This document shows positions 1 through 64,000 of a stretch of 64,000 nucleotides of DNA, piece by piece. Both the position numbers and the translations under genes were made by a program. Source of the DNA: Planctomycetota bacterium (GTDB lineage: Bacteria > Planctomycetota > UBA8742 > UBA2392). The notes beneath the pieces were generated by a model. The model worked only from the letters and a program-made list of their open reading frames with translations, was not told the DNA's origin and did no database searches. The stretch lies in the NCBI GenBank assembly GCA_003576915.1, contig QEVF01000001.1, forward strand, positions 62,001 to 126,000, in the 5' to 3' direction. Within the stretch, counting starts at the first letter, position 1; the number at the start of each line of letters is the position of its first letter.

Positions 1-559
1 CACAGAGGTTGTCAATGTCGTTGAGGTTCCAGCGCGAGATCGTAGTGTTGATCTGGACGGTCAGACCCTCGGCAATCGCATCCTTGATGGCGCGCAGGGT
101 GTGGTCGTAGCTGCCCGGTTGACGGCGGAAGTTGTCGTGGATTTCCTTGGTGCTGCCGTCGAGCGATATGGCCATGCGAGTGAGACCGGCCTCCTTCATT
201 TTGTGAATCGCTTCGCGCGTGAGCAAACCCGTGGCACTGGGCGTGACGGCGCAGCGCAGGCCGACTTTGTCGGCGTGGCGGATGAACTCGTAAACGTCAG
301 GCCGCTTGATGGGGTCGCCGCCGGTGATCACGAACAGCGGCTTGGCCGTGGGGCTGAAACCGGCGATGTCCTCAATCAGTTTGAGGCCCTGCTCAGTGGT
401 GAGTTCGAGCGGGTCGCGGTTGGGAATGGCCTCGGCGCGGCAGTGCACGCAGCGCAGGTCGCAGGCCCGGGTGATTTCCCAGATGGCAATGAAGGGGCTG
501 ACATTGAAGTCGATGTCGAAGAAGTTGGGTTTGCCGCGGTGTTCGGTGGTCTGGCTCAT
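1..559 (-). CDS. Radical SAM domain protein, 5' part (continues past the left edge)
   Basis: The first 186 codons of a minus-strand gene are present; the 3' end lies outside the window. The start is the ATG at 559-557. After a short N-terminal leader the sequence holds the radical SAM 4Fe-4S motif CxxxCxxC (C33, C37, C40, read as ACDLRCVHC), followed by the SAM-binding TGGDP stretch around residues 79-83 and a SLDG strand. This arrangement matches the radical SAM/SPASM group that includes the NirJ/AhbC haem-modifying enzymes and the TIGR04053 family. Whether a C-terminal SPASM domain is present cannot be seen here. The substrate is unknown. The gene is divergent from the membrane-anchored protein at 750. 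The reading is certain as radical SAM; subfamily is inference. Confidence 0.9.
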   Translation of the reverse strand, partial: MSQTTEHRGKPNFFDIDFNVSPFIAIWEITRACDLRCVHCRAEAIPNRDPLELTTEQGLKLIEDIAGFSPTAKPLFVITGGDPIKRPDVYEFIRHADKVGLRCAVTPSATGLLTREAIHKMKEAGLTRMAISLDGSTKEIHDNFRRQPGSYDHTLRAIKDAIAEGLTVQINTTISRWNLNDIDNLC

Positions 560-589
560 GGATGCTCGCGTTTGGCCCTGCCCGCAGCG

Positions 590-595
590 ATTGTA
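590..595 (-). promoter_or_regulatory. Possible -10 element for the radical SAM gene
   Basis: TACAAT on the minus strand (5 of 6 matches to TATAAT) lies about 30 nt upstream of the ATG at 559. The -35 region is weak (GTTACC at 17-nt spacing), so this is a candidate only. Confidence 0.25.
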
Positions 596-677
596 GCAGC
601 ACCCTTGGCCCAGGTAACCCGCCACTGATCTCTGCAGTATCTTTTGTGCGGTGCGGCACGCCCCGCTCCACCGCTTG

Positions 678-706
678 TTGCCAAACCGCCGGCAGACATT
701 TGAAAT
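678..706 (+). promoter_or_regulatory. Candidate sigma70-type promoter for the gene at 750
   Basis: TTGCCA (678-683) and TGAAAT (701-706) are separated by 17 nt; a second -10-like TACAAT lies at 710-715. They precede the start at 750, which has an AAGGA ribosome binding site about 11 nt upstream. Confidence 0.3.
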
Positions 707-749
707 GCCTACAATGCTCAAGCGGGTGCCGTGCAAGGATCCGTGCGCC

Positions 750-2441
750 ATGGAAAATCGTACACCCTTCCGACGTTACGCCTTTGTTGCCCTGATCACG
801 CTTTTGCTGGGCCTTGCCGCGCTCTTTGGCCACATGCTTTACCTCCAGTTGAAGTTTCCGGCACGACCTGAAACAACCTACCCAACATCGGAGCCGCTCA
901 GGCAGGCCCCCGGAACCCCATCGCGGCAGGAAACCGCGGCGAAGCCCAATGCCGCCGGCAGGACGCCTCAAGCGCCCCCTTACGCGGCCGCCGTGGGCGA
1001 ATCCGGCCCCGAGGAAATGGTCGCCGTGCGGGTGGTCGCCATTGACGAGCAGGGTCAACCCGTCGCCGGTGTGGAAATTGAAGCCACGGCCCACCACGGG
1101 GGTTCTGGTCGACCGACCACGCGGGTTCTCGCCCCCCTTTTAACCGACGCCGAGGGCAGGACCGTCGCGCGGGTCCCCGCAGAGTGGACGTTGGACCTTC
1201 GGCTCGTTTCGGAACACTGGTTTTGTCCGAAGGTCCGACTGGAGGTCGGAGCAGCCGCCCAGACTGTAACCTTGAAACTGGTGAGAACCGCGCCCCTGCG
1301 GGTGCGGGTCACCTATGGGGACCAACAGCCCTTTGTCGGGTCAGTCAGCATCTGTAGCCCGCAATGGTTATCGGGTCAGGACCCCCAGCCCTCTCACTAC
1401 TCCAGCTTCACTTCAACGGATGCACGGGGAGAATGCAGCTTCTCGGGCGTGCCCACGGACCAGGGTGCAACCATCACCGCCTTCTCTCCGCGGGCCGGGT
1501 ACGACAAGCACTATCACCAGGTAAGCGTCGAGGCCCTCCGGGCCCGCGCCGTCATTGAAGTTGTCATCCCGGCATCCAGCATGCCCAAAGGGGTGCTGAA
1601 GATCGATTTGTCCGCCTTCGCCGGCGCCCTCGACCGCAACCCTTCAGGGCCCGTGAACGCCACGGCGCACGTCCGTGTGAGGAATGAAAAGCTGGCCGTA
1701 CACTTCTTCGCACAGGCGGTGCCCCTGCATGGCGATGGACCAAAGCACGCCCACATCGTGACGACCCAGCAAATGCCTGAGGGGGACTACCAAGTCATCG
1801 TCACGGGTGAGGGCATGGCTTGGACAAGCGGCATCTTCAAGCTGGCCGGAGGAGAAGAGCGACTGCTCGTCGCCGCGCCGCAGGCGGGGGCGACGGTACA
1901 ATGCACGATCACGGACGCCACAGGACTTGCCCTCCCCGGGGCAGTCTTGCGCCTCTGGGAAGGCATCTATCCCGCCTGGCCGGCCAGAGCTGTGGAAGGC
2001 CAGACGGCCCTGGCAGATGAATCCGGCAACGCCGAGCTGACCGGGCTTCCCGCCGGGTCCATCGACCTGCTGATCGAGCAGGAAGGATTCGAGCCGCAGA
2101 TTCGCCGTGTCACGGTCATGCCTGGAAACACGCTTCAGCTAGGCCGCGTTGCGCTCTCCCCCGCGACGGGGGTCGTGCTGATCAAGCTCAAGAACAAAAA
2201 GCCTGACCTGTCCTACAAGCTCGGCTTCTGGATGCGTGGTGAAGGAGCACCCAGCGCTGTGAAACCGGTAGGTGATGCCGACGAGATACGTCTGGAACGC
2301 GTGGCGCTGCATCGTCACTGGATCGTGGTCCTCCCCGAAGGGGGCGGCAAGGGCGCTACCGCCTACGTCGAGCTTTCGGAGCAAGCGCCCTTCGTCGAAG
2401 TCGAGATCGATCTCTCAACCGTGGCACCAAGGACGCGATAA
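750..2441 (+). CDS. Membrane-anchored protein with carboxypeptidase-regulatory-like (Ig-like) repeats
   Basis: The product is 563 residues. The ATG at 750 is chosen because AAGGA precedes it and an N-terminal anchor follows at once (basic MENRTPFRRY then a hydrophobic helix at about residues 11-31). After a Pro/Ala-rich linker there are at least two beta-sandwich modules of the carboxypeptidase regulatory-like type, each with the pattern G-x-P-V/L-x-G-V/A ... D-x-x-G-x-x: one starting near VVAIDEQGQPVAGVEIEA and one near DATGLALPGAVLRLWEG, plus weaker beta-rich segments between and after. Such folds are structural or adhesive and have no catalytic site. The gene is not in an operon with its neighbours, since the beta-helix gene at 2455 is convergent 13 nt away. 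Function unknown; surface or periplasmic location is inferred. Confidence 0.75.
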   Translation: MENRTPFRRYAFVALITLLLGLAALFGHMLYLQLKFPARPETTYPTSEPLRQAPGTPSRQETAAKPNAAGRTPQAPPYAAAVGESGPEEMVAVRVVAIDEQGQPVAGVEIEATAHHGGSGRPTTRVLAPLLTDAEGRTVARVPAEWTLDLRLVSEHWFCPKVRLEVGAAAQTVTLKLVRTAPLRVRVTYGDQQPFVGSVSICSPQWLSGQDPQPSHYSSFTSTDARGECSFSGVPTDQGATITAFSPRAGYDKHYHQVSVEALRARAVIEVVIPASSMPKGVLKIDLSAFAGALDRNPSGPVNATAHVRVRNEKLAVHFFAQAVPLHGDGPKHAHIVTTQQMPEGDYQVIVTGEGMAWTSGIFKLAGGEERLLVAAPQAGATVQCTITDATGLALPGAVLRLWEGIYPAWPARAVEGQTALADESGNAELTGLPAGSIDLLIEQEGFEPQIRRVTVMPGNTLQLGRVALSPATGVVLIKLKNKKPDLSYKLGFWMRGEGAPSAVKPVGDADEIRLERVALHRHWIVVLPEGGGKGATAYVELSEQAPFVEVEIDLSTVAPRTR

Positions 2442-2454
2442 TATCGACACTGAT

Positions 2455-4314
2455 TCAGGCAAGGCGGCGACGCAGCGCTACGGCGCAGGCCGCCAGCAAC
2501 GCCAACAGCAGCAGGCCATAGCCGCGTTCACTGCCGCTGCTGCAGCGGGCGTCACCCTCGCCTCCGGCCTGTCCGCCCGTGTTGGGCGGCACCGCGCCGA
2601 ATTCGTAACTGCCCATGTCGGCCACCCCCACGTTGCGCGGCGCCTCGCGTTGATCGGTGCCCGGAGCGCCGGCCCCGCCCGCATCAATCGCGGGGCTGCC
2701 CGTCAACAAGGCATGCGTGGGCGTACGTCCGCCGTTGTTGGCCAGAGGGCCCAAGAGCGCAGCTAACGGCGAGCCCGCACTGCCTACCTTGCAGCCGTTT
2801 ACGTTGTTCACAAAGGCCGCGCCGCTGTCCTGCACCCCGATGAGATTGTTGCCGCCGTTCAGCAGGCCGCTGCTGACATCCGGCGCGCCCGAAACGCTCG
2901 TGTTGCCCGCGACGATGCAACCCACCACCGTCACCGTACCGCTGACCCGGTTAAGACCGCCCGTGGACCCCCCGGGCGCGGCATTGCCCGTGATGGTCGA
3001 ATAGGAGACGTTCACCGTGGCGCCGCTGACAATCAGCCCTGTGCCAGTGTTGTTGCCGCTGATGGTCGAGTTGATGACAACCGCCGCCGGAGAAGACGCG
3101 ATGGAAAGCCCGCCACCGCCGCAGGCTGAAACCGTCGAGCGTTCGAACGTGAAGTTGTCCGGCGCGGCATAAGACAGGCCGCCGGTAAACTGGGCTACAG
3201 CCAGTCCGACGCGGCAATTGCAGGCTCGAACGTGGGTGTCCGTCACGGTCGTGTCGAACTCGAGGTAGAGGCCGCCGGCATCCAACAGGTTGCCCGAGGT
3301 CACCCGGGCCTCGCACAGCTCAATGAGACAGCGCGCGATGGCCACCGTGGGCGTGACGGCCGGCGCACCAAACACGTTGACGCCTCCGCCACGCGCAGAG
3401 CCGCTGCCCGTTCCCGCCGTCGCGGCCTGAGCCAGGCAGCTGCGGAGGGTCACATTGGTCAGGGAGAGTGAATGGACTGCCTCGATTCCGCCTCCGGTTC
3501 CGCTTCCGGGCGTTGAACTTCCGCCGTTGCCGCCCAGGGCCGTGCACAGCTCGATCACAGAGTCAATCAGCGTGGTGGGCACATTGGCATACATGGCGGC
3601 CCCCGCGCCGGCGCCGCCGGCCGCGGTGCCCGCGCCGCCCGTCGCCGTGCAGTTCTGAATCGTGAGCTGGGTGAACAATCCGGATCCGCTCTGAACGAAG
3701 AGCGCACCCCCCACGGCGTCGCCCCCGTTGCCGGCACCGCCGCTGCCGCCACTGGCCGAGCAGTTGCTGATGAGCGAATTGGTGATGCTCAGGTTCGCGA
3801 TCGCCGGAGCATGGCAGATGGCGCCGCCGCGCCCGCTGCCGCCGCTGCCTCCGGCGGAATTGGCGCCGTTGGCCTGGCAGTTCGTAATGAGGACGTCAAA
3901 GAGAATCAGCGTACCACGACTGTAAATCGCGCCTCCTTCAGCGTCGCTGCCGCTCAGAGGCGCCCGGCCGCCCGACAGCGTCAGCTTGGACATGGCCAGA
4001 ACAGACGCGAGCTGGGTGTCGATGATGCGGACGGCGTTGCCGCCTGAAATGGTCAAGAGGGCGCGGCCGGGCCCCTGGATGTCGATGGAGCCTCCACCCT
4101 GCAGCACCTGGGGCAGGGACGACGAAAGCGTGATGGTACCTGTCACGCCGGCGCCGAACACGATCGTGTCATTGCCCGTCACCGTGTTGGCCTGGGTAAT
4201 GGCCTCGCGCAGGGAGCCGGGCCCGCTGTCATTGAGGTTGGTTACCGTGAGGGTCGCGGCAGTGAGCGAAGGCGCAAAGGTCAATGCAATCAAGAGCAGG
4301 CAATTCAGGCGCAT
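2455..4314 (-). CDS. Secreted right-handed beta-helix protein with C-terminal sorting-type tail
   Basis: The product is 619 residues. It starts at the ATG 4314-4312 behind a GGGAGAA ribosome binding site. Residues 1-19 form a signal peptide ending LTA. Mature residues begin with the pattern [17 protein letters not shown], typical of CSLREAI/choice-of-anchor Q polymorphic outer membrane-like beta-helix proteins. The body is rich in Gly, Asn, Thr and Ser with repeated I/L-x-N/D-C turns, consistent with stacked coils of a parallel beta-helix. Near the C-terminus [20 protein letters not shown] is the usual closing motif of this family. The last ~30 residues are a Cys (C591), a hydrophobic run ([15 protein letters not shown]) and RRR, resembling MYXO-CTERM or related tripartite sorting signals. 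Likely exported and surface anchored; ligand unknown. Confidence 0.85.
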
Positions 4315-4393
4315 GCCATTCTCCCGGGCGTGTCATTGGAACGAGACAGGACTGTGCGCAATGTTACCAATTCGCGGCGCGCGATTTCATGGG

Positions 4394-5434
4394 CTACTTC
4401 GCCTTCCACTTCTCGGGCTCGTAGGGTTTGAGGATCGATTTGCCGGCTTCGAAACCGGCATCCTGCAGGGTGCGGACAGGCTTTCCGTCCTCAATCACCT
4501 GCGCCACACCGTCGCCCGGCAGCCACAGGCAGATCCAGGTTTCGATGAGGTCCTGGGTCAACACATAACAGGGCAGATCCACGCCGTTGACCTTGAGCGT
4601 CTTGGTTACGGGCTTTGCGCGATCTGGGCCCTCGTAGGTCTTTAGTTCAATCCTGGTCCCGTTGCGGGTGACGCTCTGCGCACTGCACTGCTCAAAGGTC
4701 ACTCGCTCTTTCTGGCCCGCAACGGTGTAACTCAACCAGGATCCGGAGGTGCAGGCACGCAGCGGCAGCAGCCGGTCATCGGCCACAGTCCAGGGCTTGA
4801 GGCTCTTCTCGGCCTTCAGCTTGAGGCGGATGGGCTCGGCGCTGACCCAGGCCCACTTGCCGGCCACGCGGCCCAGGGGAGAAATCAGGTAGGCGCTGTT
4901 AGGCAGCTTGCCAAAGGCGGTCTGGACGCTGCTGTCCATGTCGTCCACCAGGACCCGCCAATGCTGCTTGCCCGCTGATTTCAGTTCGCGCGCCGCCTTG
5001 ACGCGCTCTTCGTAATTCTTGTGGTTGTCGATCTTCACCGGATTGTTCTTCATCCGCCAGCCGCCAGTGGCGCCGGCCTCCGCCCGCGACTCCGGGCCAT
5101 CGTCGGGGTGGGCCTCTTTGGTGTAAACAAACACAAAGGCGACCTCGGCCCCGAATTCCTTCTGAAGCTTCTCCATCTCGCCGAACTGGCGCACGCAGGG
5201 CGGTCAGGTGTAGCTGCCAAACTCCATCACCACCCAGGAACCCAGGTAGTCCCTCAGGTCCATTTCCTTCCCTTCGGTATCTTTGAGGTGCAGGCGCGGC
5301 GCCAGGTCACCGACCAGCGGCTGTGATTTTTCGAAGTCAGCAAAGGGGCCTGCCGCCTTGGGCTGGCGCTGGGCCCATGCGACCGACAGGCATAGCGTCA
5401 GCAGGGCAAGGCCGATGACGGAGCGCCTAAACAT
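4394..5434 (-). CDS. Deiodinase-like thioredoxin-fold selenoprotein (in-frame TGA read as Sec)
   Basis: One continuous reading frame of 346 residues runs from the ATG at 5434 (GAGGA ribosome binding site 7 nt upstream) to the stop at 4394, interrupted only by TGA at 5206-5204. The TGA falls in FGSYT-U-PPC, exactly where iodothyronine deiodinases (T4_deiodinase family) carry selenocysteine in FGSxTUPP. Similarity continues downstream of the TGA: EAH-x-x-DG (residues 107-113), GW-x-x-x-NN (125-131), I-x-NH-x-N, AA-x-x-L, VD-x-M and LP-x-x-Y-x-I, all family landmarks. Residues 1-21 are a signal peptide, so the product acts in the periplasm or at the surface. The Sec is part of a U-x-x-C redox pair (U77, C80), unlike the UPPF of animal enzymes, which favours a thiol/peroxide redox role over deiodination. 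About 140 C-terminal residues form an unrecognised extra domain. A conventional gene caller would split this into a 76- and a 266-codon fragment. Sec incorporation is inferred. Confidence 0.85.
5179..5206 (-). promoter_or_regulatory. UGA codon and candidate bacterial SECIS hairpin
   Basis: The UGA (5206-5204) is followed in the mRNA by a CGCC/GGCG stem closing the loop AGUUC (5191-5179). The G in loop position 2 is 18 nt after the UGA, which fits the general bacterial SECIS pattern (short hairpin just downstream of UGA, G near the 5' side of the loop). The stem is only 4 bp with possible non-canonical extension, so the structural support is modest. Confidence 0.5.
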
Positions 5435-5485
5435 GATTTGTCCTCGGGTGCAGACATATCACCCCGGGGGCGCCGGCAGGTTGCG

Positions 5486-6160
5486 TCATTCCGCCGCATT
5501 GCCCACGAAATAGGCCAATAGCAGTTGCACCACCATGGAGTAGCGACCCAGGCCCGCCAGGGTTTCAGGCAGGGGGCCTTCCAGTGCGTCCACTCGAAGG
5601 TGCAGCACCAGATAGGCAAACAGCAGCGCGTACGGGGCCAACAGCGCCAGCACGCCCAGCGCGCGCCACAGGTGCGGCCTTGAGCGGGGCCAGGCCATAC
5701 GCTTGAAGTACGCCAGGGCACAGGCCGCCACCAGTAGAGGCGAATACCAGAATACGAACCACCAGAAAGGATGGTGGGGCGGCGTAAATCCCGTCTGTCG
5801 GGCCACCTCGCCCTCCAGCCATCCGGCCAGGCCGCAGACGGCCGGCAACGCGAAGAACAAGACGAAGGCCGCATATCGTGGCATGCGGCGGGCCAGAAGC
5901 TGCTGACCCCGGTTGATGAGATTCCAACCGATGAGGGAGGACAGCAGCAGGGCCAGCACCGTCCACCTGACAAGGTCGTCGGACCCCTCGCCCAGGCTCC
6001 ATGCCAGGGCGCATACGACCAAGGCGCACAGGCCAACCCAGCCCCCCACCCGGGCCACGCCCTCTATGCCCCGGTCCAGGCGGGCCTTCAGCGCGCGGCC
6101 ACGCACCGCTGCCTTGCCCCCCGAACGCGAAGCCACCCTGATGAAGGAACGCCTGGACAT
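5486..6160 (-). CDS. Multi-pass membrane protein of unknown function
   Basis: The product is 224 residues. The ATG at 6160 is preferred to the GTG at 6163 because GGGGAG lies 4-5 nt upstream of it. A basic N-terminus (Ser/Arg/Lys-rich, residues 1-35) is followed by about five to six hydrophobic segments (for example VGLCALVVCALAWSL, WTVLALLLSSLIGWNLI, AAFVLFFALPAVCGLAGWL, LLVAACALAY, LGVLALLAPYALLFAYLVL, YSMVVQLLLAYFV). No family is recognised. It lies 28 nt after the ABC permease gene and 51 nt before the selenoprotein gene, all on the same strand, so it probably belongs to the same transcription unit and may act with the ABC complex. Confidence 0.75.
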   Translation of the reverse strand: MSRRSFIRVASRSGGKAAVRGRALKARLDRGIEGVARVGGWVGLCALVVCALAWSLGEGSDDLVRWTVLALLLSSLIGWNLINRGQQLLARRMPRYAAFVLFFALPAVCGLAGWLEGEVARQTGFTPPHHPFWWFVFWYSPLLVAACALAYFKRMAWPRSRPHLWRALGVLALLAPYALLFAYLVLHLRVDALEGPLPETLAGLGRYSMVVQLLLAYFVGNAAE

Positions 6161-6188
6161 CACTCTCCCCTGCGCCGCCGCTTCGCGG

Positions 6189-7376
6189 TCAGGCTATCTG
6201 ACGGCGGCCAAACATCAGCGCTCCGGCGGGCAGGAGCCCGGCCGCAATCAGCAGCCGCAGCAACGCGCCCCGGGCGTCTTCGCCGCCGGCCGCCCGGCCG
6301 GCCATGAAGCGCTCGAAGTCAGCCGGCTCCATGAGGCGCGGCAGCCGTGAGGCCAGGACGGCGAGTTGCTGAAGCGTCGAGGCTTCACTCTCGGCCTGAC
6401 GCTCGACATCCTGCCGACGCTTGCGCGAAGCAAAGTCTCCGGGGCTGAGGGCCGGCAAGAGGGTGAGAGCGACCAGAAGAAGGAGCCCTGCCAGTGCGGC
6501 CGTGGGCGCCGTCGCCAGTGCTCGAACGCAAAGGGCCACGGAGGCGCACAGCGCCGCGCCCGCGAGGCTCAGCATGAGCAGCCAGCCCAGGCTTGCCAGT
6601 GGACCGGGGCGGCTGCCTTCAATGCGGCACGACGCCCGCTTCATGCCCACCGTCAAGGCCGGGTCCGTGGCTCGACAGAGCACCTTGAAGGATTCACCCC
6701 CGGGGTTGGGGGCCGCGAAGCTGGCGCGGCGCCTGGCTTCGACGCGCGTAGCGGCTTCCACGGTGCGTTCTCCCACCAGCGTGACGGAAAAGGGGACATC
6801 GCGCTCAGGCGCGCTCGCACGGGTCCAGGCGATTTCAAACTCGAAGGCGCCCTTGATGTCCGGGGGCAGTCCTGCGTTGACGAACTCAAACTCCAGCGTC
6901 TCCGCAGTGCCGGGCCAGATGAATACGGTTTCGCCGCCCTGGGCGCGCGCCGTGTGGGTGAAAGAAGCGGCTTCGCGGCTCTGCTCGAGGTTGCCCGCCT
7001 CCCCCAATGCCGCCAGGGACAGCGCTGCACCCGCCACAAAGCACAAAGCGCAGACGAACATCAGGCAGAACGAGGCCGCCGAGACGGCAAAGAACCATTC
7101 CGCCCGCCGCGCGGGCAGCGCCGCCCAGCCGCTGCGCAGTGAAGGGCGGATGGCAAAGGCCGCGCCGGCGAGGGCCCCAAGCGGCAGCAGCCAACGCAAC
7201 ACCTCCACGACGATCGAGCGCGCAAGCCAGGCGCGGGCCGGCGCTTCACCCTCGCCAAACACAAGCACCAGGAGCGGCACGCAGGCCGCAAGCGACAGCA
7301 ACCCCAGCCAGGCCAGTGGCGAGCGCAGAGGCTCGAGGGTCGCGGCCAGCCAGAGCGCCAGCGTGCGGCGGAGCAT
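6189..7376 (-). CDS. ABC-2-like transporter membrane subunit
   Basis: The product is 395 residues. The ATG (7376-7374) follows the ATPase stop directly (TGAATG), a sign of translational coupling. Hydrophobic helices cluster at the N-terminus (LAWLGLLSLAACVPLLVLVF, LLPLGALAGAAFAI, FCLMFVCALCFVAGAAL) and C-terminus (LGWLLMLSLAGAALCASVAL, AALAGLLLLVALTLLPAL, LLRLLIAAGLLPAGALMF). Between them is a soluble beta-rich segment of about 150 residues, an unusually large extracytoplasmic domain. It lacks a strong family signature, and the permease role is inferred from its coupling to the ATP-binding subunit. Export of a lipid, drug or envelope component is possible; the substrate is unknown. Confidence 0.7.
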   Translation of the reverse strand: MLRRTLALWLAATLEPLRSPLAWLGLLSLAACVPLLVLVFGEGEAPARAWLARSIVVEVLRWLLPLGALAGAAFAIRPSLRSGWAALPARRAEWFFAVSAASFCLMFVCALCFVAGAALSLAALGEAGNLEQSREAASFTHTARAQGGETVFIWPGTAETLEFEFVNAGLPPDIKGAFEFEIAWTRASAPERDVPFSVTLVGERTVEAATRVEARRRASFAAPNPGGESFKVLCRATDPALTVGMKRASCRIEGSRPGPLASLGWLLMLSLAGAALCASVALCVRALATAPTAALAGLLLLVALTLLPALSPGDFASRKRRQDVERQAESEASTLQQLAVLASRLPRLMEPADFERFMAGRAAGGEDARGALLRLLIAAGLLPAGALMFGRRQIA

Positions 7377-8228
7377 TCAGGGCTCTCCCGCGCGCTTGCC
7401 AAGCACATCCACGTAGAAGCTCTCAAGAGTTTTGAGAGGAACGCCGCTCTTCTCGATGCGCAGCCCCCGCTCGCGCGCGAGATTTTCCAGAGCCGCAACG
7501 GCCCCGGGATCGGCGGGCGAGACGCGCAATTCGTGCACACCCTGCTCACGGAGCAATTCGTCGAGGGTCCCCTGTCGAAGTAGGCGCCCCTGATTGAGAA
7601 AGGCCACACGGTGGCAGACATTCTCGATTTCACCCAGCAGGTGGCTGGAAATGATGATGGTCTTGCCCTTGCCGGCCAACTCGAGGATGAGCTGTTTCAT
7701 GTCCCGCGCGCCCAGGGGGTCCAGGCCGCTGGTGGGCTCATCAAGGATGAACACCTGGGGGTCGGCCATGAGCACCCCCGCCACACCCAGCCGGCGCTGC
7801 ATGCCCTTGGAGAAGCCCTTGACGCGCCGCGCCCCCGCCTCTTTCAGGCCCAGGCGTTCCAGCAGCGCATCGGCCCTTCGGGCGCACTCCTGACGCGTCA
7901 GTCCCGACAGGGCCCCCAGCAGCCTGAGTGTTTCCCGCGCCGTGAGGTGGGGAAGCAGGGTCGACTCTTCGGGCAGGTAGCCCGTGGCCATGCGTGCCGC
8001 CAGGCTGCCGGGGGCGTGATCGAGAATGCGCGCCTGGCCGGCGTCGGGGCGCAGCAGGCCCACACAGATCTTGAAGGCTGTGCTCTTGCCTGAACCGTTG
8101 GGCCCCAGCAGCCCGAAGACCTCGCCCTTGTGAACGGACAGGCAAAGGCCGTCGAGCGCGCGCACGCGCCGACGGCCGAGAAAGTCGCGAAACGTCTTGG
8201 TGAGGTTGTCGAGGACGACGGCTGCCAT
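7377..8228 (-). CDS. ABC transporter ATP-binding protein
   Basis: The product is 283 residues. All core ABC motifs are present: Walker A GPNGSGKS, a Q-loop region, a signature of the KGFSKGMQRR type (as in ABC-2 ATPases rather than LSGGQ), Walker B VFILDEPTSGLDP and the switch His in ISSHLLGE. About 60 residues after the core form a C-terminal domain ending FYVDVLGK, as in CcmA/NatA-like ATPases. It energises the membrane subunit encoded immediately downstream. It begins 18 nt after the rpsU stop, so it may be transcribed from the rpsU promoter. Subfamily: ABC-2 type exporter ATPase; substrate unknown. Confidence 0.93.
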   Translation of the reverse strand: MAAVVLDNLTKTFRDFLGRRRVRALDGLCLSVHKGEVFGLLGPNGSGKSTAFKICVGLLRPDAGQARILDHAPGSLAARMATGYLPEESTLLPHLTARETLRLLGALSGLTRQECARRADALLERLGLKEAGARRVKGFSKGMQRRLGVAGVLMADPQVFILDEPTSGLDPLGARDMKQLILELAGKGKTIIISSHLLGEIENVCHRVAFLNQGRLLRQGTLDELLREQGVHELRVSPADPGAVAALENLARERGLRIEKSGVPLKTLESFYVDVLGKRAGEP

Positions 8229-8246
8229 CGGTCGCCCCGGGGCAGC

Positions 8247-8453
8247 CTAGAGGCCGCCCGTCTTGTTCATGATCGTGGCCTGCATCTTGCGCTTGAGGCT
8301 CTGACGCGTCTTGCGGCTGCGGATCACGCTCGGCTTTTCGTAGAACGCAACGCGCTTGAGTTCGCGCGTGAGGCCCTCCTTCTCGCAGGCCTTCTTGAAA
8401 CGCTTGAGCAGTTGATCGAGCGACTCCGAGCCGCGTGCCTTGACCTTGACCAT
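8247..8453 (-). CDS. rpsU: 30S ribosomal protein bS21
   Basis: The product is 68 residues, the normal size of bS21. The ATG at 8453 is chosen because AAGGA lies upstream and the protein starts MVKVKARGSESLD, the usual S21 start; an in-frame upstream extension to 8543 runs through the promoter and is not coding. Conserved features are the LKRFKKACEKEG segment, FYEKPSV and a very basic C-terminus (SRKTRQSLKRKM). bS21 binds the 30S platform near the anti-Shine-Dalgarno region and helps initiation. A good promoter and a GC-rich leader hairpin precede it. Confidence 0.96.
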   Translation of the reverse strand: MVKVKARGSESLDQLLKRFKKACEKEGLTRELKRVAFYEKPSVIRSRKTRQSLKRKMQATIMNKTGGL

Positions 8454-8481
8454 GAAAGTTTCCGTTCCTTGAAAGGTTCTT

Positions 8482-8494
8482 CCCCCGCAGGGGG
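8482..8494 (-). other. Hairpin in the rpsU leader
   Basis: CCCCC-TGC-GGGGG (minus strand) lies between the promoter and the rpsU ribosome binding site. It could act in autoregulation of rpsU, but only the structure is seen. Confidence 0.35.
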
Positions 8495-8499
8495 CAAAG

Positions 8500-8528
8500 A
8501 ATTTAGCGCGGGCCTGGCCCGGCTTCAA
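8500..8528 (-). promoter_or_regulatory. Promoter of rpsU (and possibly the downstream ABC/selenoprotein genes)
   Basis: Minus-strand TTGAAG (8528-8523), a 17-nt spacer and TAAATT (8505-8500) match the housekeeping sigma consensus at 4/6 and 4/6 with ideal spacing, about 47 nt upstream of the rpsU ATG. Confidence 0.55.
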
Positions 8529-8550
8529 GCACCCGGAGCCCAAAAGGGGC

Positions 8551-8587
8551 GCAAAACGGAAGGCGGGCCGGGGAAACCCGGCCCGCC
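8551..8587 (-). terminator. Intrinsic terminator after the Crp-family gene
   Basis: A perfect 11-bp GC stem (arms 8577-8587 and 8562-8572, 4-nt loop) is followed on the minus strand by TTCCGTTTT. It sits 20 nt after the stop of the regulator gene and before the rpsU promoter. Confidence 0.8.
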
Positions 8588-8606
8588 GCGACCTTCTGGC
8601 CTGGGG

Positions 8607-9296
8607 CTAGCCGTTGGCCATTTCACGCAGCTTGGCGCGCGAGATAACCGTCACGCGTTTGCCGCTGGCCTTGAGGATGCCCTCCTTCTCCATGCGCGAG
8701 AAGCCCCGCGAAACCACTTCACGCACGGTGCCGATCTGGGCGGCCACTTCACTCTGGGTGTAGGGCAGAACGATCAGCACGTCCTTGTCGCCGGCGTCGG
8801 GCATGTTCTTGACCAGCCAGCTTTCCAACCAGAGTGCCAGGCGGTTGTGGGCATCCTTGAGGCTGAGCTGATCGACGAGATGGGTCATGGTCGAGAGCTG
8901 ACGCGAGAGCTCGGAGATGATGGCGTTGGCCAGTGTGGCGTCGCTGTGCATCTTCTCGCGCATCACGTTGATATCGATCTCGATGATCTCGGTGGCGGCG
9001 CGGGCGACACAGTCCATCACGCAGGCGCGATAGGGGTCCGTCAGGGCACCCAGACCGATCACATCGCCCGCCTGAGCGTAGGCGAAGACCTGCTCTTTGC
9101 CCGCCTTGTTGGTGCGATGAAGCTTGAGCTGGCCGCTGACAACCACGGCAAAAGCCCGCGGTGCATCTCCGGCCTTGAAGTAGTACTCCCCTTCATCGAG
9201 ACGGCGGAAAGTGGAGTGGTTCTCGAAGTGCGTGACCAGTTTTTCGGGCAGGCCCTTGAAGAGCCTGGTCGTGCCCAGGGACTCGGTGGAGTGCAT
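8607..9296 (-). CDS. Crp/Fnr-family transcriptional regulator
   Basis: The product is 229 residues. The ATG at 9296 has AAGGAA about 12 nt upstream. Residues ~10-125 form a cyclic-nucleotide-binding beta-barrel (LDEGEYYFKAGDAPRAFAVV, SGQLKLHR, GDVIGLGAL), followed by the long dimerisation helix and a C-terminal winged helix (residues ~170-229) with recognition helix TVREVVSRGFSRMEKEG. There is no N-terminal cysteine cluster, so it is not an FNR oxygen sensor; whether it binds cAMP is unclear because the phosphate-binding cassette RxS motif is not evident. It is flanked by its own terminator. The regulon is unknown. Confidence 0.92.
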   Translation of the reverse strand: MHSTESLGTTRLFKGLPEKLVTHFENHSTFRRLDEGEYYFKAGDAPRAFAVVVSGQLKLHRTNKAGKEQVFAYAQAGDVIGLGALTDPYRACVMDCVARAATEIIEIDINVMREKMHSDATLANAIISELSRQLSTMTHLVDQLSLKDAHNRLALWLESWLVKNMPDAGDKDVLIVLPYTQSEVAAQIGTVREVVSRGFSRMEKEGILKASGKRVTVISRAKLREMANG

Positions 9297-9513
9297 CTGT
9301 GGAAGTTCCTTTCCCCCAACGTTTCTTACTGCCGACTGATGGGTCGTGGTTCCGTCACTTCGCCACGACATACGCGCTTTCCAGCAGGTCGTTGAAAAAC
9401 TGGCATCCGGCCACTTTCTCAACCCGGTCGGACCGCCATGAATTCGGCCCTTCCTCCACTTCAGACGGCTCATCCACCGCCTGAAATGTGCAAACCCTTC
9501 ATGCCTTGCGTGC

Positions 9514-9537
9514 GCAGGCCGCGCTTCTTCGGCCTGC
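9514..9537 (-). terminator. Weak hairpin at the end of ybaB
   Basis: An 8-bp stem GCAGGCCG/CGGCCTGC with an 8-nt loop overlaps the ybaB stop. No U-run follows, so it is a weak or factor-dependent end at best. The 240 bp from here to the Crp-family start at 9296 hold no gene I can support. Confidence 0.35.
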
Positions 9538-9857
9538 TAGAACATACCCGGCAGGTTCATGCCGCCGGTCACCTTCGCCAGTTCGGCGTGGCGCAACTCC
9601 TCCGCCTTCTTCAGCCCGGCGTTGACCGCGGCCACTACAAGGTCCTCGAGAATGGAAAGATCGCTCGGATCCACGGCGTCCTTGCCAATCTCGATCTTGA
9701 CCAACTCGCCGGCGCCGGAGCAAACCACCTTCACCGCTCCCTCACCCGCCTGCGCTTCAACGTACCGATCCTTGAGCTCCTCCTGAACTTTGCCCATGTC
9801 ACGCTGCATCTTCTGGGCCTGCTTCATCAGGTCGGAAAAGTTGCCAAGGCCTGCCAT
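9537..9857 (-). CDS. ybaB: YbaB/EbfC family nucleoid-associated protein
   Basis: The product is 106 residues, standard for the family. It has the expected long N-terminal helix (FSDLMKQAQKMQRDMGKVQEEL), the central beta strands with GEGAVKVVCSGAGELVKIEI, and the C-terminal helix containing EDLVVAAVNAGLKKAEE. The ATG at 9857 has GGGGG about 5 nt upstream. It is a dimeric DNA-binding protein. It lies 92 nt after dnaX on the same strand, the usual dnaX-ybaB order; the customary next gene recR is absent here and a Crp-family regulator follows instead. It has its own AT-rich promoter region. Confidence 0.95.
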   Translation of the reverse strand: MAGLGNFSDLMKQAQKMQRDMGKVQEELKDRYVEAQAGEGAVKVVCSGAGELVKIEIGKDAVDPSDLSILEDLVVAAVNAGLKKAEELRHAELAKVTGGMNLPGMF

Positions 9858-9881
9858 AGTTCCCCCTATTGAGTCACAATT

Positions 9882-9908
9882 AATATAACTGACTGGTCAG
9901 CCATGCAA
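9882..9908 (-). promoter_or_regulatory. ybaB promoter with a palindrome in the spacer
   Basis: Minus-strand TTGCAT (9908-9903) and TATATT (9887-9882) are 15 nt apart in a conspicuous AT-rich island. The spacer contains CTGAC-TG-GTCAG on the plus strand (9889-9900), a perfect 5-bp-arm inverted repeat well placed to be an operator. Confidence 0.45.
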
Positions 9909-9949
9909 GGACTAATTTCTCTTTCTTTTCGCCCATATTGCACAGTACA

Positions 9950-11404
9950 TCACTTCGCCCTGAAAGTCTTTTTCAGCTGGCTTACCGCCTTCTGTTCCGC
10001 TTCGGTAGGGCTTCTGCGGGCACTTGGAATTTCCGCGGCCGGCGGATTCTGTGCCGTCGCATGAGTAGGCGGAGTGACCACTGCCTTCGCTTTCGCCGGC
10101 CCCTCCGCCACCCCTGCTTCGTGCGTTTGGGCACGAGCGGCGCCACCGGGTTCTGTCCAGGGCGTGGGCGCTTCTTCACCGGTCCATGGAGCTTGTTGCA
10201 CTTGGGCGCGAGCAGGAGCGACAGGCGCATCGGCAGCCTCGTCCATACGGGCGGCCAACTTCTCCAGCGACTCCAGGTTGCCGATCATGGACAGCTTGAC
10301 AAACGTCGTCTCGACCACCACCCGGGGGAAGGCCGCGCGCCGGACGCGCTGGCGGCACTCCGTCAGCAGCTCGGCCAGATAGACCAGCCCTTCGAGCCCG
10401 TAACGCTGTGCTACACGCCGCAGGGCGGGAACTTCTTCGGCTGTGACATCAAGACCGGGTCCCGCGGCTTCGCCCGCGGCAAGCACCAGCATGAGTTGAC
10501 GTGTCAAGCCGACCAGCGCGGCCAGCACCTCCGCCACATCCTTGCCGCTGTCAAAGACGGCTTCCGCAAAGAGGATTCCGGCCCTGGCATCTCCAGCGGC
10601 CAGTTGCTCCAGCAATTCCATGAGTCGCTTGCGGCCAATGAGCCCAAATACGCGTTCGGCGTCGTCGCAGGAGGGCCTGGCTCCGGCAAAGGCCACCAAT
10701 TGGTCCAGGCGTGAAAGGGCATCCCTCATCCCTCCCTCCGCCATTTCGGCGACCATGCGCAGGACGCCTTCCTGCGGGTCGAGCTTTTCCGCAGCGCAGA
10801 TTTCAGCCAACCGCTGAGTGATGTCGCCCAGGGTGACGCGGCGGAAGTCATAGCGCTGGCAGCGTGAGAGAATCGTCTCGGGTATCTTCTCGGGGTTGGT
10901 CGTCGCCAGGATGAACTTGACGTGGGCCGGCGGCTCTTCCACCGTCTTCAGCAACGCGTTGAAAGCGCTCGCCGAAAGCATGTGCACTTCGTCGATGATG
11001 TACACCCGATAGCGGCCCCGGGCCGGACGGGTGTCGATACTCTCCAGCCGCTGGCGGATGTCATCGACGCGGCTGTTGGAAGCCGCGTCCATTTCGATCA
11101 CGTCCAGGTCTTCGCCGCGGGCCACATCCCGGCAACTGGCGCATTCGCCGCAGGGCTCCATGCCCTGCCGCGACGCCCCCAGGCAATTCAGGGCGCTGGC
11201 CAGGATGCGGGCCGTGGAGGTCTTGCCCGTGCCGCGCGAACCGGTGAGCAGAAAGGCCTGGGCGACTCGCCCGCTGGAGAGTGCGTTGGACAGGGCCTGA
11301 ACGACGTGGGGCTGGCCAATGAGGTCGGACAGCCTCTTGGGGCGGTACTTGCGCGCCAGCACGGTGTAGCCTTGCACGCGCTCAGATGTCGGAGCGTCCG
11401 TCAC
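9950..11404 (-). CDS. dnaX: DNA polymerase III subunit gamma/tau
   Basis: The product is 484 residues. It is the clamp-loader ATPase: Walker A GSRGTGKT (residues 55-62), zinc-binding cysteines C74, C85, C88, C91, Walker B IIDEVH (136-141), sensor ATTNPEKIPETILSRCQRYDF, and a domain III region, followed by a Pro/Ala-rich linker and a short basic end. The start is a GTG at 11404 only about a dozen residues before the conserved YTVLARKYRP; there is no Shine-Dalgarno sequence and TATATT lies 9 nt upstream. The C-terminus is shorter than E. coli tau (643 residues), closer to a gamma-like form. I saw no A-AAA-AAG frameshift site. Confidence 0.96.
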   Translation of the reverse strand: MTDAPTSERVQGYTVLARKYRPKRLSDLIGQPHVVQALSNALSSGRVAQAFLLTGSRGTGKTSTARILASALNCLGASRQGMEPCGECASCRDVARGEDLDVIEMDAASNSRVDDIRQRLESIDTRPARGRYRVYIIDEVHMLSASAFNALLKTVEEPPAHVKFILATTNPEKIPETILSRCQRYDFRRVTLGDITQRLAEICAAEKLDPQEGVLRMVAEMAEGGMRDALSRLDQLVAFAGARPSCDDAERVFGLIGRKRLMELLEQLAAGDARAGILFAEAVFDSGKDVAEVLAALVGLTRQLMLVLAAGEAAGPGLDVTAEEVPALRRVAQRYGLEGLVYLAELLTECRQRVRRAAFPRVVVETTFVKLSMIGNLESLEKLAARMDEAADAPVAPARAQVQQAPWTGEEAPTPWTEPGGAARAQTHEAGVAEGPAKAKAVVTPPTHATAQNPPAAEIPSARRSPTEAEQKAVSQLKKTFRAK

Positions 11405-11413
11405 GGGGCGGCC

Positions 11414-11419
11414 AATATA
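11414..11419 (-). promoter_or_regulatory. -10 element just upstream of dnaX
   Basis: TATATT on the minus strand ends 9 nt before the GTG start, predicting a leader of 2-3 nt at most. Confidence 0.4.
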
Positions 11420-11425
11420 GGGCGA

Positions 11426-11860
11426 TTAGACCTGCAACGGAACCTGATACATGCCCGCATAGAGCACATAGGCCCAGTTGGCTGCAAACGCCAGGAGGAT
11501 GAAGGCCTTGATGAAGCGGGCTTCGCCATCGCTGGTATAGAGCAACAGTCGCCGGCCAAAGGGCAGAGTCATGAACAAGTAGGTGGCTGCGCCATAAAGC
11601 ATGGCCCCGAAAATCAGCAGGGCCAAAGGGTTGTATTGAAGCGCGACGTCAAGGTGGCCCATGCATAGAGCCGTAACAGCGCGCGTCCCCCCGCAAAGCG
11701 GGCAGGCGCCACCGAAGAAGCGGAGAAAACTGGTGGGCACATGCACGTTGGCATGCATGCTCAGGGGGATGAGAACCGCGGCGCCCATCAAGATGGCCAG
11801 TGAAAAGGACTCCCACATGCCGGGGAGCCTGTTGTTCGGCCGGTCAAGGTAAAGCTTCAT
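11426..11860 (-). CDS. DUF2752 membrane protein
   Basis: The product is 144 residues. It has the DUF2752 hallmark CPLCGGTRAV (residues ~53-62) followed by the conserved HLDVALQYNPLA stretch, between hydrophobic helices (SLAILMGAAVLIPLSM, LLIFGAMLYGAATYLFM, FILLAFAANWAYVLYAG). This small integral membrane family is of unknown function; the two-Cys motif could bind metal or act in redox. The start at 11860 is supported by TAGAAT placed 7 nt upstream and the absence of a ribosome binding site. It ends 21 nt before dnaX on the same strand. Confidence 0.88.
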   Translation of the reverse strand: MKLYLDRPNNRLPGMWESFSLAILMGAAVLIPLSMHANVHVPTSFLRFFGGACPLCGGTRAVTALCMGHLDVALQYNPLALLIFGAMLYGAATYLFMTLPFGRRLLLYTSDGEARFIKAFILLAFAANWAYVLYAGMYQVPLQV

Positions 11861-11867
11861 GGCCGTG

Positions 11868-11873
11868 ATTCTA
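11868..11873 (-). promoter_or_regulatory. -10 element for a leaderless DUF2752 mRNA
   Basis: TAGAAT (minus strand) ends 7 nt before the ATG at 11860; no Shine-Dalgarno sequence is present. Confidence 0.5.
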
Positions 11874-11944
11874 AATCGAGACGCGGCGCTTGCCAGCGGG
11901 GCGCAGGAGCCGGGCCATACGGACGGTGCCGGCGCGCCTTGGCG

Positions 11945-13324
11945 CTAACGCCCCACCAGATAGAACTTCTCCAGACCCTCGCGCAGGTCGCCGATTTCCA
12001 GCACGCGAAAGTCCGCCGGGACGCGCAGGTGCAGGCCGCGCAGGCGAGGTCCCACGGCCTGCTTGAAACCCAGACGGGCCGCCTCGTCGATGCGTTGCTG
12101 GAGATTGGTCACGGCGCGCACCTCCCCGCTGAGGCCCACCTCTCCCACGAAAACTGTCGCCGGCGGCAGGCGCACCTCTGTGGCGCTGGAGGCCACCGCA
12201 AAGCAGGCGGCCAGGTCTCCCGCCGGCTCTTCCACCGTGACCCCGCCGACAATATTCAGATAGACTTCCAGCCGTGAAAGCTTGAACCCCGCCCGGCGCT
12301 CCATCACGGCCAGCAGCATGTGGGCGCGATTGGCATCGAGGCCCGTCACACGCCGCCGGGGGTTCTCCATGGGTGAGGGCGCTGCCAATGCCTGCACTTC
12401 AACCAACAGCACGCGGGTACCTTCGCAGGCCGGCAAGACCGCGCATCCGCTGCGGGAGTGGTCATACTCATCAAGGAATATGCGGCTGGCATTCTCCACT
12501 TCGGCCAGCCCGTCGCCCCGCATTTCAAACACGCCCAGTTCCCCCGTGCTGCCAAAGCGGTTCTTGGAGGCCCGCAGCAGCCGGTAACTCTGGAACTTCT
12601 CGCCTTCAAAATTCAGCACCGTATCGACCATGTGCTCCAGCGTTCGAGGCCCGGCGATGTTTCCATCCTTGGTCACGTGCCCCACAAGGAACACCGGCGT
12701 GCCTGAGCTCTTCGCCTGCATGATGATGCCGGCCGCGCACTCACGCACCTGCGCGACGCTGCCTGGGGCGCTGGGCAACTCCTGATCATAGAGCGTCTGG
12801 ACGGAGTCAATGACCGCCAGGCGGGGCTTGAGCGCCTGCAGATGATTGCGAATGGCGTCCAGGTTGGTTTCCGCCACCACGAACAGCTCGGCGGCGTCGC
12901 ACTTGAGGCGCGCGGCACGCAGTTTGATCTGTTCGGCGCTCTCTTCGCCAGTCACGTAAAGCACGGGACCGGCCACCTGGGCCACGCGGTGGGCCGCCTG
13001 AAGCGTCAGGGTACTCTTGCCGATGCCCGGCGCGCCGGCAAACAGGATGGCGCTGCCGGCCACCAGACCGCCGCCCAGCACACGATCAAGCTCATTCAAG
13101 CCCGTCGCCAGCCGCTGGTGGGCTGACGCGCTGATCTCACTGAGGCGCGCGGGCTTGCCCGGCTCATTGAGGGCAGCGCGTCGGGAGGGGCGAATGGCTT
13201 GGGCGTCGATTTCTTCGGCGAAGCTGTTCCAGGCGCCACAGGCGGGGCACCTGCCGAGCCACTTGGGCGAGTTGTGGCCGCACTCGCGGCAGGCAAACAC
13301 CAGCTTGGTTTTGTTTTTGGCCAT
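11945..13324 (-). CDS. radA: DNA repair protein RadA
   Basis: The product is 459 residues, normal for RadA. In order: N-terminal C4 zinc finger (C12, C15, C26, C29), Walker A GAPGIGKS (97-104), the RadA-specific KNRFG motif near residue 250, and a C-terminal Lon-protease-like domain with GEVGLSGEVRAV. RadA is a hexameric DnaB-like motor that extends branches in recombination. The start at 13324 is preceded by TAGACT 6 nt upstream with no ribosome binding site, so the transcript is probably leaderless. Confidence 0.97.
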   Translation of the reverse strand: MAKNKTKLVFACRECGHNSPKWLGRCPACGAWNSFAEEIDAQAIRPSRRAALNEPGKPARLSEISASAHQRLATGLNELDRVLGGGLVAGSAILFAGAPGIGKSTLTLQAAHRVAQVAGPVLYVTGEESAEQIKLRAARLKCDAAELFVVAETNLDAIRNHLQALKPRLAVIDSVQTLYDQELPSAPGSVAQVRECAAGIIMQAKSSGTPVFLVGHVTKDGNIAGPRTLEHMVDTVLNFEGEKFQSYRLLRASKNRFGSTGELGVFEMRGDGLAEVENASRIFLDEYDHSRSGCAVLPACEGTRVLLVEVQALAAPSPMENPRRRVTGLDANRAHMLLAVMERRAGFKLSRLEVYLNIVGGVTVEEPAGDLAACFAVASSATEVRLPPATVFVGEVGLSGEVRAVTNLQQRIDEAARLGFKQAVGPRLRGLHLRVPADFRVLEIGDLREGLEKFYLVGR

Positions 13325-13330
13325 GGCGCG

Positions 13331-13336
13331 AGTCTA
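13331..13336 (-). promoter_or_regulatory. -10 element for leaderless radA mRNA
   Basis: TAGACT ends exactly 6 nt before the radA ATG; TTTGCCA lies 15-16 nt further upstream as a possible -35. Confidence 0.55.
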
Positions 13337-13444
13337 GCAGACCCGGTGACGTGGCAAACGGCTGCCTGGCGCGCTACACCCCATCATGGAGATTTCATAG
13401 AATCAGCGTGATGTTGCCGCCCCTGCACCGACTAGAGATGGCCA

Positions 13445-13999
13445 ATGGCTGCCCCGCAACCTGAGAGCGATGAACAGTTGGTACTCAGCACGCGAAAGGG
13501 CGACCGCGCGGCCTTTGAAGCGCTTGTGGCGCGGCACCAGAATGCTGTGTACGCCCAGATGCTGGGTCGCACGGCAGATCCGGAGCGCAGCCAGGAGTTG
13601 ACACAAGAGGCGTTCATTACGGCATTTACGACCATCAACAGGTTGGAGAAGCCGGGGAGTTTCAAGTCGTGGGTCATCGGCATCGGGCTGAATCTGGCCC
13701 GCCGCCGCAGGAAAGAGGTGGCCGACAACGATCTGCTGGAAGGCGCCAAGGACCGCCGCCTCACCGGCATGGGAGAACTGGAACACGTCGAGCGCATTGA
13801 AGCGGTGCGTGTTGCCGTAGAGGAACTCCCGGAGAATTACCGCACGGCGCTGATGATGCACTATTTTGACGGCGCGCGCGGCCGGGCCATCGGCGAGGCC
13901 ATTGGCTGCAGTGAAGGGGCGGTTCACATGATTCTGCTCAGGGCGCGCAAAGCCCTGGCCCAGAAACTGAAGGCGTTTGCTCCGGGCGACGACATTTGA
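13445..13999 (+). CDS. ECF-type RNA polymerase sigma factor
   Basis: The product is 184 residues, typical of ECF sigma factors. Region 2 covers residues ~10-85 (DEQLVLSTRKGDRAAFEALV, QELTQEAFITAF, FKSWVIGIGLNLARRRRK); region 4 covers ~115-175 (VEELPENYRTALMMHYFDGA, IGCSEGAVHMILLRARKAL). The signature ELPENYR and the spacing are canonical. It is followed 36 nt later by a membrane protein with a FecR-like segment, the expected anti-sigma partner. The trigger and target promoters are unknown. The N-terminus starts at ATG 13445 without a strong Shine-Dalgarno sequence. Confidence 0.94.
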   Translation: MAAPQPESDEQLVLSTRKGDRAAFEALVARHQNAVYAQMLGRTADPERSQELTQEAFITAFTTINRLEKPGSFKSWVIGIGLNLARRRRKEVADNDLLEGAKDRRLTGMGELEHVERIEAVRVAVEELPENYRTALMMHYFDGARGRAIGEAIGCSEGAVHMILLRARKALAQKLKAFAPGDDI

Positions 14000-14035
14000 A
14001 CGGGTGCAGGTCAAAGCAAGGGTGCGGCAACGACC

Positions 14036-15544
14036 ATGAATCGCGACGAAGCTGAAATCCTCGTGGCGCGCTACTTCGGCGGCGATCTCAGTGCCGCCGA
14101 GAAAGACGCGCTTGAGCGCGAACTGGCGTCCGACCGCGCGTTGGCCGAACTGTTCAGCGAGCAGGAGCTGGCGCACCGCCACCTTGAGACACTCAAGTTG
14201 CGCTGGTCGCTTCCGGCCGATTTTGCCCGGCGCGTGACGGCCGGCCTGCCGGCCACCTCCGAGAAGGAAACGCTCATCGCACGGTATTTCGATGGCGGCC
14301 TTTCCGCCGCTGAGCAGGAGCAGCTCAAGCGCGAACTGGCGCAGGACCGCGAACTCGCCGAACTCTTCAACGAGCAGGAACTGGCCCACCGTAACCTTGA
14401 GACGCTCAAGTTGCGCTGGTCGCTGCCCGCCGACTTCACGTCCCAGGTGCTGTCGCAGCTTCCCAAGGCGCCGGAGTTCAGTTCCCAAAGCGAGGTATCG
14501 GTCTTCCATTGGCGGACACTGGCCGTTGCGGCCTCGGTGCTGATGGTGATGGGCCTGGTGCTGGGCGCGGCCTATATCAATCGTGATGCCGGAATTCGTC
14601 CCGACGATGGCGTTGCGGAGAAGGATGATCGCCGTCTGCCGCCTGTGCTCGTTGATGCCGGCCCCCGCGCTGAAGTTGTGGCTTACAGCTCCGGCAACGT
14701 AACGGTGGCCGACACCCGCGGTGTGACGCGTGAGAAAACGGTGGAGCGTCAGGTGGCGTTGCCCGCAGAGGTCCAGGCGCCGGCGGATACCCATGCCGTC
14801 GTACGCGTAGGCGGCGGCAAAGCCGTGCTCTCGCCCGGCGCCAAGGCCCGGCTCTCGGCCAAGGGTGAGGGTGTCACGCTTCAACCCCTGGACGGCGACG
14901 TTTACATGGAAGCCGATGCCGACGGTGTGATGGACGCCCAGGTGGCGGACGTCGCCGTGAGCGTCAAGAGGGCGGGGGTGACGCTGCGCCGTCGCGGCAA
15001 CCAGTACCGCGCCGAGCCCAGCCACGGCGAGGCCACGCTGCGCCACGGCGCGCTGACGGCTTCCGTCAGCGACAAGCAATTCGCCATCATTGAGGAAGAC
15101 GGGGCGTTTCAGGTGCAGGAGGGTGCCCGGCCGCAATTGGATACCTGGGCAGCGGCCGGCCGCGCCGATGAACTGAAACGCCACGTCGCCACCCTCATGG
15201 GCGTGCGCGTCAATGACATCAACGTGGAGAAGTGGAACGAGGTCATCGCCGGGCTTGCCGCGCAACCCACGGAGCGTGCCACCCACGCGGCATTCATGCG
15301 CTTTGCGCTGCGCATGTCGCTGCTGGAGGATTCAGCCCCGGAAGAGGTCCACGCCTTTGAGAAGATCGCTGAAATCCTGGCCGTGGGCACTACAGAAGAG
15401 GATGTTCCGGCTTCGCTGCGCATGATGCTGAAGCTGGCCGAGAAGCGCTTTGAGGACCCCGAGCAGAAGGCCATCCTCAAGGCCCAGTTCAAGCGCTGGC
15501 GCGAGGAATGCGAACGCCATGCCCGCGAGCAGCGCGCCCGCTAG
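14036..15544 (+). CDS. Membrane anti-sigma factor / FecR-like protein with duplicated N-terminal domain
   Basis: The product is 502 residues. Residues 10-72 and 81-143 are a clear tandem duplication: each starts ARYF-x-G-x-LSAAE and contains the ELAxLFxEQELAHRxLETLK block and RWSLPADF. These are cytosolic helical domains presumably binding the sigma factor encoded just upstream; no zinc HxxxCxxC motif is present. A transmembrane helix lies at about 161-181. The periplasmic part (about 200-380) is beta-rich with VRVGGGKAVLSPGAKARLS, GDVYMEADADG and an immunogenic repeat-like pattern of FecR domains, then an alpha-helical C-terminal region (380-502) of unknown role. Two sigma-binding modules in one chain are unusual. 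Confidence 0.85.
   Translation: MNRDEAEILVARYFGGDLSAAEKDALERELASDRALAELFSEQELAHRHLETLKLRWSLPADFARRVTAGLPATSEKETLIARYFDGGLSAAEQEQLKRELAQDRELAELFNEQELAHRNLETLKLRWSLPADFTSQVLSQLPKAPEFSSQSEVSVFHWRTLAVAASVLMVMGLVLGAAYINRDAGIRPDDGVAEKDDRRLPPVLVDAGPRAEVVAYSSGNVTVADTRGVTREKTVERQVALPAEVQAPADTHAVVRVGGGKAVLSPGAKARLSAKGEGVTLQPLDGDVYMEADADGVMDAQVADVAVSVKRAGVTLRRRGNQYRAEPSHGEATLRHGALTASVSDKQFAIIEEDGAFQVQEGARPQLDTWAAAGRADELKRHVATLMGVRVNDINVEKWNEVIAGLAAQPTERATHAAFMRFALRMSLLEDSAPEEVHAFEKIAEILAVGTTEEDVPASLRMMLKLAEKRFEDPEQKAILKAQFKRWREECERHAREQRAR
14063..14251 (+). repeat. Intragenic tandem duplication, copy 1
   Basis: It encodes residues 10-72 of the anti-sigma protein. Copy 2 is at 14276-14464. Identity is high at both DNA and protein level, for example ACTCAAGTTGCGCTGGTCGC is also read as a near-identical segment in the second copy. 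Confidence 0.8.
14276..14464 (+). repeat. Intragenic tandem duplication, copy 2
   Basis: It encodes residues 81-143 of the anti-sigma protein, aligned without gaps to copy 1. Confidence 0.8.
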
Positions 15545-15604
15545 CCGCGTCGCTTCCGGGGCCCAAGCCCTCCAGTGGGCACTGTGCAGGTCCGGGCGCT
15601 GCGC

Positions 15605-15610
15605 TACACT
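15605..15610 (+). promoter_or_regulatory. -10 element upstream of the aldo/keto reductase gene
   Basis: TACACT ends 11 nt before the ATG at 15622, which allows a leader of only about 5 nt; the -35 is weak. Confidence 0.35.
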
Positions 15611-15621
15611 GGCCCTAGCCC

Positions 15622-16455
15622 ATGCGAACGTTCACCACCCGTACCGGCGCCACCATGCCCGTCCTTGGACAGGGCACCTGGCGCATGGGCGAAGCGGCCT
15701 CTCGCCGCAAGGACGAAGTGGCGGCGCTGCGCCTGGGTTTTGAGCTGGGCATGACCCTCGTTGACACCGCCGAGATGTACGCCAACGGCGGCGCCGAGCG
15801 TGTTGTGGGTGAGGCTATTGCAGGCTGCCGCGAGCGCATATTTGTCGTGAGCAAGGTCCTGCCCGAAAACGCCTCTCGCCAGGGAACCATTACGGCCTGC
15901 GAGCGCAGCCTCAAGCGCCTGGGCACAGACTACATCGACCTCTATCTTCTTCACTGGCAGAGCGACCACCCCTTCCAGGAGACACTCGAGGCCTTTGAGC
16001 AGCTGCGCTCCCTGGGCAGGATTCGCCACTTCGGCGTCAGCAACATCGACATTGAAGCATTGCGCCAGCTCGAGACCCTGCCCCTGGGCAGGCTCGTGGC
16101 CGCCAATCAGGTCATTTACAATCTTCAGCGGCGCGGCATCGAGCGCAATGTTCTGCCCTTCGCCGCGCAGGCCGGCATGGCCATCATGGCCTATTCACCC
16201 CTGGATCAAACCCGCCTTGCGATCAAGGAAGCCTTGACCCGCGTTGCGGCGCGGCACGAAACCAAGGCCGAGGTCATTGCCCTGGCTTGGACATTGCGGC
16301 ACCCGCATGTCGTGGCCATTCCGAAATCATCCAACCCGCGCCACGTCCAGGAGAACGCCAAGGCCGCACGCATCCGATTCACGGCGCAGGACCTGGCGGA
16401 ACTCGAAGAGGCCTACCCGCCGCCCAAGCGAACCATTCCGCTTGAGACTGCCTGA
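15622..16455 (+). CDS. Aldo/keto reductase
   Basis: The product is 277 residues. It is a (beta/alpha)8 NADPH-dependent oxidoreductase with the complete catalytic tetrad D48, Y53, K78 and H111, and the AKR signatures GMTLVDTAEMY, DLYLLHWQSDHPF and IPKSSNP (the NADPH phosphate-binding region). The length matches the bacterial AKR5-like group (DkgA/YeaE type). The physiological substrate cannot be told. It begins 77 nt after the anti-sigma gene; TACACT lies 11 nt upstream of the ATG, suggesting its own nearly leaderless promoter. Confidence 0.94.
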   Translation: MRTFTTRTGATMPVLGQGTWRMGEAASRRKDEVAALRLGFELGMTLVDTAEMYANGGAERVVGEAIAGCRERIFVVSKVLPENASRQGTITACERSLKRLGTDYIDLYLLHWQSDHPFQETLEAFEQLRSLGRIRHFGVSNIDIEALRQLETLPLGRLVAANQVIYNLQRRGIERNVLPFAAQAGMAIMAYSPLDQTRLAIKEALTRVAARHETKAEVIALAWTLRHPHVVAIPKSSNPRHVQENAKAARIRFTAQDLAELEEAYPPPKRTIPLETA

Positions 16456-16485
16456 ATTTTCGTGCGCAGGTATCGCCCCCGCAAG

Positions 16486-16491
16486 TAACCT
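16486..16491 (+). promoter_or_regulatory. -10 element for a leaderless mRNA starting the 16.5-22 kb operon
   Basis: TAACCT ends exactly 6 nt before the ATG at 16498; no Shine-Dalgarno sequence is visible. Confidence 0.4.
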
Positions 16492-16497
16492 TGCGGC

Positions 16498-17526
16498 ATG
16501 CGCCAGGCTTTTGACCTCCGCCCCCTCGAGATTGGCGACATTGTCAGCCGCAGCTTTGCGCTTTACGTGCGCCACTTCTCGCTGTTTGCCGGGTTGTTTC
16601 TGATTTTCGTTTTCGTGCCGACGGCACTCATTGAAGTGGGTCGCCTTGCCTTCCTGCCAAGGGACCCCGGCCGGTCCGACACGGCGGCCGTCCTGATTGA
16701 ATCGGTGCTCGTCATCTTTCAACTGGTTCTGGCCTGGGCGCTGGCGGGCAGCGGCGTCTACTTCCTTGTTTCGCGCCTCTACCTCGGGTCGGAGACCAGC
16801 ATCCGGCAGGCGCTTTCAGCCGTTGCCGCGCATTTCGCCGCACTGCTGAGCTCGGGCGTGATCGTACTGGGCGTGCTGGGTCTGCTGGTGGGTGCGGTGC
16901 TTGTGCCCCTGCTGATCTCCATAGAGGGCGGCGGCAAGGAAGGCGCAGGCGTGGCCTTTCTGATGTCCATGGCGGTGGTGCCGGCCCTGCCGCTGCTTTA
17001 CGGCCGTTTTGGACTGGTGTTCTGCTGCGTCATGCTCGAAGACCTGAGGCCCGATGAGGCCCTGATGCGCAGTTGGCGGCTCAGCGCCAACTACGGCGGG
17101 CGCCTGGTTGGCATAGCCTTCGTCATGCTGCTGCTCTTCGCCATGCTGCGTATCCCCGGCGAAGTCTGCGCCTCTGCCCTGAGCGGCTATGGCCGCTCCT
17201 ACGAGTTTGCGGGTTCGATGCTCAGCCTGGCGTGGCAGGCGCTGGTCGCGCCGGTGTTGGTCATACCGCCCGCGATTTTCTACTTCGATCTGCGCTGCCG
17301 CAAGGAAGGTTTCGACCTCGCCGTCCTGGCAGCAAGCTTCGGCGTTGACCCGAACTTTCTTGCACAGTTGCAGGCCCAGGGACGCAATTCCTACAACATT
17401 CCGGGCTATGTCCCCCGGGGTTGGGACCCCCAGACCGGCCAGTTGCCCACGATTCAGGGCCTGAATTCGCGAACCCGCCCCCGCGGCGCCGTTCGCGTGC
17501 CCCTGCCTCGACCCAGAAGCCTATGA
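16498..17526 (+). CDS. Multi-pass membrane protein, first gene of the MoxR/DUF58 block
   Basis: The product is 342 residues with about six hydrophobic segments between residues 25 and 265 (for example LFAGLFLIFVFVPTALI, VLVIFQLVLAWALAG, LLSSGVIVLGVLGLLVGAVLVPLLI, VGIAFVMLLLFAMLRI). The N-terminus reads FDLRPLEIGDIVSRSF, resembling the start of glycerophosphodiester phosphodiesterase membrane-domain / DUF975-like proteins, and ALMRSWRLSANYGGRLVG fits the same group. The cytosolic C-terminal tail is Pro/Arg-rich. It overlaps the next gene by ATGA. In such clusters this protein is thought to belong to a membrane complex with RDD and SpoIIM proteins; no activity is known. Confidence 0.8.
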   Translation: MRQAFDLRPLEIGDIVSRSFALYVRHFSLFAGLFLIFVFVPTALIEVGRLAFLPRDPGRSDTAAVLIESVLVIFQLVLAWALAGSGVYFLVSRLYLGSETSIRQALSAVAAHFAALLSSGVIVLGVLGLLVGAVLVPLLISIEGGGKEGAGVAFLMSMAVVPALPLLYGRFGLVFCCVMLEDLRPDEALMRSWRLSANYGGRLVGIAFVMLLLFAMLRIPGEVCASALSGYGRSYEFAGSMLSLAWQALVAPVLVIPPAIFYFDLRCRKEGFDLAVLAASFGVDPNFLAQLQAQGRNSYNIPGYVPRGWDPQTGQLPTIQGLNSRTRPRGAVRVPLPRPRSL

Positions 17527-18368
17527 GCCGGCACCCCATGACCCCGATGTTCCTTATCCTCTGCCTGGTGTTCCCGGCCTGGCTGAGCGCGGAGTCATCT
17601 GAAAGCCGCCGCGCCCGAGAGATTCTGTCCGAGAAGTCCTACAAGGGATACCGTATTGTGCCCGCCCCAAGTGGCCACGGCAGCCAACCGGACGATTCCA
17701 GCGACCAGCCCGGCCGCGGCGCCACACCAGGCCCAACGTCGCGACAGGAGGCGGACCGCTACCGCCGCTCGTCCCGCAGCTCACGCCCCTCTCCGCCGCG
17801 ACGCTCCACCAGCCGAAGCGAAGAACGCCCCACGCCGCCGGAGATTTCGACGAGGCCTGTCAGCTACGGCACCACCTCTCTGGACCCTCGGGTGATGGCA
17901 GTGGTGTTCTGGGTGATCATCGGCGTGGCGGGGCTGATTGCGGCCGCCTTCATCATCCGCGCAATTATCGACCGGAGGCCGCGAAAGAAGTCCAAGGCGC
18001 AAGCCGCGGGCACGTCCGAGGCCTCGCCGCAGGCCGAAGCGCCTGCCACACCCGCGGGCCGGTTTCCTGAGTTGCAGGCGCAACTGGACGCGGCCATCGC
18101 CGCGGGCGACTTTGCTCTGGCGTCGTTGCTGGCTTACCGGCTGTTCTGGCTCAACGCCGGCTGGCAGGGCGTGATTGACCAGCGGGAAGTTGCGACATGG
18201 CGCGACGCCCTGCGCATGGTCAACAATGAGGACATACGCCGCGAGATCCGCCGCCTGCTTTTCCTGGTGGAGTGCGTGCGCTATGGCAGGCACCGGCCGC
18301 AACGCGAGGAGTTCCTTGAGTGGCGCGCCAGGCTCGACTCCATTGACACGCAAACGGTGCTGGGATGA
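17523..18368 (+). CDS. DUF4129 domain membrane protein
   Basis: The product is 281 residues. The start ATG at 17523 overlaps the previous stop as ATGA. It has an N-terminal signal segment (MFLILCLVFPAWLSA), a Ser/Arg/Pro-rich extracytoplasmic region with no clear fold, one transmembrane helix at about residues 125-150, and a cytosolic C-terminal helical domain (about 185-275; ALASLLAYRLFWLNAGW and FLVECVRYGRHRP), matching DUF4129. Such proteins sit next to MoxR and DUF58 genes and resemble the C-terminal part of membrane transglutaminase-like proteins. It overlaps the next gene by ATGA too. Confidence 0.8.
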   Translation: MSRHPMTPMFLILCLVFPAWLSAESSESRRAREILSEKSYKGYRIVPAPSGHGSQPDDSSDQPGRGATPGPTSRQEADRYRRSSRSSRPSPPRRSTSRSEERPTPPEISTRPVSYGTTSLDPRVMAVVFWVIIGVAGLIAAAFIIRAIIDRRPRKKSKAQAAGTSEASPQAEAPATPAGRFPELQAQLDAAIAAGDFALASLLAYRLFWLNAGWQGVIDQREVATWRDALRMVNNEDIRREIRRLLFLVECVRYGRHRPQREEFLEWRARLDSIDTQTVLG

Positions 18369-19654
18369 AGCAGGCCACCGCCAAAGTGAGTCACCGCCTG
18401 CGCGGCGCCCAAGGCGGCATGGAGGGTCGCTTTCGTCTGGTTCTGGTCGTGGTGATGGCCGGCGTCACGCTGTTTGTGTTGGGTCGCGGCCTGTTTGAAG
18501 CTCCGGATGCGCCGGACACTTTTGTCAACGGCACGTCGACATCCCCCGGCGGCCACCGCGCCCTGCTGCATCTTCTGGACGAGGAAGGATTCACCGTTAC
18601 ATCGTCCGTCGACCGCCTCGACGTCCTGAATGAGAACGACTTCCAGGATCCGGAGGCGGCCCTGGCGCTTCTGGAGCCCTCTCCCCAGTTTCTGGACAAA
18701 TATGAATCGGAGGTGCGAGGCCTGTTCAGCCGCAGCTGGCGCCCCCCTTTGATTCTGGTGCTGCCCAAGCGCCACTATCACGCCCTGCAGTCCGACGAAG
18801 ACGGCACGCTCGTGTTGCAGGAGGGCATCTACTCGATCGACGACAGCGAGCGAGTGCTGCAGCTCGCGGGACTGGGCAGCGAACTGGGGGTGCGGCGCGT
18901 AACAGGCGGAGACGTCATCGAACCGGACAGCCCCTACGCCACACGTATTCATGACGAAAGCGACGAAGCCCAGGTGCTGGAATTCACGTCCGCAGCTTCT
19001 CCCTGGCGCAAGCTCATCACCGACAGCAGGAATCGCACACTTGCCGCGGTCAACCCCTTGACCCGGGTGGTCGTGCTGGCGGAACCTGATCTGATCTCAA
19101 ACCGATTCCTCGATCAGGGAGATTCGGCCGCGCTGGCCCGGCATGTCTTTGAGGCCAGCCAGTGCCGGCACCTGGTGGTGGATGAGGCGCTTCACGGCAT
19201 GGCGACGCGGGCTTCGCTTGAGTATCTCGCGGTGCGCCCGCCGGCCCTTTGGGCGCTGCTGTCGGTGCTGTTGCTGCTGGCGCTGTTTGCCTGGCGTGAG
19301 GCCACGGTGCTGCGAACGCAGCCGGCTGAAGTTGACGCCCGGCGCTCGCGCGAGTTCGTGATCGAGGGCGTTGCACGCCTGATGTTGCGGGCAAAGGACT
19401 TTCGCATGGCGGCGCAGCATCTGCAGCAGCGCGCGCCCCTGGCGCTGTTGCCTTCACGCGCCCACGTTCACGCCGCCGGCGTCGCAGGCTCGACCTCGGC
19501 CAGCCTGCCGGGAGAAGTCGCAGAACGCCTCCATCAACTGCCTGAAAATGACGGTAGCGAGGAACACCTGATCCGCGTGGCCCGGCGTGTCGCGGAGATC
19601 AGGCGCGAAGTCAGCCTGTCCCACCATGTACCTTCAGCAAGGAAACCCGGATGA
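18365..19654 (+). CDS. DUF4350 domain membrane protein
   Basis: The product is 429 residues. A transmembrane helix at about 24-42 is followed by a GIFT-like extracytoplasmic domain that begins NGTSTSPGGHRALLHLLDEEGF, the DUF4350 landmark (short N, G-x-x-A-L, L-x-x-x-G), a VLAEPDLISNRFLDQGDSA segment, then a second helix at about 289-307 and a cytosolic tail of about 120 residues rich in Arg and Glu. Genes at both ends are joined by ATGA overlaps. DUF4350 proteins are constant members of MoxR/DUF58 clusters; the mechanism is not known. Confidence 0.82.
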   Translation: MKQATAKVSHRLRGAQGGMEGRFRLVLVVVMAGVTLFVLGRGLFEAPDAPDTFVNGTSTSPGGHRALLHLLDEEGFTVTSSVDRLDVLNENDFQDPEAALALLEPSPQFLDKYESEVRGLFSRSWRPPLILVLPKRHYHALQSDEDGTLVLQEGIYSIDDSERVLQLAGLGSELGVRRVTGGDVIEPDSPYATRIHDESDEAQVLEFTSAASPWRKLITDSRNRTLAAVNPLTRVVVLAEPDLISNRFLDQGDSAALARHVFEASQCRHLVVDEALHGMATRASLEYLAVRPPALWALLSVLLLLALFAWREATVLRTQPAEVDARRSREFVIEGVARLMLRAKDFRMAAQHLQQRAPLALLPSRAHVHAAGVAGSTSASLPGEVAERLHQLPENDGSEEHLIRVARRVAEIRREVSLSHHVPSARKPG

Positions 19655-20700
19655 GCGACCCCAATGCTTCGCCCCAGCAAGCCCCCATCGGCCAGCCCGT
19701 GCCTCCTCCCCCGGCGCCCCAGGAGCCGCCTCAGCGGCCCACGCCCGACGTCGCCATCATCAGCCAGTTCTGCGACGACGTCGAGGAGGCCATGGGCCGC
19801 GTGGTCAAGGGCCAGGGCGGCATCGTGCGCCACTTGCTGGTGGGCCTGCTGGTTCAGGGACACGTGCTGCTGGAAGGCAACCCCGGCACCGCCAAAACGC
19901 TGATGGTGCGCACCCTGGGCCGCCTGTGCAATCTCGAGTTCAAGCGCATCCAGTTCACGCCGGATCTGATGCCCAGCGACATCACCGGCACCAGCATATT
20001 CCGTCCTGACCGCGCCGAGTTCGAATTCCGCAAGGGGCCGGTCTTCACCCAGCTTCTGCTGGCCGACGAAATCAACCGCGCTCCCGCCCGCACTCAGGCC
20101 GCCCTTCTGCAGGCAATGCAGGAGCGTATGGTAACCGCTGACGGCGCCGACCACTCCCTGGGGGACGTTTTCTGCGTGATTGCAACCCAGAACCCCCTGG
20201 AAAGCGAAGGCACATACCCTTTGCCCGAAGCCGAGCTGGATCGCTTCCTCTTCAAGCTCAATCTCGACTACCCCGATGCAAAGAGCGAGCTGGATATCAT
20301 GCAGCTGCACGGCGCGCCCAAGTCGCCCGACGACCTGGCCGCCCTGGGCGCCGTGCAGACCTTCAGCGCCGTGGACTTGCGGGTCATGCGCGAACTCATC
20401 TATCGCGTCGAAGTTGCAGCCCCGGTGGCCAACTACGCCTTGAGCATCCTGCGCTCCACGCGCGAGCACACGTTCTTGCGGGCGGGCGCCAGCACCCGCG
20501 CCGGCGTCATGCTGCTTCGCGCCTCCCGCGCCCTGGCCGCCACCTACCGGCGCGGCTTCGTGATTCCCGATGACGTGCGCGAACTGGTGGTGCCCACGTT
20601 GCGCCATCGCATCTTCCGCACCCCCGCAGCCGAACTTGAAGGTGTCAGCACCGACCAGATCCTGCACGACATCGTCGGCCACACGCCCGCGCCACGCTAG
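19651..20700 (+). CDS. MoxR-family AAA+ ATPase
   Basis: The product is 349 residues. After a Pro-rich N-terminus it has Walker A GNPGTAKT (about residues 76-83), the MoxR motif FTPDLMPSDITG, Walker B LLLADEINRAP (137-147), sensor 1 ATQNPLESEGTYPLPEAELD, and sensor 2 near ASTRAGVMLLRASRALA. MoxR ATPases act as chaperones that activate or assemble partner proteins, typically with a DUF58/VWA-like protein, which is encoded 19 nt downstream. Overlap with the upstream gene is ATGA. Confidence 0.95.
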   Translation: MSDPNASPQQAPIGQPVPPPPAPQEPPQRPTPDVAIISQFCDDVEEAMGRVVKGQGGIVRHLLVGLLVQGHVLLEGNPGTAKTLMVRTLGRLCNLEFKRIQFTPDLMPSDITGTSIFRPDRAEFEFRKGPVFTQLLLADEINRAPARTQAALLQAMQERMVTADGADHSLGDVFCVIATQNPLESEGTYPLPEAELDRFLFKLNLDYPDAKSELDIMQLHGAPKSPDDLAALGAVQTFSAVDLRVMRELIYRVEVAAPVANYALSILRSTREHTFLRAGASTRAGVMLLRASRALAATYRRGFVIPDDVRELVVPTLRHRIFRTPAAELEGVSTDQILHDIVGHTPAPR

Positions 20701-20719
20701 GCCGGCAAGGCATTCGCCC

Positions 20720-22036
20720 ATGTCTTTCTCTCCCACGAAAATTCTGCTCCTGGCAGCCGGCGCGCTGGTCGTTCTGGCGCTGGGCATCTTCGTGGTCGAA
20801 GAGTTGCTGCTGGTGTGGCTGTTGGGATGCCTCACGCTGGCGCTCCTGGTCACGGGAGACCTGCTGATGTTGCCCCGCAGGGACGATCTGGTCCTGCGGC
20901 GCGAGTTGCCCGCGGAGTGCGGCGTAGGCCTGGAGGCCACCCACACCCTGACGCTGACCAACGAGGGCCGCCGAGACGTGCGCGGGCGCCTGTGGGATGT
21001 GCTGCCCGAAGCCCTGGAAGGCACCCGCCGGCCCGTCGAGTTTGCCCTGGCCCCCGGTCAAACGGGCCGCTTTGACCAACGCCTGAAGGTCCATGATCGC
21101 GGACGCTATGAGCTTGAACATGCCACCTTCGAAGCCGTGGGCCCCCTTCGACTCATGCGCCGAGTCGTGCGCCTTGGCGCCCGCGCCACGCTGCTGGGAA
21201 TCCCCGGCGTGGAGCTGCTGCACGACAACCGGCTGCTGCTGGCCGCCATGCGCGACGCCGACGCCGGCGTGAACCGCGCGCGCGGCGTGGGACGCGGCGG
21301 CGAGTTCGAGTCTCTCGCGCCCTACGTGCCCGGCGACCCGCCCCAGAGCGTGGACTGGAAGGCCTTTGCGCGCAGCCGGCAGCTCGCCGTGCGGCGCTAC
21401 GAGCCCGAACGCCGGCGCCATGTGATGCTGTGCTGCGATGCCGGGCGCCTCATGGGCGGCCGCGTGGGCGGACAACGCAAGGTGGACCTGGCCCTCGCGG
21501 CCCTGGCGCGCCTGGCCGCGGCCTCCCTTCAGCGCGGCGACCTGGTGGGCCTGATGATCTTCGATCAGGGCGTGCGCACGCTGATACCGCCGCGCGCACA
21601 AGCCGGCCAGTTGGCGCGCCTTGTGCGCGCTTCAGTGGAGGTCAAGCCCAGCCACGGCGAAACGGCTTTCACGCCGGCATTCGTGGCCATGAATCACGCC
21701 CTGGCACGCCGCTCGCTTGTGGTGCTGGCCACGGACTTCGACAACCAGGCCCAGGGCTGGGAGTTGCAGCGCAACATCGCCGCCATTTCACGGAAGCACG
21801 CCGTGATCGTGTGCAGCGTTCGCGACCCCGTGTATCACCAGGCCGTGGAGGCCGAAGTAGCGCACCTGGGCGACGCCTACCGGCAATTGGCAGCCCTGAC
21901 GCTGCTGGAAGAGCGGCACCGGATCCTGCAGCGAATCCAGCAGGCCGGAGTGCATACAATTGACGCCGAACCCCAGGAGATCGCAGGGCCGCTTCTGAAC
22001 CTGTATGGACGCATCATCCATGCCGGGGCGCTGTAG
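20720..22036 (+). CDS. DUF58 domain protein
   Basis: The product is 438 residues. The ATG at 20720 lies 19 nt after moxR; longer in-frame extensions overlap moxR and are rejected. Two adjacent hydrophobic helices fill residues 6-50 (ILLLAAGALVVLALGIFVVEELLLVWLLG). The soluble part carries the DUF58 signature FESLAPYVPGDPPQSVDWKAFARS near residue 200, then a VWA-like Rossmann fold (VMLCCDAGRLM, DLVGLMIFDQGVRTLIPP, LVVLATDFDN). It is the conserved partner of MoxR ATPases. It ends the plus-strand operon 16498-22036. Confidence 0.93.
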   Translation: MSFSPTKILLLAAGALVVLALGIFVVEELLLVWLLGCLTLALLVTGDLLMLPRRDDLVLRRELPAECGVGLEATHTLTLTNEGRRDVRGRLWDVLPEALEGTRRPVEFALAPGQTGRFDQRLKVHDRGRYELEHATFEAVGPLRLMRRVVRLGARATLLGIPGVELLHDNRLLLAAMRDADAGVNRARGVGRGGEFESLAPYVPGDPPQSVDWKAFARSRQLAVRRYEPERRRHVMLCCDAGRLMGGRVGGQRKVDLALAALARLAAASLQRGDLVGLMIFDQGVRTLIPPRAQAGQLARLVRASVEVKPSHGETAFTPAFVAMNHALARRSLVVLATDFDNQAQGWELQRNIAAISRKHAVIVCSVRDPVYHQAVEAEVAHLGDAYRQLAALTLLEERHRILQRIQQAGVHTIDAEPQEIAGPLLNLYGRIIHAGAL

Positions 22037-22084
22037 CACTGCAAGGCGGGACTTCAGCCCCGGTCGGAAGGCCCGGGGGGCAAT

Positions 22085-22131
22085 GGGGGGGGGCGTCGCC
22101 CCATACCGCGCCCTGCCCTTGCCGGCAGGGC
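22085..22131. terminator. Hairpins between convergent DUF58 and SpoIIM genes
   Basis: A run of nine G (22085-22093) folds with CGCCCC, and GCCCTGCC/GGCAGGGC (22110-22131, 6-nt loop) forms an 8-bp stem. No U-run follows. They sit in the 132-bp gap between convergent stops and may end both transcripts. Confidence 0.35.
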
Positions 22132-22168
22132 TGATTCACGATCGTTGTTCACGAGCTCCGGCTGCGCC

Positions 22169-23221
22169 TCATGATTTTTCAGCGGGCGCCTTCTCGTCGC
22201 TTTGGGGGCGCCGCGCAAAGAGCAACCAGCCCCCCACCAGCGCGGCCATCACGGCAAACATCGCGTAGCGCTGCCAGAGCGTAGCCTGGCTCTCGCGGAA
22301 GATGCCCTCAATCAGGCCCGCAGCCGCCAGCAGGGGAACGCATCCCAGCCCGATGACACAGGCCTCCCCCGCCGCAAGCGGCAAAGCTACCTTGCGCGCC
22401 ATTTCACCGGGGTTGAGCAACCTGTGCCCCAGCATCAGTCCGCAGCCGCCGCAGAGCACAATGGCCCCGATCTCAGGAACCCCGTGGGGCAGGAGCCAGG
22501 CGAGCACCTCCACACCCAGTCCGGCCTGGAAATAGACGGCCAAAAACGCCCCCAGCATGAGGCCGTTGAGGCAAAGCATGTAGATCGTGGGCAGGCCCAG
22601 CAGAATGCCCCAGGAAAAACACATGAAGGACACGCGCGTGTTGTGCACAAACAACATGGAGGAGAAGAACGCGCCGCTCTCGAGGTCTTCCGCCCCGCCC
22701 TCCAGCGAACGCTCGAGGAATTCCCGAGAGGCCCAGGGGTCGCGGCCGGCCGCCAGGTCAGGATCGACAAACAGGTAGTAGGACTCAGGCGTGCGGCTTA
22801 CGGCGACAAAGGCAATGGCCGCGGGCAGGAAGGTCAAAATCGCGCTGACCAGCATGTAGCGCCAGTTCTTGCGTACCAGCCGAGGCACCTCGAAAAGGAA
22901 ACCGAGCAGGGCGTCCGTCACGCGGGTTCGGGGCCCCTTGTGCATGGCGAAGTGCGCCGTGGCCACGGCCTGCTCGAGGGACTCGGCCAGACGGCGATTG
23001 GGGGAGAATGCCTTGACGCGGGCGAGTTCGGTGGTGCCCTGACGGTAGAGCGCGGAAAAACGCTCCGCTTCCGCCTGAGACATGGGACGGGTTCCCGCGC
23101 CCGAAAGGCGGGCACCCTGCTCGGCCAGGACTCTCCAGCGCGACCGCGCCAGGCTGCCCTGCGGGGTTTGTTGGCGCCTCCCCCCGGCCGAAAAGTTACC
23201 CTGTGAATTCGCACCAGCCAT
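22169..23221 (-). CDS. SpoIIM-family (stage II sporulation protein M-like) membrane protein
   Basis: The product is 350 residues. The start at 23221 is the only start codon upstream of the conserved N-terminal helix (SRWRVLAEQGARLS ... FSALYRQGTTELARVKAF), and TAGACT is placed exactly 6 nt before it. The C-terminal two thirds hold the SpoIIM-like transmembrane domain (WRYMLVSAILTFLPAAIAFVAV, FSWGILLGLPTIYMLCLNGLMLGAF, LLPHGVPEIGAIVLCGGCGLMLGHRLL). In non-sporulating bacteria these proteins occur with RDD, MoxR and DUF58 proteins, exactly as here. Its ATG overlaps the divergent RDD gene start within the shared tetramer CATG. Confidence 0.88.
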   Translation of the reverse strand: MAGANSQGNFSAGGRRQQTPQGSLARSRWRVLAEQGARLSGAGTRPMSQAEAERFSALYRQGTTELARVKAFSPNRRLAESLEQAVATAHFAMHKGPRTRVTDALLGFLFEVPRLVRKNWRYMLVSAILTFLPAAIAFVAVSRTPESYYLFVDPDLAAGRDPWASREFLERSLEGGAEDLESGAFFSSMLFVHNTRVSFMCFSWGILLGLPTIYMLCLNGLMLGAFLAVYFQAGLGVEVLAWLLPHGVPEIGAIVLCGGCGLMLGHRLLNPGEMARKVALPLAAGEACVIGLGCVPLLAAAGLIEGIFRESQATLWQRYAMFAVMAALVGGWLLFARRPQSDEKAPAEKS

Positions 23222-24125
23222 GAGCGAAGTCTACCGTCCAGTCTTCACGGAAGCCACCAGGCCCGACGCCGACGTGCAGCGCGTTGGCACCCTGACGTAC
23301 ACGCACGCCATCAGCCTTCCCGAAGATGTGCAGGCCAGCTTCGAGGTCGCCAGTCCCCCGCTTCGGCTGGGGGCCCTGGCCATCGACCTTGCCATACAGG
23401 TGCTTGCTCTGCTGCTCCTCGTCCTTCTGTCCCTGACCTTCGCCAAAATTGTGCATCAGATTTGGGCCTTGGTATTCCTGCTGCTGGCGTTTGGCGCCCT
23501 GAACATGGGTTATTTCTTCGTGTTCGAGGGGTTCATGTCTGGTCAAACGCCCGGCAAGCGAATGTGCAGGCTGCGCGTCATTCGCGACGACGGCATGGAG
23601 ATCGGCCCGCGCGAGGGCATCATCCGCGCCTTCACGCGCATGCTGGAGGTAGGCATGCTGCCCGCACTGCTTCTGGCAGGCCTGTTCAGTGTTGAAGCTC
23701 TGCTGGCCCTGGCTCCGTTTTCACTGTTCTCGTTCATCATGTTCGTGGATCCGCGCGCCCGCCGACTGGGGGACTTCGCGGCTTCCACGCTGGTCGTGCG
23801 CATGAAGGTGCCGACGGACTTCGGCGACGAAGTGAAAGTGCCGGGCTATTTCGAGATCCCCGACCGCCTCTTTCCCTTCAACAGCGACGAAATCGCCCGC
23901 TTGAGCGCCGAGGACTTCACCAAGCTCAATGAGTTCGGACAGCGCATCCGGCACTTCATCCAGCCTCAGCGCATGCAGGCTGCCATGGCCGTCGCGGCGG
24001 GACTGGCCAACAAGATGAACTACAGCCAGCCCATCACGCCACAGTTCGCCGAGCGCTTCCTGTTTGAGCTTTACGCCGCGCTGAGAGAGCAGCTTCGCCA
24101 GCTTTACCCCGACCTTTACACCTGA
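23220..24125 (+). CDS. RDD-family membrane protein
   Basis: The product is 301 residues. Residues ~45-190 form the RDD domain: conserved LRLGALAIDLAIQ helix with Arg-x-x-Asp-like start, FEGFMSGQTPGKRMCRLRVI, and FVDPRARRLGDFAASTLVV (R-x-x-x-D box). Three hydrophobic segments are visible (LAIQVLALLLLVLLSLTF, IWALVFLLLAFGALNMGYFF, LPALLLAGLFSVEALLALAPFSLFSFIMF). A hydrophilic C-terminal cytosolic tail of about 110 residues ends RQLYPDLYT. RDD proteins are often linked to SpoIIM and MoxR genes and some have been tied to ion homeostasis. The start ATG shares CATG with the divergent SpoIIM gene; no ribosome binding site is seen. Confidence 0.85.
   Translation: MSEVYRPVFTEATRPDADVQRVGTLTYTHAISLPEDVQASFEVASPPLRLGALAIDLAIQVLALLLLVLLSLTFAKIVHQIWALVFLLLAFGALNMGYFFVFEGFMSGQTPGKRMCRLRVIRDDGMEIGPREGIIRAFTRMLEVGMLPALLLAGLFSVEALLALAPFSLFSFIMFVDPRARRLGDFAASTLVVRMKVPTDFGDEVKVPGYFEIPDRLFPFNSDEIARLSAEDFTKLNEFGQRIRHFIQPQRMQAAMAVAAGLANKMNYSQPITPQFAERFLFELYAALREQLRQLYPDLYT
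23228..23233 (-). promoter_or_regulatory. -10 element for leaderless SpoIIM-like mRNA
   Basis: TAGACT ends 6 nt before the ATG at 23221 and lies inside the divergent RDD coding sequence. Confidence 0.5.
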
Positions 24126-24539
24126 TCAGGGCATGGCCAGCACTTTGGGCTGGGAAGGCGCGACAATGTTGCCCGCCGGGGCATTGGCCGAGGCGCCGTT
24201 CTGCGCCACCAGCGCCAAAAGCGTGACCACAGGCTTGCCTTCCATGCTGACCTTGGTGCAGCCCTTCTTCACGCTGGCCGGCCCCATGATCATTCCCGAC
24301 ACAACTCCGCCGTTGGTGCCGGCTTCGTCCCCCTGGGAGTTCATGACCTGGGTGTTCTGGACAATCACCGCCTGATTCATGACCTTCACCTTCAGCGTGC
24401 ATGTGCCGGGGTTGGCCGCGCTCAACTGGGCGATGTTGGGAAAGGGCGTGGGCACCGGCGGCGCGGGGGGCGCCGGCACAAGGCAGGTGTCCGGAAAGGC
24501 AAAAGACATTCCGCCCGCACGGGTGGACACTGGCATCAT
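24126..24539 (-). CDS. DUF4150 PAAR-like T6SS spike-tip protein
   Basis: The product is 137 residues. It begins with a double ATG 3 nt after the DUF3540 stop and has the DUF4150 pattern: GGMSFAFPDTCLVPAPP near the N-terminus, PFPNIAQ, a Q-rich segment, SQGDEAGTNGGVVSGMIMGP, KVSMEGKPVVTLLA and QNGASANAP...PSQPKVL at the end. DUF4150 proteins are PAAR-like caps of the VgrG spike. There is no C-terminal toxin extension, so it would act as a free tip or as an adaptor for an effector. It is the last gene of the T6SS cassette and converges on the RDD gene, ending directly at its stop. Confidence 0.9.
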   Translation of the reverse strand: MMPVSTRAGGMSFAFPDTCLVPAPPAPPVPTPFPNIAQLSAANPGTCTLKVKVMNQAVIVQNTQVMNSQGDEAGTNGGVVSGMIMGPASVKKGCTKVSMEGKPVVTLLALVAQNGASANAPAGNIVAPSQPKVLAMP

Positions 24540-24542
24540 GGC

Positions 24543-25049
24543 TTACCCCAGATGAATGTGCCGGCCGTCGATTTTGACGTCTTTCTCGGCCTGCTCGACA
24601 ATGGTCTCGGCCTGCACGGTGTAGGCCCCCGTCACCAGCGTGCGCACACGGGCCGCGCTGTTCTGCACGACTCCCTTGGCCCAGCGGTAGACGTCCACAA
24701 AGCGCTCGAAGACGGCGCGTGCCGCGAACTCAAGCTTGTCGGCCTCAATCTCGACGTTCACGCCCTTGATTTTCACGCCCTGCTCGGCGCGGATCGTGAT
24801 GTGATCGGCCGCCAGTTCGAGTTCACCCTGCGTTTTGAGCAGCGTCCGGCCCCGGCCAGCCAACACCCCGATTACATAGACGTCTTCGTCTCCAATGGCC
24901 AAGAGCACGTCGCCGACTTCAGGCGAGTACGGAAAGGCCAGGGCCAGAGAAGCCCAGGCCTGCCGACCCGGCATTTGCAGCAGCAGACGCCCCTCGCGGA
25001 TTTCCAGCAGGGTGCCGGGGGACACGGCGGCCGTCGTTTCGCTGAGCAT
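24543..25049 (-). CDS. DUF3540 T6SS-associated protein
   Basis: The product is 168 residues. The ATG at 25049 is preceded by a perfect TAGGAGG ribosome binding site 4 nt away. The sequence is beta-rich: GTLLEIREGRLLLQMPG, VGDVLLAIGDEDVYVIGVL, then a beta-helical LELAADHITIRAEQGVKIKGVNVEIEADKLEF stretch similar in style to VgrG tip helices, and a C-terminal helix followed by VKIDGRHIHLG. DUF3540 occurs next to DUF2169, DUF4150 and vgrG genes. Role is probably structural at the spike-cargo junction; not proven. Confidence 0.85.
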   Translation of the reverse strand: MLSETTAAVSPGTLLEIREGRLLLQMPGRQAWASLALAFPYSPEVGDVLLAIGDEDVYVIGVLAGRGRTLLKTQGELELAADHITIRAEQGVKIKGVNVEIEADKLEFAARAVFERFVDVYRWAKGVVQNSAARVRTLVTGAYTVQAETIVEQAEKDVKIDGRHIHLG

Positions 25050-25057
25050 GGAGCCTC

Positions 25058-26074
25058 CTATCGTGCCAAGCCGAAGTTCTCGGCTGCAAACAGCTCTGCG
25101 TCGGTGCGGCGCACATTGCGCAGGTTCGCACCGGAAAAATCGCACTCGCTTTCCAGCGTCGCGTGCAAGTTGGCGAAGGTCAGGTCAGCGCCGGTAAACC
25201 GCGTCTTTTCAAAGCGGGCATAGGCAAACTCGCCAAAAGCCAGCTTGGCCTTCACGAACTGGGCCTGGGCGGCAATGCACTTCTGAAAGAAGGAACGCTC
25301 GCAATCGGCGCCGACGAAGCTGGCTTTGGAAAGATTGGCCTCCATGAAAACGGCCATGGGCATGCTGGCCTCGGAAAAACTCGCGCCGGTCAGGTCCGCC
25401 TTGTGGAAGTTCGGCGCCTTACCCTTTGCCTGCGTAAACAGCGTGCTCTTCAGATTCGCACCTGTGAAGTCGGCGCCGCGAATGCTGGCGCCTGCAAAGC
25501 GCGCCCCCTCCAGGTTGCTTTCGGCCAGGTCGCAGTTCTCCAGATTGCACGAAGAGAAGTCCGCGCCGGGAAGACTCAGCCCGCGCAGGCTGCACAGTTC
25601 GAATCCGGCGCCCGCCACCGTCGCGCCGGCCAGGGTCGGGCCCTCAAACAGGCAGCCCTTGAACTGGCCGCCCGAAAGATCGGCGCGCTGGAGCGCGCAC
25701 GACAGGAACAACACATTGGTGGCCGTCACTTTCACCAGACGGGCCTGCTGCAAGTTCGTGCCGTAGAACTGCGTTGAACCCATCTGGGCAGACTCGAAGT
25801 CCGCCCCCTCGCATTGGGCGCCCGAAAAGTCCGCACGCGCCAGTTCCGACCCGCAAAAGCGAGCCGCCTTCAGGCTCGCCTGGCCCAGATTCGCGCCCTC
25901 CAGCCTGGCGCGGCTGAAGTCCACGCCGTCCAGCACCAGGGCAGCGAGCATGGCCCCTGCCAGGTCCTGACCCGCCAGGGAGCGTCCGGCTGGTACCACA
26001 CCCGGCGGCAGCCTGCCCTCGCGGGCAAGCCGCGCAAACTCGGCAGGCAGCAACTGTGTGGCGGCGTCAGACAA
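25058..26074 (-). CDS. Pentapeptide-repeat protein of the T6SS cassette
   Basis: The product is 338 residues. No ATG fits; the best start is TTG at 26074, 7 nt after AGAGGA and overlapping the previous gene by 8 nt (TTGTCTGA). After ~50 residues (starting SDAATQLLPAEFARLAREG) nearly the whole chain is A(D/N)LXX/F repeats forming a right-handed quadrilateral beta-helix, for example ANLGQASLKAARF, ADLTGASFSEASM. It is not a fluoroquinolone-resistance gene by context: it is nested between T6SS genes, and its N-terminus resembles the linker preceding the repeats in the upstream DUF2169 fusion. Likely a structural or adaptor protein at the spike tip. Confidence 0.8.
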   Translation of the reverse strand: MSDAATQLLPAEFARLAREGRLPPGVVPAGRSLAGQDLAGAMLAALVLDGVDFSRARLEGANLGQASLKAARFCGSELARADFSGAQCEGADFESAQMGSTQFYGTNLQQARLVKVTATNVLFLSCALQRADLSGGQFKGCLFEGPTLAGATVAGAGFELCSLRGLSLPGADFSSCNLENCDLAESNLEGARFAGASIRGADFTGANLKSTLFTQAKGKAPNFHKADLTGASFSEASMPMAVFMEANLSKASFVGADCERSFFQKCIAAQAQFVKAKLAFGEFAYARFEKTRFTGADLTFANLHATLESECDFSGANLRNVRRTDAELFAAENFGLAR

Positions 26075-28226
26075 GCTTGGTCCTCTTGATATTGGCACCT
26101 TCGAAGGCCTGGGCTCCGGAACCGGTGGCGTCGAGGAACTCCGCTTCAAACAGGTTGGCTCCCCGGAAGTCGGCATCGGCCAGGCTTGCCCCTTCGAATG
26201 AAGCTTTGAGCAGGTTCGCCTTGGCGAACCGCGCACCTCGCAGGCTGGCCCGATCGAAGCTGGCGTGCGGCGCGTGAATCTGGGCCATGTTCACCCCGGC
26301 CAACTGTGTGTCGGACAGCAGCGCGCCCTCCAGGTTCGCCCCGGCGAGGTCCGCCCCCTCAAGCTTTGAGCCCTGAAACGCCGCCCGCGGCGCGCTGACC
26401 CCCGTGAGCTTGGCCCGGGAGAAGTCGGCGCCACGACCGGCCTTGAGGCCCGTGCAGTCCGCATCGACAAAGTTGGCTTCCTGAACCGACGCCAGTTCGA
26501 AGGATGCGCCCTGAAGCAAGGCCGACATGAAATCGGCGCGCGGCAGCCGTGCGCCATCGAACATGGCACCCTGCAGCGTCGCGGCAATGAAGCCCGCGCG
26601 CTCGAGGTCTGCCTCCATGAACTTCGCGCCGGCCGCGCTTGCACCCGCAAAGTTGACCTTGCGCCCCCGGGCCAGCGTGAAGTCAGCACCGGAAAGATCG
26701 GCCCCGCTGAAGTCCGCGCCGGCGAGTTCGGAGTGAACCAAGTCGGCATTGGGCAGCCGCGCCATGGAAAGATTGGCCCCGCTGAAATCAGCGTCGGCGG
26801 CCACTACGGCCGCGAGATCGGCGCCTGTCAGGTCGGACTTGTTTAGCTTCGCGTGCGACAGCACGGCGTTGGCGAGCCTGGCCCCCGCGAGCTTCAACCC
26901 GGAGAGGTCCAGCCCGGAGAGGTCCGCGCCGCGCAGATCCTGGCCCGCTGCCACGGCCTTCACGACAGACTCCCGCGTCCAGCCGCGGGCTGCCGGGGCC
27001 ACGCCCGCGCCCTCCAACGCGGCCGCCAGGAACTGAAGCGACTGCGTCAGGCCTGCGCTCAACTTGCCTTCGCGCACCGCGGCATCCGCTGCCGCTTTGA
27101 GCGCGACCACCTGCGAGGTCGCGGGCGCCTGCGCGGCAAGCGACCGCGGTCCGGGCCTTTCAGCCGGCACGACCTCCGTTGGTTCCTCGAACAGTGCTTC
27201 GTAGTGGGAGGCCGGGACCGGGGGGCGGTCGAGGGCCTCAGTTACGACGGCTACGCCGGTCACCTCACTCATACGCTTGGAGGAAATGGGAACGATGCCG
27301 CGCCAGAGCAGTGTCACGCGCAGCTCATTCATGTCGATATGGATGGTGTCGAGTTGCAGAAGGGCCTCGCGCACCCGGCCTTCAGAGCCCGATAGTTCGC
27401 GCACGAAGAAGCGCGGCCGGGTACCGGGCAGCCTTGACTCAAAGCTGGCAATCGTGGGATGAAGCTGCCTCATGCGCAGCGGTTCGTCGCCGCGCGGAAA
27501 CTCCTTGAGGCGTTGATCCTGCGGGGCGCTGTTGAAAAAGGTCCAGTCGAAATCGTCCGGAAAGAAGGGCCAGTTCTGCTTGAGCCACTTGCGATCATAG
27601 GTTCCGGCCTTTCCAGCGCGGCTGGCCTGGGGCGCCGGCAGGGGACCAAAGCCCGCCGGAGTTGGCCGCGAGGAGGGTACGGTTATGGGCGATGCCGGGT
27701 CTTCAATGTTGGGCAGGGGATGGCGGCCGGCCACCAGGTCCTTTTCGACAGGCACAAAGCCGCGCCCGAAGGGGTTGACGGGGTGCCCGGCGCCGCCAAA
27801 GGCGCGCTCGTAGCTCAAGGGCATAGCCATGAAAGGCTCCGGCTCGCTGAGGCGGGCGCCAAGCAGGCCGGGCTGCCAGTGGCGGTCGCCGACAATCATC
27901 AGGGCCTTTTCAAAGCGTCCCACGGCAAAGGTCACGCGTTCCACCGTGGCCGGCTTGCCTCCGCGGGCGTGGCAGGTGCCGCGCAGGAGCAGGTCACAGG
28001 CGGGTTTGAACAGTGCAAAATCGCCGGGATAGATCAGGGCCCTTGCCGGGTCGTCACCCTCATGCAGGTCTGCGCACAGCGAAGGCTGTTCTTTCAATGG
28101 CTCGGCCGTACCCCCATGCTTGAGCGCGTAGGTGCCCTTGACGATGCAGGTTGCGGTCAGGCGATGCGGCGGCACTCTCCCCACACACCACCCGATGGAC
28201 AGCCCGCTCAGATTGATCACGCGCAT
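26067..28226 (-). CDS. DUF2169-pentapeptide-repeat fusion, T6SS adaptor
   Basis: The product is 719 residues. The ATG at 28226 (AGGA about 10 nt upstream) is the right start; a longer in-frame extension reads through the previous gene. Residues 1-~350 are the DUF2169 domain: VINLSGLSIGW, ATCIVKGTYAL, SLCADLHEGDDP, AMPLSYERAFGG, NPFGRGFVP, PAGFGPLP and NWPFFPDDFDWTFFNSAPQDQR. A linker (350-440) leads to about 55 pentapeptide repeats (A-D/N-L-S/T-G). DUF2169 proteins act as chaperones or adaptors that load PAAR-like effectors onto VgrG. The fusion to a long beta-helix suggests a rigid spacer. It overlaps the next gene by 8 nt and starts 10 nt after the previous stop. Confidence 0.9.
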   Translation of the reverse strand: MRVINLSGLSIGWCVGRVPPHRLTATCIVKGTYALKHGGTAEPLKEQPSLCADLHEGDDPARALIYPGDFALFKPACDLLLRGTCHARGGKPATVERVTFAVGRFEKALMIVGDRHWQPGLLGARLSEPEPFMAMPLSYERAFGGAGHPVNPFGRGFVPVEKDLVAGRHPLPNIEDPASPITVPSSRPTPAGFGPLPAPQASRAGKAGTYDRKWLKQNWPFFPDDFDWTFFNSAPQDQRLKEFPRGDEPLRMRQLHPTIASFESRLPGTRPRFFVRELSGSEGRVREALLQLDTIHIDMNELRVTLLWRGIVPISSKRMSEVTGVAVVTEALDRPPVPASHYEALFEEPTEVVPAERPGPRSLAAQAPATSQVVALKAAADAAVREGKLSAGLTQSLQFLAAALEGAGVAPAARGWTRESVVKAVAAGQDLRGADLSGLDLSGLKLAGARLANAVLSHAKLNKSDLTGADLAAVVAADADFSGANLSMARLPNADLVHSELAGADFSGADLSGADFTLARGRKVNFAGASAAGAKFMEADLERAGFIAATLQGAMFDGARLPRADFMSALLQGASFELASVQEANFVDADCTGLKAGRGADFSRAKLTGVSAPRAAFQGSKLEGADLAGANLEGALLSDTQLAGVNMAQIHAPHASFDRASLRGARFAKANLLKASFEGASLADADFRGANLFEAEFLDATGSGAQAFEGANIKRTKLV

Positions 28227-28236
28227 GGTGCAATTC

Positions 28237-29046
28237 CTAGGCGGGCGACTTGAGCAGGGCCAAGAGTTGGTCAATGGATGCGCGATCGACGCCGGCATCC
28301 ATGAGCTGCTTTTCCAGTTGCGGTAGATTCGAGCGGACCTGCTGCTCGGCCTGCTCCAGCTCCGCGAGGATATCCTGCTGCGACTTGGCGCCTTGGGCCA
28401 AGGGCTGCTGTGGCGAGTGTTCCGGGCTGGCGCCTGCCTCGGGGGGAGGCTGGTCGGCCCTGGCCTCTCCGAGTTTGGCAAGCTCGGGCATGACCTTCCC
28501 GGGGTCGATGTCCGCGGCCTTCAACAGTTTTTCGACCTCGACCCGCATTTCCTGCTCCGCCCTGGCGACGACTTCCATGGCCTTTTCCGTGCTGGACATG
28601 GGCGTCTGGTGCGGCGCCTGCGAAGGAACGGCGATGTCCTCAAGCTCCTTGCGCAGCAGGGACACCTGCTCGGGCGTGAGCGCGCCCGCGGACATCAGCT
28701 TCTCGAACTCCTTCATGGCCGCGTCCGTCGCCTCCTTGATGGCGCCCAGCATGGCAGCGATCTGCGGCTGTGCCTGGGAGCCGGTCTGGGGCTGGGTGGC
28801 CTGGAGCAGCCAAGCCTTGAGCACGGGAAAGGCGTAAACCAGCGATTGCAGGGTCTCGCGCACGCTGTGGGCCGCCGGCTCCCCGATGCAGCGCGCCACG
28901 CCCGCGTAGCCACGCCCGGTGGCCTGGGCGCCCTCAAGCTCCGCGATCAACGCCAACAGGTCAGCCCCCAGGGGCAGCAGCTCGCGCTGCAACGGAATCA
29001 TCGATTCGATGATGGATGCCAGCTGCTTTTCGTCGAGGATTCTCAT
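28237..29046 (-). CDS. Helical T6SS-cassette protein of unknown family
   Basis: The product is 269 residues, almost entirely predicted alpha-helical and coiled-coil, with Gln/Glu/Ala-rich stretches and no signal peptide or transmembrane helix. Start MRILDEKQLASIIESM at ATG 29046; the end DAGVDRASIDQLLALLKSPA is a helical hairpin. No motif is recognised. Its position 47 nt after vgrG and 10 nt before the DUF2169 gene places it in the cassette; a role as cargo chaperone or spacer is plausible but not shown. Confidence 0.8.
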   Translation of the reverse strand: MRILDEKQLASIIESMIPLQRELLPLGADLLALIAELEGAQATGRGYAGVARCIGEPAAHSVRETLQSLVYAFPVLKAWLLQATQPQTGSQAQPQIAAMLGAIKEATDAAMKEFEKLMSAGALTPEQVSLLRKELEDIAVPSQAPHQTPMSSTEKAMEVVARAEQEMRVEVEKLLKAADIDPGKVMPELAKLGEARADQPPPEAGASPEHSPQQPLAQGAKSQQDILAELEQAEQQVRSNLPQLEKQLMDAGVDRASIDQLLALLKSPA

Positions 29047-29093
29047 GGTCCGCCCTGTGCTTCACACGCTTGGCTGAGTCTCTGGGAAGGCGA

Positions 29094-32000
29094 CTAGCCG
29101 AAATTGGGCGACGGGTTCAGGCTCATGCCCAGCATCGCGGCGCGCCGTTTGCGCAGTGCCTCCACCAGTGTGTTGTGGGTCTGCAGCGCGACAGCCTCAT
29201 CCACCGTGGTAAGCGGGGGTGGAGTGGCTGGCGCCGCGGCGGCCGGCAGTGGCACGTCGATGACCGGAATGGGCGGCATGGGCACCAGCGGGTTGGGATT
29301 GCCCACGGCCTTTCCCACCCCGGCGATGTTCACGCTTGGCGCATCCACCTTGGCCGATGTGGCCGCGAGCATTTCAACGTCCATGCCGCGGGCGGAAACT
29401 TTCTGGCCCTTGATCATCACGCCGGCCTTGCCGTCGATTTCAACCTTGCCTGCTGCGCACAGCTTCAGGTCACCGGCGGCCTGCACGCTGATGGTGTTGT
29501 TCTTGATGGAGATGAAGCTGCCTCCCACCTTGATCTCGACGGAGCCGTTGGTGCTCTGCAGCCTCGCCTTGCCGTCTTTGCCCAGGAAGAGCTCGGTGGC
29601 GCCGTCGTCAGACGAAAGATGGATGTCGCCGCCGTAGGCGATGAAATCGTCCTTGCCCAGTGTCAGATGGTGGCGCTTGCCCGACTTCGCGTTGATCAGC
29701 GCGATTTCGTCGTCGTTCATCTCCAACTTGGTGATCCAGTTCTTGGACACCATACGCACTTTGTCCTCGCCGACCTCCAGCCCGCCGCCCTTGGCAGTGA
29801 TGGAGGCGGCTTCCGAGGCCTGGATATCGACCGATTTCTCCGCCACCAGGTCGATGTTGTTGCCCGCGTGCAGGTCAATGGCACCAAGTTCGGTGGCGAT
29901 GAGAATGTGCTCGCCCTCGCGCACGGCCTCAATGATGGAGCCCTTGGGCGCGCGCTGGATGCGCACGCCGTAGCACAGCAGGCTGGCGCTGGGGTCCACC
30001 GCAAAGAAGCCGGCAATGGCACCCGCAATCGTGGCCGGCAGGGCCGCCAGCTTGGCCAGAATCGCGGCTACCTTTCCCGCCTCGTTGGCAGTGCCCCCCG
30101 AGACGCGGCCGAGCTTCAGCATCATGCGCTCGCGCGTGGCGGGGAAATACTTGGTCTCCACCACCTTCTTCATGGCTTCCTTCACGTACTTGTCCGTGAT
30201 GGCCTTGCGCGCAATGAAAAAGGCAATTGCCTTGACGCCCATGACGGCGCTTTCGATGGCGGACGACGCCCCGGCGTCCTCCATACCTATGCGCGCCCAG
30301 TCATCCGTGTGGATGAAGGCCAGCTTGATGGCGCGGATCGTGTTCAGAATCAGCGGGTATCCCGCGATCAGCGAATACTTCTCGCTGGCGCCGATCTTGC
30401 ATTCATAGGCATCGGCGCCCCAACTGTAAAAGCCTGTCGTGGTCACGATGTCGCCGGACATGGTCGTGACGTTGGCGCTCAGCACCTCGCTGGTGACCGC
30501 CGCGCTCTCGGAAGGATTGCCGTTTATTTCGGCCAGTTCGTGCAGGCCGAAGTTGGTCATCTTCATGCGCGAGCGGGAGTTGCCCGCGCGGATATCGACC
30601 GCGCGCGAGTACTTGCTGTCGCTGAGGATGACCTTGTTGTTGCCTTGCGTGACTATGGCGTTTGCCGACTGCCGGCGCTCGTAGCTCACACTGGTGGGAT
30701 CGGTGTTGCGGTTGGGCAGAGCGCCTGCAATCACCGGCCGGTCCGGATTGCCGTTGACGTGCGTCAGGATCACTTCCGTGGCGGCGTGCAGGGGGAAATG
30801 AATGCCCATGGGCTGGCCCTTGTATCCGCCGGCGTAGGGCTGCGCCTGCCGCACGGGGGCCGAGGCCTCTCCATTCTCGCGGGCTTCGCGGTCAAAGCTG
30901 AGTTGCACCTTGTAGTTGCCGTCTTCGTCGATGTCCGGCTGCATCTCGGCGTCCCATTGGGCAATCTTGCCAAAGGGCGTGCTGATACCGGACTTCCGGC
31001 TCGACTGCACCGTGGCCCGCACCACGCCGCTGACCTTGGGCCAGGGAGTCACGCGCGCCGGCCGGAAGGGCCGGTTTTCCGGGTCGCTGGGGATGGCCAG
31101 CATGGTGTTGCGATAAGTGGCGTGGAAGGAGCTGCCGCTGGCGTCCAGGTTCTGACTGGCAAAGTGCTCAATCTCGGTCACGAAGTAGAAAGTATTGAAA
31201 CTCGAGCGGGCATGATTTCGAACGCCCAGCCTGGTGCCGGCATCCACGCGCACACAGTTGGTGGCAATGCAGAAAACCTTCTCCCGCGCCAGAACCTCCT
31301 GCTTGCGGATGCGGGCCAGGCGCGCGCCGTCCGTCGTCGATGTGTACTGGTTGTCGATTTCTTCCAGCGTGCCGTTGCCGCCCTCAGCCACCTGCTCAGA
31401 ACACACCAGCGAGACCGTGGGATTCTTCCAGTCATATTCGTTGAGCACGATCTCACGCAGGGGCGCCCCCTGGGCCAGGGTGATGCCGCGCACGTGCTCC
31501 TCTGACAGCCAGTCCTCCTCGCCGTAGTCGCGGACGGCGGGCGCGGGCGCCTGCCCCGCGCCCAGCGTCAGCGACGGCCGCAATGCCGCCGGTGTCGCGC
31601 CCGCAGCGTGATGGGTCTCCGCCCCAACCGTCAGTACCAGGCTGTCCGACACAGCTTGATAGGAGATCTCCTTGGCTCGGGCCTCGGCCTGTGAAGCGCC
31701 ATCGCCGCAGAACACAACCACCTCGCGCTCGGCGCCGCCCGCCGCCGCGCTTTCCTGCTCGAAGTAGAAGTAAATGCCCTCATGTTCGAGCCAGCGGCAC
31801 AAGAAGGCGTAGTCGGACTCGTCGTACTGCGTGATGTACTCGCGCGCCGTCGTCGGGATCGTGCCCACGAAACGATAGTCCGCAGAAGCCAGCCCTGCGT
31901 CCGCCATCAGCAATTCAATCACGTCCTGCACGGATTTGCCCAGAAACACGCGGGAACGGCGGCTGCGCGTCAGCTTCCACAGCCGGGGGCGGATCACGAC

Positions 32001-32324
32001 GCGGCAGCGCGGGCGCGACCCGTTGAAGCCGACAATCTCGAAGCTCTCGATGATGCCGTGCGTGGCCCGCTCTTCCTTCTGCCCCGACGCGTTCAGATCG
32101 ACGCGGTAAAGGCGGGCGTCAGCCAGCAGCAAACGGTCAACGTCGATATCGGCGCACTCGAGGGTAAAGGAAGCGCCCTGCTTTTCCTCTACCAGGTCCA
32201 GGTCCAGGTCAAAGCGATAGAGGGCGCTGACAGCCTCGCGCCCGTACATCTTGGTCACACATGCCCGCACCAGGGGGCCGGAGACGGGACCAGCTTCGAA
32301 TCGGATGTAGGCTTGAGTTGGCAT
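29094..32324 (-). CDS. vgrG: VgrG/TssI type VI secretion spike protein with inserted helical segment
   Basis: The product is 1076 residues, larger than a minimal VgrG (~600-700). Residues 1-~400 are the gp27-like base (GREAVSALYRFDLDLDL, YITQYDESDYAFLCRWLEHEGIYFYFEQ), ~425-520 the gp5-like OB fold (TPFGKIAQWDAEMQPDIDEDG; GIHFPLHAATEVILTHVNGNPDRPVI), and ~845-1005 the beta-helical needle of the DUF2345-like type (KDDFIAYGGDIHLSSDDGA, SVEIKVGGSFISIKNNTISV). Between them, residues ~640-785, lies an unusual helical and partly hydrophobic insertion (AAILAKLAALPATIAGAIAG). The tail is Pro-rich (VPMPPIPVIDVPLPAAAAP) and then charged. The gene leads the minus-strand cassette of spike accessory genes. 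Confidence 0.93.
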   Translation of the reverse strand: MPTQAYIRFEAGPVSGPLVRACVTKMYGREAVSALYRFDLDLDLVEEKQGASFTLECADIDVDRLLLADARLYRVDLNASGQKEERATHGIIESFEIVGFNGSRPRCRVVIRPRLWKLTRSRRSRVFLGKSVQDVIELLMADAGLASADYRFVGTIPTTAREYITQYDESDYAFLCRWLEHEGIYFYFEQESAAAGGAEREVVVFCGDGASQAEARAKEISYQAVSDSLVLTVGAETHHAAGATPAALRPSLTLGAGQAPAPAVRDYGEEDWLSEEHVRGITLAQGAPLREIVLNEYDWKNPTVSLVCSEQVAEGGNGTLEEIDNQYTSTTDGARLARIRKQEVLAREKVFCIATNCVRVDAGTRLGVRNHARSSFNTFYFVTEIEHFASQNLDASGSSFHATYRNTMLAIPSDPENRPFRPARVTPWPKVSGVVRATVQSSRKSGISTPFGKIAQWDAEMQPDIDEDGNYKVQLSFDREARENGEASAPVRQAQPYAGGYKGQPMGIHFPLHAATEVILTHVNGNPDRPVIAGALPNRNTDPTSVSYERRQSANAIVTQGNNKVILSDSKYSRAVDIRAGNSRSRMKMTNFGLHELAEINGNPSESAAVTSEVLSANVTTMSGDIVTTTGFYSWGADAYECKIGASEKYSLIAGYPLILNTIRAIKLAFIHTDDWARIGMEDAGASSAIESAVMGVKAIAFFIARKAITDKYVKEAMKKVVETKYFPATRERMMLKLGRVSGGTANEAGKVAAILAKLAALPATIAGAIAGFFAVDPSASLLCYGVRIQRAPKGSIIEAVREGEHILIATELGAIDLHAGNNIDLVAEKSVDIQASEAASITAKGGGLEVGEDKVRMVSKNWITKLEMNDDEIALINAKSGKRHHLTLGKDDFIAYGGDIHLSSDDGATELFLGKDGKARLQSTNGSVEIKVGGSFISIKNNTISVQAAGDLKLCAAGKVEIDGKAGVMIKGQKVSARGMDVEMLAATSAKVDAPSVNIAGVGKAVGNPNPLVPMPPIPVIDVPLPAAAAPATPPPLTTVDEAVALQTHNTLVEALRKRRAAMLGMSLNPSPNFG

Positions 32325-32482
32325 TGGCGCATTCCAGAACGAGCGAGTGTGTTCACAACACGGCCCTGGGCCGCCCGCCCAGACAGGACTTCCGACCGGT
32401 TCCAGCCTGGCTTCAGTCGGCGCGTGTAGCTTTTAACCCTTGGGGTGTCCGAAGTGAAGTAAAGAGGTCTCAGTGTGTCTTG

Positions 32483-32515
32483 TTTTGTGGCCGCCAGTGC
32501 TAACATGCGCCCGGT
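32483..32515 (+). promoter_or_regulatory. Possible promoter of the kinase gene
   Basis: GTCTTG followed after about 18 nt by TGCTAACAT (extended -10) lies 30-50 nt upstream of the start at 32536, in the 211-bp gap between divergent vgrG and the kinase gene. An AGGAA ribosome binding site precedes the ATG. Confidence 0.3.
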
Positions 32516-32535
32516 TTGCAGGAACCCGCGGCCCC

Positions 32536-35500
32536 ATGCTTGACGAGCGCCAGAGAAAACTAGCTGCGGCCATTTTGGCCGTGCGGGAGGGCCGCCTGAA
32601 CGCGGCAGACGCCGCCGCACTGGTGAAGGATCCCGGCAAGCGGGCTTCAGACATCCTGGCGGGGTCAGGCGCAGCACTGTTGTCCGACCCCCAGCGGGTC
32701 ATGGCCGCACTGTCGGATGCGGGCGTGAGCGAGGAAGAGACGCGCCTCATCGGAAATGGCGACGACGGCAAACTCGACCAGGTCGTTCGCAAGACGCTGT
32801 ATAACGTCGCGCCCACGATGCCGCCGACGGAGGGATCGACGGAGCGGCCATCAACCACGAGATTGAGGCGCCCCTCCCGCATCCTCGACAACCAGCGCTA
32901 CACGATAAAGCGCGAGTTCGCGCGGGGCGGCCAGGGCCGCATCATGATCGCTCGTGACAACATCGTGGGCCGGGAGGTTGCGCTCAAAGAACTGCTGCCG
33001 GAACTGCAGGAAACGGCCGAAAGCGGCACGCCCGCCACGGCGGGGGTGGACACCATCGGCGTCGTGGAACGGTTCCTGCGCGAAGCGAAGGTCACGGGAC
33101 AACTGGAGCACCCCAACGTGGTGCCCGTGTACGAGATCGGGCGGCGCGAGAACGGAAGCCTCTACTACACGATGAAGTTTGTGCGCGGCCAGACCATGGC
33201 AGAGCGCCTTCGCGACATCGACCGCCTGTCCCAGCTCACGCGCGACAAGCGCCTGGCTCTGCGCCTGAAGCTGCTGGAGGCCTTTCAGGGCATCTGCAAC
33301 GCCGTCGCTTTTGCCCACTCGCGTGGGGTGATACACCGGGATCTCAAACCCCAGAACATCATGGTGGGAGATTTCGGCGAAACCGTGCTGCTGGACTGGG
33401 GACTCGCCCGCGTGAAGGGGCAGGACGACAAGATCGGCAAACAGTTGACTCTGCTGGCGACCAACATGCTGTCGGAGTCGCTGATGCGGCAGAACGCCGA
33501 TGGCCTCACGGTCGATGGCACGGTGTTCGGCACCCCCCATTACATGCCGCCAGAGCAGGCCCGGGCCGACCTGAAGGAAATCGACGAGCAGAGCGACGTC
33601 TATTCCCTCGGCGCCATCCTCTACGAGATTCTCACGGGCGCACCGCCCTACGATGGCCCCACGGCCGGTGCGGTGCTGCAGCAGGTCATGGCGGGCCCGC
33701 CGCGCAAAATCAAGGAGCGTGAGCCCCTCGCGCCGCCGGAGCTGGTGGCGTTGTGCGAGTATGCCATGGCGCACGACAAAAGCCGCCGCATGAAGACGGC
33801 GCTCCAACTCGCCCAGGAAGTGCAGACCTACCGTGACGGCGGCAAGCTCAGCGTGTACCGCTACGGCGCCTACGAGCAGGCGCGGCGCGTGATTGCCAAG
33901 AACCGGGGCGCCTTTCTGGCCGGTGCCCTCAGTTTCTGGATGCTGCTGGGCGGCGCGCTGCTTTTCTTTGTCTGGATCGTGGACCAGAAGCGCTCCGCCG
34001 AAGAACTGCAGACCGCGGCTGAATCCGACCGCGACAAGACCTCGCGGGCGCTGGCAGATGCCCAGGCGGCACGGAAGGCGCAGGAAGACCTCAAGAGGCG
34101 GCTCGCCGAAGAGGCGCGCCAGCGCCTGGCCGAGCGCGAAGGCGAAATCCGCGCCCTTCAGGAGACCCTCGCCGGGATGCGCATCGAGCCCTTGATGCGC
34201 GACATTGCCGGCCGCGTGAGCCAGTATGAGGACCTGGAGGCGCAGGGCCGCGCCCTCGACCTCACCCCGGGCGAACGCAGCAGCAACAACAACCTGCTGA
34301 TGTCGGTCATGGGCTACGTGACGGCCCAGGAAAGCCTCATCAGCCTGGTAAGCGCCGAGAGCGAGGATGTGCCCCAGGCCATGGACCCCCGCGAAGTTGA
34401 GCAGCAGCGTCAGCGGCTGGCCCAGAGCCGCCTGCTGGCGGCGAGGCTGGCGGCCTACAACAGTGACTTCGCCCAGGCAGAGTTGCTTCTGGCCGGCACT
34501 GAGGCCGGCGAGTCCACCCTGAAGCTGGCGCGCGAGTGGCTTGACCGCACCCGGGCTGCCACGCTGCGCTTCCAGCGCCAGGCCATTATCGACGCGCTGT
34601 CCGACGCCCGCGCGGGATTCGACCGCACCAGCCGCGCTGCCACGTCCACCCTGCCCCAGTATGTTGAGCGACTCTGCTTCTTTCGCTCCAGCCAGACCAT
34701 CTCACTGCTTGACGAAGCCCTCAAGGCGCTGGCTGCCAGGGTGCGGCAGGGCGAGCGTTCATTCACCGCAGGCGACTTTGATACCGTGGCCCTATGCTGT
34801 TCCCTGCTGGCCGCCCTGCAGATGCCGCTGGAGACCGTGGATCCCTTGCAGGAGTTTCTGGCCGCGCAGCCGCCCCAGGGCATGGCCGTGCTGGTCGCCC
34901 GCGCCCTGTGTGAACTCAAGACGGCTCAGGCCTTCGGTGCGGTGGCTTCGCTGGCCCGGGGGTCCGACGACGGCCTGTGGGCCCGCATTCAGGCGTCCTT
35001 CGCGGCCATGCCCATGCCCTCGGCCCTCGCGGGTGCCGCCGCGGCTGACGACCTTGCGCTGCGCGCCCTCGCTCAGTGGGCGCGGGGCAGGTTCGCAGAA
35101 GCCGAGCAGGACTGCACGTCGGCGCTGAAGCTCGAGCCGTCGGACCCCTGGCTGCATCGATTGAGAGGCCGGGCTCGAGCCTCCCTTGGCCGGATCAAGG
35201 AAGCCATGGAAGACTTCAGCCGCGCCATGACGCTGGACCCTGTGGACGCGCGGGCCTGCATTGAGCGGGCCAAGCTGCACGCGGCCTCCGGCAACTTCGG
35301 CCAGGCCCTGGCTGACTTCGGCCAGGCTCTATCGCGCGACCAGCAGAGCGTGTCGGCCCTGCTGGAGCGAGGCCGGGCCCGCACGGCACAATATGATTAC
35401 CTGGGCGCTCAGGCCGATTTCGCCCGGGCTGCCCTGCTGGCCCCCCATCGACCGGACGTTCTCGTCGCGCTGGGCCGCTGCCGTGAAAACCTCTTCAAAT

Positions 35501-37035
35501 CGGCGGAGGCCGACGAAGACTACACCCGGGCCATCGCGGCGGACCCCTACGACGCCGAGGCCTGGACCCTGCGTGCCATGCGCCGCCGCGCCTCGGGCTG
35601 GCAGCCCCCGGCCATTGCCGACGCGACGACAGCCCTCCGCCTGGACCCGAAAAACGCACGGGCCTGGAGCACCCGTGCCCAGAGCCACTACGTGCAGGGC
35701 CTGTGGACACAGGCCGTCAACGACGCCACCGCGGCCCTCGAACTGGACCCCGCCAACTTCGACGCTCGCCTCTACCGGGGCATGACCTACCTGCGCATCG
35801 ACGACGGTTCGAGCGCGGGCAAGGCCAGAGCCCTGCAGGATTTCGAGAAGCTTACACAGGTCAACCCTCAGAACCCGCGCGGCTGGCTGATGAAAGCCCA
35901 GGTCCTCTACAACCTCCAGCGCTTCGAAGAATGCGCCTTGACGCTGGCCAAGGTTCGGCAGCTTGCCCCCTTTGGTTTGCGCCAGCTCGGCGGACCCAGC
36001 GAGGAGATCTGGAGCATGGAACTTGACGCTCTGGGCCAACTGATCAAAGAGGGCCGCGACCTTCAGCCCGGGGAGATGCTAATGCGGGCGCGGGTGCTCG
36101 CCGATATGCGAGCCGGCACCCCCAAAGCTGAAGCGCTGCGCGAAGCCCTGGACCTGCTGGCCAGGGCCAATGTAGCCCAAGCCCAGGACCGCCAGATTCC
36201 CCTGGGTACGATGCATCTTGGCGTGGCGGCGGCACGGCGCATCTCTCGCGCGCTGCTCGACGCCGGCTATCTCGAAGAGTCAGGCAGAGTCCTGGGCTTG
36301 CTTGACACGTGGAACTGGGACGACCTCAGGCGCTGCGACGACTTCTATCTGCGGGCGCGCGCCCATGCGCGCATGGCCCTTCAGCTCAGGTCCGGACGGG
36401 TTCGCCGGCTTGGCGCCAATGACAAGGAGGCCGCCGACCTTGAAGCGGCCTACACCGCCTTGGCAGTCACGCAGCGGGAGGCGGCCGCCAACCGCGAGCG
36501 CGCCCTCGCACTGGAATGCCTCAAGCGCGCGGCCGAACTCGGCTTTTCTGACGCCAGGCAACTGCTCGAAGAGGCTGATTTTGTGGCCCTCCACAGTGAC
36601 CCTGCCTGGCAAAGCACCGTGGCGCTGGTCAACGAAGCCGAGAGAAGTCCCGAGGTCGCAGCCCGGCTCGCCGCCATGACACCCCCCCTGCTCGTTTCCG
36701 TGGTCGAGGTCTACAAGGTGGGACAGGCCCAGGCGCGCGGCTTGGCCCCCGGCGACGTCATATTGAGCATCGGCGACAAGACCGTGACCGACATTGACTC
36801 TTTGCGCGCGGCACTCTCCGGGCTGGCGGAGCCCGCACTGGCGCGCATTCGCCGCTATTCCCGCGACGGGCAGGGCTCGCTGATTCTGCTGCGCAAGGAG
36901 GACGGCAGCCTGAAACTCGACGCCCGGGGCCGCCCCCAGTATCAGTTCACCGACACGAGCATGACCGTGACCCCGGGGGCATTGGGTGTAGGGGTGGATG
37001 AAGGCGAGCTGCCAAGCGTACGCCCCATTCCTTAG
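32536..37035 (+). CDS. Membrane Ser/Thr protein kinase with TPR array and C-terminal PDZ domain
   Basis: The product is 1499 residues, starting MLDERQRKLAAAIL at 32536 (AGGAA upstream). Residues ~120-440 are a Hanks-type kinase: glycine loop RGGQGR (~130-135), Lys151 in ALKELL, catalytic HRDLKPQN (267-274), DWG (287-289) in place of DFG, and HYMPPEQARAD. A transmembrane helix lies at ~460-482 after GAFLAGALSFW, so the kinase is cytosolic and the rest extracytoplasmic. A coiled coil (~485-545) precedes ~300 residues of helical sequence and TPR repeats (~830-1180; ALAQWARGRFAEAEQDCTSAL, ALADFGQALSRDQQSV). Residues ~1382-1455 are a PDZ domain (GLAPGDVILSIGDKTVTDID). It is likely a sensor kinase; a link to the divergent T6SS cassette is positional only. 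Confidence 0.93.
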   Translation: MLDERQRKLAAAILAVREGRLNAADAAALVKDPGKRASDILAGSGAALLSDPQRVMAALSDAGVSEEETRLIGNGDDGKLDQVVRKTLYNVAPTMPPTEGSTERPSTTRLRRPSRILDNQRYTIKREFARGGQGRIMIARDNIVGREVALKELLPELQETAESGTPATAGVDTIGVVERFLREAKVTGQLEHPNVVPVYEIGRRENGSLYYTMKFVRGQTMAERLRDIDRLSQLTRDKRLALRLKLLEAFQGICNAVAFAHSRGVIHRDLKPQNIMVGDFGETVLLDWGLARVKGQDDKIGKQLTLLATNMLSESLMRQNADGLTVDGTVFGTPHYMPPEQARADLKEIDEQSDVYSLGAILYEILTGAPPYDGPTAGAVLQQVMAGPPRKIKEREPLAPPELVALCEYAMAHDKSRRMKTALQLAQEVQTYRDGGKLSVYRYGAYEQARRVIAKNRGAFLAGALSFWMLLGGALLFFVWIVDQKRSAEELQTAAESDRDKTSRALADAQAARKAQEDLKRRLAEEARQRLAEREGEIRALQETLAGMRIEPLMRDIAGRVSQYEDLEAQGRALDLTPGERSSNNNLLMSVMGYVTAQESLISLVSAESEDVPQAMDPREVEQQRQRLAQSRLLAARLAAYNSDFAQAELLLAGTEAGESTLKLAREWLDRTRAATLRFQRQAIIDALSDARAGFDRTSRAATSTLPQYVERLCFFRSSQTISLLDEALKALAARVRQGERSFTAGDFDTVALCCSLLAALQMPLETVDPLQEFLAAQPPQGMAVLVARALCELKTAQAFGAVASLARGSDDGLWARIQASFAAMPMPSALAGAAAADDLALRALAQWARGRFAEAEQDCTSALKLEPSDPWLHRLRGRARASLGRIKEAMEDFSRAMTLDPVDARACIERAKLHAASGNFGQALADFGQALSRDQQSVSALLERGRARTAQYDYLGAQADFARAALLAPHRPDVLVALGRCRENLFKSAEADEDYTRAIAADPYDAEAWTLRAMRRRASGWQPPAIADATTALRLDPKNARAWSTRAQSHYVQGLWTQAVNDATAALELDPANFDARLYRGMTYLRIDDGSSAGKARALQDFEKLTQVNPQNPRGWLMKAQVLYNLQRFEECALTLAKVRQLAPFGLRQLGGPSEEIWSMELDALGQLIKEGRDLQPGEMLMRARVLADMRAGTPKAEALREALDLLARANVAQAQDRQIPLGTMHLGVAAARRISRALLDAGYLEESGRVLGLLDTWNWDDLRRCDDFYLRARAHARMALQLRSGRVRRLGANDKEAADLEAAYTALAVTQREAAANRERALALECLKRAAELGFSDARQLLEEADFVALHSDPAWQSTVALVNEAERSPEVAARLAAMTPPLLVSVVEVYKVGQAQARGLAPGDVILSIGDKTVTDIDSLRAALSGLAEPALARIRRYSRDGQGSLILLRKEDGSLKLDARGRPQYQFTDTSMTVTPGALGVGVDEGELPSVRPIP

Positions 37036-37041
37036 CGGCCA

Positions 37042-39159
37042 TCAATTCGCCGGGGGCGACGACGGCTTCTCAGGCAGCACGTGCACCATGTCGGAGCGCG
37101 GCGTCGGGTCAGGCCCGCTCTCCGGCTCGCGGGCATCGCTCGCGGGCGGCTCTACATCTTCGACCTGCCCGGTCTGAAGCAGGGAAATGGCTCGCGCCAC
37201 CGAGGCCTTGGGGCCGGCCAGGTAGACCGTGTCGCCGGCACTGAACTTGTCGTCGGCCGGGACCTGCTCGAGGAGCTTTCCACCCCGACGGGCGGCCACA
37301 ACCAGCGCGCCGCTGCGGTTTCGAAGCTGCATTGCCGCCAGAGACCGCCCATGGGCAAAGCTGTCTTCGCGCACCAGGAAAGACTCGATCTTCATCTCGT
37401 CCAGTTCGGCCACATTCTTGAGCTTGCGCCGCGGCAATGTGTCCTTGCGGGCGCTGGGCTGGGTCTGCTCGCGTTCTTCGCGCACGCGCTCAGTGATCAC
37501 ATTGCGCGGAACGCCGAGGTCTCGAAGCACCCTGGCCAGCAGTTCAACGCCGGCTTCCACTTCCTCGGTCACGATATCGTTGGCCCCAAGCCCACCCAGG
37601 GCCATGGCATCGCTGAGATAATGGGCCCGCACATAGACCGGCGTGGACGGGGCCAGGCGTCGCGCGCTTGATATGGCGCGCTTCACGGCATCCGGGTCGT
37701 TGAGCATGAGCACCAGGGCGCGGGCCGATTCGATGTGGGCGTACTGCAGCGACTCTTCGCTGGTAACATCCGCATAGTAGGCCGGCACCTGTCGGCGCCG
37801 GGCTTCACGCACCGTTTCAGCGTTCAACTCCAGCACCAGAAACGGGATTCCGGTGGCCTGAAGCGAGCGCACCAGCATGCGCCCCGCGATGCCGAAGCCG
37901 GCCACGATGACATGGTCCTTCATGCTCTCGTCCTGGTGGGTCTGCTGGGCGATGCCGCGCGTGCCCAGGAGGCGCTCCAAGGGGCGCAACAGCGCAGCCC
38001 CGGCGGCGAACCTCGGCGCAAAGGACATGGTCAGGGGCGTGACGAACATGGTCAGGATGCCGGCGGCAAACAAGATACGGAACGTCTCGGCCGAGACGAG
38101 CCCGGAGGCCTGGGGCAGCGTGGCCAGCACAAAACCCATCTCCGAGAATTGCGCCATGCCGATGCCGCCAATGACGGCCACGCGTGCCGGAAAGCGCATG
38201 GCCATGGCGGCCAAGGCGGCCACCAGGCTCTTGCCGGCCAGGATGCCGCCGAACACCAGGACGACCACCACGGGGCTTTCCAGAATCGCGCGGATGTCGA
38301 AGTACATGCCCAGAGACAGGAAGAACAGGCTCGCAAAGAGGTCGCGCAGCGGCAGTACGTCCGTCATGGCGCGCTGGCCGAAGGGGGAGCCCGCAATCAC
38401 CAGCCCCGACAGGAAGGCACCCAGGGCAAGGCTCAGCCCCGCCAGCGAAGTCAGGTAAGCCGTGCCAATACAGGTCACCAGCACCGCCATGAGAAAGGCT
38501 TCGCGCGATCGCGCGGCGGCCACACGCTCGAAAATCGGAGGCACAATGGCCCTTGAAAGCAGCACGACCGCCCCCACCATCAGCGCGGCCTTGCCCAGGG
38601 CCATGGCGAGGTCTACGCCCAGGCTGGAGTCGGACTGACCTACGCCCGCCAACAACGGAATGACCAGCATCATGGGCACCACGCAAAGGTCCTGAAAGAT
38701 CTGCGCCCCCACGATGAAGCGCCCGTGGGGTGCATCGACCTCGCGGCGCCTGGAGAGATTCTGAAGCACGATGGACGTGCTTGACTGCGCCAGAACAAAT
38801 CCCATGAACACGCCCTGAGCCGCGTTGAAGCCCAGGGCCAGAGCGCACACCAGCACCGCAACGGTGGTCAGGCCCACCTGCAGGCCGCCGCCGACGATCA
38901 CCATGTTCCAGATGCGCGCAAAGCGGGCGAGCGAGAACTCCAGCCCGATCGTGAACAGCAGCAGCACCACGCCGATTTCAGCCAGCGTGCTGATGGTCTT
39001 GGGATCATCCACCAATGCCAGGGCGTGGGGCCCGGCCAACGCGCCCGCCAGCAGAAATCCGGCCACCGCGGGCAGGCGCAGGTATGCCATGAGTACCGCG
39101 GCGAACACGCCCACGGCGGCAACGACGGACATCTCCTTGAGAAAGTTCAGCAGGTCCAT
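37042..39159 (-). CDS. CPA2-family cation/proton antiporter with RCK domains (KefB-like), paralogue 1
   Basis: The product is 705 residues. Residues 1-~390 are a Na+/H+ exchanger fold with 12-13 helices and family landmarks FLLAGALAGPHAL, LLFTIGLEFS and FLSGLVIAGSPF. Residues ~413-530 are a TrkA-N/RCK domain with nucleotide-binding GFGIAG and YYADVTSEE, and ~590-675 a TrkA-C domain (LAAMQLRNRSGALVVAARRGG). It likely exchanges K+ or Na+ for H+ under ligand control. Its start has TAGCTT 9 nt upstream. It converges on the kinase gene (6-nt gap) and is followed upstream by a close paralogue. Confidence 0.93.
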   Translation of the reverse strand: MDLLNFLKEMSVVAAVGVFAAVLMAYLRLPAVAGFLLAGALAGPHALALVDDPKTISTLAEIGVVLLLFTIGLEFSLARFARIWNMVIVGGGLQVGLTTVAVLVCALALGFNAAQGVFMGFVLAQSSTSIVLQNLSRRREVDAPHGRFIVGAQIFQDLCVVPMMLVIPLLAGVGQSDSSLGVDLAMALGKAALMVGAVVLLSRAIVPPIFERVAAARSREAFLMAVLVTCIGTAYLTSLAGLSLALGAFLSGLVIAGSPFGQRAMTDVLPLRDLFASLFFLSLGMYFDIRAILESPVVVVLVFGGILAGKSLVAALAAMAMRFPARVAVIGGIGMAQFSEMGFVLATLPQASGLVSAETFRILFAAGILTMFVTPLTMSFAPRFAAGAALLRPLERLLGTRGIAQQTHQDESMKDHVIVAGFGIAGRMLVRSLQATGIPFLVLELNAETVREARRRQVPAYYADVTSEESLQYAHIESARALVLMLNDPDAVKRAISSARRLAPSTPVYVRAHYLSDAMALGGLGANDIVTEEVEAGVELLARVLRDLGVPRNVITERVREEREQTQPSARKDTLPRRKLKNVAELDEMKIESFLVREDSFAHGRSLAAMQLRNRSGALVVAARRGGKLLEQVPADDKFSAGDTVYLAGPKASVARAISLLQTGQVEDVEPPASDAREPESGPDPTPRSDMVHVLPEKPSSPPAN
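37964..38071 (-). repeat. Near-identical tract shared by the two tandem antiporter genes, copy in paralogue 1
   Basis: These 108 nt differ from 40056-40163 at only 5 positions with no gaps, whereas the flanking parts of the two genes are much more diverged. The tract encodes the end of the exchanger domain (MFVTPLTMSFAPRFAAGAAL). Confidence 0.8.
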
Positions 39160-39208
39160 GATGCCGCAAAGCTAGCGGCCCCACGGGCATCATAAAGAAC
39201 AAACAGAA

Positions 39209-41248
39209 CTAACCCGGTGCGCCCGCCGGCTCCCGGGGTTCGTCGGGGGCAGCAGCCGTGCCCGACTGCAGATAGGCCACCGCCCGGCCAACGGCCAGCC
39301 TGGACCCCGCCAGGTACAGCAGGTCGCCTTCGGCCAGACGCTCCCGGGGTTCGTACTGCTCCACGAGCCGGCCTTCATGCCGCACGGCGATGGCCAGGGC
39401 CCCGGTCTCGGTTCGAAGGCGCAGGTCCGCCAGGGACCGCCCCAGGGCGTGGCTGTCCGCCCGGACGAGGAAAGACTCAATTTTCATGTCGTCCAGTTCG
39501 GCGATGTGCCGAAGCCTGCGGCGCGGCAATGTGTCGCGACGGGCGCTGAGCTGGGTGGAGTCGCGGGCGTCCTTGACGCGCTCGGATACGACGTTGCGGG
39601 GAACGCCGAGGTCTCGAAGCACGCGGGCCAGAATTTCGATGCCCGCCTCCAATTCCTCACTGACGATGACATGGGCGCCCGCGCCGTTAAGCGCCAGGGA
39701 CTCCGCGAGATAGTGAGAACGGACATAGACCGGCGTCTGCGGGCTGAGGTGGTTCGAGATGGCGATGGCGCGGCGCACGGCTGCGGCGTCGTTGATCAGA
39801 AGGATGAGGGCGCGGGCCTGTCTGAGGTGCGCATGCTCCAGCGTTTCCTCGTTGGTTACATCGGCGTAATAGGCTGGTTCGCCCTTCTTGCGTGCTTCTC
39901 TTACCGTCTCGAGATTCAACTCAATGATCAGGTACGGTATGCCGCTTTGAGCCAATGCCCGCGCCAGGAGTCGCCCGGCGAGGCCATAGCCTGCGATCAC
40001 GACATGATCGGTGAGTCTTTCGTCGCGGGCCGTCTGTTCGGCGATGCCCCGGGCACCCAGCAGGCGCTCCAAGGGGCGCAATAGGGCAGCCCCGGCGGCG
40101 AACCTTGGCGCAAAGGACATGGTCAGGGGCGTGACGAACATGGTGAGGATGCCGGCGGCAAACAGCACGTGGCTATCGTGTTCGGAGATGAGCTGGAGCG
40201 AGGCCCCGATCTTGGCGAGCACGAATCCGAACTCTCCGAATTGCGCCAGCCCCACCCCGGCAATCCAGGCAACGCGCGCCGGAAAGCGCATCACCAGGGC
40301 CGCGACGGACGCGATCAGACCTTTGCCCAGCAGCAGCGCCAGGAACACGCCCAGCACCGGCAGGGGGGCCTGAAGAAGCACGCTGAAGTCAAACAGCATG
40401 CCCAGCGACAGAAAGAACAGGCTCGTGAAGAGATCCCTCAGCGGCAGCACGTCTGACAGCGCCCGCTGGGCAAAGGGAGAACCGGCAATCACCATGCCCG
40501 CGAGAAACGCGCCCAGCGCCAGGCTCAGTCCTACCAGTGACGTCAGGTAGGCCGTACCGATGCAGACGACGATCACCGCCATCAGGAACACTTCGCGTGA
40601 TCGCACTGCATCCACGCGCTTGAAGATCGGCGGGAGGATCACCCGGGAAAGCAGAAAGGTGGCCGCGACGACCAGCACCGCCTTGCCCAGGGCCATCGAA
40701 ATGAGTACGGCCGGGTTGCCATCGTCGGACTTTCCGGCCAGCAAAGGCACTACCAGCATCATGGGCACAACGCAGAGGTCCTGAAAGATCATCACGCCCA
40801 GGATGAAGCGGCTGTGCGGCGCATCGAGTTCGCGCCGCTCTGACAGTGCGCGCAGCACGATGGCCGTACTCGACATGGAAAACAGGAACCCGAAAAACAC
40901 TCCCTGCGAAACGCCATATCCAAGCCAAAACGACACCAGCAGAGCCACGCCCGTCGTGGCCGCCACTTGCAGTGTGCCGCCGATGACGAGCAGGCGCCCG
41001 ATGCGCGCAAATCGCGACAGCGAGAACTCCAGACCGATAGTGAACAGCAGCAGTACCACGCCGACTTCCGCCATGAGCTCAATGCTGTGCGGATCATCCA
41101 CCAGAGCCACGCCATAGGGCCCCACCACCGCCCCAGCGAGCAGCAGTCCAGCCACGGCTGGCAGGCGGATATAGGCCATCAACACCGCAGCCGTGACTCC
41201 GGCGGCGGCGACAATGGCCAGCTCTTTGAGGAAGGCGACGAGATCCAT
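39209..41248 (-). CDS. CPA2-family cation/proton antiporter with RCK domains (KefB-like), paralogue 2
   Basis: The product is 679 residues and aligns over its whole length with the 37042-39159 gene: same exchanger domain (LLLAGAVVGPYGVAL, LLFTIGLEFSLSRFARIGR, AFLAGMVIAGSPFAQ), RCK-N from ~413 with GYGLAG and YYADVTNEE, and TrkA-C (LADLRLRTETGALAIAVRHEG). A 50-nt gap separates the two genes on the same strand, so they form a tandem duplicate and probably an operon. The third antiporter gene is divergent, 153 nt away. Ion specificity (K+ or Na+) cannot be read from sequence. Confidence 0.93.
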   Translation of the reverse strand: MDLVAFLKELAIVAAAGVTAAVLMAYIRLPAVAGLLLAGAVVGPYGVALVDDPHSIELMAEVGVVLLLFTIGLEFSLSRFARIGRLLVIGGTLQVAATTGVALLVSFWLGYGVSQGVFFGFLFSMSSTAIVLRALSERRELDAPHSRFILGVMIFQDLCVVPMMLVVPLLAGKSDDGNPAVLISMALGKAVLVVAATFLLSRVILPPIFKRVDAVRSREVFLMAVIVVCIGTAYLTSLVGLSLALGAFLAGMVIAGSPFAQRALSDVLPLRDLFTSLFFLSLGMLFDFSVLLQAPLPVLGVFLALLLGKGLIASVAALVMRFPARVAWIAGVGLAQFGEFGFVLAKIGASLQLISEHDSHVLFAAGILTMFVTPLTMSFAPRFAAGAALLRPLERLLGARGIAEQTARDERLTDHVVIAGYGLAGRLLARALAQSGIPYLIIELNLETVREARKKGEPAYYADVTNEETLEHAHLRQARALILLINDAAAVRRAIAISNHLSPQTPVYVRSHYLAESLALNGAGAHVIVSEELEAGIEILARVLRDLGVPRNVVSERVKDARDSTQLSARRDTLPRRRLRHIAELDDMKIESFLVRADSHALGRSLADLRLRTETGALAIAVRHEGRLVEQYEPRERLAEGDLLYLAGSRLAVGRAVAYLQSGTAAAPDEPREPAGAPG
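40056..40163 (-). repeat. Near-identical tract, copy in antiporter paralogue 2
   Basis: 103 of 108 nt match 37964-38071, consistent with gene conversion between the tandem copies. Confidence 0.8.
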
Positions 41249-41400
41249 GGACTTGACCGGCCCCCGCGATCATTGGGCCACAAGCCCGGCCGCGCAACGG
41301 AAAACGGCAGGAAGTCCCGCCTGCGGTCGCTTGACACCCGCAGCGCCCGAAATAGACACAGTGCCGCCGCGTCATCCTTCGCGTGTCTTGGAGCACTTCC

Positions 41401-43221
41401 TTGCCACTTCCAACGGGCTTGCTGCCCTGGTTTCTCGGCAGCGGCGAACTACCCCCTGTCATCCGTGACATCGGAATCTGCCTGCTGATAGCGGGCGTTC
41501 TGTCAGCCGTTTTCACACGCCTGAAGATCCCGACCATCGCAGCCTTTCTGGCGGGCGGCGTGATTGCCGGCCCCGTGCTTTCCGGCTGGGTCACGGACCG
41601 CGCAAGCATCGACACCATCGCGGGCCTGGGCCTGATCCTGCTCCTCTTCCTCATCGGCCTTGAAATCGACGTGCGCAAACTCCTGGCCAGCGGCAAAACC
41701 CTGATCCTTTCGGGCCTGCTGCAGTTTCCGCTTTGCGTGGCCTTCGGCGGCGCCGCGGCACTGGCACTCCAGGCCGCGGGCTGGGAGGCCTTCGGGGGCA
41801 CTTATACGCCGGTCTATCTGGGTATCATGGTGGCGGCCTCCAGCACGCTGATCATCGTCAAGCTGTTCCAGGACCGCCAGCAGCTCGACACCCTGGTCGG
41901 GCGCATCTGCCTTGGCGTTCTGATTTTTCAGGACATCTGGGCCATCGTCGTGCTGGCCGTACAGCCCAATTTCAGCGACCCCAAGATTGCAGTGATCCTG
42001 CTGAGCTTCCTCGACATCGCCATCATTTCGGCCGTCGCACTGCTGGGCGCAAAGTATGTGCTGCCGCGCGTGTTCCGCTGGATTGCCAAGGCGCCCGAAC
42101 TGATGCTCGTGGTGGCCACGGCCTGGTGCTTCGGCATCGCTTTCCTGGGAAATCATCTCGGCCATCTCCTTGAGTTCACCGGCATCCATCTCGAGATGTC
42201 GGTGTCCATGGAAATGGGCGCCCTGATTGCCGGCGCCAGCATTGCGGCCCTGCCCTACAGCACGGAGGTTGTAGCCAAGGTCAGCAACGTGCGCGACTTC
42301 TTTGTCACGCTCTTCTTCGTGGGCCTCGGCATGGGAATTCCGGCGCCGGACGGCGTCGAGGTGCTGCTCCTGGCCGCCGTGATTGCGCTTCTCGCGCTGA
42401 TCTCGCGCTACGTCGTGTTCTTCCCGCTTTTCTATTTCACGGGCATGGACCGCCGCAACGCCATGGTGGGAGCAACGCGGCTGCTGCCCATCTCGGAGTT
42501 CTGCCTGGTCATCGTTTACCTCGGGCAGAGCCTGACTCACGTAAGCAGCGAGTTCACCAGCGCGTGCATCTTCGCCTTCGTCATCACGGCCCTGGCCGGC
42601 CCGGTCATGTTTGACGCGGGAGACCGCCTGCACACCCTGCTTGGGGGCCTGCTGGGCCGCTTGGGCTTCAAGGCGCCCCAGGGGGTGACGCAGATGCTGG
42701 GCGGCCAACACGCCTACGACATCGTGCTTCTGGGTTTCCATCGCGTGGCATCGAGCCTCTACTTCCACATCGAGCAGCGCCAGCCCGAGTTGCTCAAGCA
42801 TCTCCTGATTGTGGACTTCAACGTCTCCCTCCACCCCCGCATTGCCGAGCGCGGGGCGGCCGTCAAATACGGCGACGTATCCAACATGGAAACTCTGCAC
42901 CACGCCGGCGTGTCCCACGCCCGGATCATTGTCTGCACGATCCCCGACGACATCCTCAAGGGCACGTCCAACCTCAAGCTGCTCAAAGCCCTGCGCCAGT
43001 TGAACCCCAAGGCGAAGATCATCGTCACGGCCTTGACCATGGCCGAAGCCGCCGAAATGTATGCCGCCGGCGCAAACTATGTTTCCCTGCCGCGCATTGA
43101 GGTGGCCGAGAGTCTCGTGCCTGTCATTGAGGCCGCCCTGACAGACTCCATGGAAAACTACCGCTCAGGACGCCAGGCCCGCGTTGAAGACCCGGCCTCA
43201 CGCCAGGAAGTCATGCCCTGA
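41401..43221 (+). CDS. CPA2-family cation/proton antiporter with divergent RCK-like domain, third copy
   Basis: The product is 606 residues from TTG 41401, preferred because GGAG lies 7 nt upstream; GTG at 41383 is an alternative without a ribosome binding site. It has the exchanger fold (FLAGGVIAGPVLSGW, LILLLFLIGLEIDVRKLL, GALIAGASIAALPYSTEV) but clearly another branch than its two neighbours. The C-terminal RCK-like domain (from ~438) reads VLLGFHRVASSL, lacking the GxGxxG nucleotide loop, though YGDVSNMETLHHAG is kept; ligand control may differ. It ends 49 nt before a tRNA gene. Three antiporters side by side suggest strong pressure on cation or pH homeostasis. Confidence 0.9.
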   Translation: MPLPTGLLPWFLGSGELPPVIRDIGICLLIAGVLSAVFTRLKIPTIAAFLAGGVIAGPVLSGWVTDRASIDTIAGLGLILLLFLIGLEIDVRKLLASGKTLILSGLLQFPLCVAFGGAAALALQAAGWEAFGGTYTPVYLGIMVAASSTLIIVKLFQDRQQLDTLVGRICLGVLIFQDIWAIVVLAVQPNFSDPKIAVILLSFLDIAIISAVALLGAKYVLPRVFRWIAKAPELMLVVATAWCFGIAFLGNHLGHLLEFTGIHLEMSVSMEMGALIAGASIAALPYSTEVVAKVSNVRDFFVTLFFVGLGMGIPAPDGVEVLLLAAVIALLALISRYVVFFPLFYFTGMDRRNAMVGATRLLPISEFCLVIVYLGQSLTHVSSEFTSACIFAFVITALAGPVMFDAGDRLHTLLGGLLGRLGFKAPQGVTQMLGGQHAYDIVLLGFHRVASSLYFHIEQRQPELLKHLLIVDFNVSLHPRIAERGAAVKYGDVSNMETLHHAGVSHARIIVCTIPDDILKGTSNLKLLKALRQLNPKAKIIVTALTMAEAAEMYAAGANYVSLPRIEVAESLVPVIEAALTDSMENYRSGRQARVEDPASRQEVMP

Positions 43222-43224
43222 CCG

Positions 43225-43252
43225 TTGTCGCGGGACAAAGCGTCGCTACAAT
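43225..43252 (+). promoter_or_regulatory. Promoter of the tRNA-Ser gene
   Basis: TTGTCG (43225-43230), a 16-nt spacer and TACAAT (43247-43252) lie 18 nt before the mature tRNA 5' end, as expected for a tRNA promoter. Confidence 0.6.
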
Positions 43253-43270
43253 CCCGCCCCGGCCCGCTTT

Positions 43271-43360
<90 letters not shown>

Positions 43361-43361
43361 T

Positions 43362-43391
43362 CAGACAGCCGCCTGCCCAGGCGGCTGTCTG
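43362..43391 (+). terminator. Perfect inverted repeat after the tRNA gene
   Basis: Arms of 14 bp (43362-43375 and 43378-43391) with a 2-nt spacer start 4 nt after the CCA. The U-run is weak (ACTTGTACCCCTT), but the position and stability make this the likely tRNA terminator. The 145 bp from here to the DUF721 gene hold only its promoter. Confidence 0.65.
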
Positions 43392-43523
43392 ACTTGTACC
43401 CCTTCGGCCCCGGCTCTGAATCTTCCACAATCTGTCCCCGGATTGCAGACGCCAACATTCGCGCAACCCTTGATTTGAAGCGGGTTTTGGGCCGTTTGGC
43501 GTTCCCTTTGTCGCGCCCTTCTG

Positions 43524-43529
43524 TATACT
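43524..43529 (+). promoter_or_regulatory. -10 element for leaderless DUF721 mRNA
   Basis: TATACT, preceded by TG (extended -10), ends 7 nt before the ATG at 43537. No Shine-Dalgarno sequence is present. Confidence 0.5.
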
Positions 43530-43536
43530 CTGAACG

Positions 43537-46592
<3,056 letters not shown>

Positions 46593-46595
46593 GAG

Positions 46596-46620
46596 TGGCG
46601 CAGGTGTCGCGCCTGCGCCA
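46596..46620. terminator. Bidirectional hairpin terminator after gyrB
   Basis: A 9-bp perfect stem TGGCGCAGG/CCTGCGCCA with a 7-nt loop fills the gap between gyrB and the convergent gene ending at 46621. There is no long U-run. Confidence 0.55.
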
Positions 46621-47826
46621 TCACTCCAAAGGCTTTTCGATCTCCGCCGCCCAGTCAGCATAGGTCTTGGCCGGCGTGAGCGAGGCCCCGATGTGGCAGG
46701 CCAGCAACAGTTTGTCGTCGTAGTCCTGTGCCTTGATTTCTATGGGCTTCCAGCCCTGGTGCCAGCTTTGGCTGATCACGGTCATCATTCGATCTCGGAA
46801 CGCCGAAAAGCGCGGGCCTTCAATGGCGCTGCGTTCGAAGTCCGGCACGCAGATCAACGTTGCGCACTGCACCTTCCCCTCCGGATGCCTGAGCAGCATG
46901 AACTTTTTGCACTTGGTATCCAGGGCGCCGCCCGCGATGGTCTTTTCTTCCACCCGCTTGGCGGCCGTTTCGCCGTCCGTGAAAATCTCCACAGGAAACT
47001 GAGGCAGGTAGAACTCGTTGAGAAACACGCCGTTGTGGTTGTAGTAGGTCTTGGCCACCTTGCGCCGGCAGTTCACCTCAATGACCGGGCTGCCCCAGGT
47101 CAAGGTCACCGACATGCTCGACTCGCTCACAATCTCCGGCGTTTCCTTGTTTGACTTGACCGCGAACGGCACACAAGTGGCCTTGATCACCCGCTGAAAC
47201 GGATTGGGCTCAAGTATCTCGACCTTCTCCGGCACGCCGAAGTAGACGTTCATCAACTGCGGATGCGTCCCGCCGCCGGATTTCACCAGTTCGTCAAGCT
47301 CCGGGGCATACTTCGCGTCGTCAATGCAACCCACCGCACTGCCCAGCGGATTGCAACGGAACTTGTAGCCACCGTTCAGGCTGACGACTTCCAGCTCCGT
47401 GCGCAGTTCCGCATTGCGCAACACGCGCACGCGCAGCAAACCGTTCTCGACCTGGCCTCCCGCGCTCTTGAACTTCTTCTTGCCGACCTCCAGCTCCAGA
47501 TCGTCTTTGAGCGGCTTGGCAACCCACTTCGGCGCCTTGACCTTGGGCTCCTCCTGCAGAAGCTTGTACTTGCGCGTCTCCCCGGCCTTGAAGCCGTCCA
47601 TGAACATCAGTTGCTTCGCACCCCCGTCGTATTGGCAGGCCAGTTCCTTGCCGTCTGGTCCCAGCAGACGCGCCTTGCCCGTGTGGTTGACGGCGCGGCG
47701 CACCAGCGTGGACGCCCGGTCAAAGGCAAGATTGTTGGTGATCTCAAATTCCACAGCGGCGGGCTTGTCCGCCACCGCCATGAGCGGAAGCAATGCCAGA
47801 ATCGTGGCCGCAAGCAGTGTACGCAT
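46621..47826 (-). CDS. Secreted protein of unknown function
   Basis: The product is 401 residues. Residues 1-19 are a signal peptide (LLAATILALLPLMAVA). The mature part is beta-rich (VEFEITNNLAFDRAS, NGGYKFRCNPLG, VSESSMSVTLTWGSPVIEV) with scattered cysteines (for example CKKFMLLR, CVPDFERS) and no catalytic motif that I recognise. The beta-sandwich character recalls carbohydrate-binding or heparinase-type folds, but there is nothing decisive. The start at 47826 is supported by TAGACT exactly 6 nt upstream with TGTCGC at a 17-nt spacing. It converges on gyrB. Confidence 0.75.
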   Translation of the reverse strand: MRTLLAATILALLPLMAVADKPAAVEFEITNNLAFDRASTLVRRAVNHTGKARLLGPDGKELACQYDGGAKQLMFMDGFKAGETRKYKLLQEEPKVKAPKWVAKPLKDDLELEVGKKKFKSAGGQVENGLLRVRVLRNAELRTELEVVSLNGGYKFRCNPLGSAVGCIDDAKYAPELDELVKSGGGTHPQLMNVYFGVPEKVEILEPNPFQRVIKATCVPFAVKSNKETPEIVSESSMSVTLTWGSPVIEVNCRRKVAKTYYNHNGVFLNEFYLPQFPVEIFTDGETAAKRVEEKTIAGGALDTKCKKFMLLRHPEGKVQCATLICVPDFERSAIEGPRFSAFRDRMMTVISQSWHQGWKPIEIKAQDYDDKLLLACHIGASLTPAKTYADWAAEIEKPLE

Positions 47827-47832
47827 GGCCCC

Positions 47833-47861
47833 AGTCTAGCGGCCCCGCACAGCCAGCGACA
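47833..47861 (-). promoter_or_regulatory. Promoter for a leaderless mRNA of the secreted-protein gene
   Basis: TGTCGC (47861-47856), a 17-nt spacer and TAGACT (47838-47833) end 6 nt before the ATG; there is no ribosome binding site. Confidence 0.55.
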
Positions 47862-47870
47862 TCGGTCGCA

Positions 47871-50546
<2,676 letters not shown>

Positions 50547-50565
50547 GGAGACCTCCGGACCCAGA

Positions 50566-50606
50566 GGGGTCAGGCACATCTTCGTGCAGACACGGTGCCT
50601 GGCCCC
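50566..50606. repeat. REP-like palindrome between aconitase and PPDK genes
   Basis: GGGGTCAGGCAC (50566-50577) and GTGCCTGGCCCC (50595-50606) are inverted with one G-T mismatch, and the loop contains a nested CGTG-CAGA-CACG hairpin. It abuts the aconitase stop and has no U-run. The sequence type is reminiscent of dispersed REP elements; a partial half-site GGGCCTGGCACC occurs near 60986. Confidence 0.5.
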
Positions 50607-53246
50607 TTACTTCGCCATTCGGCGCAATACGGCATGCAGGATGCCGCCGTTGCGGTAGTAATCGACCTCGACCGGCGTGTTGATTCGGCAATGGGTGTTG
50701 AACTTGATCTCTCTGCCATCGGCCTTGCGAGCCACCACCGCAATCTTCTGGCGCGGCTGCACACCATCATTAATGGCGATGTCAAAGGTCTCGGTGCCGT
50801 CCAGGCCGAGCTTGGCCGGGTCCTGCCCCTCTTCAAACGTGAGGGGCAGCACACCCATGCCGATCAGGTTGCTGCGGTGAATGCGCTCAAAGCTTACGGC
50901 GATGACCGCCTTGACTCCCAGCAGCAGCGTGCCTTTGGCCGCCCAATCACGGCTGGAACCCATGCCGTAATCCTTGCCCGCCAGCACCACCAGGGGAATG
51001 TTGCGCGCCCGGTAGTTCACGCTCGCGTCGTACACGTACTTCACTTTTCCGTCCGTGAAGTCCGTCGTCCAGCCGCCTTCGGTGCCGGGGGCAAGCTGGT
51101 TCTTGATGCGCTTGTTGGCGAACGTGCCGCGCATCATGACCTCATGGTTGCCGCGGCGCGAACCGTAACTGTTGAAGTCAGCCTTGCTGACGCCCAGTCC
51201 CCTCAGGAATTGACCGGCGGGAGTCTTCTCCTCAATGTCGCCCGCGGGGCTGATGTGGTCCGTCGTGACGCTGTCGCCCAATTTGAGCAGGCAGCGCGCG
51301 CCCCGGATGGGTGTGATCCGTCCGGGATCCCTGCCCATGCCCACGAAATAGGGCGGGTGCTGGATGTAGGTACTCCTGGCGTCCCAGGTGTAGTTGTCGC
51401 CCCGGGTCGCCTTGATGGCTTTCCATTCAGGCGAACCGCCGAACACCTCGGCATAGATGCGCTGGAACTGCTCGCGTGTGATGTTCGCCCCCACGGACTT
51501 GCTGATCTCGGCCTGCGTGGGCCAGATGTCCTTGAGATAGACAGGCTTGCCGTCCTTGCCCTGGCCCAGAGGTTCTTGAGTCAGGTCAATGTCCACCGTA
51601 CCGGCCAGGGCATAGGCCACCACCAGCAACGGGCTGGCAAGATAGTTTGCGCGAACCTCCGGGTGGACGCGGCCTTCAAAGTTGCGGTTGCCCGAAAGCA
51701 CGCTCGCCACGACGAGGTCGCTGCCCGCGATGTCCTTGCTCACTGCCTCGGGCAGGGGCCCGGAGTTGCCGATGCAGGTCGTACAGCCATACCCCACCAC
51801 GTGGAAGCCCAGGGCCTCGAGGTCGCCCATGACTCCGGCCTTGTTCAGGTACTCGGTCACGACGCGGGAACCGGGCGCAAGCGAGGTTTTCACCCACGGC
51901 TTGCGCGCGAGCCCCTTCCTGACGGCGTTGCGTGCCAGCAGGCCCGCGCCGATCAGCACGTAGGGGTTGCTGGTATTCGTGCAACTGGTGATGGCCGCTA
52001 TGACTACGCTGCCGTCCTGGGCCCCGGTCTGAGTCTTGGCGGGCGCGGCGGGCCTCGCGGCCCGGGTTGAGGCGTAGTACTTCTGCCAACCTGCCTTCAT
52101 GGCGCTCAGGGCCACGCGGTCCTGCGGACGCGCCGGCCCGGCCAGCGCGGCTTCGACCGTCGAAAGGTCGAGTTCCAGTTCGCTGCTGTAAGTGATCTTG
52201 CGCTTATCGTCGCGCCAGAGCCCCTGGGCTTTGCAGTAGGCCTCCACGGTGCCGATGAGTTTCTCGTCGCGCCCCGAAAGACGCAGATACTCCAGCGTGT
52301 GTTCATCCACGGGAAAGAAGCCGCAGGTCGCCCCGTACTCCGGCGCCATGTTGGCCACAGTGGCGCGGGTGGCCAAGGGCATGTCCGCCAGACCGGGTCC
52401 GAAGAACTCGACAAACTTGTCCACCACACCGTGCCTGCGCAGCATCTCCGTCACGCGCAGCACAAGATCCGTAGCCGTGGCGCCCTCGGGCAACTTGCCC
52501 GTGAACTTGAAACCGACAACCTCGGGGATGAGCATGGCCGTCGGCTGGCCCAGCATCACGGCTTCCGCCTCGATGCCGCCCACGCCCCAGCCCAAGACGC
52601 CCAGGCCGTTGATCATGGTGGTGTGGGAGTCAGTGCCCACGCAGGAATCGGGGTAGAGCACACCTTCGCGCTCCCAGACAACGCGCGCCAGGTACTCGAG
52701 ATTGACCTGATGCACGATGCCCGTCGCCGGCGGCACGGCACGGAAGTTATTCAGGGATTGCTGGCCCCACTTCAGGAACTCATAGCGCTCACGGTTGCGC
52801 TCAAATTCCAGGCGGCTGTTTTCCTTCTCGGCGTTGGCGCTGCCAAAGGCATCCACCTGCACGCTGTGATCGATCACGAGGTCGCAGGGCACCAGCGGAT
52901 TGACCTTTTTGGGGTCGCCGCCGAGCTGTTTCATGGCGTCTCGCATAGCCGCAAGGTCCACGACGCAGGGCACGCCCGTGAAGTCCTGCAGCACGACGCG
53001 GCCGGGCATGAACGCAATCTCGTTCTCGCCGACCTTTGTGGCGTCATAGGCGCACAGGGCTTTGAGGTGTTCCGGGGTGTAAACGCGACCATCCTGATTG
53101 CGCAAGGAGGCTTCGAGCAGGATCTTGATCGAGTAGGGCAGCTTTTCGACATCGCCCAGGGGGGTCAGGGCGTCAAGCCTGTAGATCGTGCGCTTGCCCA
53201 GGGGCGTATCGATGGTCGTCTTGGCCTTCGCGGCGTAGTCAGTCAT
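50607..53246 (-). CDS. acnA: Aconitate hydratase (AcnA/IRP type)
   Basis: The product is 879 residues. The ATG at 53246 has GGAG 7 nt upstream. It carries the three cluster-ligating cysteines: SCTNTSNP (near 420) and [10 protein letters not shown] (near 488-492), with the [23 protein letters not shown] motif and the C-terminal swivel with [17 protein letters not shown] and [13 protein letters not shown]. It isomerises citrate to isocitrate in the TCA cycle through a 4Fe-4S cluster. The length is normal for AcnA. It is followed by PPDK on the same strand; nothing else indicates a TCA operon here. Confidence 0.97.
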
Positions 53247-53913
53247 GGCGGCTCCGGTGGCGGCGCGCCCGCCCACACGGATGAGCGCGACCGCCCGAAA
53301 ATCGCGCGCATGTTAGCCGCCTAAGGCCGCGATGAAAGCAGTTTTGCGAAGCGGTCCTGACTCATGTCTCCCGCTCTCGCCACCCTGCGCGCATCGGCTC
53401 AGGTCCGGCGCTTTCCCCGCGCCAAAGGCGCCGTCGCACCCGCCCTTTACAGAATGAAGAGCCGCGGAAGTGCCCAGGACGCTTGTCGTATCGCGGCACC
53501 CTGAAGAACACGATGCCGCGCGCGCTGACCTGGTCGTCAATCACGTCGTTGACGTACCCGGGCGTGGCGTTGGTACAAGAGCTGGGCGCCGACACCCTGC
53601 CCCGGACGGGGTCAGTCCGGTGGCCGGCGGGGCACTTGGAGGCTCCGGTGCCTTCGTCAGTCGTCGAAGAAACGTTGTCGACCGAGTGGTTGCCCATGGA
53701 GCAAGCGCAGGGCACCGAGCTGGCCTTTGGCTGACCATACGAAGAACCCGGGGTCGCCCCCCTCTGCCCCGGGATGGTCATGTGACTGCGCAAATCCAGC
53801 AGAACCAATGCCCAGTTCACCCGGGAAGAAGCGGCCGCACTTCAGCATTCGGTGAAGCTTGCGCTGTCGACGCGAGGGCGTAAGCTTCACGAAACCAATA
53901 AGCGGGGGCGGCA
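53247..53913. other. 667-bp region without a gene I can assign
   Basis: No recognised gene. Two overlapping antisense frames have coding-like G/C third positions: plus 53483-53734 (TTG start, 83 residues, segment ending ELAFG) and minus 53820-53362 (GTG start, 152 residues, with GIVFFRVPRYDKRPG). Neither has a good ribosome binding site or a known family. Some AT-neutral sequence and an inverted repeat at 53852-53890 complete the gap. It may be a decayed gene or a lineage-specific small gene. Confidence 0.4.
53852..53890. repeat. Inverted repeat upstream of the HTH regulator gene
   Basis: Arms of 13 nt, GTGAAGCTTGCGC (53852-53864) and GCGTAAGCTTCAC (53878-53890), match with one mismatch around a 13-nt centre, ending 23 nt before the ATG at 53914. 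The position suits an operator. Confidence 0.45.
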
Positions 53914-55452
53914 ATGAGCGCGGATCAATCACTCCCGGCCCCGGCCGGCGTTGAGGACCACTCCGACGACGCCTCCATCCGCGAGCGCCTCAACTCCCTG
54001 CTCTCCGAACACTCCCAGAGCGAGATCGCGCGCAAGACCGGCTCTCTTGTCGCCAGCGTCAACCGCTACGTCCATGGTGCGCGCATTCCCGCCGCATTCT
54101 GCGCCGCGCTGGTGCGGGGGCTGAACGTGAACCCATCCTGGCTGCTCGTGGGCGAGGGCGCGCCCAGCCTGGCCGATGTGCCGGCCGAGACTGCCAAGCT
54201 GGGCGGAAATCTGCTGGCACTGGTCGAGGCCATGAGCACTGTGGCGCGCATGAGGCTGGGCTCATTGACAGGCAAACACCACCTCAAGGTGCTGCGCGAA
54301 CTCAATGACGCGCTGGTGTCCCACGAGCGGCTGCGCGAGAAACTCAACGAGCAAAGCCGCCCCCTGTTTGCCGAAATGCTCAAGGATCTCCAGGCGGCGC
54401 TGGACAAGCGCGACCTGGCCCGTGCCGGCGAACTGCGCAAGGCCGTGGAGCAGCTCTCGCGGTTGTGCGACGACGAGGACCTCGAGCGCGATTTCTACCG
54501 CGTGCAGGCCTACCACGAATTCCAGCTCAAGAACTCTGCCCGGTTCCTGCAGCTTCAGCGCAAGCTGTTCCTGCGCTCACTGCCCAACGACAACCTGTTT
54601 GATGAACGCGCCTGCGACGAGGCTCGCCGCCTCGTGGTCGCGCTGGTGCAGATGAACCGCCTGCATGAGGCGCTGCGGGTATGCCGCGCCACGCGCAACC
54701 TCGCGGGCAGGGCGGGGCGGCGCTGGTCAGCCTTTGCGCGCCTGGAAAACACTCACGGCGTGATCCTGGTGGAACTGGGGCACCTCTACAAGGGCATGGC
54801 GCTGGTGCAGCGGAGCCTGCCGCGCCTGAGCGGCATGTACCGCAAGGTCAGCGAGGCGGCACTGGCCAAGCAGATGCTCTGGGCGGGGCTGGTGCGCCTG
54901 GAAGACGCCATGGCCATGAGCGAGCGCAACGACGCCAAGGCTGAGCACTTTCTTCAGACGGCCTGCTGGCTGGCGGAACCCAGGCTGCTGGAGGCGACCC
55001 TGTCCTATGCAGAGGGACGCGACGTGGAGCCGGTGTGGCGCGACGGCTTTTTCCCCTGTTACGCACGCAGCCTGCTGAAACAGCTGACCCACCCCGGCAG
55101 CGAAGAGGCGGAAGCCTTTGAAGCCGCCATGCAGGCCAGTCCCAAGACGGCCCCCCGCGATGAAGGAGACTGGGTGCGCCTGGGCGCAAGCGTAGCGCAC
55201 CTGTATCTCGCCGCCGGTCTCCGTGAGCACGCGCTGGCTCAAACGCTGGAAGTGGATCGTCGCCTGTCGTCCATGGACCCGGAGGTGAGCCCCGAACCCA
55301 TGGCGGCGGCAACACACTATCGCAGCGTGCTTGCGCTCATCGATTCGCCGACAGACCGCCGGCAGAAGAGAATGCTGACGCAGGCGCGGCGCTTCTTTAT
55401 CCGTTACGTCCGTGGCGGCTACGCCATTCTGGAGTCGGCACTGAAGTCGTGA
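53914..55452 (+). CDS. HTH regulator with large helical-repeat C-terminal domain
   Basis: The product is 512 residues. Start ATG at 53914 behind GGGGG 8 nt upstream. Residues ~22-75 look like a Cro/CI-type helix-turn-helix (RLNSLLSEHSQSEIARKTGSLVASVNRYVHGARIPAAF, with NPSWLLVGEGAP following as in CI-like regulators such as the XRE family). The remaining ~430 residues are all-alpha with TPR-like spacing (YRVQAYHEFQLKNSARF, RLHEALRVCRATRNLAG, ELGHLYKGMALVQRSL), probably a sensing solenoid. The whole-length combination is not a family I recognise. It may respond to a peptide or protein ligand. An inverted repeat lies just upstream. Confidence 0.8.
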   Translation: MSADQSLPAPAGVEDHSDDASIRERLNSLLSEHSQSEIARKTGSLVASVNRYVHGARIPAAFCAALVRGLNVNPSWLLVGEGAPSLADVPAETAKLGGNLLALVEAMSTVARMRLGSLTGKHHLKVLRELNDALVSHERLREKLNEQSRPLFAEMLKDLQAALDKRDLARAGELRKAVEQLSRLCDDEDLERDFYRVQAYHEFQLKNSARFLQLQRKLFLRSLPNDNLFDERACDEARRLVVALVQMNRLHEALRVCRATRNLAGRAGRRWSAFARLENTHGVILVELGHLYKGMALVQRSLPRLSGMYRKVSEAALAKQMLWAGLVRLEDAMAMSERNDAKAEHFLQTACWLAEPRLLEATLSYAEGRDVEPVWRDGFFPCYARSLLKQLTHPGSEEAEAFEAAMQASPKTAPRDEGDWVRLGASVAHLYLAAGLREHALAQTLEVDRRLSSMDPEVSPEPMAAATHYRSVLALIDSPTDRRQKRMLTQARRFFIRYVRGGYAILESALKS

Positions 55453-55475
55453 GCCGGTCTTGCGAAGGGAAACAA

Positions 55476-55501
55476 AACCGGCGGCCGCAGGGCCGCCGGT
55501 T
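55476..55501 (-). terminator. Intrinsic terminator of the desaturase gene
   Basis: An 11-bp perfect stem AACCGGCGGCC/GGCCGCCGGTT with a 4-nt loop is followed on the minus strand by TTTGTTT. It sits between the convergent HTH-regulator and desaturase genes. Confidence 0.8.
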
Positions 55502-55522
55502 GATCACGCTTGCGAACGAACC

Positions 55523-56587
55523 TCAGGCGTTTTCGCCGCCCGCCGGCTCGCTGCCCTTGGCCAGCAGAGTGATCTCTTCGACCTTGGCCTTGGTCATGGT
55601 GATGAGTTCGTCAAGCTTCTTTTTGCGCTCGTCGTAGAAGTCGCCGGCGGAAACGCGGGCATTCTCCAGGGCGCGCAGGGCGTTGTGCCAGTGCTGCTCG
55701 AACATGCCCAGGTCCGGAGCGCCAGTCTTGAGCAAATGCTTCTCCATCATGTGTTTGGGCACCTTGCGCACATCGCTGACGAGGCCGACATAGCTGGCGA
55801 GCTTTATGATGTAGAAGCTGGTGTCGATCTCCCACCACTTGAAACCCTGGTTCGCGCTGGCCATGTAGTGGTGGTGGTTGTTGTGCCAGCCCTCACCGCC
55901 TGCCAGCAGCGCCAGAATCCAGTTGTTGCGGCTGGTTTCACGGGTGGCAAAGCGGCGGGTGCCAAACACGTGGGCCAGGGAGTTGATCATGAACGTGACG
56001 TGATACAGGAATACCGTTGAACCGAAGAAGCCGAAAAGCAGCGCGGCCCAGGCCGAGGTCCAGCCGCCCAGCGCGTAGCCGAAGAAGAAAGTCGCGACAC
56101 CCAGAGCAATCGGCGGAAGCAGGTGGAACTTGTTGATGAAGCGCAACTCGGGGAATTTGGCAAAGTCCGGAATCAGTTCAAAGGGCGTCTTGTCGTACTT
56201 GCGGCACAGAATCCAACCGCAGTGGCTCCACCAGAAGCCGCGCTGCACGGGGGAGTGGATGTCTTCGGGTTGGTCGGAATATTTGTGATGGTGGCGGTGG
56301 TGGCCGGCCCACCAGAGGGCCCCCTTCTGGGCGGCGGCCCCTCCCACGAATGCAATGATGAACTGCATGACGCGGCTGGTGCGATAGGCGCGGTGGGCGA
56401 AGTAGCGATGATAGCCCGCCGTCAGCGCCGTCATGCGAACGTAGAAAAGCACGAAGAAGATCAGCGCGTCCCACCAGCGCAGGCCCGTGAAGAAAGCTGC
56501 AAAGGGCAGCAGATGCATGATCATGAAAGGAATACTGGATGCCCAGCTGATGCGTTCTTCCCGGGCGAAAGGCGCTGCTTCATTCAT
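55523..56587 (-). CDS. Membrane acyl desaturase (delta-9 type)
   Basis: The product is 354 residues. The ATG at 56587 is chosen over a longer extension that runs into the upstream gap; AAGG lies about 10 nt upstream. The three histidine boxes of the desaturase diiron centre are intact: HRYFAH (about residue 60), GHHRHHHKY (about 93) and HNNHHHY (about 236). Helices LLPFAAFFTGL, MQFIIAFVGGA, FLYHVTFMINSLAHVFG are consistent with four spans. A C-terminal cytosolic helix extends about 60 residues beyond the usual end. It introduces double bonds in membrane acyl chains with O2 and reductant; the electron donor is not encoded nearby. Confidence 0.94.
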   Translation of the reverse strand: MNEAAPFAREERISWASSIPFMIMHLLPFAAFFTGLRWWDALIFFVLFYVRMTALTAGYHRYFAHRAYRTSRVMQFIIAFVGGAAAQKGALWWAGHHRHHHKYSDQPEDIHSPVQRGFWWSHCGWILCRKYDKTPFELIPDFAKFPELRFINKFHLLPPIALGVATFFFGYALGGWTSAWAALLFGFFGSTVFLYHVTFMINSLAHVFGTRRFATRETSRNNWILALLAGGEGWHNNHHHYMASANQGFKWWEIDTSFYIIKLASYVGLVSDVRKVPKHMMEKHLLKTGAPDLGMFEQHWHNALRALENARVSAGDFYDERKKKLDELITMTKAKVEEITLLAKGSEPAGGENA

Positions 56588-56733
56588 GGGTGTCTTGCCT
56601 TGAAAGCATGAGGGCCGCGTTCCTTGCGGCTTGGAAACTCCAGACCTAAAGGGGCCCCGACAGTGTAGTAAGGTGCGGGGCGGGATCAAACGACATCGCT
56701 GTCGACATTTGTAACCGGCTCAGGGCGAAGGAG

Positions 56734-57186
56734 TCACTTCAACTCTACGCCCTGTGGCCCAGCAGGCGCGTTGGCGGCTTGCTCCGGCGCGTCCTTGGGG
56801 GTGTATTCAAATTCGGCCGTCCTGGCGTCGAGCATTACGACAGGGGCATCGGCGGATTGCATGGGTGTGGCGCGGAACTTGCCGTCTGCAAGCTGGCCCT
56901 TGTCGTCGAACTTCAGCCGGAAAAATGTGTAGCTCAGTTCGGAATAAAACTCGCCGGGCTTGATGTCCGCGGGGCCCCCTCCGTAGCCCGTCAGGTCGTC
57001 AAGCATTTCCGGCGCCGCCTTGTTTCTGGCGTAATACTTGAGTGCTGCTTCACGCATGCGCGTCAGGTTGGCCTCGGCCTCCTTGGCCCGCTCGCGCAGT
57101 TGACGGTCGTTGGCCCTTGCCGGCGGGTCGGGTTTGGTGCAGCAGGCCAAAAGCAGCGCAAGACTGACAAGCAGCAAAAGTCTCAT
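56734..57186 (-). CDS. Putative lipoprotein
   Basis: The product is 150 residues. A lipoprotein signal peptide is clear: basic start, hydrophobic LLLVSLALLLA and lipobox LLAC with C15 as the acylated residue. After a helix (LRERAKEAEANLTRMREAALKYYARNK) comes a short beta-rich domain resembling pilin-like heads (YYARNKAAPEMLDDLTGYG, FRATPMQSADAPVVML). The ATG at 57186 has AGGTGA upstream. It lies 147 nt upstream (in its own direction) of the desaturase start and may be transcribed with it. Function unknown. Confidence 0.8.
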   Translation of the reverse strand: MRLLLLVSLALLLACCTKPDPPARANDRQLRERAKEAEANLTRMREAALKYYARNKAAPEMLDDLTGYGGGPADIKPGEFYSELSYTFFRLKFDDKGQLADGKFRATPMQSADAPVVMLDARTAEFEYTPKDAPEQAANAPAGPQGVELK

Positions 57187-57247
57187 GGGGTCACCTGCCA
57201 GCCGGCAAGAAAACAGGGGTCCGTGGGACTAGCCTAACCTGCCCGCG

Positions 57248-57261
57248 CGTTTGGGCAAACG
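57248..57261. promoter_or_regulatory. Palindrome upstream of the MacB-type ABC genes
   Basis: CGTTTG-GG-CAAACG is a perfect inverted repeat 35 nt before the start at 57297, just next to TATGCT. An operator is possible. Confidence 0.3.
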
Positions 57262-57296
57262 TATGCTGTCCGCGCAGGTTCAGGGAAAGCGGCCTG

Positions 57297-58025
57297 ATGA
57301 TCGTCCAAATCACAGATGTATGGCGCCAGTACCGCATGGGCGGGGCCGATCCTGTTGCGGCATTGCGGGGCGCCAGCCTGGCCATCGAGGCCGGGGAATT
57401 CACCTGCCTGCTGGGCAAGAGCGGTTCGGGCAAGAGCACGCTCATGAATCTCATCGGCGGCCTGGACCGACCAACCAGGGGCAGCATCGAAGTGGACAGA
57501 GTCGAGCTCAGCCGCATGAGCGCGCGGGAACTCTCCCTCTATCGGCGCGAGAAGATCGGCTTCGTCTTTCAGAGTTTCAACCTCGTGGGCAGTATGCGCG
57601 CCTGGGAAAACGTTTCGCTTCCGCTGGTGTTCGCGGGGGTGCCGCGCGCCGAGCGCAAGAGGCGCGCCGATGCAATGCTTGAGCGCGTAGGGCTTGCGCG
57701 CCGCACCGACCACCGGCCCACCGAGCTTTCAGGCGGAGAGCAGCAGCGAGTGGCATTCGCCCGCGCCCTCATCAGCCACCCCAGGATTCTGCTCGGGGAT
57801 GAGCCCACCGGAAACCTCGACAGCGCTACAAGCGAGCAGATTATGGCCCTGATGGTTGAGGAAAACGGGCGCGGTACCACCATCATCATGGTCACACACG
57901 ACCCCGACCTGGCCCAGCGCTACGCCAGCCGCATCGTGCGCATGGCTGATGGAGTGGTGGTTGGCGATACACGGCGCGACGGTCAGTTTTCGGCGGGTAT
58001 CGCACACCCCGCGACATCGGCGTGA
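57297..58025 (+). CDS. ABC transporter ATP-binding protein, MacB/LolD type
   Basis: The product is 242 residues. Walker A GKSGSGKST, signature LSGGEQQRVAFARAL, Walker B ILLGDEPTGNLD and switch MVTHDPDLA are all present. GFVFQSFNLVGSMRAWENVSLPL is characteristic of the MacB/LolD/FtsE group of mechanotransmission ABC systems. It partners with the FtsX-like permease encoded 57 nt downstream. Probable role: lipoprotein, peptide or macrolide efflux. Start ATG at 57297 with AGGGA about 11 nt upstream. Confidence 0.95.
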   Translation: MIVQITDVWRQYRMGGADPVAALRGASLAIEAGEFTCLLGKSGSGKSTLMNLIGGLDRPTRGSIEVDRVELSRMSARELSLYRREKIGFVFQSFNLVGSMRAWENVSLPLVFAGVPRAERKRRADAMLERVGLARRTDHRPTELSGGEQQRVAFARALISHPRILLGDEPTGNLDSATSEQIMALMVEENGRGTTIIMVTHDPDLAQRYASRIVRMADGVVVGDTRRDGQFSAGIAHPATSA

Positions 58026-58082
58026 GGCCCGCCGCGGAAAGTGCGACGTCCGTGGCGGCAGAAGTTCAGCAACGGGGCTGGC

Positions 58083-59615
58083 ATGAGCTGGATTGCCATG
58101 TTGGGTTTGGCCCTCGGCGGGCTACTCCGCAAGAAGGGGCGCAACACGCTGACCATGCTCGGCGTGTTCATCGGCGTCTTTGCTCTCACCATGATCATCT
58201 CCCTGGGCCAGGGACTCATGGCAGTCATCACCGGAACCGTCAGCGGCGATGACAACCTGCGCCAGATTTCGCTGCTGCCGGGCTTCGGCATCAAACAGAA
58301 TGACAAGCCCGAGGAGATTGTCATCGAGGGCGACATGAGCGAGAGGCGCCGCGAGCGCCTGCGGCGCGCGGCCATCGCTCGCAGCCAACTGCGGCAGACC
58401 TCCAGCGGACAAAGCCTGCGCTTGACCGAAGATTCTCTGGACGAACTCCGCAAACTGGAACACGTGCAGTCCATCAAGCCCCTGATCCTGCGCCGCTATC
58501 AGGTCGACTTTGAGGGGCACCACAGCGACGGCACCCAGACCTTCGGCATCGACTATGCCCGTCGCCATCCCGAAAGCCGCGTCATTGCCGGCCGCTACCC
58601 TTCATCGAATGACGCGGAAGAAGTGCTGGTTCACGAGTACCTGCTCTATACGTGGGGTTACGTCACGGAAGAGCAGGCGGCAGGTGTCGTGGGCAAGACC
58701 CTGGTCATTTCGTCCGTGAAGGGCGCCGGCGAAGACAACCCCATGTCGATGCCCGAGATGTCTCCCCAGGATCTCCAGACGCTGTTTCGCGACCTCAAGC
58801 TAAGCGAAGCGGAACTCGCCGCCGTCGCCACGCTGTCCAAGCGGCTGCCGGAGATTCTGGCCAAGCTGCGGGGCGGCGAGCAACGACGCGGCGTTGCGAT
58901 CAAGCGCGAACTGAAAATCGTGGGCGTACTGCGCGAGCCTGAAGCCGGAGATCGGTTCAACCTTCTGGAAGACGGTCAGAGCACCCAGGCCGACCTGTTC
59001 TTCGCCGAGGGCCTGGCTGACAGGCTCTTGCGCGAGGCCGCGGGCGACGGCGACGTTGTTTACCAGCGCGCACTGGTCATGGTCGATGATCCCTCCCACG
59101 CGGAAGCCGTGGAGCAGAAACTGCGCGACAAGGGCTACACGGCGTTCTCCGTGGCCACGGTGCTCAAGCGCCTGGAATCCTCTCTGACCGTGGTAACCGT
59201 CATACTCAGCTTCCTGACAGGCATTGCCCTGATTGTGGCCACACTCGGTATCGTCAACACCATGATCACCAGCGTGATCGAGCGAACACGCGAGATCGGC
59301 GTCTGGAAGGCCGTGGGTGCGACCAACACCCAGGTCCAGATCGTGTTCCTCATCGAGAGCGCCCTGATCGGCCTTTGCGGCGGCCTGCTGGGCCTCGGCG
59401 TGGCAGCGCTGGCCATGCTTCCCGGGGACATCATCGCGCGCAACCTCATCGCCCAGCGCACGAGCTTCCCCTATGAGGGGGCCGTGTTCATCCTGCCGCT
59501 CTGGCTTCAGGTCACCGGCCCGGTCCTGGGCACACTGGTGGCCATCCTGGCCGCCATTTACCCGGCGCGACGTGCCAGCCGCGTCGATCCCGTCACGGCC
59601 TTGCGCCACGACTGA
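58083..59615 (+). CDS. MacB-type ABC permease (FtsX domain)
   Basis: The product is 510 residues from ATG 58083. One N-terminal helix (LTMLGVFIGVFALTMIISLG) precedes a long periplasmic region (about 50-380: MacB periplasmic-core-like, with RRYQVDFEGHHSDGT and YPSSNDAEEVLVHEYLL), then three helices of the FtsX domain (VVTVILSFLTGIALIVATLGIVNTM, ERTREIGVWKAVGATN, VFLIESALIGLCGGLLGLG). The ERTREIG-KAVGA motif couples to the ATPase. The periplasmic domain is larger than in typical MacB homologues (it includes a charged helical insertion around 225-300). Substrate unknown. Confidence 0.93.
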   Translation: MSWIAMLGLALGGLLRKKGRNTLTMLGVFIGVFALTMIISLGQGLMAVITGTVSGDDNLRQISLLPGFGIKQNDKPEEIVIEGDMSERRRERLRRAAIARSQLRQTSSGQSLRLTEDSLDELRKLEHVQSIKPLILRRYQVDFEGHHSDGTQTFGIDYARRHPESRVIAGRYPSSNDAEEVLVHEYLLYTWGYVTEEQAAGVVGKTLVISSVKGAGEDNPMSMPEMSPQDLQTLFRDLKLSEAELAAVATLSKRLPEILAKLRGGEQRRGVAIKRELKIVGVLREPEAGDRFNLLEDGQSTQADLFFAEGLADRLLREAAGDGDVVYQRALVMVDDPSHAEAVEQKLRDKGYTAFSVATVLKRLESSLTVVTVILSFLTGIALIVATLGIVNTMITSVIERTREIGVWKAVGATNTQVQIVFLIESALIGLCGGLLGLGVAALAMLPGDIIARNLIAQRTSFPYEGAVFILPLWLQVTGPVLGTLVAILAAIYPARRASRVDPVTALRHD

Positions 59616-59666
59616 CGTCAAGCGCTGCCCCGACCGTTGAAGCAGCATCGGCCAATTTCTGCGGCG

Positions 59667-60191
59667 CTACTGCGACTGGGCTTCACCCGTTTTGGGGCGC
59701 AATCGGGGTTTGGGCAGAGGGACCGCCGCGGGATTGAGGGTGGGACTGTCCGTGGCCACACTGCGCTGCGCCACGGGCTTCTGGAGTTTCACCGTGTGCC
59801 GCTTGGGACGCGAAGGCGGGGGCGCCGTGCGGCTGGCCCATTCCTCGGCTTCCTCCAGCTTCTCCACCATGTGAAACCAGCCGTCGAGCGTGAGCATGTC
59901 AAAGGTGACCCGGACCTTGGGGCGTGGCCGCACGATCACGATGCCCCCCTGCCTTTCCTTCAGGCCGCCGGCGATCTCAGTGATGTGGTTGATTCCCGCC
60001 GCGCTGACGAAGGGCACCAGATCGAGGTCGAGATAGGCCCAGCGCAAGCCGCGCGTCAGCAGTTCGTTGCAGACCTTGTGCAGGCGAGCCGCAAGGTGCT
60101 CGTCGAGGTTGCCCTGGAGCACGATGAAAACCGAACCCGCGGCCTTGGCGCGGGTCACGGAGAGTATGGTGTCTTTGCCGATGTCGGTCAC
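59667..60191 (-). CDS. STAS-domain protein with Pro/Arg-rich tail
   Basis: The product is 174 residues from GTG 60191 (TTG 60194 is an alternative). Residues ~10-115 fold as a STAS domain of the anti-sigma-factor-antagonist type: SVFIVLQGNLDEHLAARLH, LRWAYLDLDLVPFVSAAGI, VRVTFDMLTLDGWFHMVE. The segment equivalent to the DSSG phosphosite is SAAG, so the usual phosphorylated Ser is replaced by Ala. The last ~50 residues are rich in Pro, Arg, Lys and Thr. It could be a constitutively binding STAS protein or a structural one. TATCAT lies 8 nt upstream, predicting a leaderless mRNA. Confidence 0.82.
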   Translation of the reverse strand: MTDIGKDTILSVTRAKAAGSVFIVLQGNLDEHLAARLHKVCNELLTRGLRWAYLDLDLVPFVSAAGINHITEIAGGLKERQGGIVIVRPRPKVRVTFDMLTLDGWFHMVEKLEEAEEWASRTAPPPSRPKRHTVKLQKPVAQRSVATDSPTLNPAAVPLPKPRLRPKTGEAQSQ

Positions 60192-60199
60192 CAAGCGGC

Positions 60200-60205
60200 A
60201 TGATA
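60200..60205 (-). promoter_or_regulatory. -10 element for leaderless STAS mRNA
   Basis: TATCAT ends 8 nt before the GTG at 60191 (5 before a TTG). Confidence 0.4.
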
Positions 60206-60279
60206 CGAATCGGAGGCACGGTCGAACAAAAAAGGGCCGCCCGTAAGCTTTGAGTCGGAAGTGAAACGGGGTGGTTGCC

Positions 60280-60308
60280 TGTCGCGTCAGCGGTCACTGA
60301 GGTACGAT
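60280..60308 (+). promoter_or_regulatory. Promoter-like site before a 30-codon ORF
   Basis: TGTCGC (60280-60285), 17-nt spacer and TACGAT (60303-60308) end 6 nt before an ATG at 60315, the same geometry as the promoter at 47833-47861. Confidence 0.4.
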
Positions 60309-60314
60309 CTGACT

Positions 60315-60407
60315 ATGCCTAAAGGCACCAGCCAATCCAGACTTTCCGGCGGCATGACTCCGACCGAGTTTGACCGCAGGCGTCGGCCGTTTTTCATCGG
60401 GCCCTGA
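60315..60407 (+). CDS. Possible small protein of 30 residues
   Basis: An ATG-to-TGA reading frame encodes 30 residues, basic near its end (EFDRRRRPFFIGP). It has no Shine-Dalgarno sequence but a leaderless-type promoter geometry directly upstream (TACGAT, 6 nt, ATG). No homologue is known to me. It lies in the 225-bp gap between the divergent STAS gene and the convergent oligoribonuclease gene. It is a speculative call. Confidence 0.35.
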   Translation: MPKGTSQSRLSGGMTPTEFDRRRRPFFIGP

Positions 60408-60416
60408 GGATACACG

Positions 60417-60950
60417 TCAGGGCTTGAACAAGTGGTCGCGATAGTACTTCAGTTCGGCCAGGCTCTCGCGGATGTCGCTCACGGCCGTATGTTCCTTCTT
60501 CTTCTCGAACTTCGGCAAGTTGGGATACCAGGCATTGGCCAGCACCTTCAGCGAAGACACATCCACCTGACGATAATGCAGGTAGGCATCCAGGCGCGGC
60601 ATGTATTTGGCCACGAAGCGGCGGTCCTGGTGAATGGAGTTGCCGGCCATCACTGCTTCACGGGGCTTGGCGTACTCCGCCACGAGGTCGAGCACAGCCA
60701 GCTCAGCCTGTGCCAGCGAGACCACGGAGTCCTGCACGCGCCGCAGCAGGCCGCTTTTCGTATGCATGTCGCGCACGAAGTCGTTCATGGTGGCCAGAGC
60801 CTCGGGCGGCTGTTGTACTGCCGCGCCGTACTCGGCCAGAGGCTTGAGATCGTCGCCGGTAATGATGCAACCCAGTTCAAGAATGACGCAACGGTCAACA
60901 TCCAGTCCCGTCATTTCCAAATCCACCCACACCATCTTCAAGTCGCCCAT
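60417..60950 (-). CDS. orn: Oligoribonuclease
   Basis: The product is 177 residues, standard for Orn. It is a DEDDh 3'-5' exonuclease with D10 and E12 in VWVDLEMTGLD, the conserved MAGNSIHQDRRF segment, VSSLKVLANAWYP and the active-site H/D pair in EHTAVSDIRESL. It degrades di- and short oligoribonucleotides, including pGpG from cyclic-di-GMP turnover. The start at 60950 has TAGAAC 6 nt upstream and no ribosome binding site. Confidence 0.97.
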   Translation of the reverse strand: MGDLKMVWVDLEMTGLDVDRCVILELGCIITGDDLKPLAEYGAAVQQPPEALATMNDFVRDMHTKSGLLRRVQDSVVSLAQAELAVLDLVAEYAKPREAVMAGNSIHQDRRFVAKYMPRLDAYLHYRQVDVSSLKVLANAWYPNLPKFEKKKEHTAVSDIRESLAELKYYRDHLFKP

Positions 60951-60956
60951 GGCAGT

Positions 60957-60962
60957 GTTCTA
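60957..60962 (-). promoter_or_regulatory. -10 element for leaderless orn mRNA
   Basis: TAGAAC ends exactly 6 nt before the orn ATG. Confidence 0.45.
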
Positions 60963-61006
60963 GCCAACCGTGCGCCTCACAGGTAGGGCCTGGCACCTCC
61001 GGATCT

Positions 61007-61894
61007 CTACTCGTTGAGCGTGACCTGAGGCAACAGCGTAGCGCCGATGATGCCCGCGTCGTTGCCCAGCGCGCTGACCAGCAGCTTCACCTGCGCCAGG
61101 GGCGGGGCAAAGGCGCGCTCCTTCAGGGCCGCTTCCATGGCGGGCCGGATCAGGTCGAAACTTGCGCTCACCCCACCACTGAAGACCACGGCGTCAAGGT
61201 CCAGCGTGTTCTGGATGCTGCCCAATCCGAGGCCCAGCGCGCGCCCGGCCATGGCCAACGCCTCGACCCCCGCGGACTCGCCACGGCGGGCACTCTGGGC
61301 CACGGCCTCGACATCCTGCCCCTGGCCACCCAGCTCATGATACTTGCGCAGAATGCCGGTCGTTCCCGCATAGCTCTCCATGCAGCCTTGCGCGCCGCAA
61401 CCGCAGGGCCAGGCGCTTGAAGCGCTGTCCACCAGCACGTGTCCGATTTCACCCGCAAAGCCGTGGCGCCCGCGCCTGACCGTGCCGTCAAGGCAAAGGC
61501 CTCCACCCGTGCCGGTCCCCAGTGTCACCAGCAGGAAGCTGCGCTCACGCAGACCATGGCCATACATGCGCTCGGCCAGGGCAGCAGCCGTGGCGTCGTT
61601 CTCGACAGCCACAGGGCAACCCAGGCGCTTCATCAGCTCACGCGCAATGTTCACGCCGTCAAATCCCGGCACGTTGGGCAGGCGCCAGCACTCGCCGCGC
61701 TCGTTCACTTCGCCGGGAATGCACAGGCCAAGGCTGTCCGGCTCGGCTTGGAGTTCCCTCACGAGCGCGGCAATGGCGTCCAGCACGGCTGCCGGATCGC
61801 GGGGCGTGTTCACGACGGCGTGTGATTTCACCCGGCCGTCTTCGACCCGTCCGGCCTTGATGCGCGTGCCGCCAAAATCAACGCCAATGGGCAT
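61007..61894 (-). CDS. ROK-family glucokinase
   Basis: The product is 295 residues. ATP-binding GVDFGGTRIKAG at the start, sugar-binding ENDATAAALAE, GTGTGGGLCLDG, and the ROK zinc motif GH-x9-CGCGAQGC-x-ES (ending EIGHVLVDSASSAWPCGCG...). These predict a sugar kinase, most likely glucokinase or N-acetylmannosamine/fructokinase type; glucose is the default call. It starts 42 nt after the MraY-like gene on the same strand, so it may belong to that operon. Confidence 0.93.
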   Translation of the reverse strand: MPIGVDFGGTRIKAGRVEDGRVKSHAVVNTPRDPAAVLDAIAALVRELQAEPDSLGLCIPGEVNERGECWRLPNVPGFDGVNIARELMKRLGCPVAVENDATAAALAERMYGHGLRERSFLLVTLGTGTGGGLCLDGTVRRGRHGFAGEIGHVLVDSASSAWPCGCGAQGCMESYAGTTGILRKYHELGGQGQDVEAVAQSARRGESAGVEALAMAGRALGLGLGSIQNTLDLDAVVFSGGVSASFDLIRPAMEAALKERAFAPPLAQVKLLVSALGNDAGIIGATLLPQVTLNE

Positions 61895-61936
61895 GGATAC
61901 ATTGAAGCAAATTGCTGCCCGCTGCGCCCTGCCGCA

Positions 61937-63409
61937 TCAAGCGAGACGGCGCGACCGCTCGGCAATGCGGCGCGTCGTGCGCCCGGGAGCGCCATCGACT
62001 TCCGGCGGTTCAGCGGCCAGTGCATCCATGAACAGGGGATACAGCGGCAGGATCAGGTGAGCCGCAAAAGCCAAGGCCGAGCGCCGGCGGCTCGGGCTCT
62101 TGAGTACAAGCCAGCCGCACTTGACGCGCCCGCCCGCATAGAGGGGTACTTCCAGTGCGTGGTGACTCTCACCATCAGACCCCAGTTTCAAGCGCCGCAC
62201 GCCATCGCCGTCGTAGAGCGTCAGTGAACTCAGTTCCAGCAACTCAAGCAAGCGCAGCAATTGGGGGTCGGACAAAGCTCTTTGCGGGTCGGCATCGTCG
62301 CCGGCTGCCAGCGCCTCGGCGATGTCGGTAGCAGGGCCCGCGGCAAGCAGGTTGCGCAGGGAAAGATAGCCGCCCAGATAATAGATCGCCCCGTAAAGAC
62401 CCAGGGGCAGGGCCAGGGCTGCCGCGGTAAACATGGGTTCCCACCCGCAGAGCCAGGCCGCCGCGGCCGAGATGGCTGCCATAAGCACGAGAACTGCCGC
62501 AGCGCGGCGCGAGCCGCCATCAAAGATCCAGAGCGCCACGTGGTGAATATGCCCGCGGTCCGGCCGAATGGGGCTGCGCCCTTGCAAGAGACGACGGAAA
62601 AACACTGTCGTGACGTCCACGACAGGAAGCGACAGGAGCAAGAACAGGGGTGCGAGGTCGACGGCACCCTGGGGCGTCCGCACGGCCTTGAGCGCCAGCG
62701 CCGCCGAAACAAACCCTATGAAGGTGCTGCCTGAATCTCCGAGGAACGATCGTGGACGGGCCAGGTTCCACCGAACAAAGGCCAGACATGCCGCAGCAAG
62801 GGGCAGGGCCAGGGCGGCATCGGCCTGTCCTGCCAGCCATCCGAAGGCGGCGATGCCAGTAAGGGAGATGAATCCCAGCCCCGCGCACAGACCGTCAATG
62901 CCGTCAATCAGGTTGAAGGCGTTGGTCAATGCCACGATGAACAACAGGGTCAGGGGCAAGGAAAGAACGCCCGTTTGAACCTCCGGCAGCCCAAAGAGCG
63001 CGACGGAATCGAACGAGAATCCCAGGGCCCAGGCCCATAGCGCAGCCAGCGCCTGGACTCCCAGCTTGGTTAGAGGCGCAATGCCGCGAATGTCATCCAG
63101 GGCGCCCAAAGCCAGCAGGGCGAAGGCCGGCAGAAGCAGATACACGTGGTCCAGCCGCGCCAGGTGGCCTTCGGAGCCAAGGGCTTGCGCGGCCAATTGC
63201 TCGGCCAGCAAAGCCACTAGCAGGCCGGCAGCCACTGTCAGGCCGCCCGAACGGGCCACCGTGTCTCCGTGAACCCCGCGAAGCTTGGGTACATCGACCA
63301 TACCAACGCGCCAAGCAAGGCGCCGCATCGCGCCGCCTATGCCCAGCGCGGTGGCTGCCGCAGCACCGATGCCGGCCAACAGCGGCAGATGGGGAATGAG
63401 GTCGGGCAT
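61937..63409 (-). CDS. WecA/MraY-like undecaprenyl-phosphate sugar-1-phosphate transferase
   Basis: The product is 490 residues. The start ATG (63409) overlaps the previous stop as ATGA; a 100-residue longer reading is rejected. It is a glycosyltransferase-4-type membrane enzyme with the family landmarks DDIRGI, NAFNLIDGIDGL, FLGDSGSTFIGF and HIHH (in RPDRGHIHHVAL). About 11 helices occupy residues 1-~330. The remaining ~150 residues are a soluble extra domain with ELLELSSLTLYDGDG, not typical of WecA. It likely starts synthesis of an O-antigen, capsule or exopolysaccharide on undecaprenyl phosphate. Confidence 0.93.
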   Translation of the reverse strand: MPDLIPHLPLLAGIGAAAATALGIGGAMRRLAWRVGMVDVPKLRGVHGDTVARSGGLTVAAGLLVALLAEQLAAQALGSEGHLARLDHVYLLLPAFALLALGALDDIRGIAPLTKLGVQALAALWAWALGFSFDSVALFGLPEVQTGVLSLPLTLLFIVALTNAFNLIDGIDGLCAGLGFISLTGIAAFGWLAGQADAALALPLAAACLAFVRWNLARPRSFLGDSGSTFIGFVSAALALKAVRTPQGAVDLAPLFLLLSLPVVDVTTVFFRRLLQGRSPIRPDRGHIHHVALWIFDGGSRRAAAVLVLMAAISAAAAWLCGWEPMFTAAALALPLGLYGAIYYLGGYLSLRNLLAAGPATDIAEALAAGDDADPQRALSDPQLLRLLELLELSSLTLYDGDGVRRLKLGSDGESHHALEVPLYAGGRVKCGWLVLKSPSRRRSALAFAAHLILPLYPLFMDALAAEPPEVDGAPGRTTRRIAERSRRLA

Positions 63410-63843
63410 CACGATCCGAAGGTGAGCATCAGCAGGGCTGCCGCGCTGGCACAGGCCGTAAGCGAGATGGTCCACGCCGAGGCGGGCACGAGGCGGCGCA
63501 ACTGAAACACCGCGCCGCCGAACACCACGATATTCGCGGCAAAGCAGGTGGTGGCAAAGCCGATGATGAGGCTGGTGAAGTCCACACGATTCTGAGTGGC
63601 CACCGTGGTTCCCTGGCCGCTGACCAGCGTCGCCGAGCCCGGCGTCGAGAGCCCCATGTTGAAGCGCCCCAGATAGGCAACCAGCACGGCGAGCATGCCC
63701 AGGAGGCAAAGCGTGACACAGGACAAAGCGATCTCGCGCCCGTAGGCACGGATCTGGGTGGCCAGCCGCTCATGCAGCATGGCCTCTTCCACACGCCCTT
63801 CGGGGCGATCTTCCAGGAAGCGGGTGTTCAGTTCACCGGCCAT
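63409..63843 (-). CDS. Small membrane protein in the polysaccharide operon
   Basis: The product is 144 residues. The ATG at 63843 is supported by GGTGGG upstream and by overlapping the previous gene stop (63833). An N-terminal cytosolic segment with a helix (ERLATQIRAYGREIAL) precedes three hydrophobic segments (LCLLGMLAVLVAYLG, LIIGFATTCFAANIVVFGGAVF, ISLTACASAAALLMLTFG). No family is recognised. It sits between the carbamoyltransferase and the MraY-like gene, joined to both by overlaps. Confidence 0.75.
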   Translation of the reverse strand: MAGELNTRFLEDRPEGRVEEAMLHERLATQIRAYGREIALSCVTLCLLGMLAVLVAYLGRFNMGLSTPGSATLVSGQGTTVATQNRVDFTSLIIGFATTCFAANIVVFGGAVFQLRRLVPASAWTISLTACASAAALLMLTFGS

Positions 63844-64000
63844 GACCCACCTGCACAGAGGAAGCCGTAGAGTCACTTGTAGCATGAATCCCGCGCTTAA
63901 TCAGGTGGCTCCCGAGCACCACGACGTCCATTTGTGTGCGCGCAAAGCAGTCCAATGCCTGCGCGGGCGTGCATACAATCGGCTCGTTTTCATTGAAACT
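63833..64000 (-). CDS. Carbamoyltransferase, 3' end (continues past the right edge)
   Basis: Only the last 55 codons are visible, ending at TGA 63835-63833; it has no start in the window. The fragment SFNENEPIVCTPAQALDCFA and RTQMDVVVLGSHL matches the C-terminus of NodU/CmcH-type carbamoyltransferases, where SFN-x-x-x-EPIVCTPEDA is conserved. These enzymes move carbamoyl to sugar or antibiotic hydroxyls. With the MraY-like transferase it suggests a modified surface polysaccharide. It overlaps the next gene by 11 nt. Confidence 0.8.
   Translation of the reverse strand, partial: SFNENEPIVCTPAQALDCFARTQMDVVVLGSHLIKRGIHATSDSTASSVQVGHGR

Follow-up and report, generated by a model that had tools for sequence, protein, structure and literature searches.

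A predicted deiodinase-like selenoprotein with a U-P-P-C active-site motif in a Planctomycetota genome

The dioU gene and its neighbours

In the window (the whole stretch of 64,000 nucleotides that was analysed), the minus strand from 5434 to 4394 forms one frame of 346 codons, running from an ATG at 5434-5432 to a TAG at 4396-4394 and containing a single in-frame TGA at 5206-5204, codon 77. On the basis of this frame, of a match to PF00837 and of its relatives, we predict that this gene, dioU (4394..5434, minus strand), encodes a deiodinase-like selenoprotein of 346 aa in which TGA77 is read as Sec. Two features were recognised by eye from the sequence: GAGG at 5442..5445, 7 nt ahead of the ATG and perhaps a ribosome-binding site, and an N-terminal hydrophobic segment, MFRRSVIGLALLTLCLSVAWA (5372..5434), that has the look of a Sec-type signal peptide. 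The protein carries the motifs FGSYT-U-PPC, EAHPDDG, GGWRMKNN and NHKN, and within U-P-P-C the alignment rows point to Cys80 (codon at 5195..5197) as the thiol predicted to be the resolving one.

The sequence-only reading of this DNA had proposed a single frame continuing across the TGA, with deiodinase-family motifs on both sides of it. Frame and motifs were found as described, and the family match holds on both sides: in a Pfam profile search the read-through product scores 80.7 bits against T4_deiodinase (PF00837, gathering cut-off 27), compared with 53.9 bits for the downstream ORF of 266 aa by itself. Against the NCBIfam model NF038285 (deiodinase_rel), dioU stays below the curated cut-off (90.3 bits versus 250).

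Just upstream of dioU lies a gene for a membrane protein of 225 aa (5486..6163, minus strand), matching no Pfam family above cut-off, in which two Cys columns are conserved (7/7 and 6/7 aligned sequences). It adjoins dioU in eight of the ten Sec-dioU carriers of the clade delimited below (the window's genome, G001, G002, G005, G007, G011, G012 and G013) and is found on another contig than dioU in G006 and G016. It is present in 15 of the 16 genomes of the family; a functional tie between the two genes is nevertheless uncertain, because the membrane protein was not found in G004, which has a Ser variant of dioU, and is present in six family genomes that have no full-length dioU among the matches listed. 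Downstream of dioU, positions 2455-4314 encode a large beta-helix protein (PF13229), the C-terminus of which, judged by eye, shows a hydrophobic stretch and Arg residues, similar to a surface-sorting signal. At the loci of five relatives (L052, L054, L055, L056 and L060), a gene resembling the 24-kDa subunit of NADH:quinone oxidoreductase, again by eye, lies upstream of the dioU region.

Fold, active site and clade architecture

Residues 39-213 (4796..5320, minus strand) form a thioredoxin-fold deiodinase domain according to PF00837, the alignment and the predicted structure, and residues 222-346 (4397..4771, minus strand) form in the predicted structure an all-beta C-terminal domain that has no Pfam match and bears a weak structural resemblance to LolA/RseB/YmcC-type folds. 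The best structural matches of the predicted fold are DIO2 and DIO3 (PDB 9h48 and 4tr3), animal enzymes that turn thyroid hormone on or off, with which dioU has in common the thioredoxin fold, the F-G-S-x-T-U-P-P stretch, the EAH motif, the second His and the Arg. The in-frame TGA (5204..5206, predicted Sec77) aligns, in dioU and its relatives, with the catalytic Sec170 of mouse Dio3 (a Cys in the crystal construct), exactly where the initial reading had placed it. The Dio3 active-site network as presented in PMC7506546 consists of Ser167, Thr169, Tyr197, Glu200, His202, His219 and Arg225, and these residues are kept in the dioU alignment as S74, T76, Y104, E107, H109, H138 and R144.

This likeness in structure and in network residues (PMC7506546) would suit a selenoprotein that acts as a true reductive dehalogenase on iodinated or brominated aromatics, rather than as a thiol/peroxide enzyme. 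We consider such an activity unlikely, as Glu259 and Arg176 of Dio3 are replaced in dioU by Asn179 and Gln83 (alignment read by eye), the loop that leads from EAH to the second His is longer than that of Dio3, and UxxC is a motif of thioredoxin type. Further differences are that Cys80 occupies the U+3 position, where Dio3 has Phe, that Tyr75 stands in place of Dio3 Cys168, and that dioU has a predicted signal peptide and an extra C-terminal domain which DIO2 and DIO3 do not have. With the thiol-disulfide oxidoreductases of the ResA/TlpA/DsbE type, dioU shares the thioredoxin fold and a CxxC-like spacing of U and C.

The distribution of Cys residues was followed across 30 loci, one per genome (its best match), the window's among them. 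A Cys at U+3 occurs in 11 of the 30 rows, in the form UPPC or, for the Ser variant, SPEC, and is absent from the remaining 19. Of those 19, 15 have a Cys in a distal helix column, 54-66 residues after Sec, which none of the ten clade rows that reach the column has. In a tree of 29 rows (L029 left out), the UPPC rows and the Ser variant make up one side of a branch with a support of 100/100 and, since the UPPC rows share this one branch, the inverse pattern may be the outcome of a single event. L032 and L033, two of the four exceptions, have UPPF and no distal helix Cys; 200 residues beyond Sec, both carry a C-x-x-C that perhaps belongs to a fused thioredoxin-like domain. From these sequences, we infer that the resolving thiol has probably changed its position and that the redox pair of this clade would be U77 and C80. 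The UPPC active site, the loss of the distal Cys, the longer loop and the extra beta domain all appear to be new in the clade. For Dio3 itself it is disputed whether Cys168 or Cys239 acts as the resolving thiol (PMC7506546), and re-reduction is described in PMC11592359 as a peroxiredoxin-like cascade. The window's genome also encodes a DsbD_TM protein (114.3 bits), through which an exported thiol enzyme might be supplied with reducing power.

Conservation of the TGA and its predicted decoding

Matches to the dioU protein at E 0.001 or below were detected in 140 of the phylum's 199 genomes (the window's among them), many of the weaker matches covering a short part only and possibly being other redoxins. 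At the catalytic codon, 28 of the 30 loci, spanning several families, have TGA, L027 has TCG (Ser) and L035 has TGC (Cys); we looked for relatives with a different stop codon at this position and found none among the 30. L027, the locus of the close relative G004, retains Cys at +3 and encodes P0008, a protein with an additional match to T2SSG; Sec is thus not indispensable for the scaffold, because G004 has Ser there despite possessing selA. Where Sec would stand, two deiodinase-like database proteins, P0026 and P0027, likewise have Ser or Thr (SYSSPTF and SYTTPTF). In six of the family's 16 genomes (the window's is one of the 16), the matches listed comprise either short dioU hits only or none of full length.

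Two relatives were found in Planctomycetota MAGs (JABARW010000022.1 at 87% identity and JADLFN010000048.1 at 72%). Leaving out the first 22 alignment columns, dN/dS against the nearest relative is 0.03/0.26 over 64 codons before the TGA, 0.04/0.30 over 122 codons after it and 0.09/0.28 over 147 codons of the C-terminal part. In all eight pairs that include the window gene, dN is lower than dS in each of the three parts, dS being saturated for the most distant.

The published rules for bacterial SECIS elements (PMC13188914) specify a loop of 3-9 nt, a stem of 4-16 bp, a G in the first two loop positions, a spacing of 16-37 nt and an MFE of -7.5 kcal/mol or lower. By folding and these rules, a SECIS region is predicted at nt 15-38 counted from the T of the TGA (5169..5192, minus strand), with the minimal hairpin CGCC-AGUUC-GGCG at 5191-5179. 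Its loop (AGUUC, with G at position 2), its stem (CGCC/GGCG, 4 bp), its spacing (16 nt) and its MFE (-12.2 for 53 nt) agree with the rules, stem and spacing lying at the lower limits. Taken alone, the hairpin is no stronger than dinucleotide shuffles (z 0.48), and 33% of synonymous recodings of the window gene fold as well (P 0.33). Pooled over 28 genes, window included, the region at nt 15-38 folds at -228.6 kcal/mol, compared with a mean of -130.7 (sd 10.1) for synonymous recodings, none of 300 being as low; tested singly, P is at most 0.05 for 12 of the 28 genes, and L030 has weaker folding than the mean of its own recodings. A scan along 27 of these genes (window included; L029 was dropped as it lies at a contig end) gave z values of -6.2 at a start of +12 and -5.3 at +18, and nothing below -2.1 elsewhere, all pooled z values being somewhat inflated by near-identical relatives. 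For the clade's nine genes, z is -3.2 at +12, and three further starts (-48, -18 and +102) come to about -2.5; for the remaining 18, the values are -5.8 at +12, -5.5 at +18 and -2.4 at -6. Over the pooled genes, though not in the window's copy alone, folding exceeds what coding demands at the place where a bacterial SECIS belongs.

The machinery that such decoding would use was sought in the window's genome, a draft of 59 contigs that is 87.36% complete, and all four components are present above cut-off: tRNA-Sec with a UCA anticodon (73.7 bits), selA (548.6 bits), selB (312.1 bits) and selD (385.8 bits). The lack of Sec machinery that the sequence-only reading had named as a refutation is not seen here. 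A second place above the tRNA-Sec cut-off (51.2 bits) proved to be an ordinary tRNA-Ser. The selD gene (G000:C56:18681-19601, L016) has its own in-frame TGA, in GAG-U-GCK, which we take to be the known Sec/Cys site of SelD, and SelD of this genome is thus itself a predicted selenoprotein.

Throughout the phylum, selA is above cut-off in 138 of the 199 genomes. TGA-bearing matches to dioU occur in at least 72 of the 199, window included and among the matches listed; the TGA was confirmed at the catalytic position in 28 of these, and some short matches may be other Sec redoxins. Among the matches listed, 66 of the 72 genomes with a TGA match have selA above cut-off, as against 72 among the other 127 (Fisher p 7.6e-8, kinship ignored). 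Two of the exceptions hold partial signals, a contig-end fragment of 263.5 bits in G186 and a weak match of 50.3 bits in G078, and the profile search of the 72 genomes found no selA in G040, G098, G162 and G175.

Database annotation was approached through homologues of 0.55 to 1.75 times the query length. This search returned 26 proteins, including the window's own copy (P0002), and 20 of the 25 others are short (225-312 aa, with 62-77% of the query covered); a start after the Sec codon was seen in 19 of these 20, P0016 being judged by length and coverage only. The misannotation that had been anticipated from the sequence is thus confirmed for the downstream half of the gene, some of these free-standing proteins being named hypothetical protein.

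The existence of such downstream proteins is also what would be expected if the TGA were a true stop, dioU then being either a pseudogene broken by a nonsense mutation or two genes, the second starting from a GTG at 5194, and the window's own hairpin, not significant alone, fits that view as well. The length of the frame is uninformative here and is by itself no evidence for read-through, because 22 TGA-bridged frames in the window, dioU included, pass the same length test (at least 76 open codons before the TGA and at least 200 after it), some of the other 21 arising simply where an open frame happens to follow the true end of a gene. The features that exceed chance are that the family match extends to both sides, that the TGA is kept across families in 28 of the 30 loci, window included, that dN is below dS on both sides and that a peak of pooled folding follows the TGA; a split would moreover interrupt the predicted thioredoxin fold right at the active site, and we regard a true stop as very improbable. 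Reading of the TGA as another amino acid, whether by a reassigned code (TGA=Trp, for example) or by near-cognate read-through, would explain the open frame only and is scarcely credible for a residue at the catalytic Sec/Cys position of its family, in a genome that has the full Sec machinery and a genetic code taken as standard because TGA terminates 5 of the 11 genes between 2455 and 13324.

Proposed activity and significance

The machinery, the 28 TGA codons in 30 loci, the dN values below dS and the folding of the 27 genes together support the Sec insertion that the sequence-only reading had inferred, and TGA77 is very likely decoded as Sec, as far as sequences can tell. Our preferred reading, to which we assign a probability of roughly 0.87, is that dioU encodes an exported thioredoxin-fold protein of the deiodinase family, with its TGA decoded as Sec by the genome's own machinery and a Sec-Cys cycle. 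SelA, SelB, SelD and tRNA-Sec would insert Sec77, guided by the predicted SECIS hairpin just downstream, and DioU would be exported; Sec77 would then attack an oxidised substrate (a peroxide, a disulfide or possibly an organohalide), Cys80 of U-P-P-C would form a Sec-Cys bond with it, and a thiol relay would reduce this bond. As judged from the sequence, we lean towards a general thiol/peroxide redox role, and deiodination of thyroid hormone by DioU is unlikely.

Proteins of this kind are not new, since bacterial deiodinase-like selenoproteins, including UxxC forms, are already in print. Bacterial Sec and Cys forms were reported in 2005 with a suggested redox function (PMC1088965), more were found in GOS (PMC2398784), where the table gives no motif for the deiodinase-like family, and two reviews list PF00837 with a UxxC motif (PMC13188914, PMC9312934). 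The Sargasso Sea and GOS proteins resemble dioU in PF00837 membership, in Sec at the catalytic position and in a bacterial SECIS, but their descriptions in PMC1088965 and PMC2398784, in the parts consulted, do not mention Planctomycetota, a C-terminal beta domain or the inverse UxxC/distal-Cys pattern. Selenoproteins of Planctomycetes are described in PMC4807772, the main text of which, as consulted, contains neither 'deiodin' nor 'iodothyronine', and a search of titles and the beginnings of abstracts, among the papers listed, found nothing on this clade or its Cys exchange. The dioU gene is a distinct variant within a known bacterial family, conserved and very probably Sec-decoding.

Because TGA-bearing matches were listed in so many genomes of the phylum, the deiodinase fold looks common as a Sec protein in Planctomycetota. 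Annotation cuts such selenoprotein genes at the Sec codon, leaving 20 of the 25 database homologues (the window's copy left out) without the part that holds the active-site nucleophile. As a speculation that we hold to be doubtful, a large stock of exported seleno-redox enzymes in bacteria might be the source of the animal deiodinases, and this clade would have been rewired within that stock, its thiol moved from the distal helix to U-P-P-C and a lipid-carrier-like beta domain added that would hand hydrophobic oxidised or halogenated substrates to selenium. The putative exchange of the resolving Cys within one family would make the dispute over Cys168 and Cys239 in Dio3, as set out in PMC7506546, testable with natural variants.
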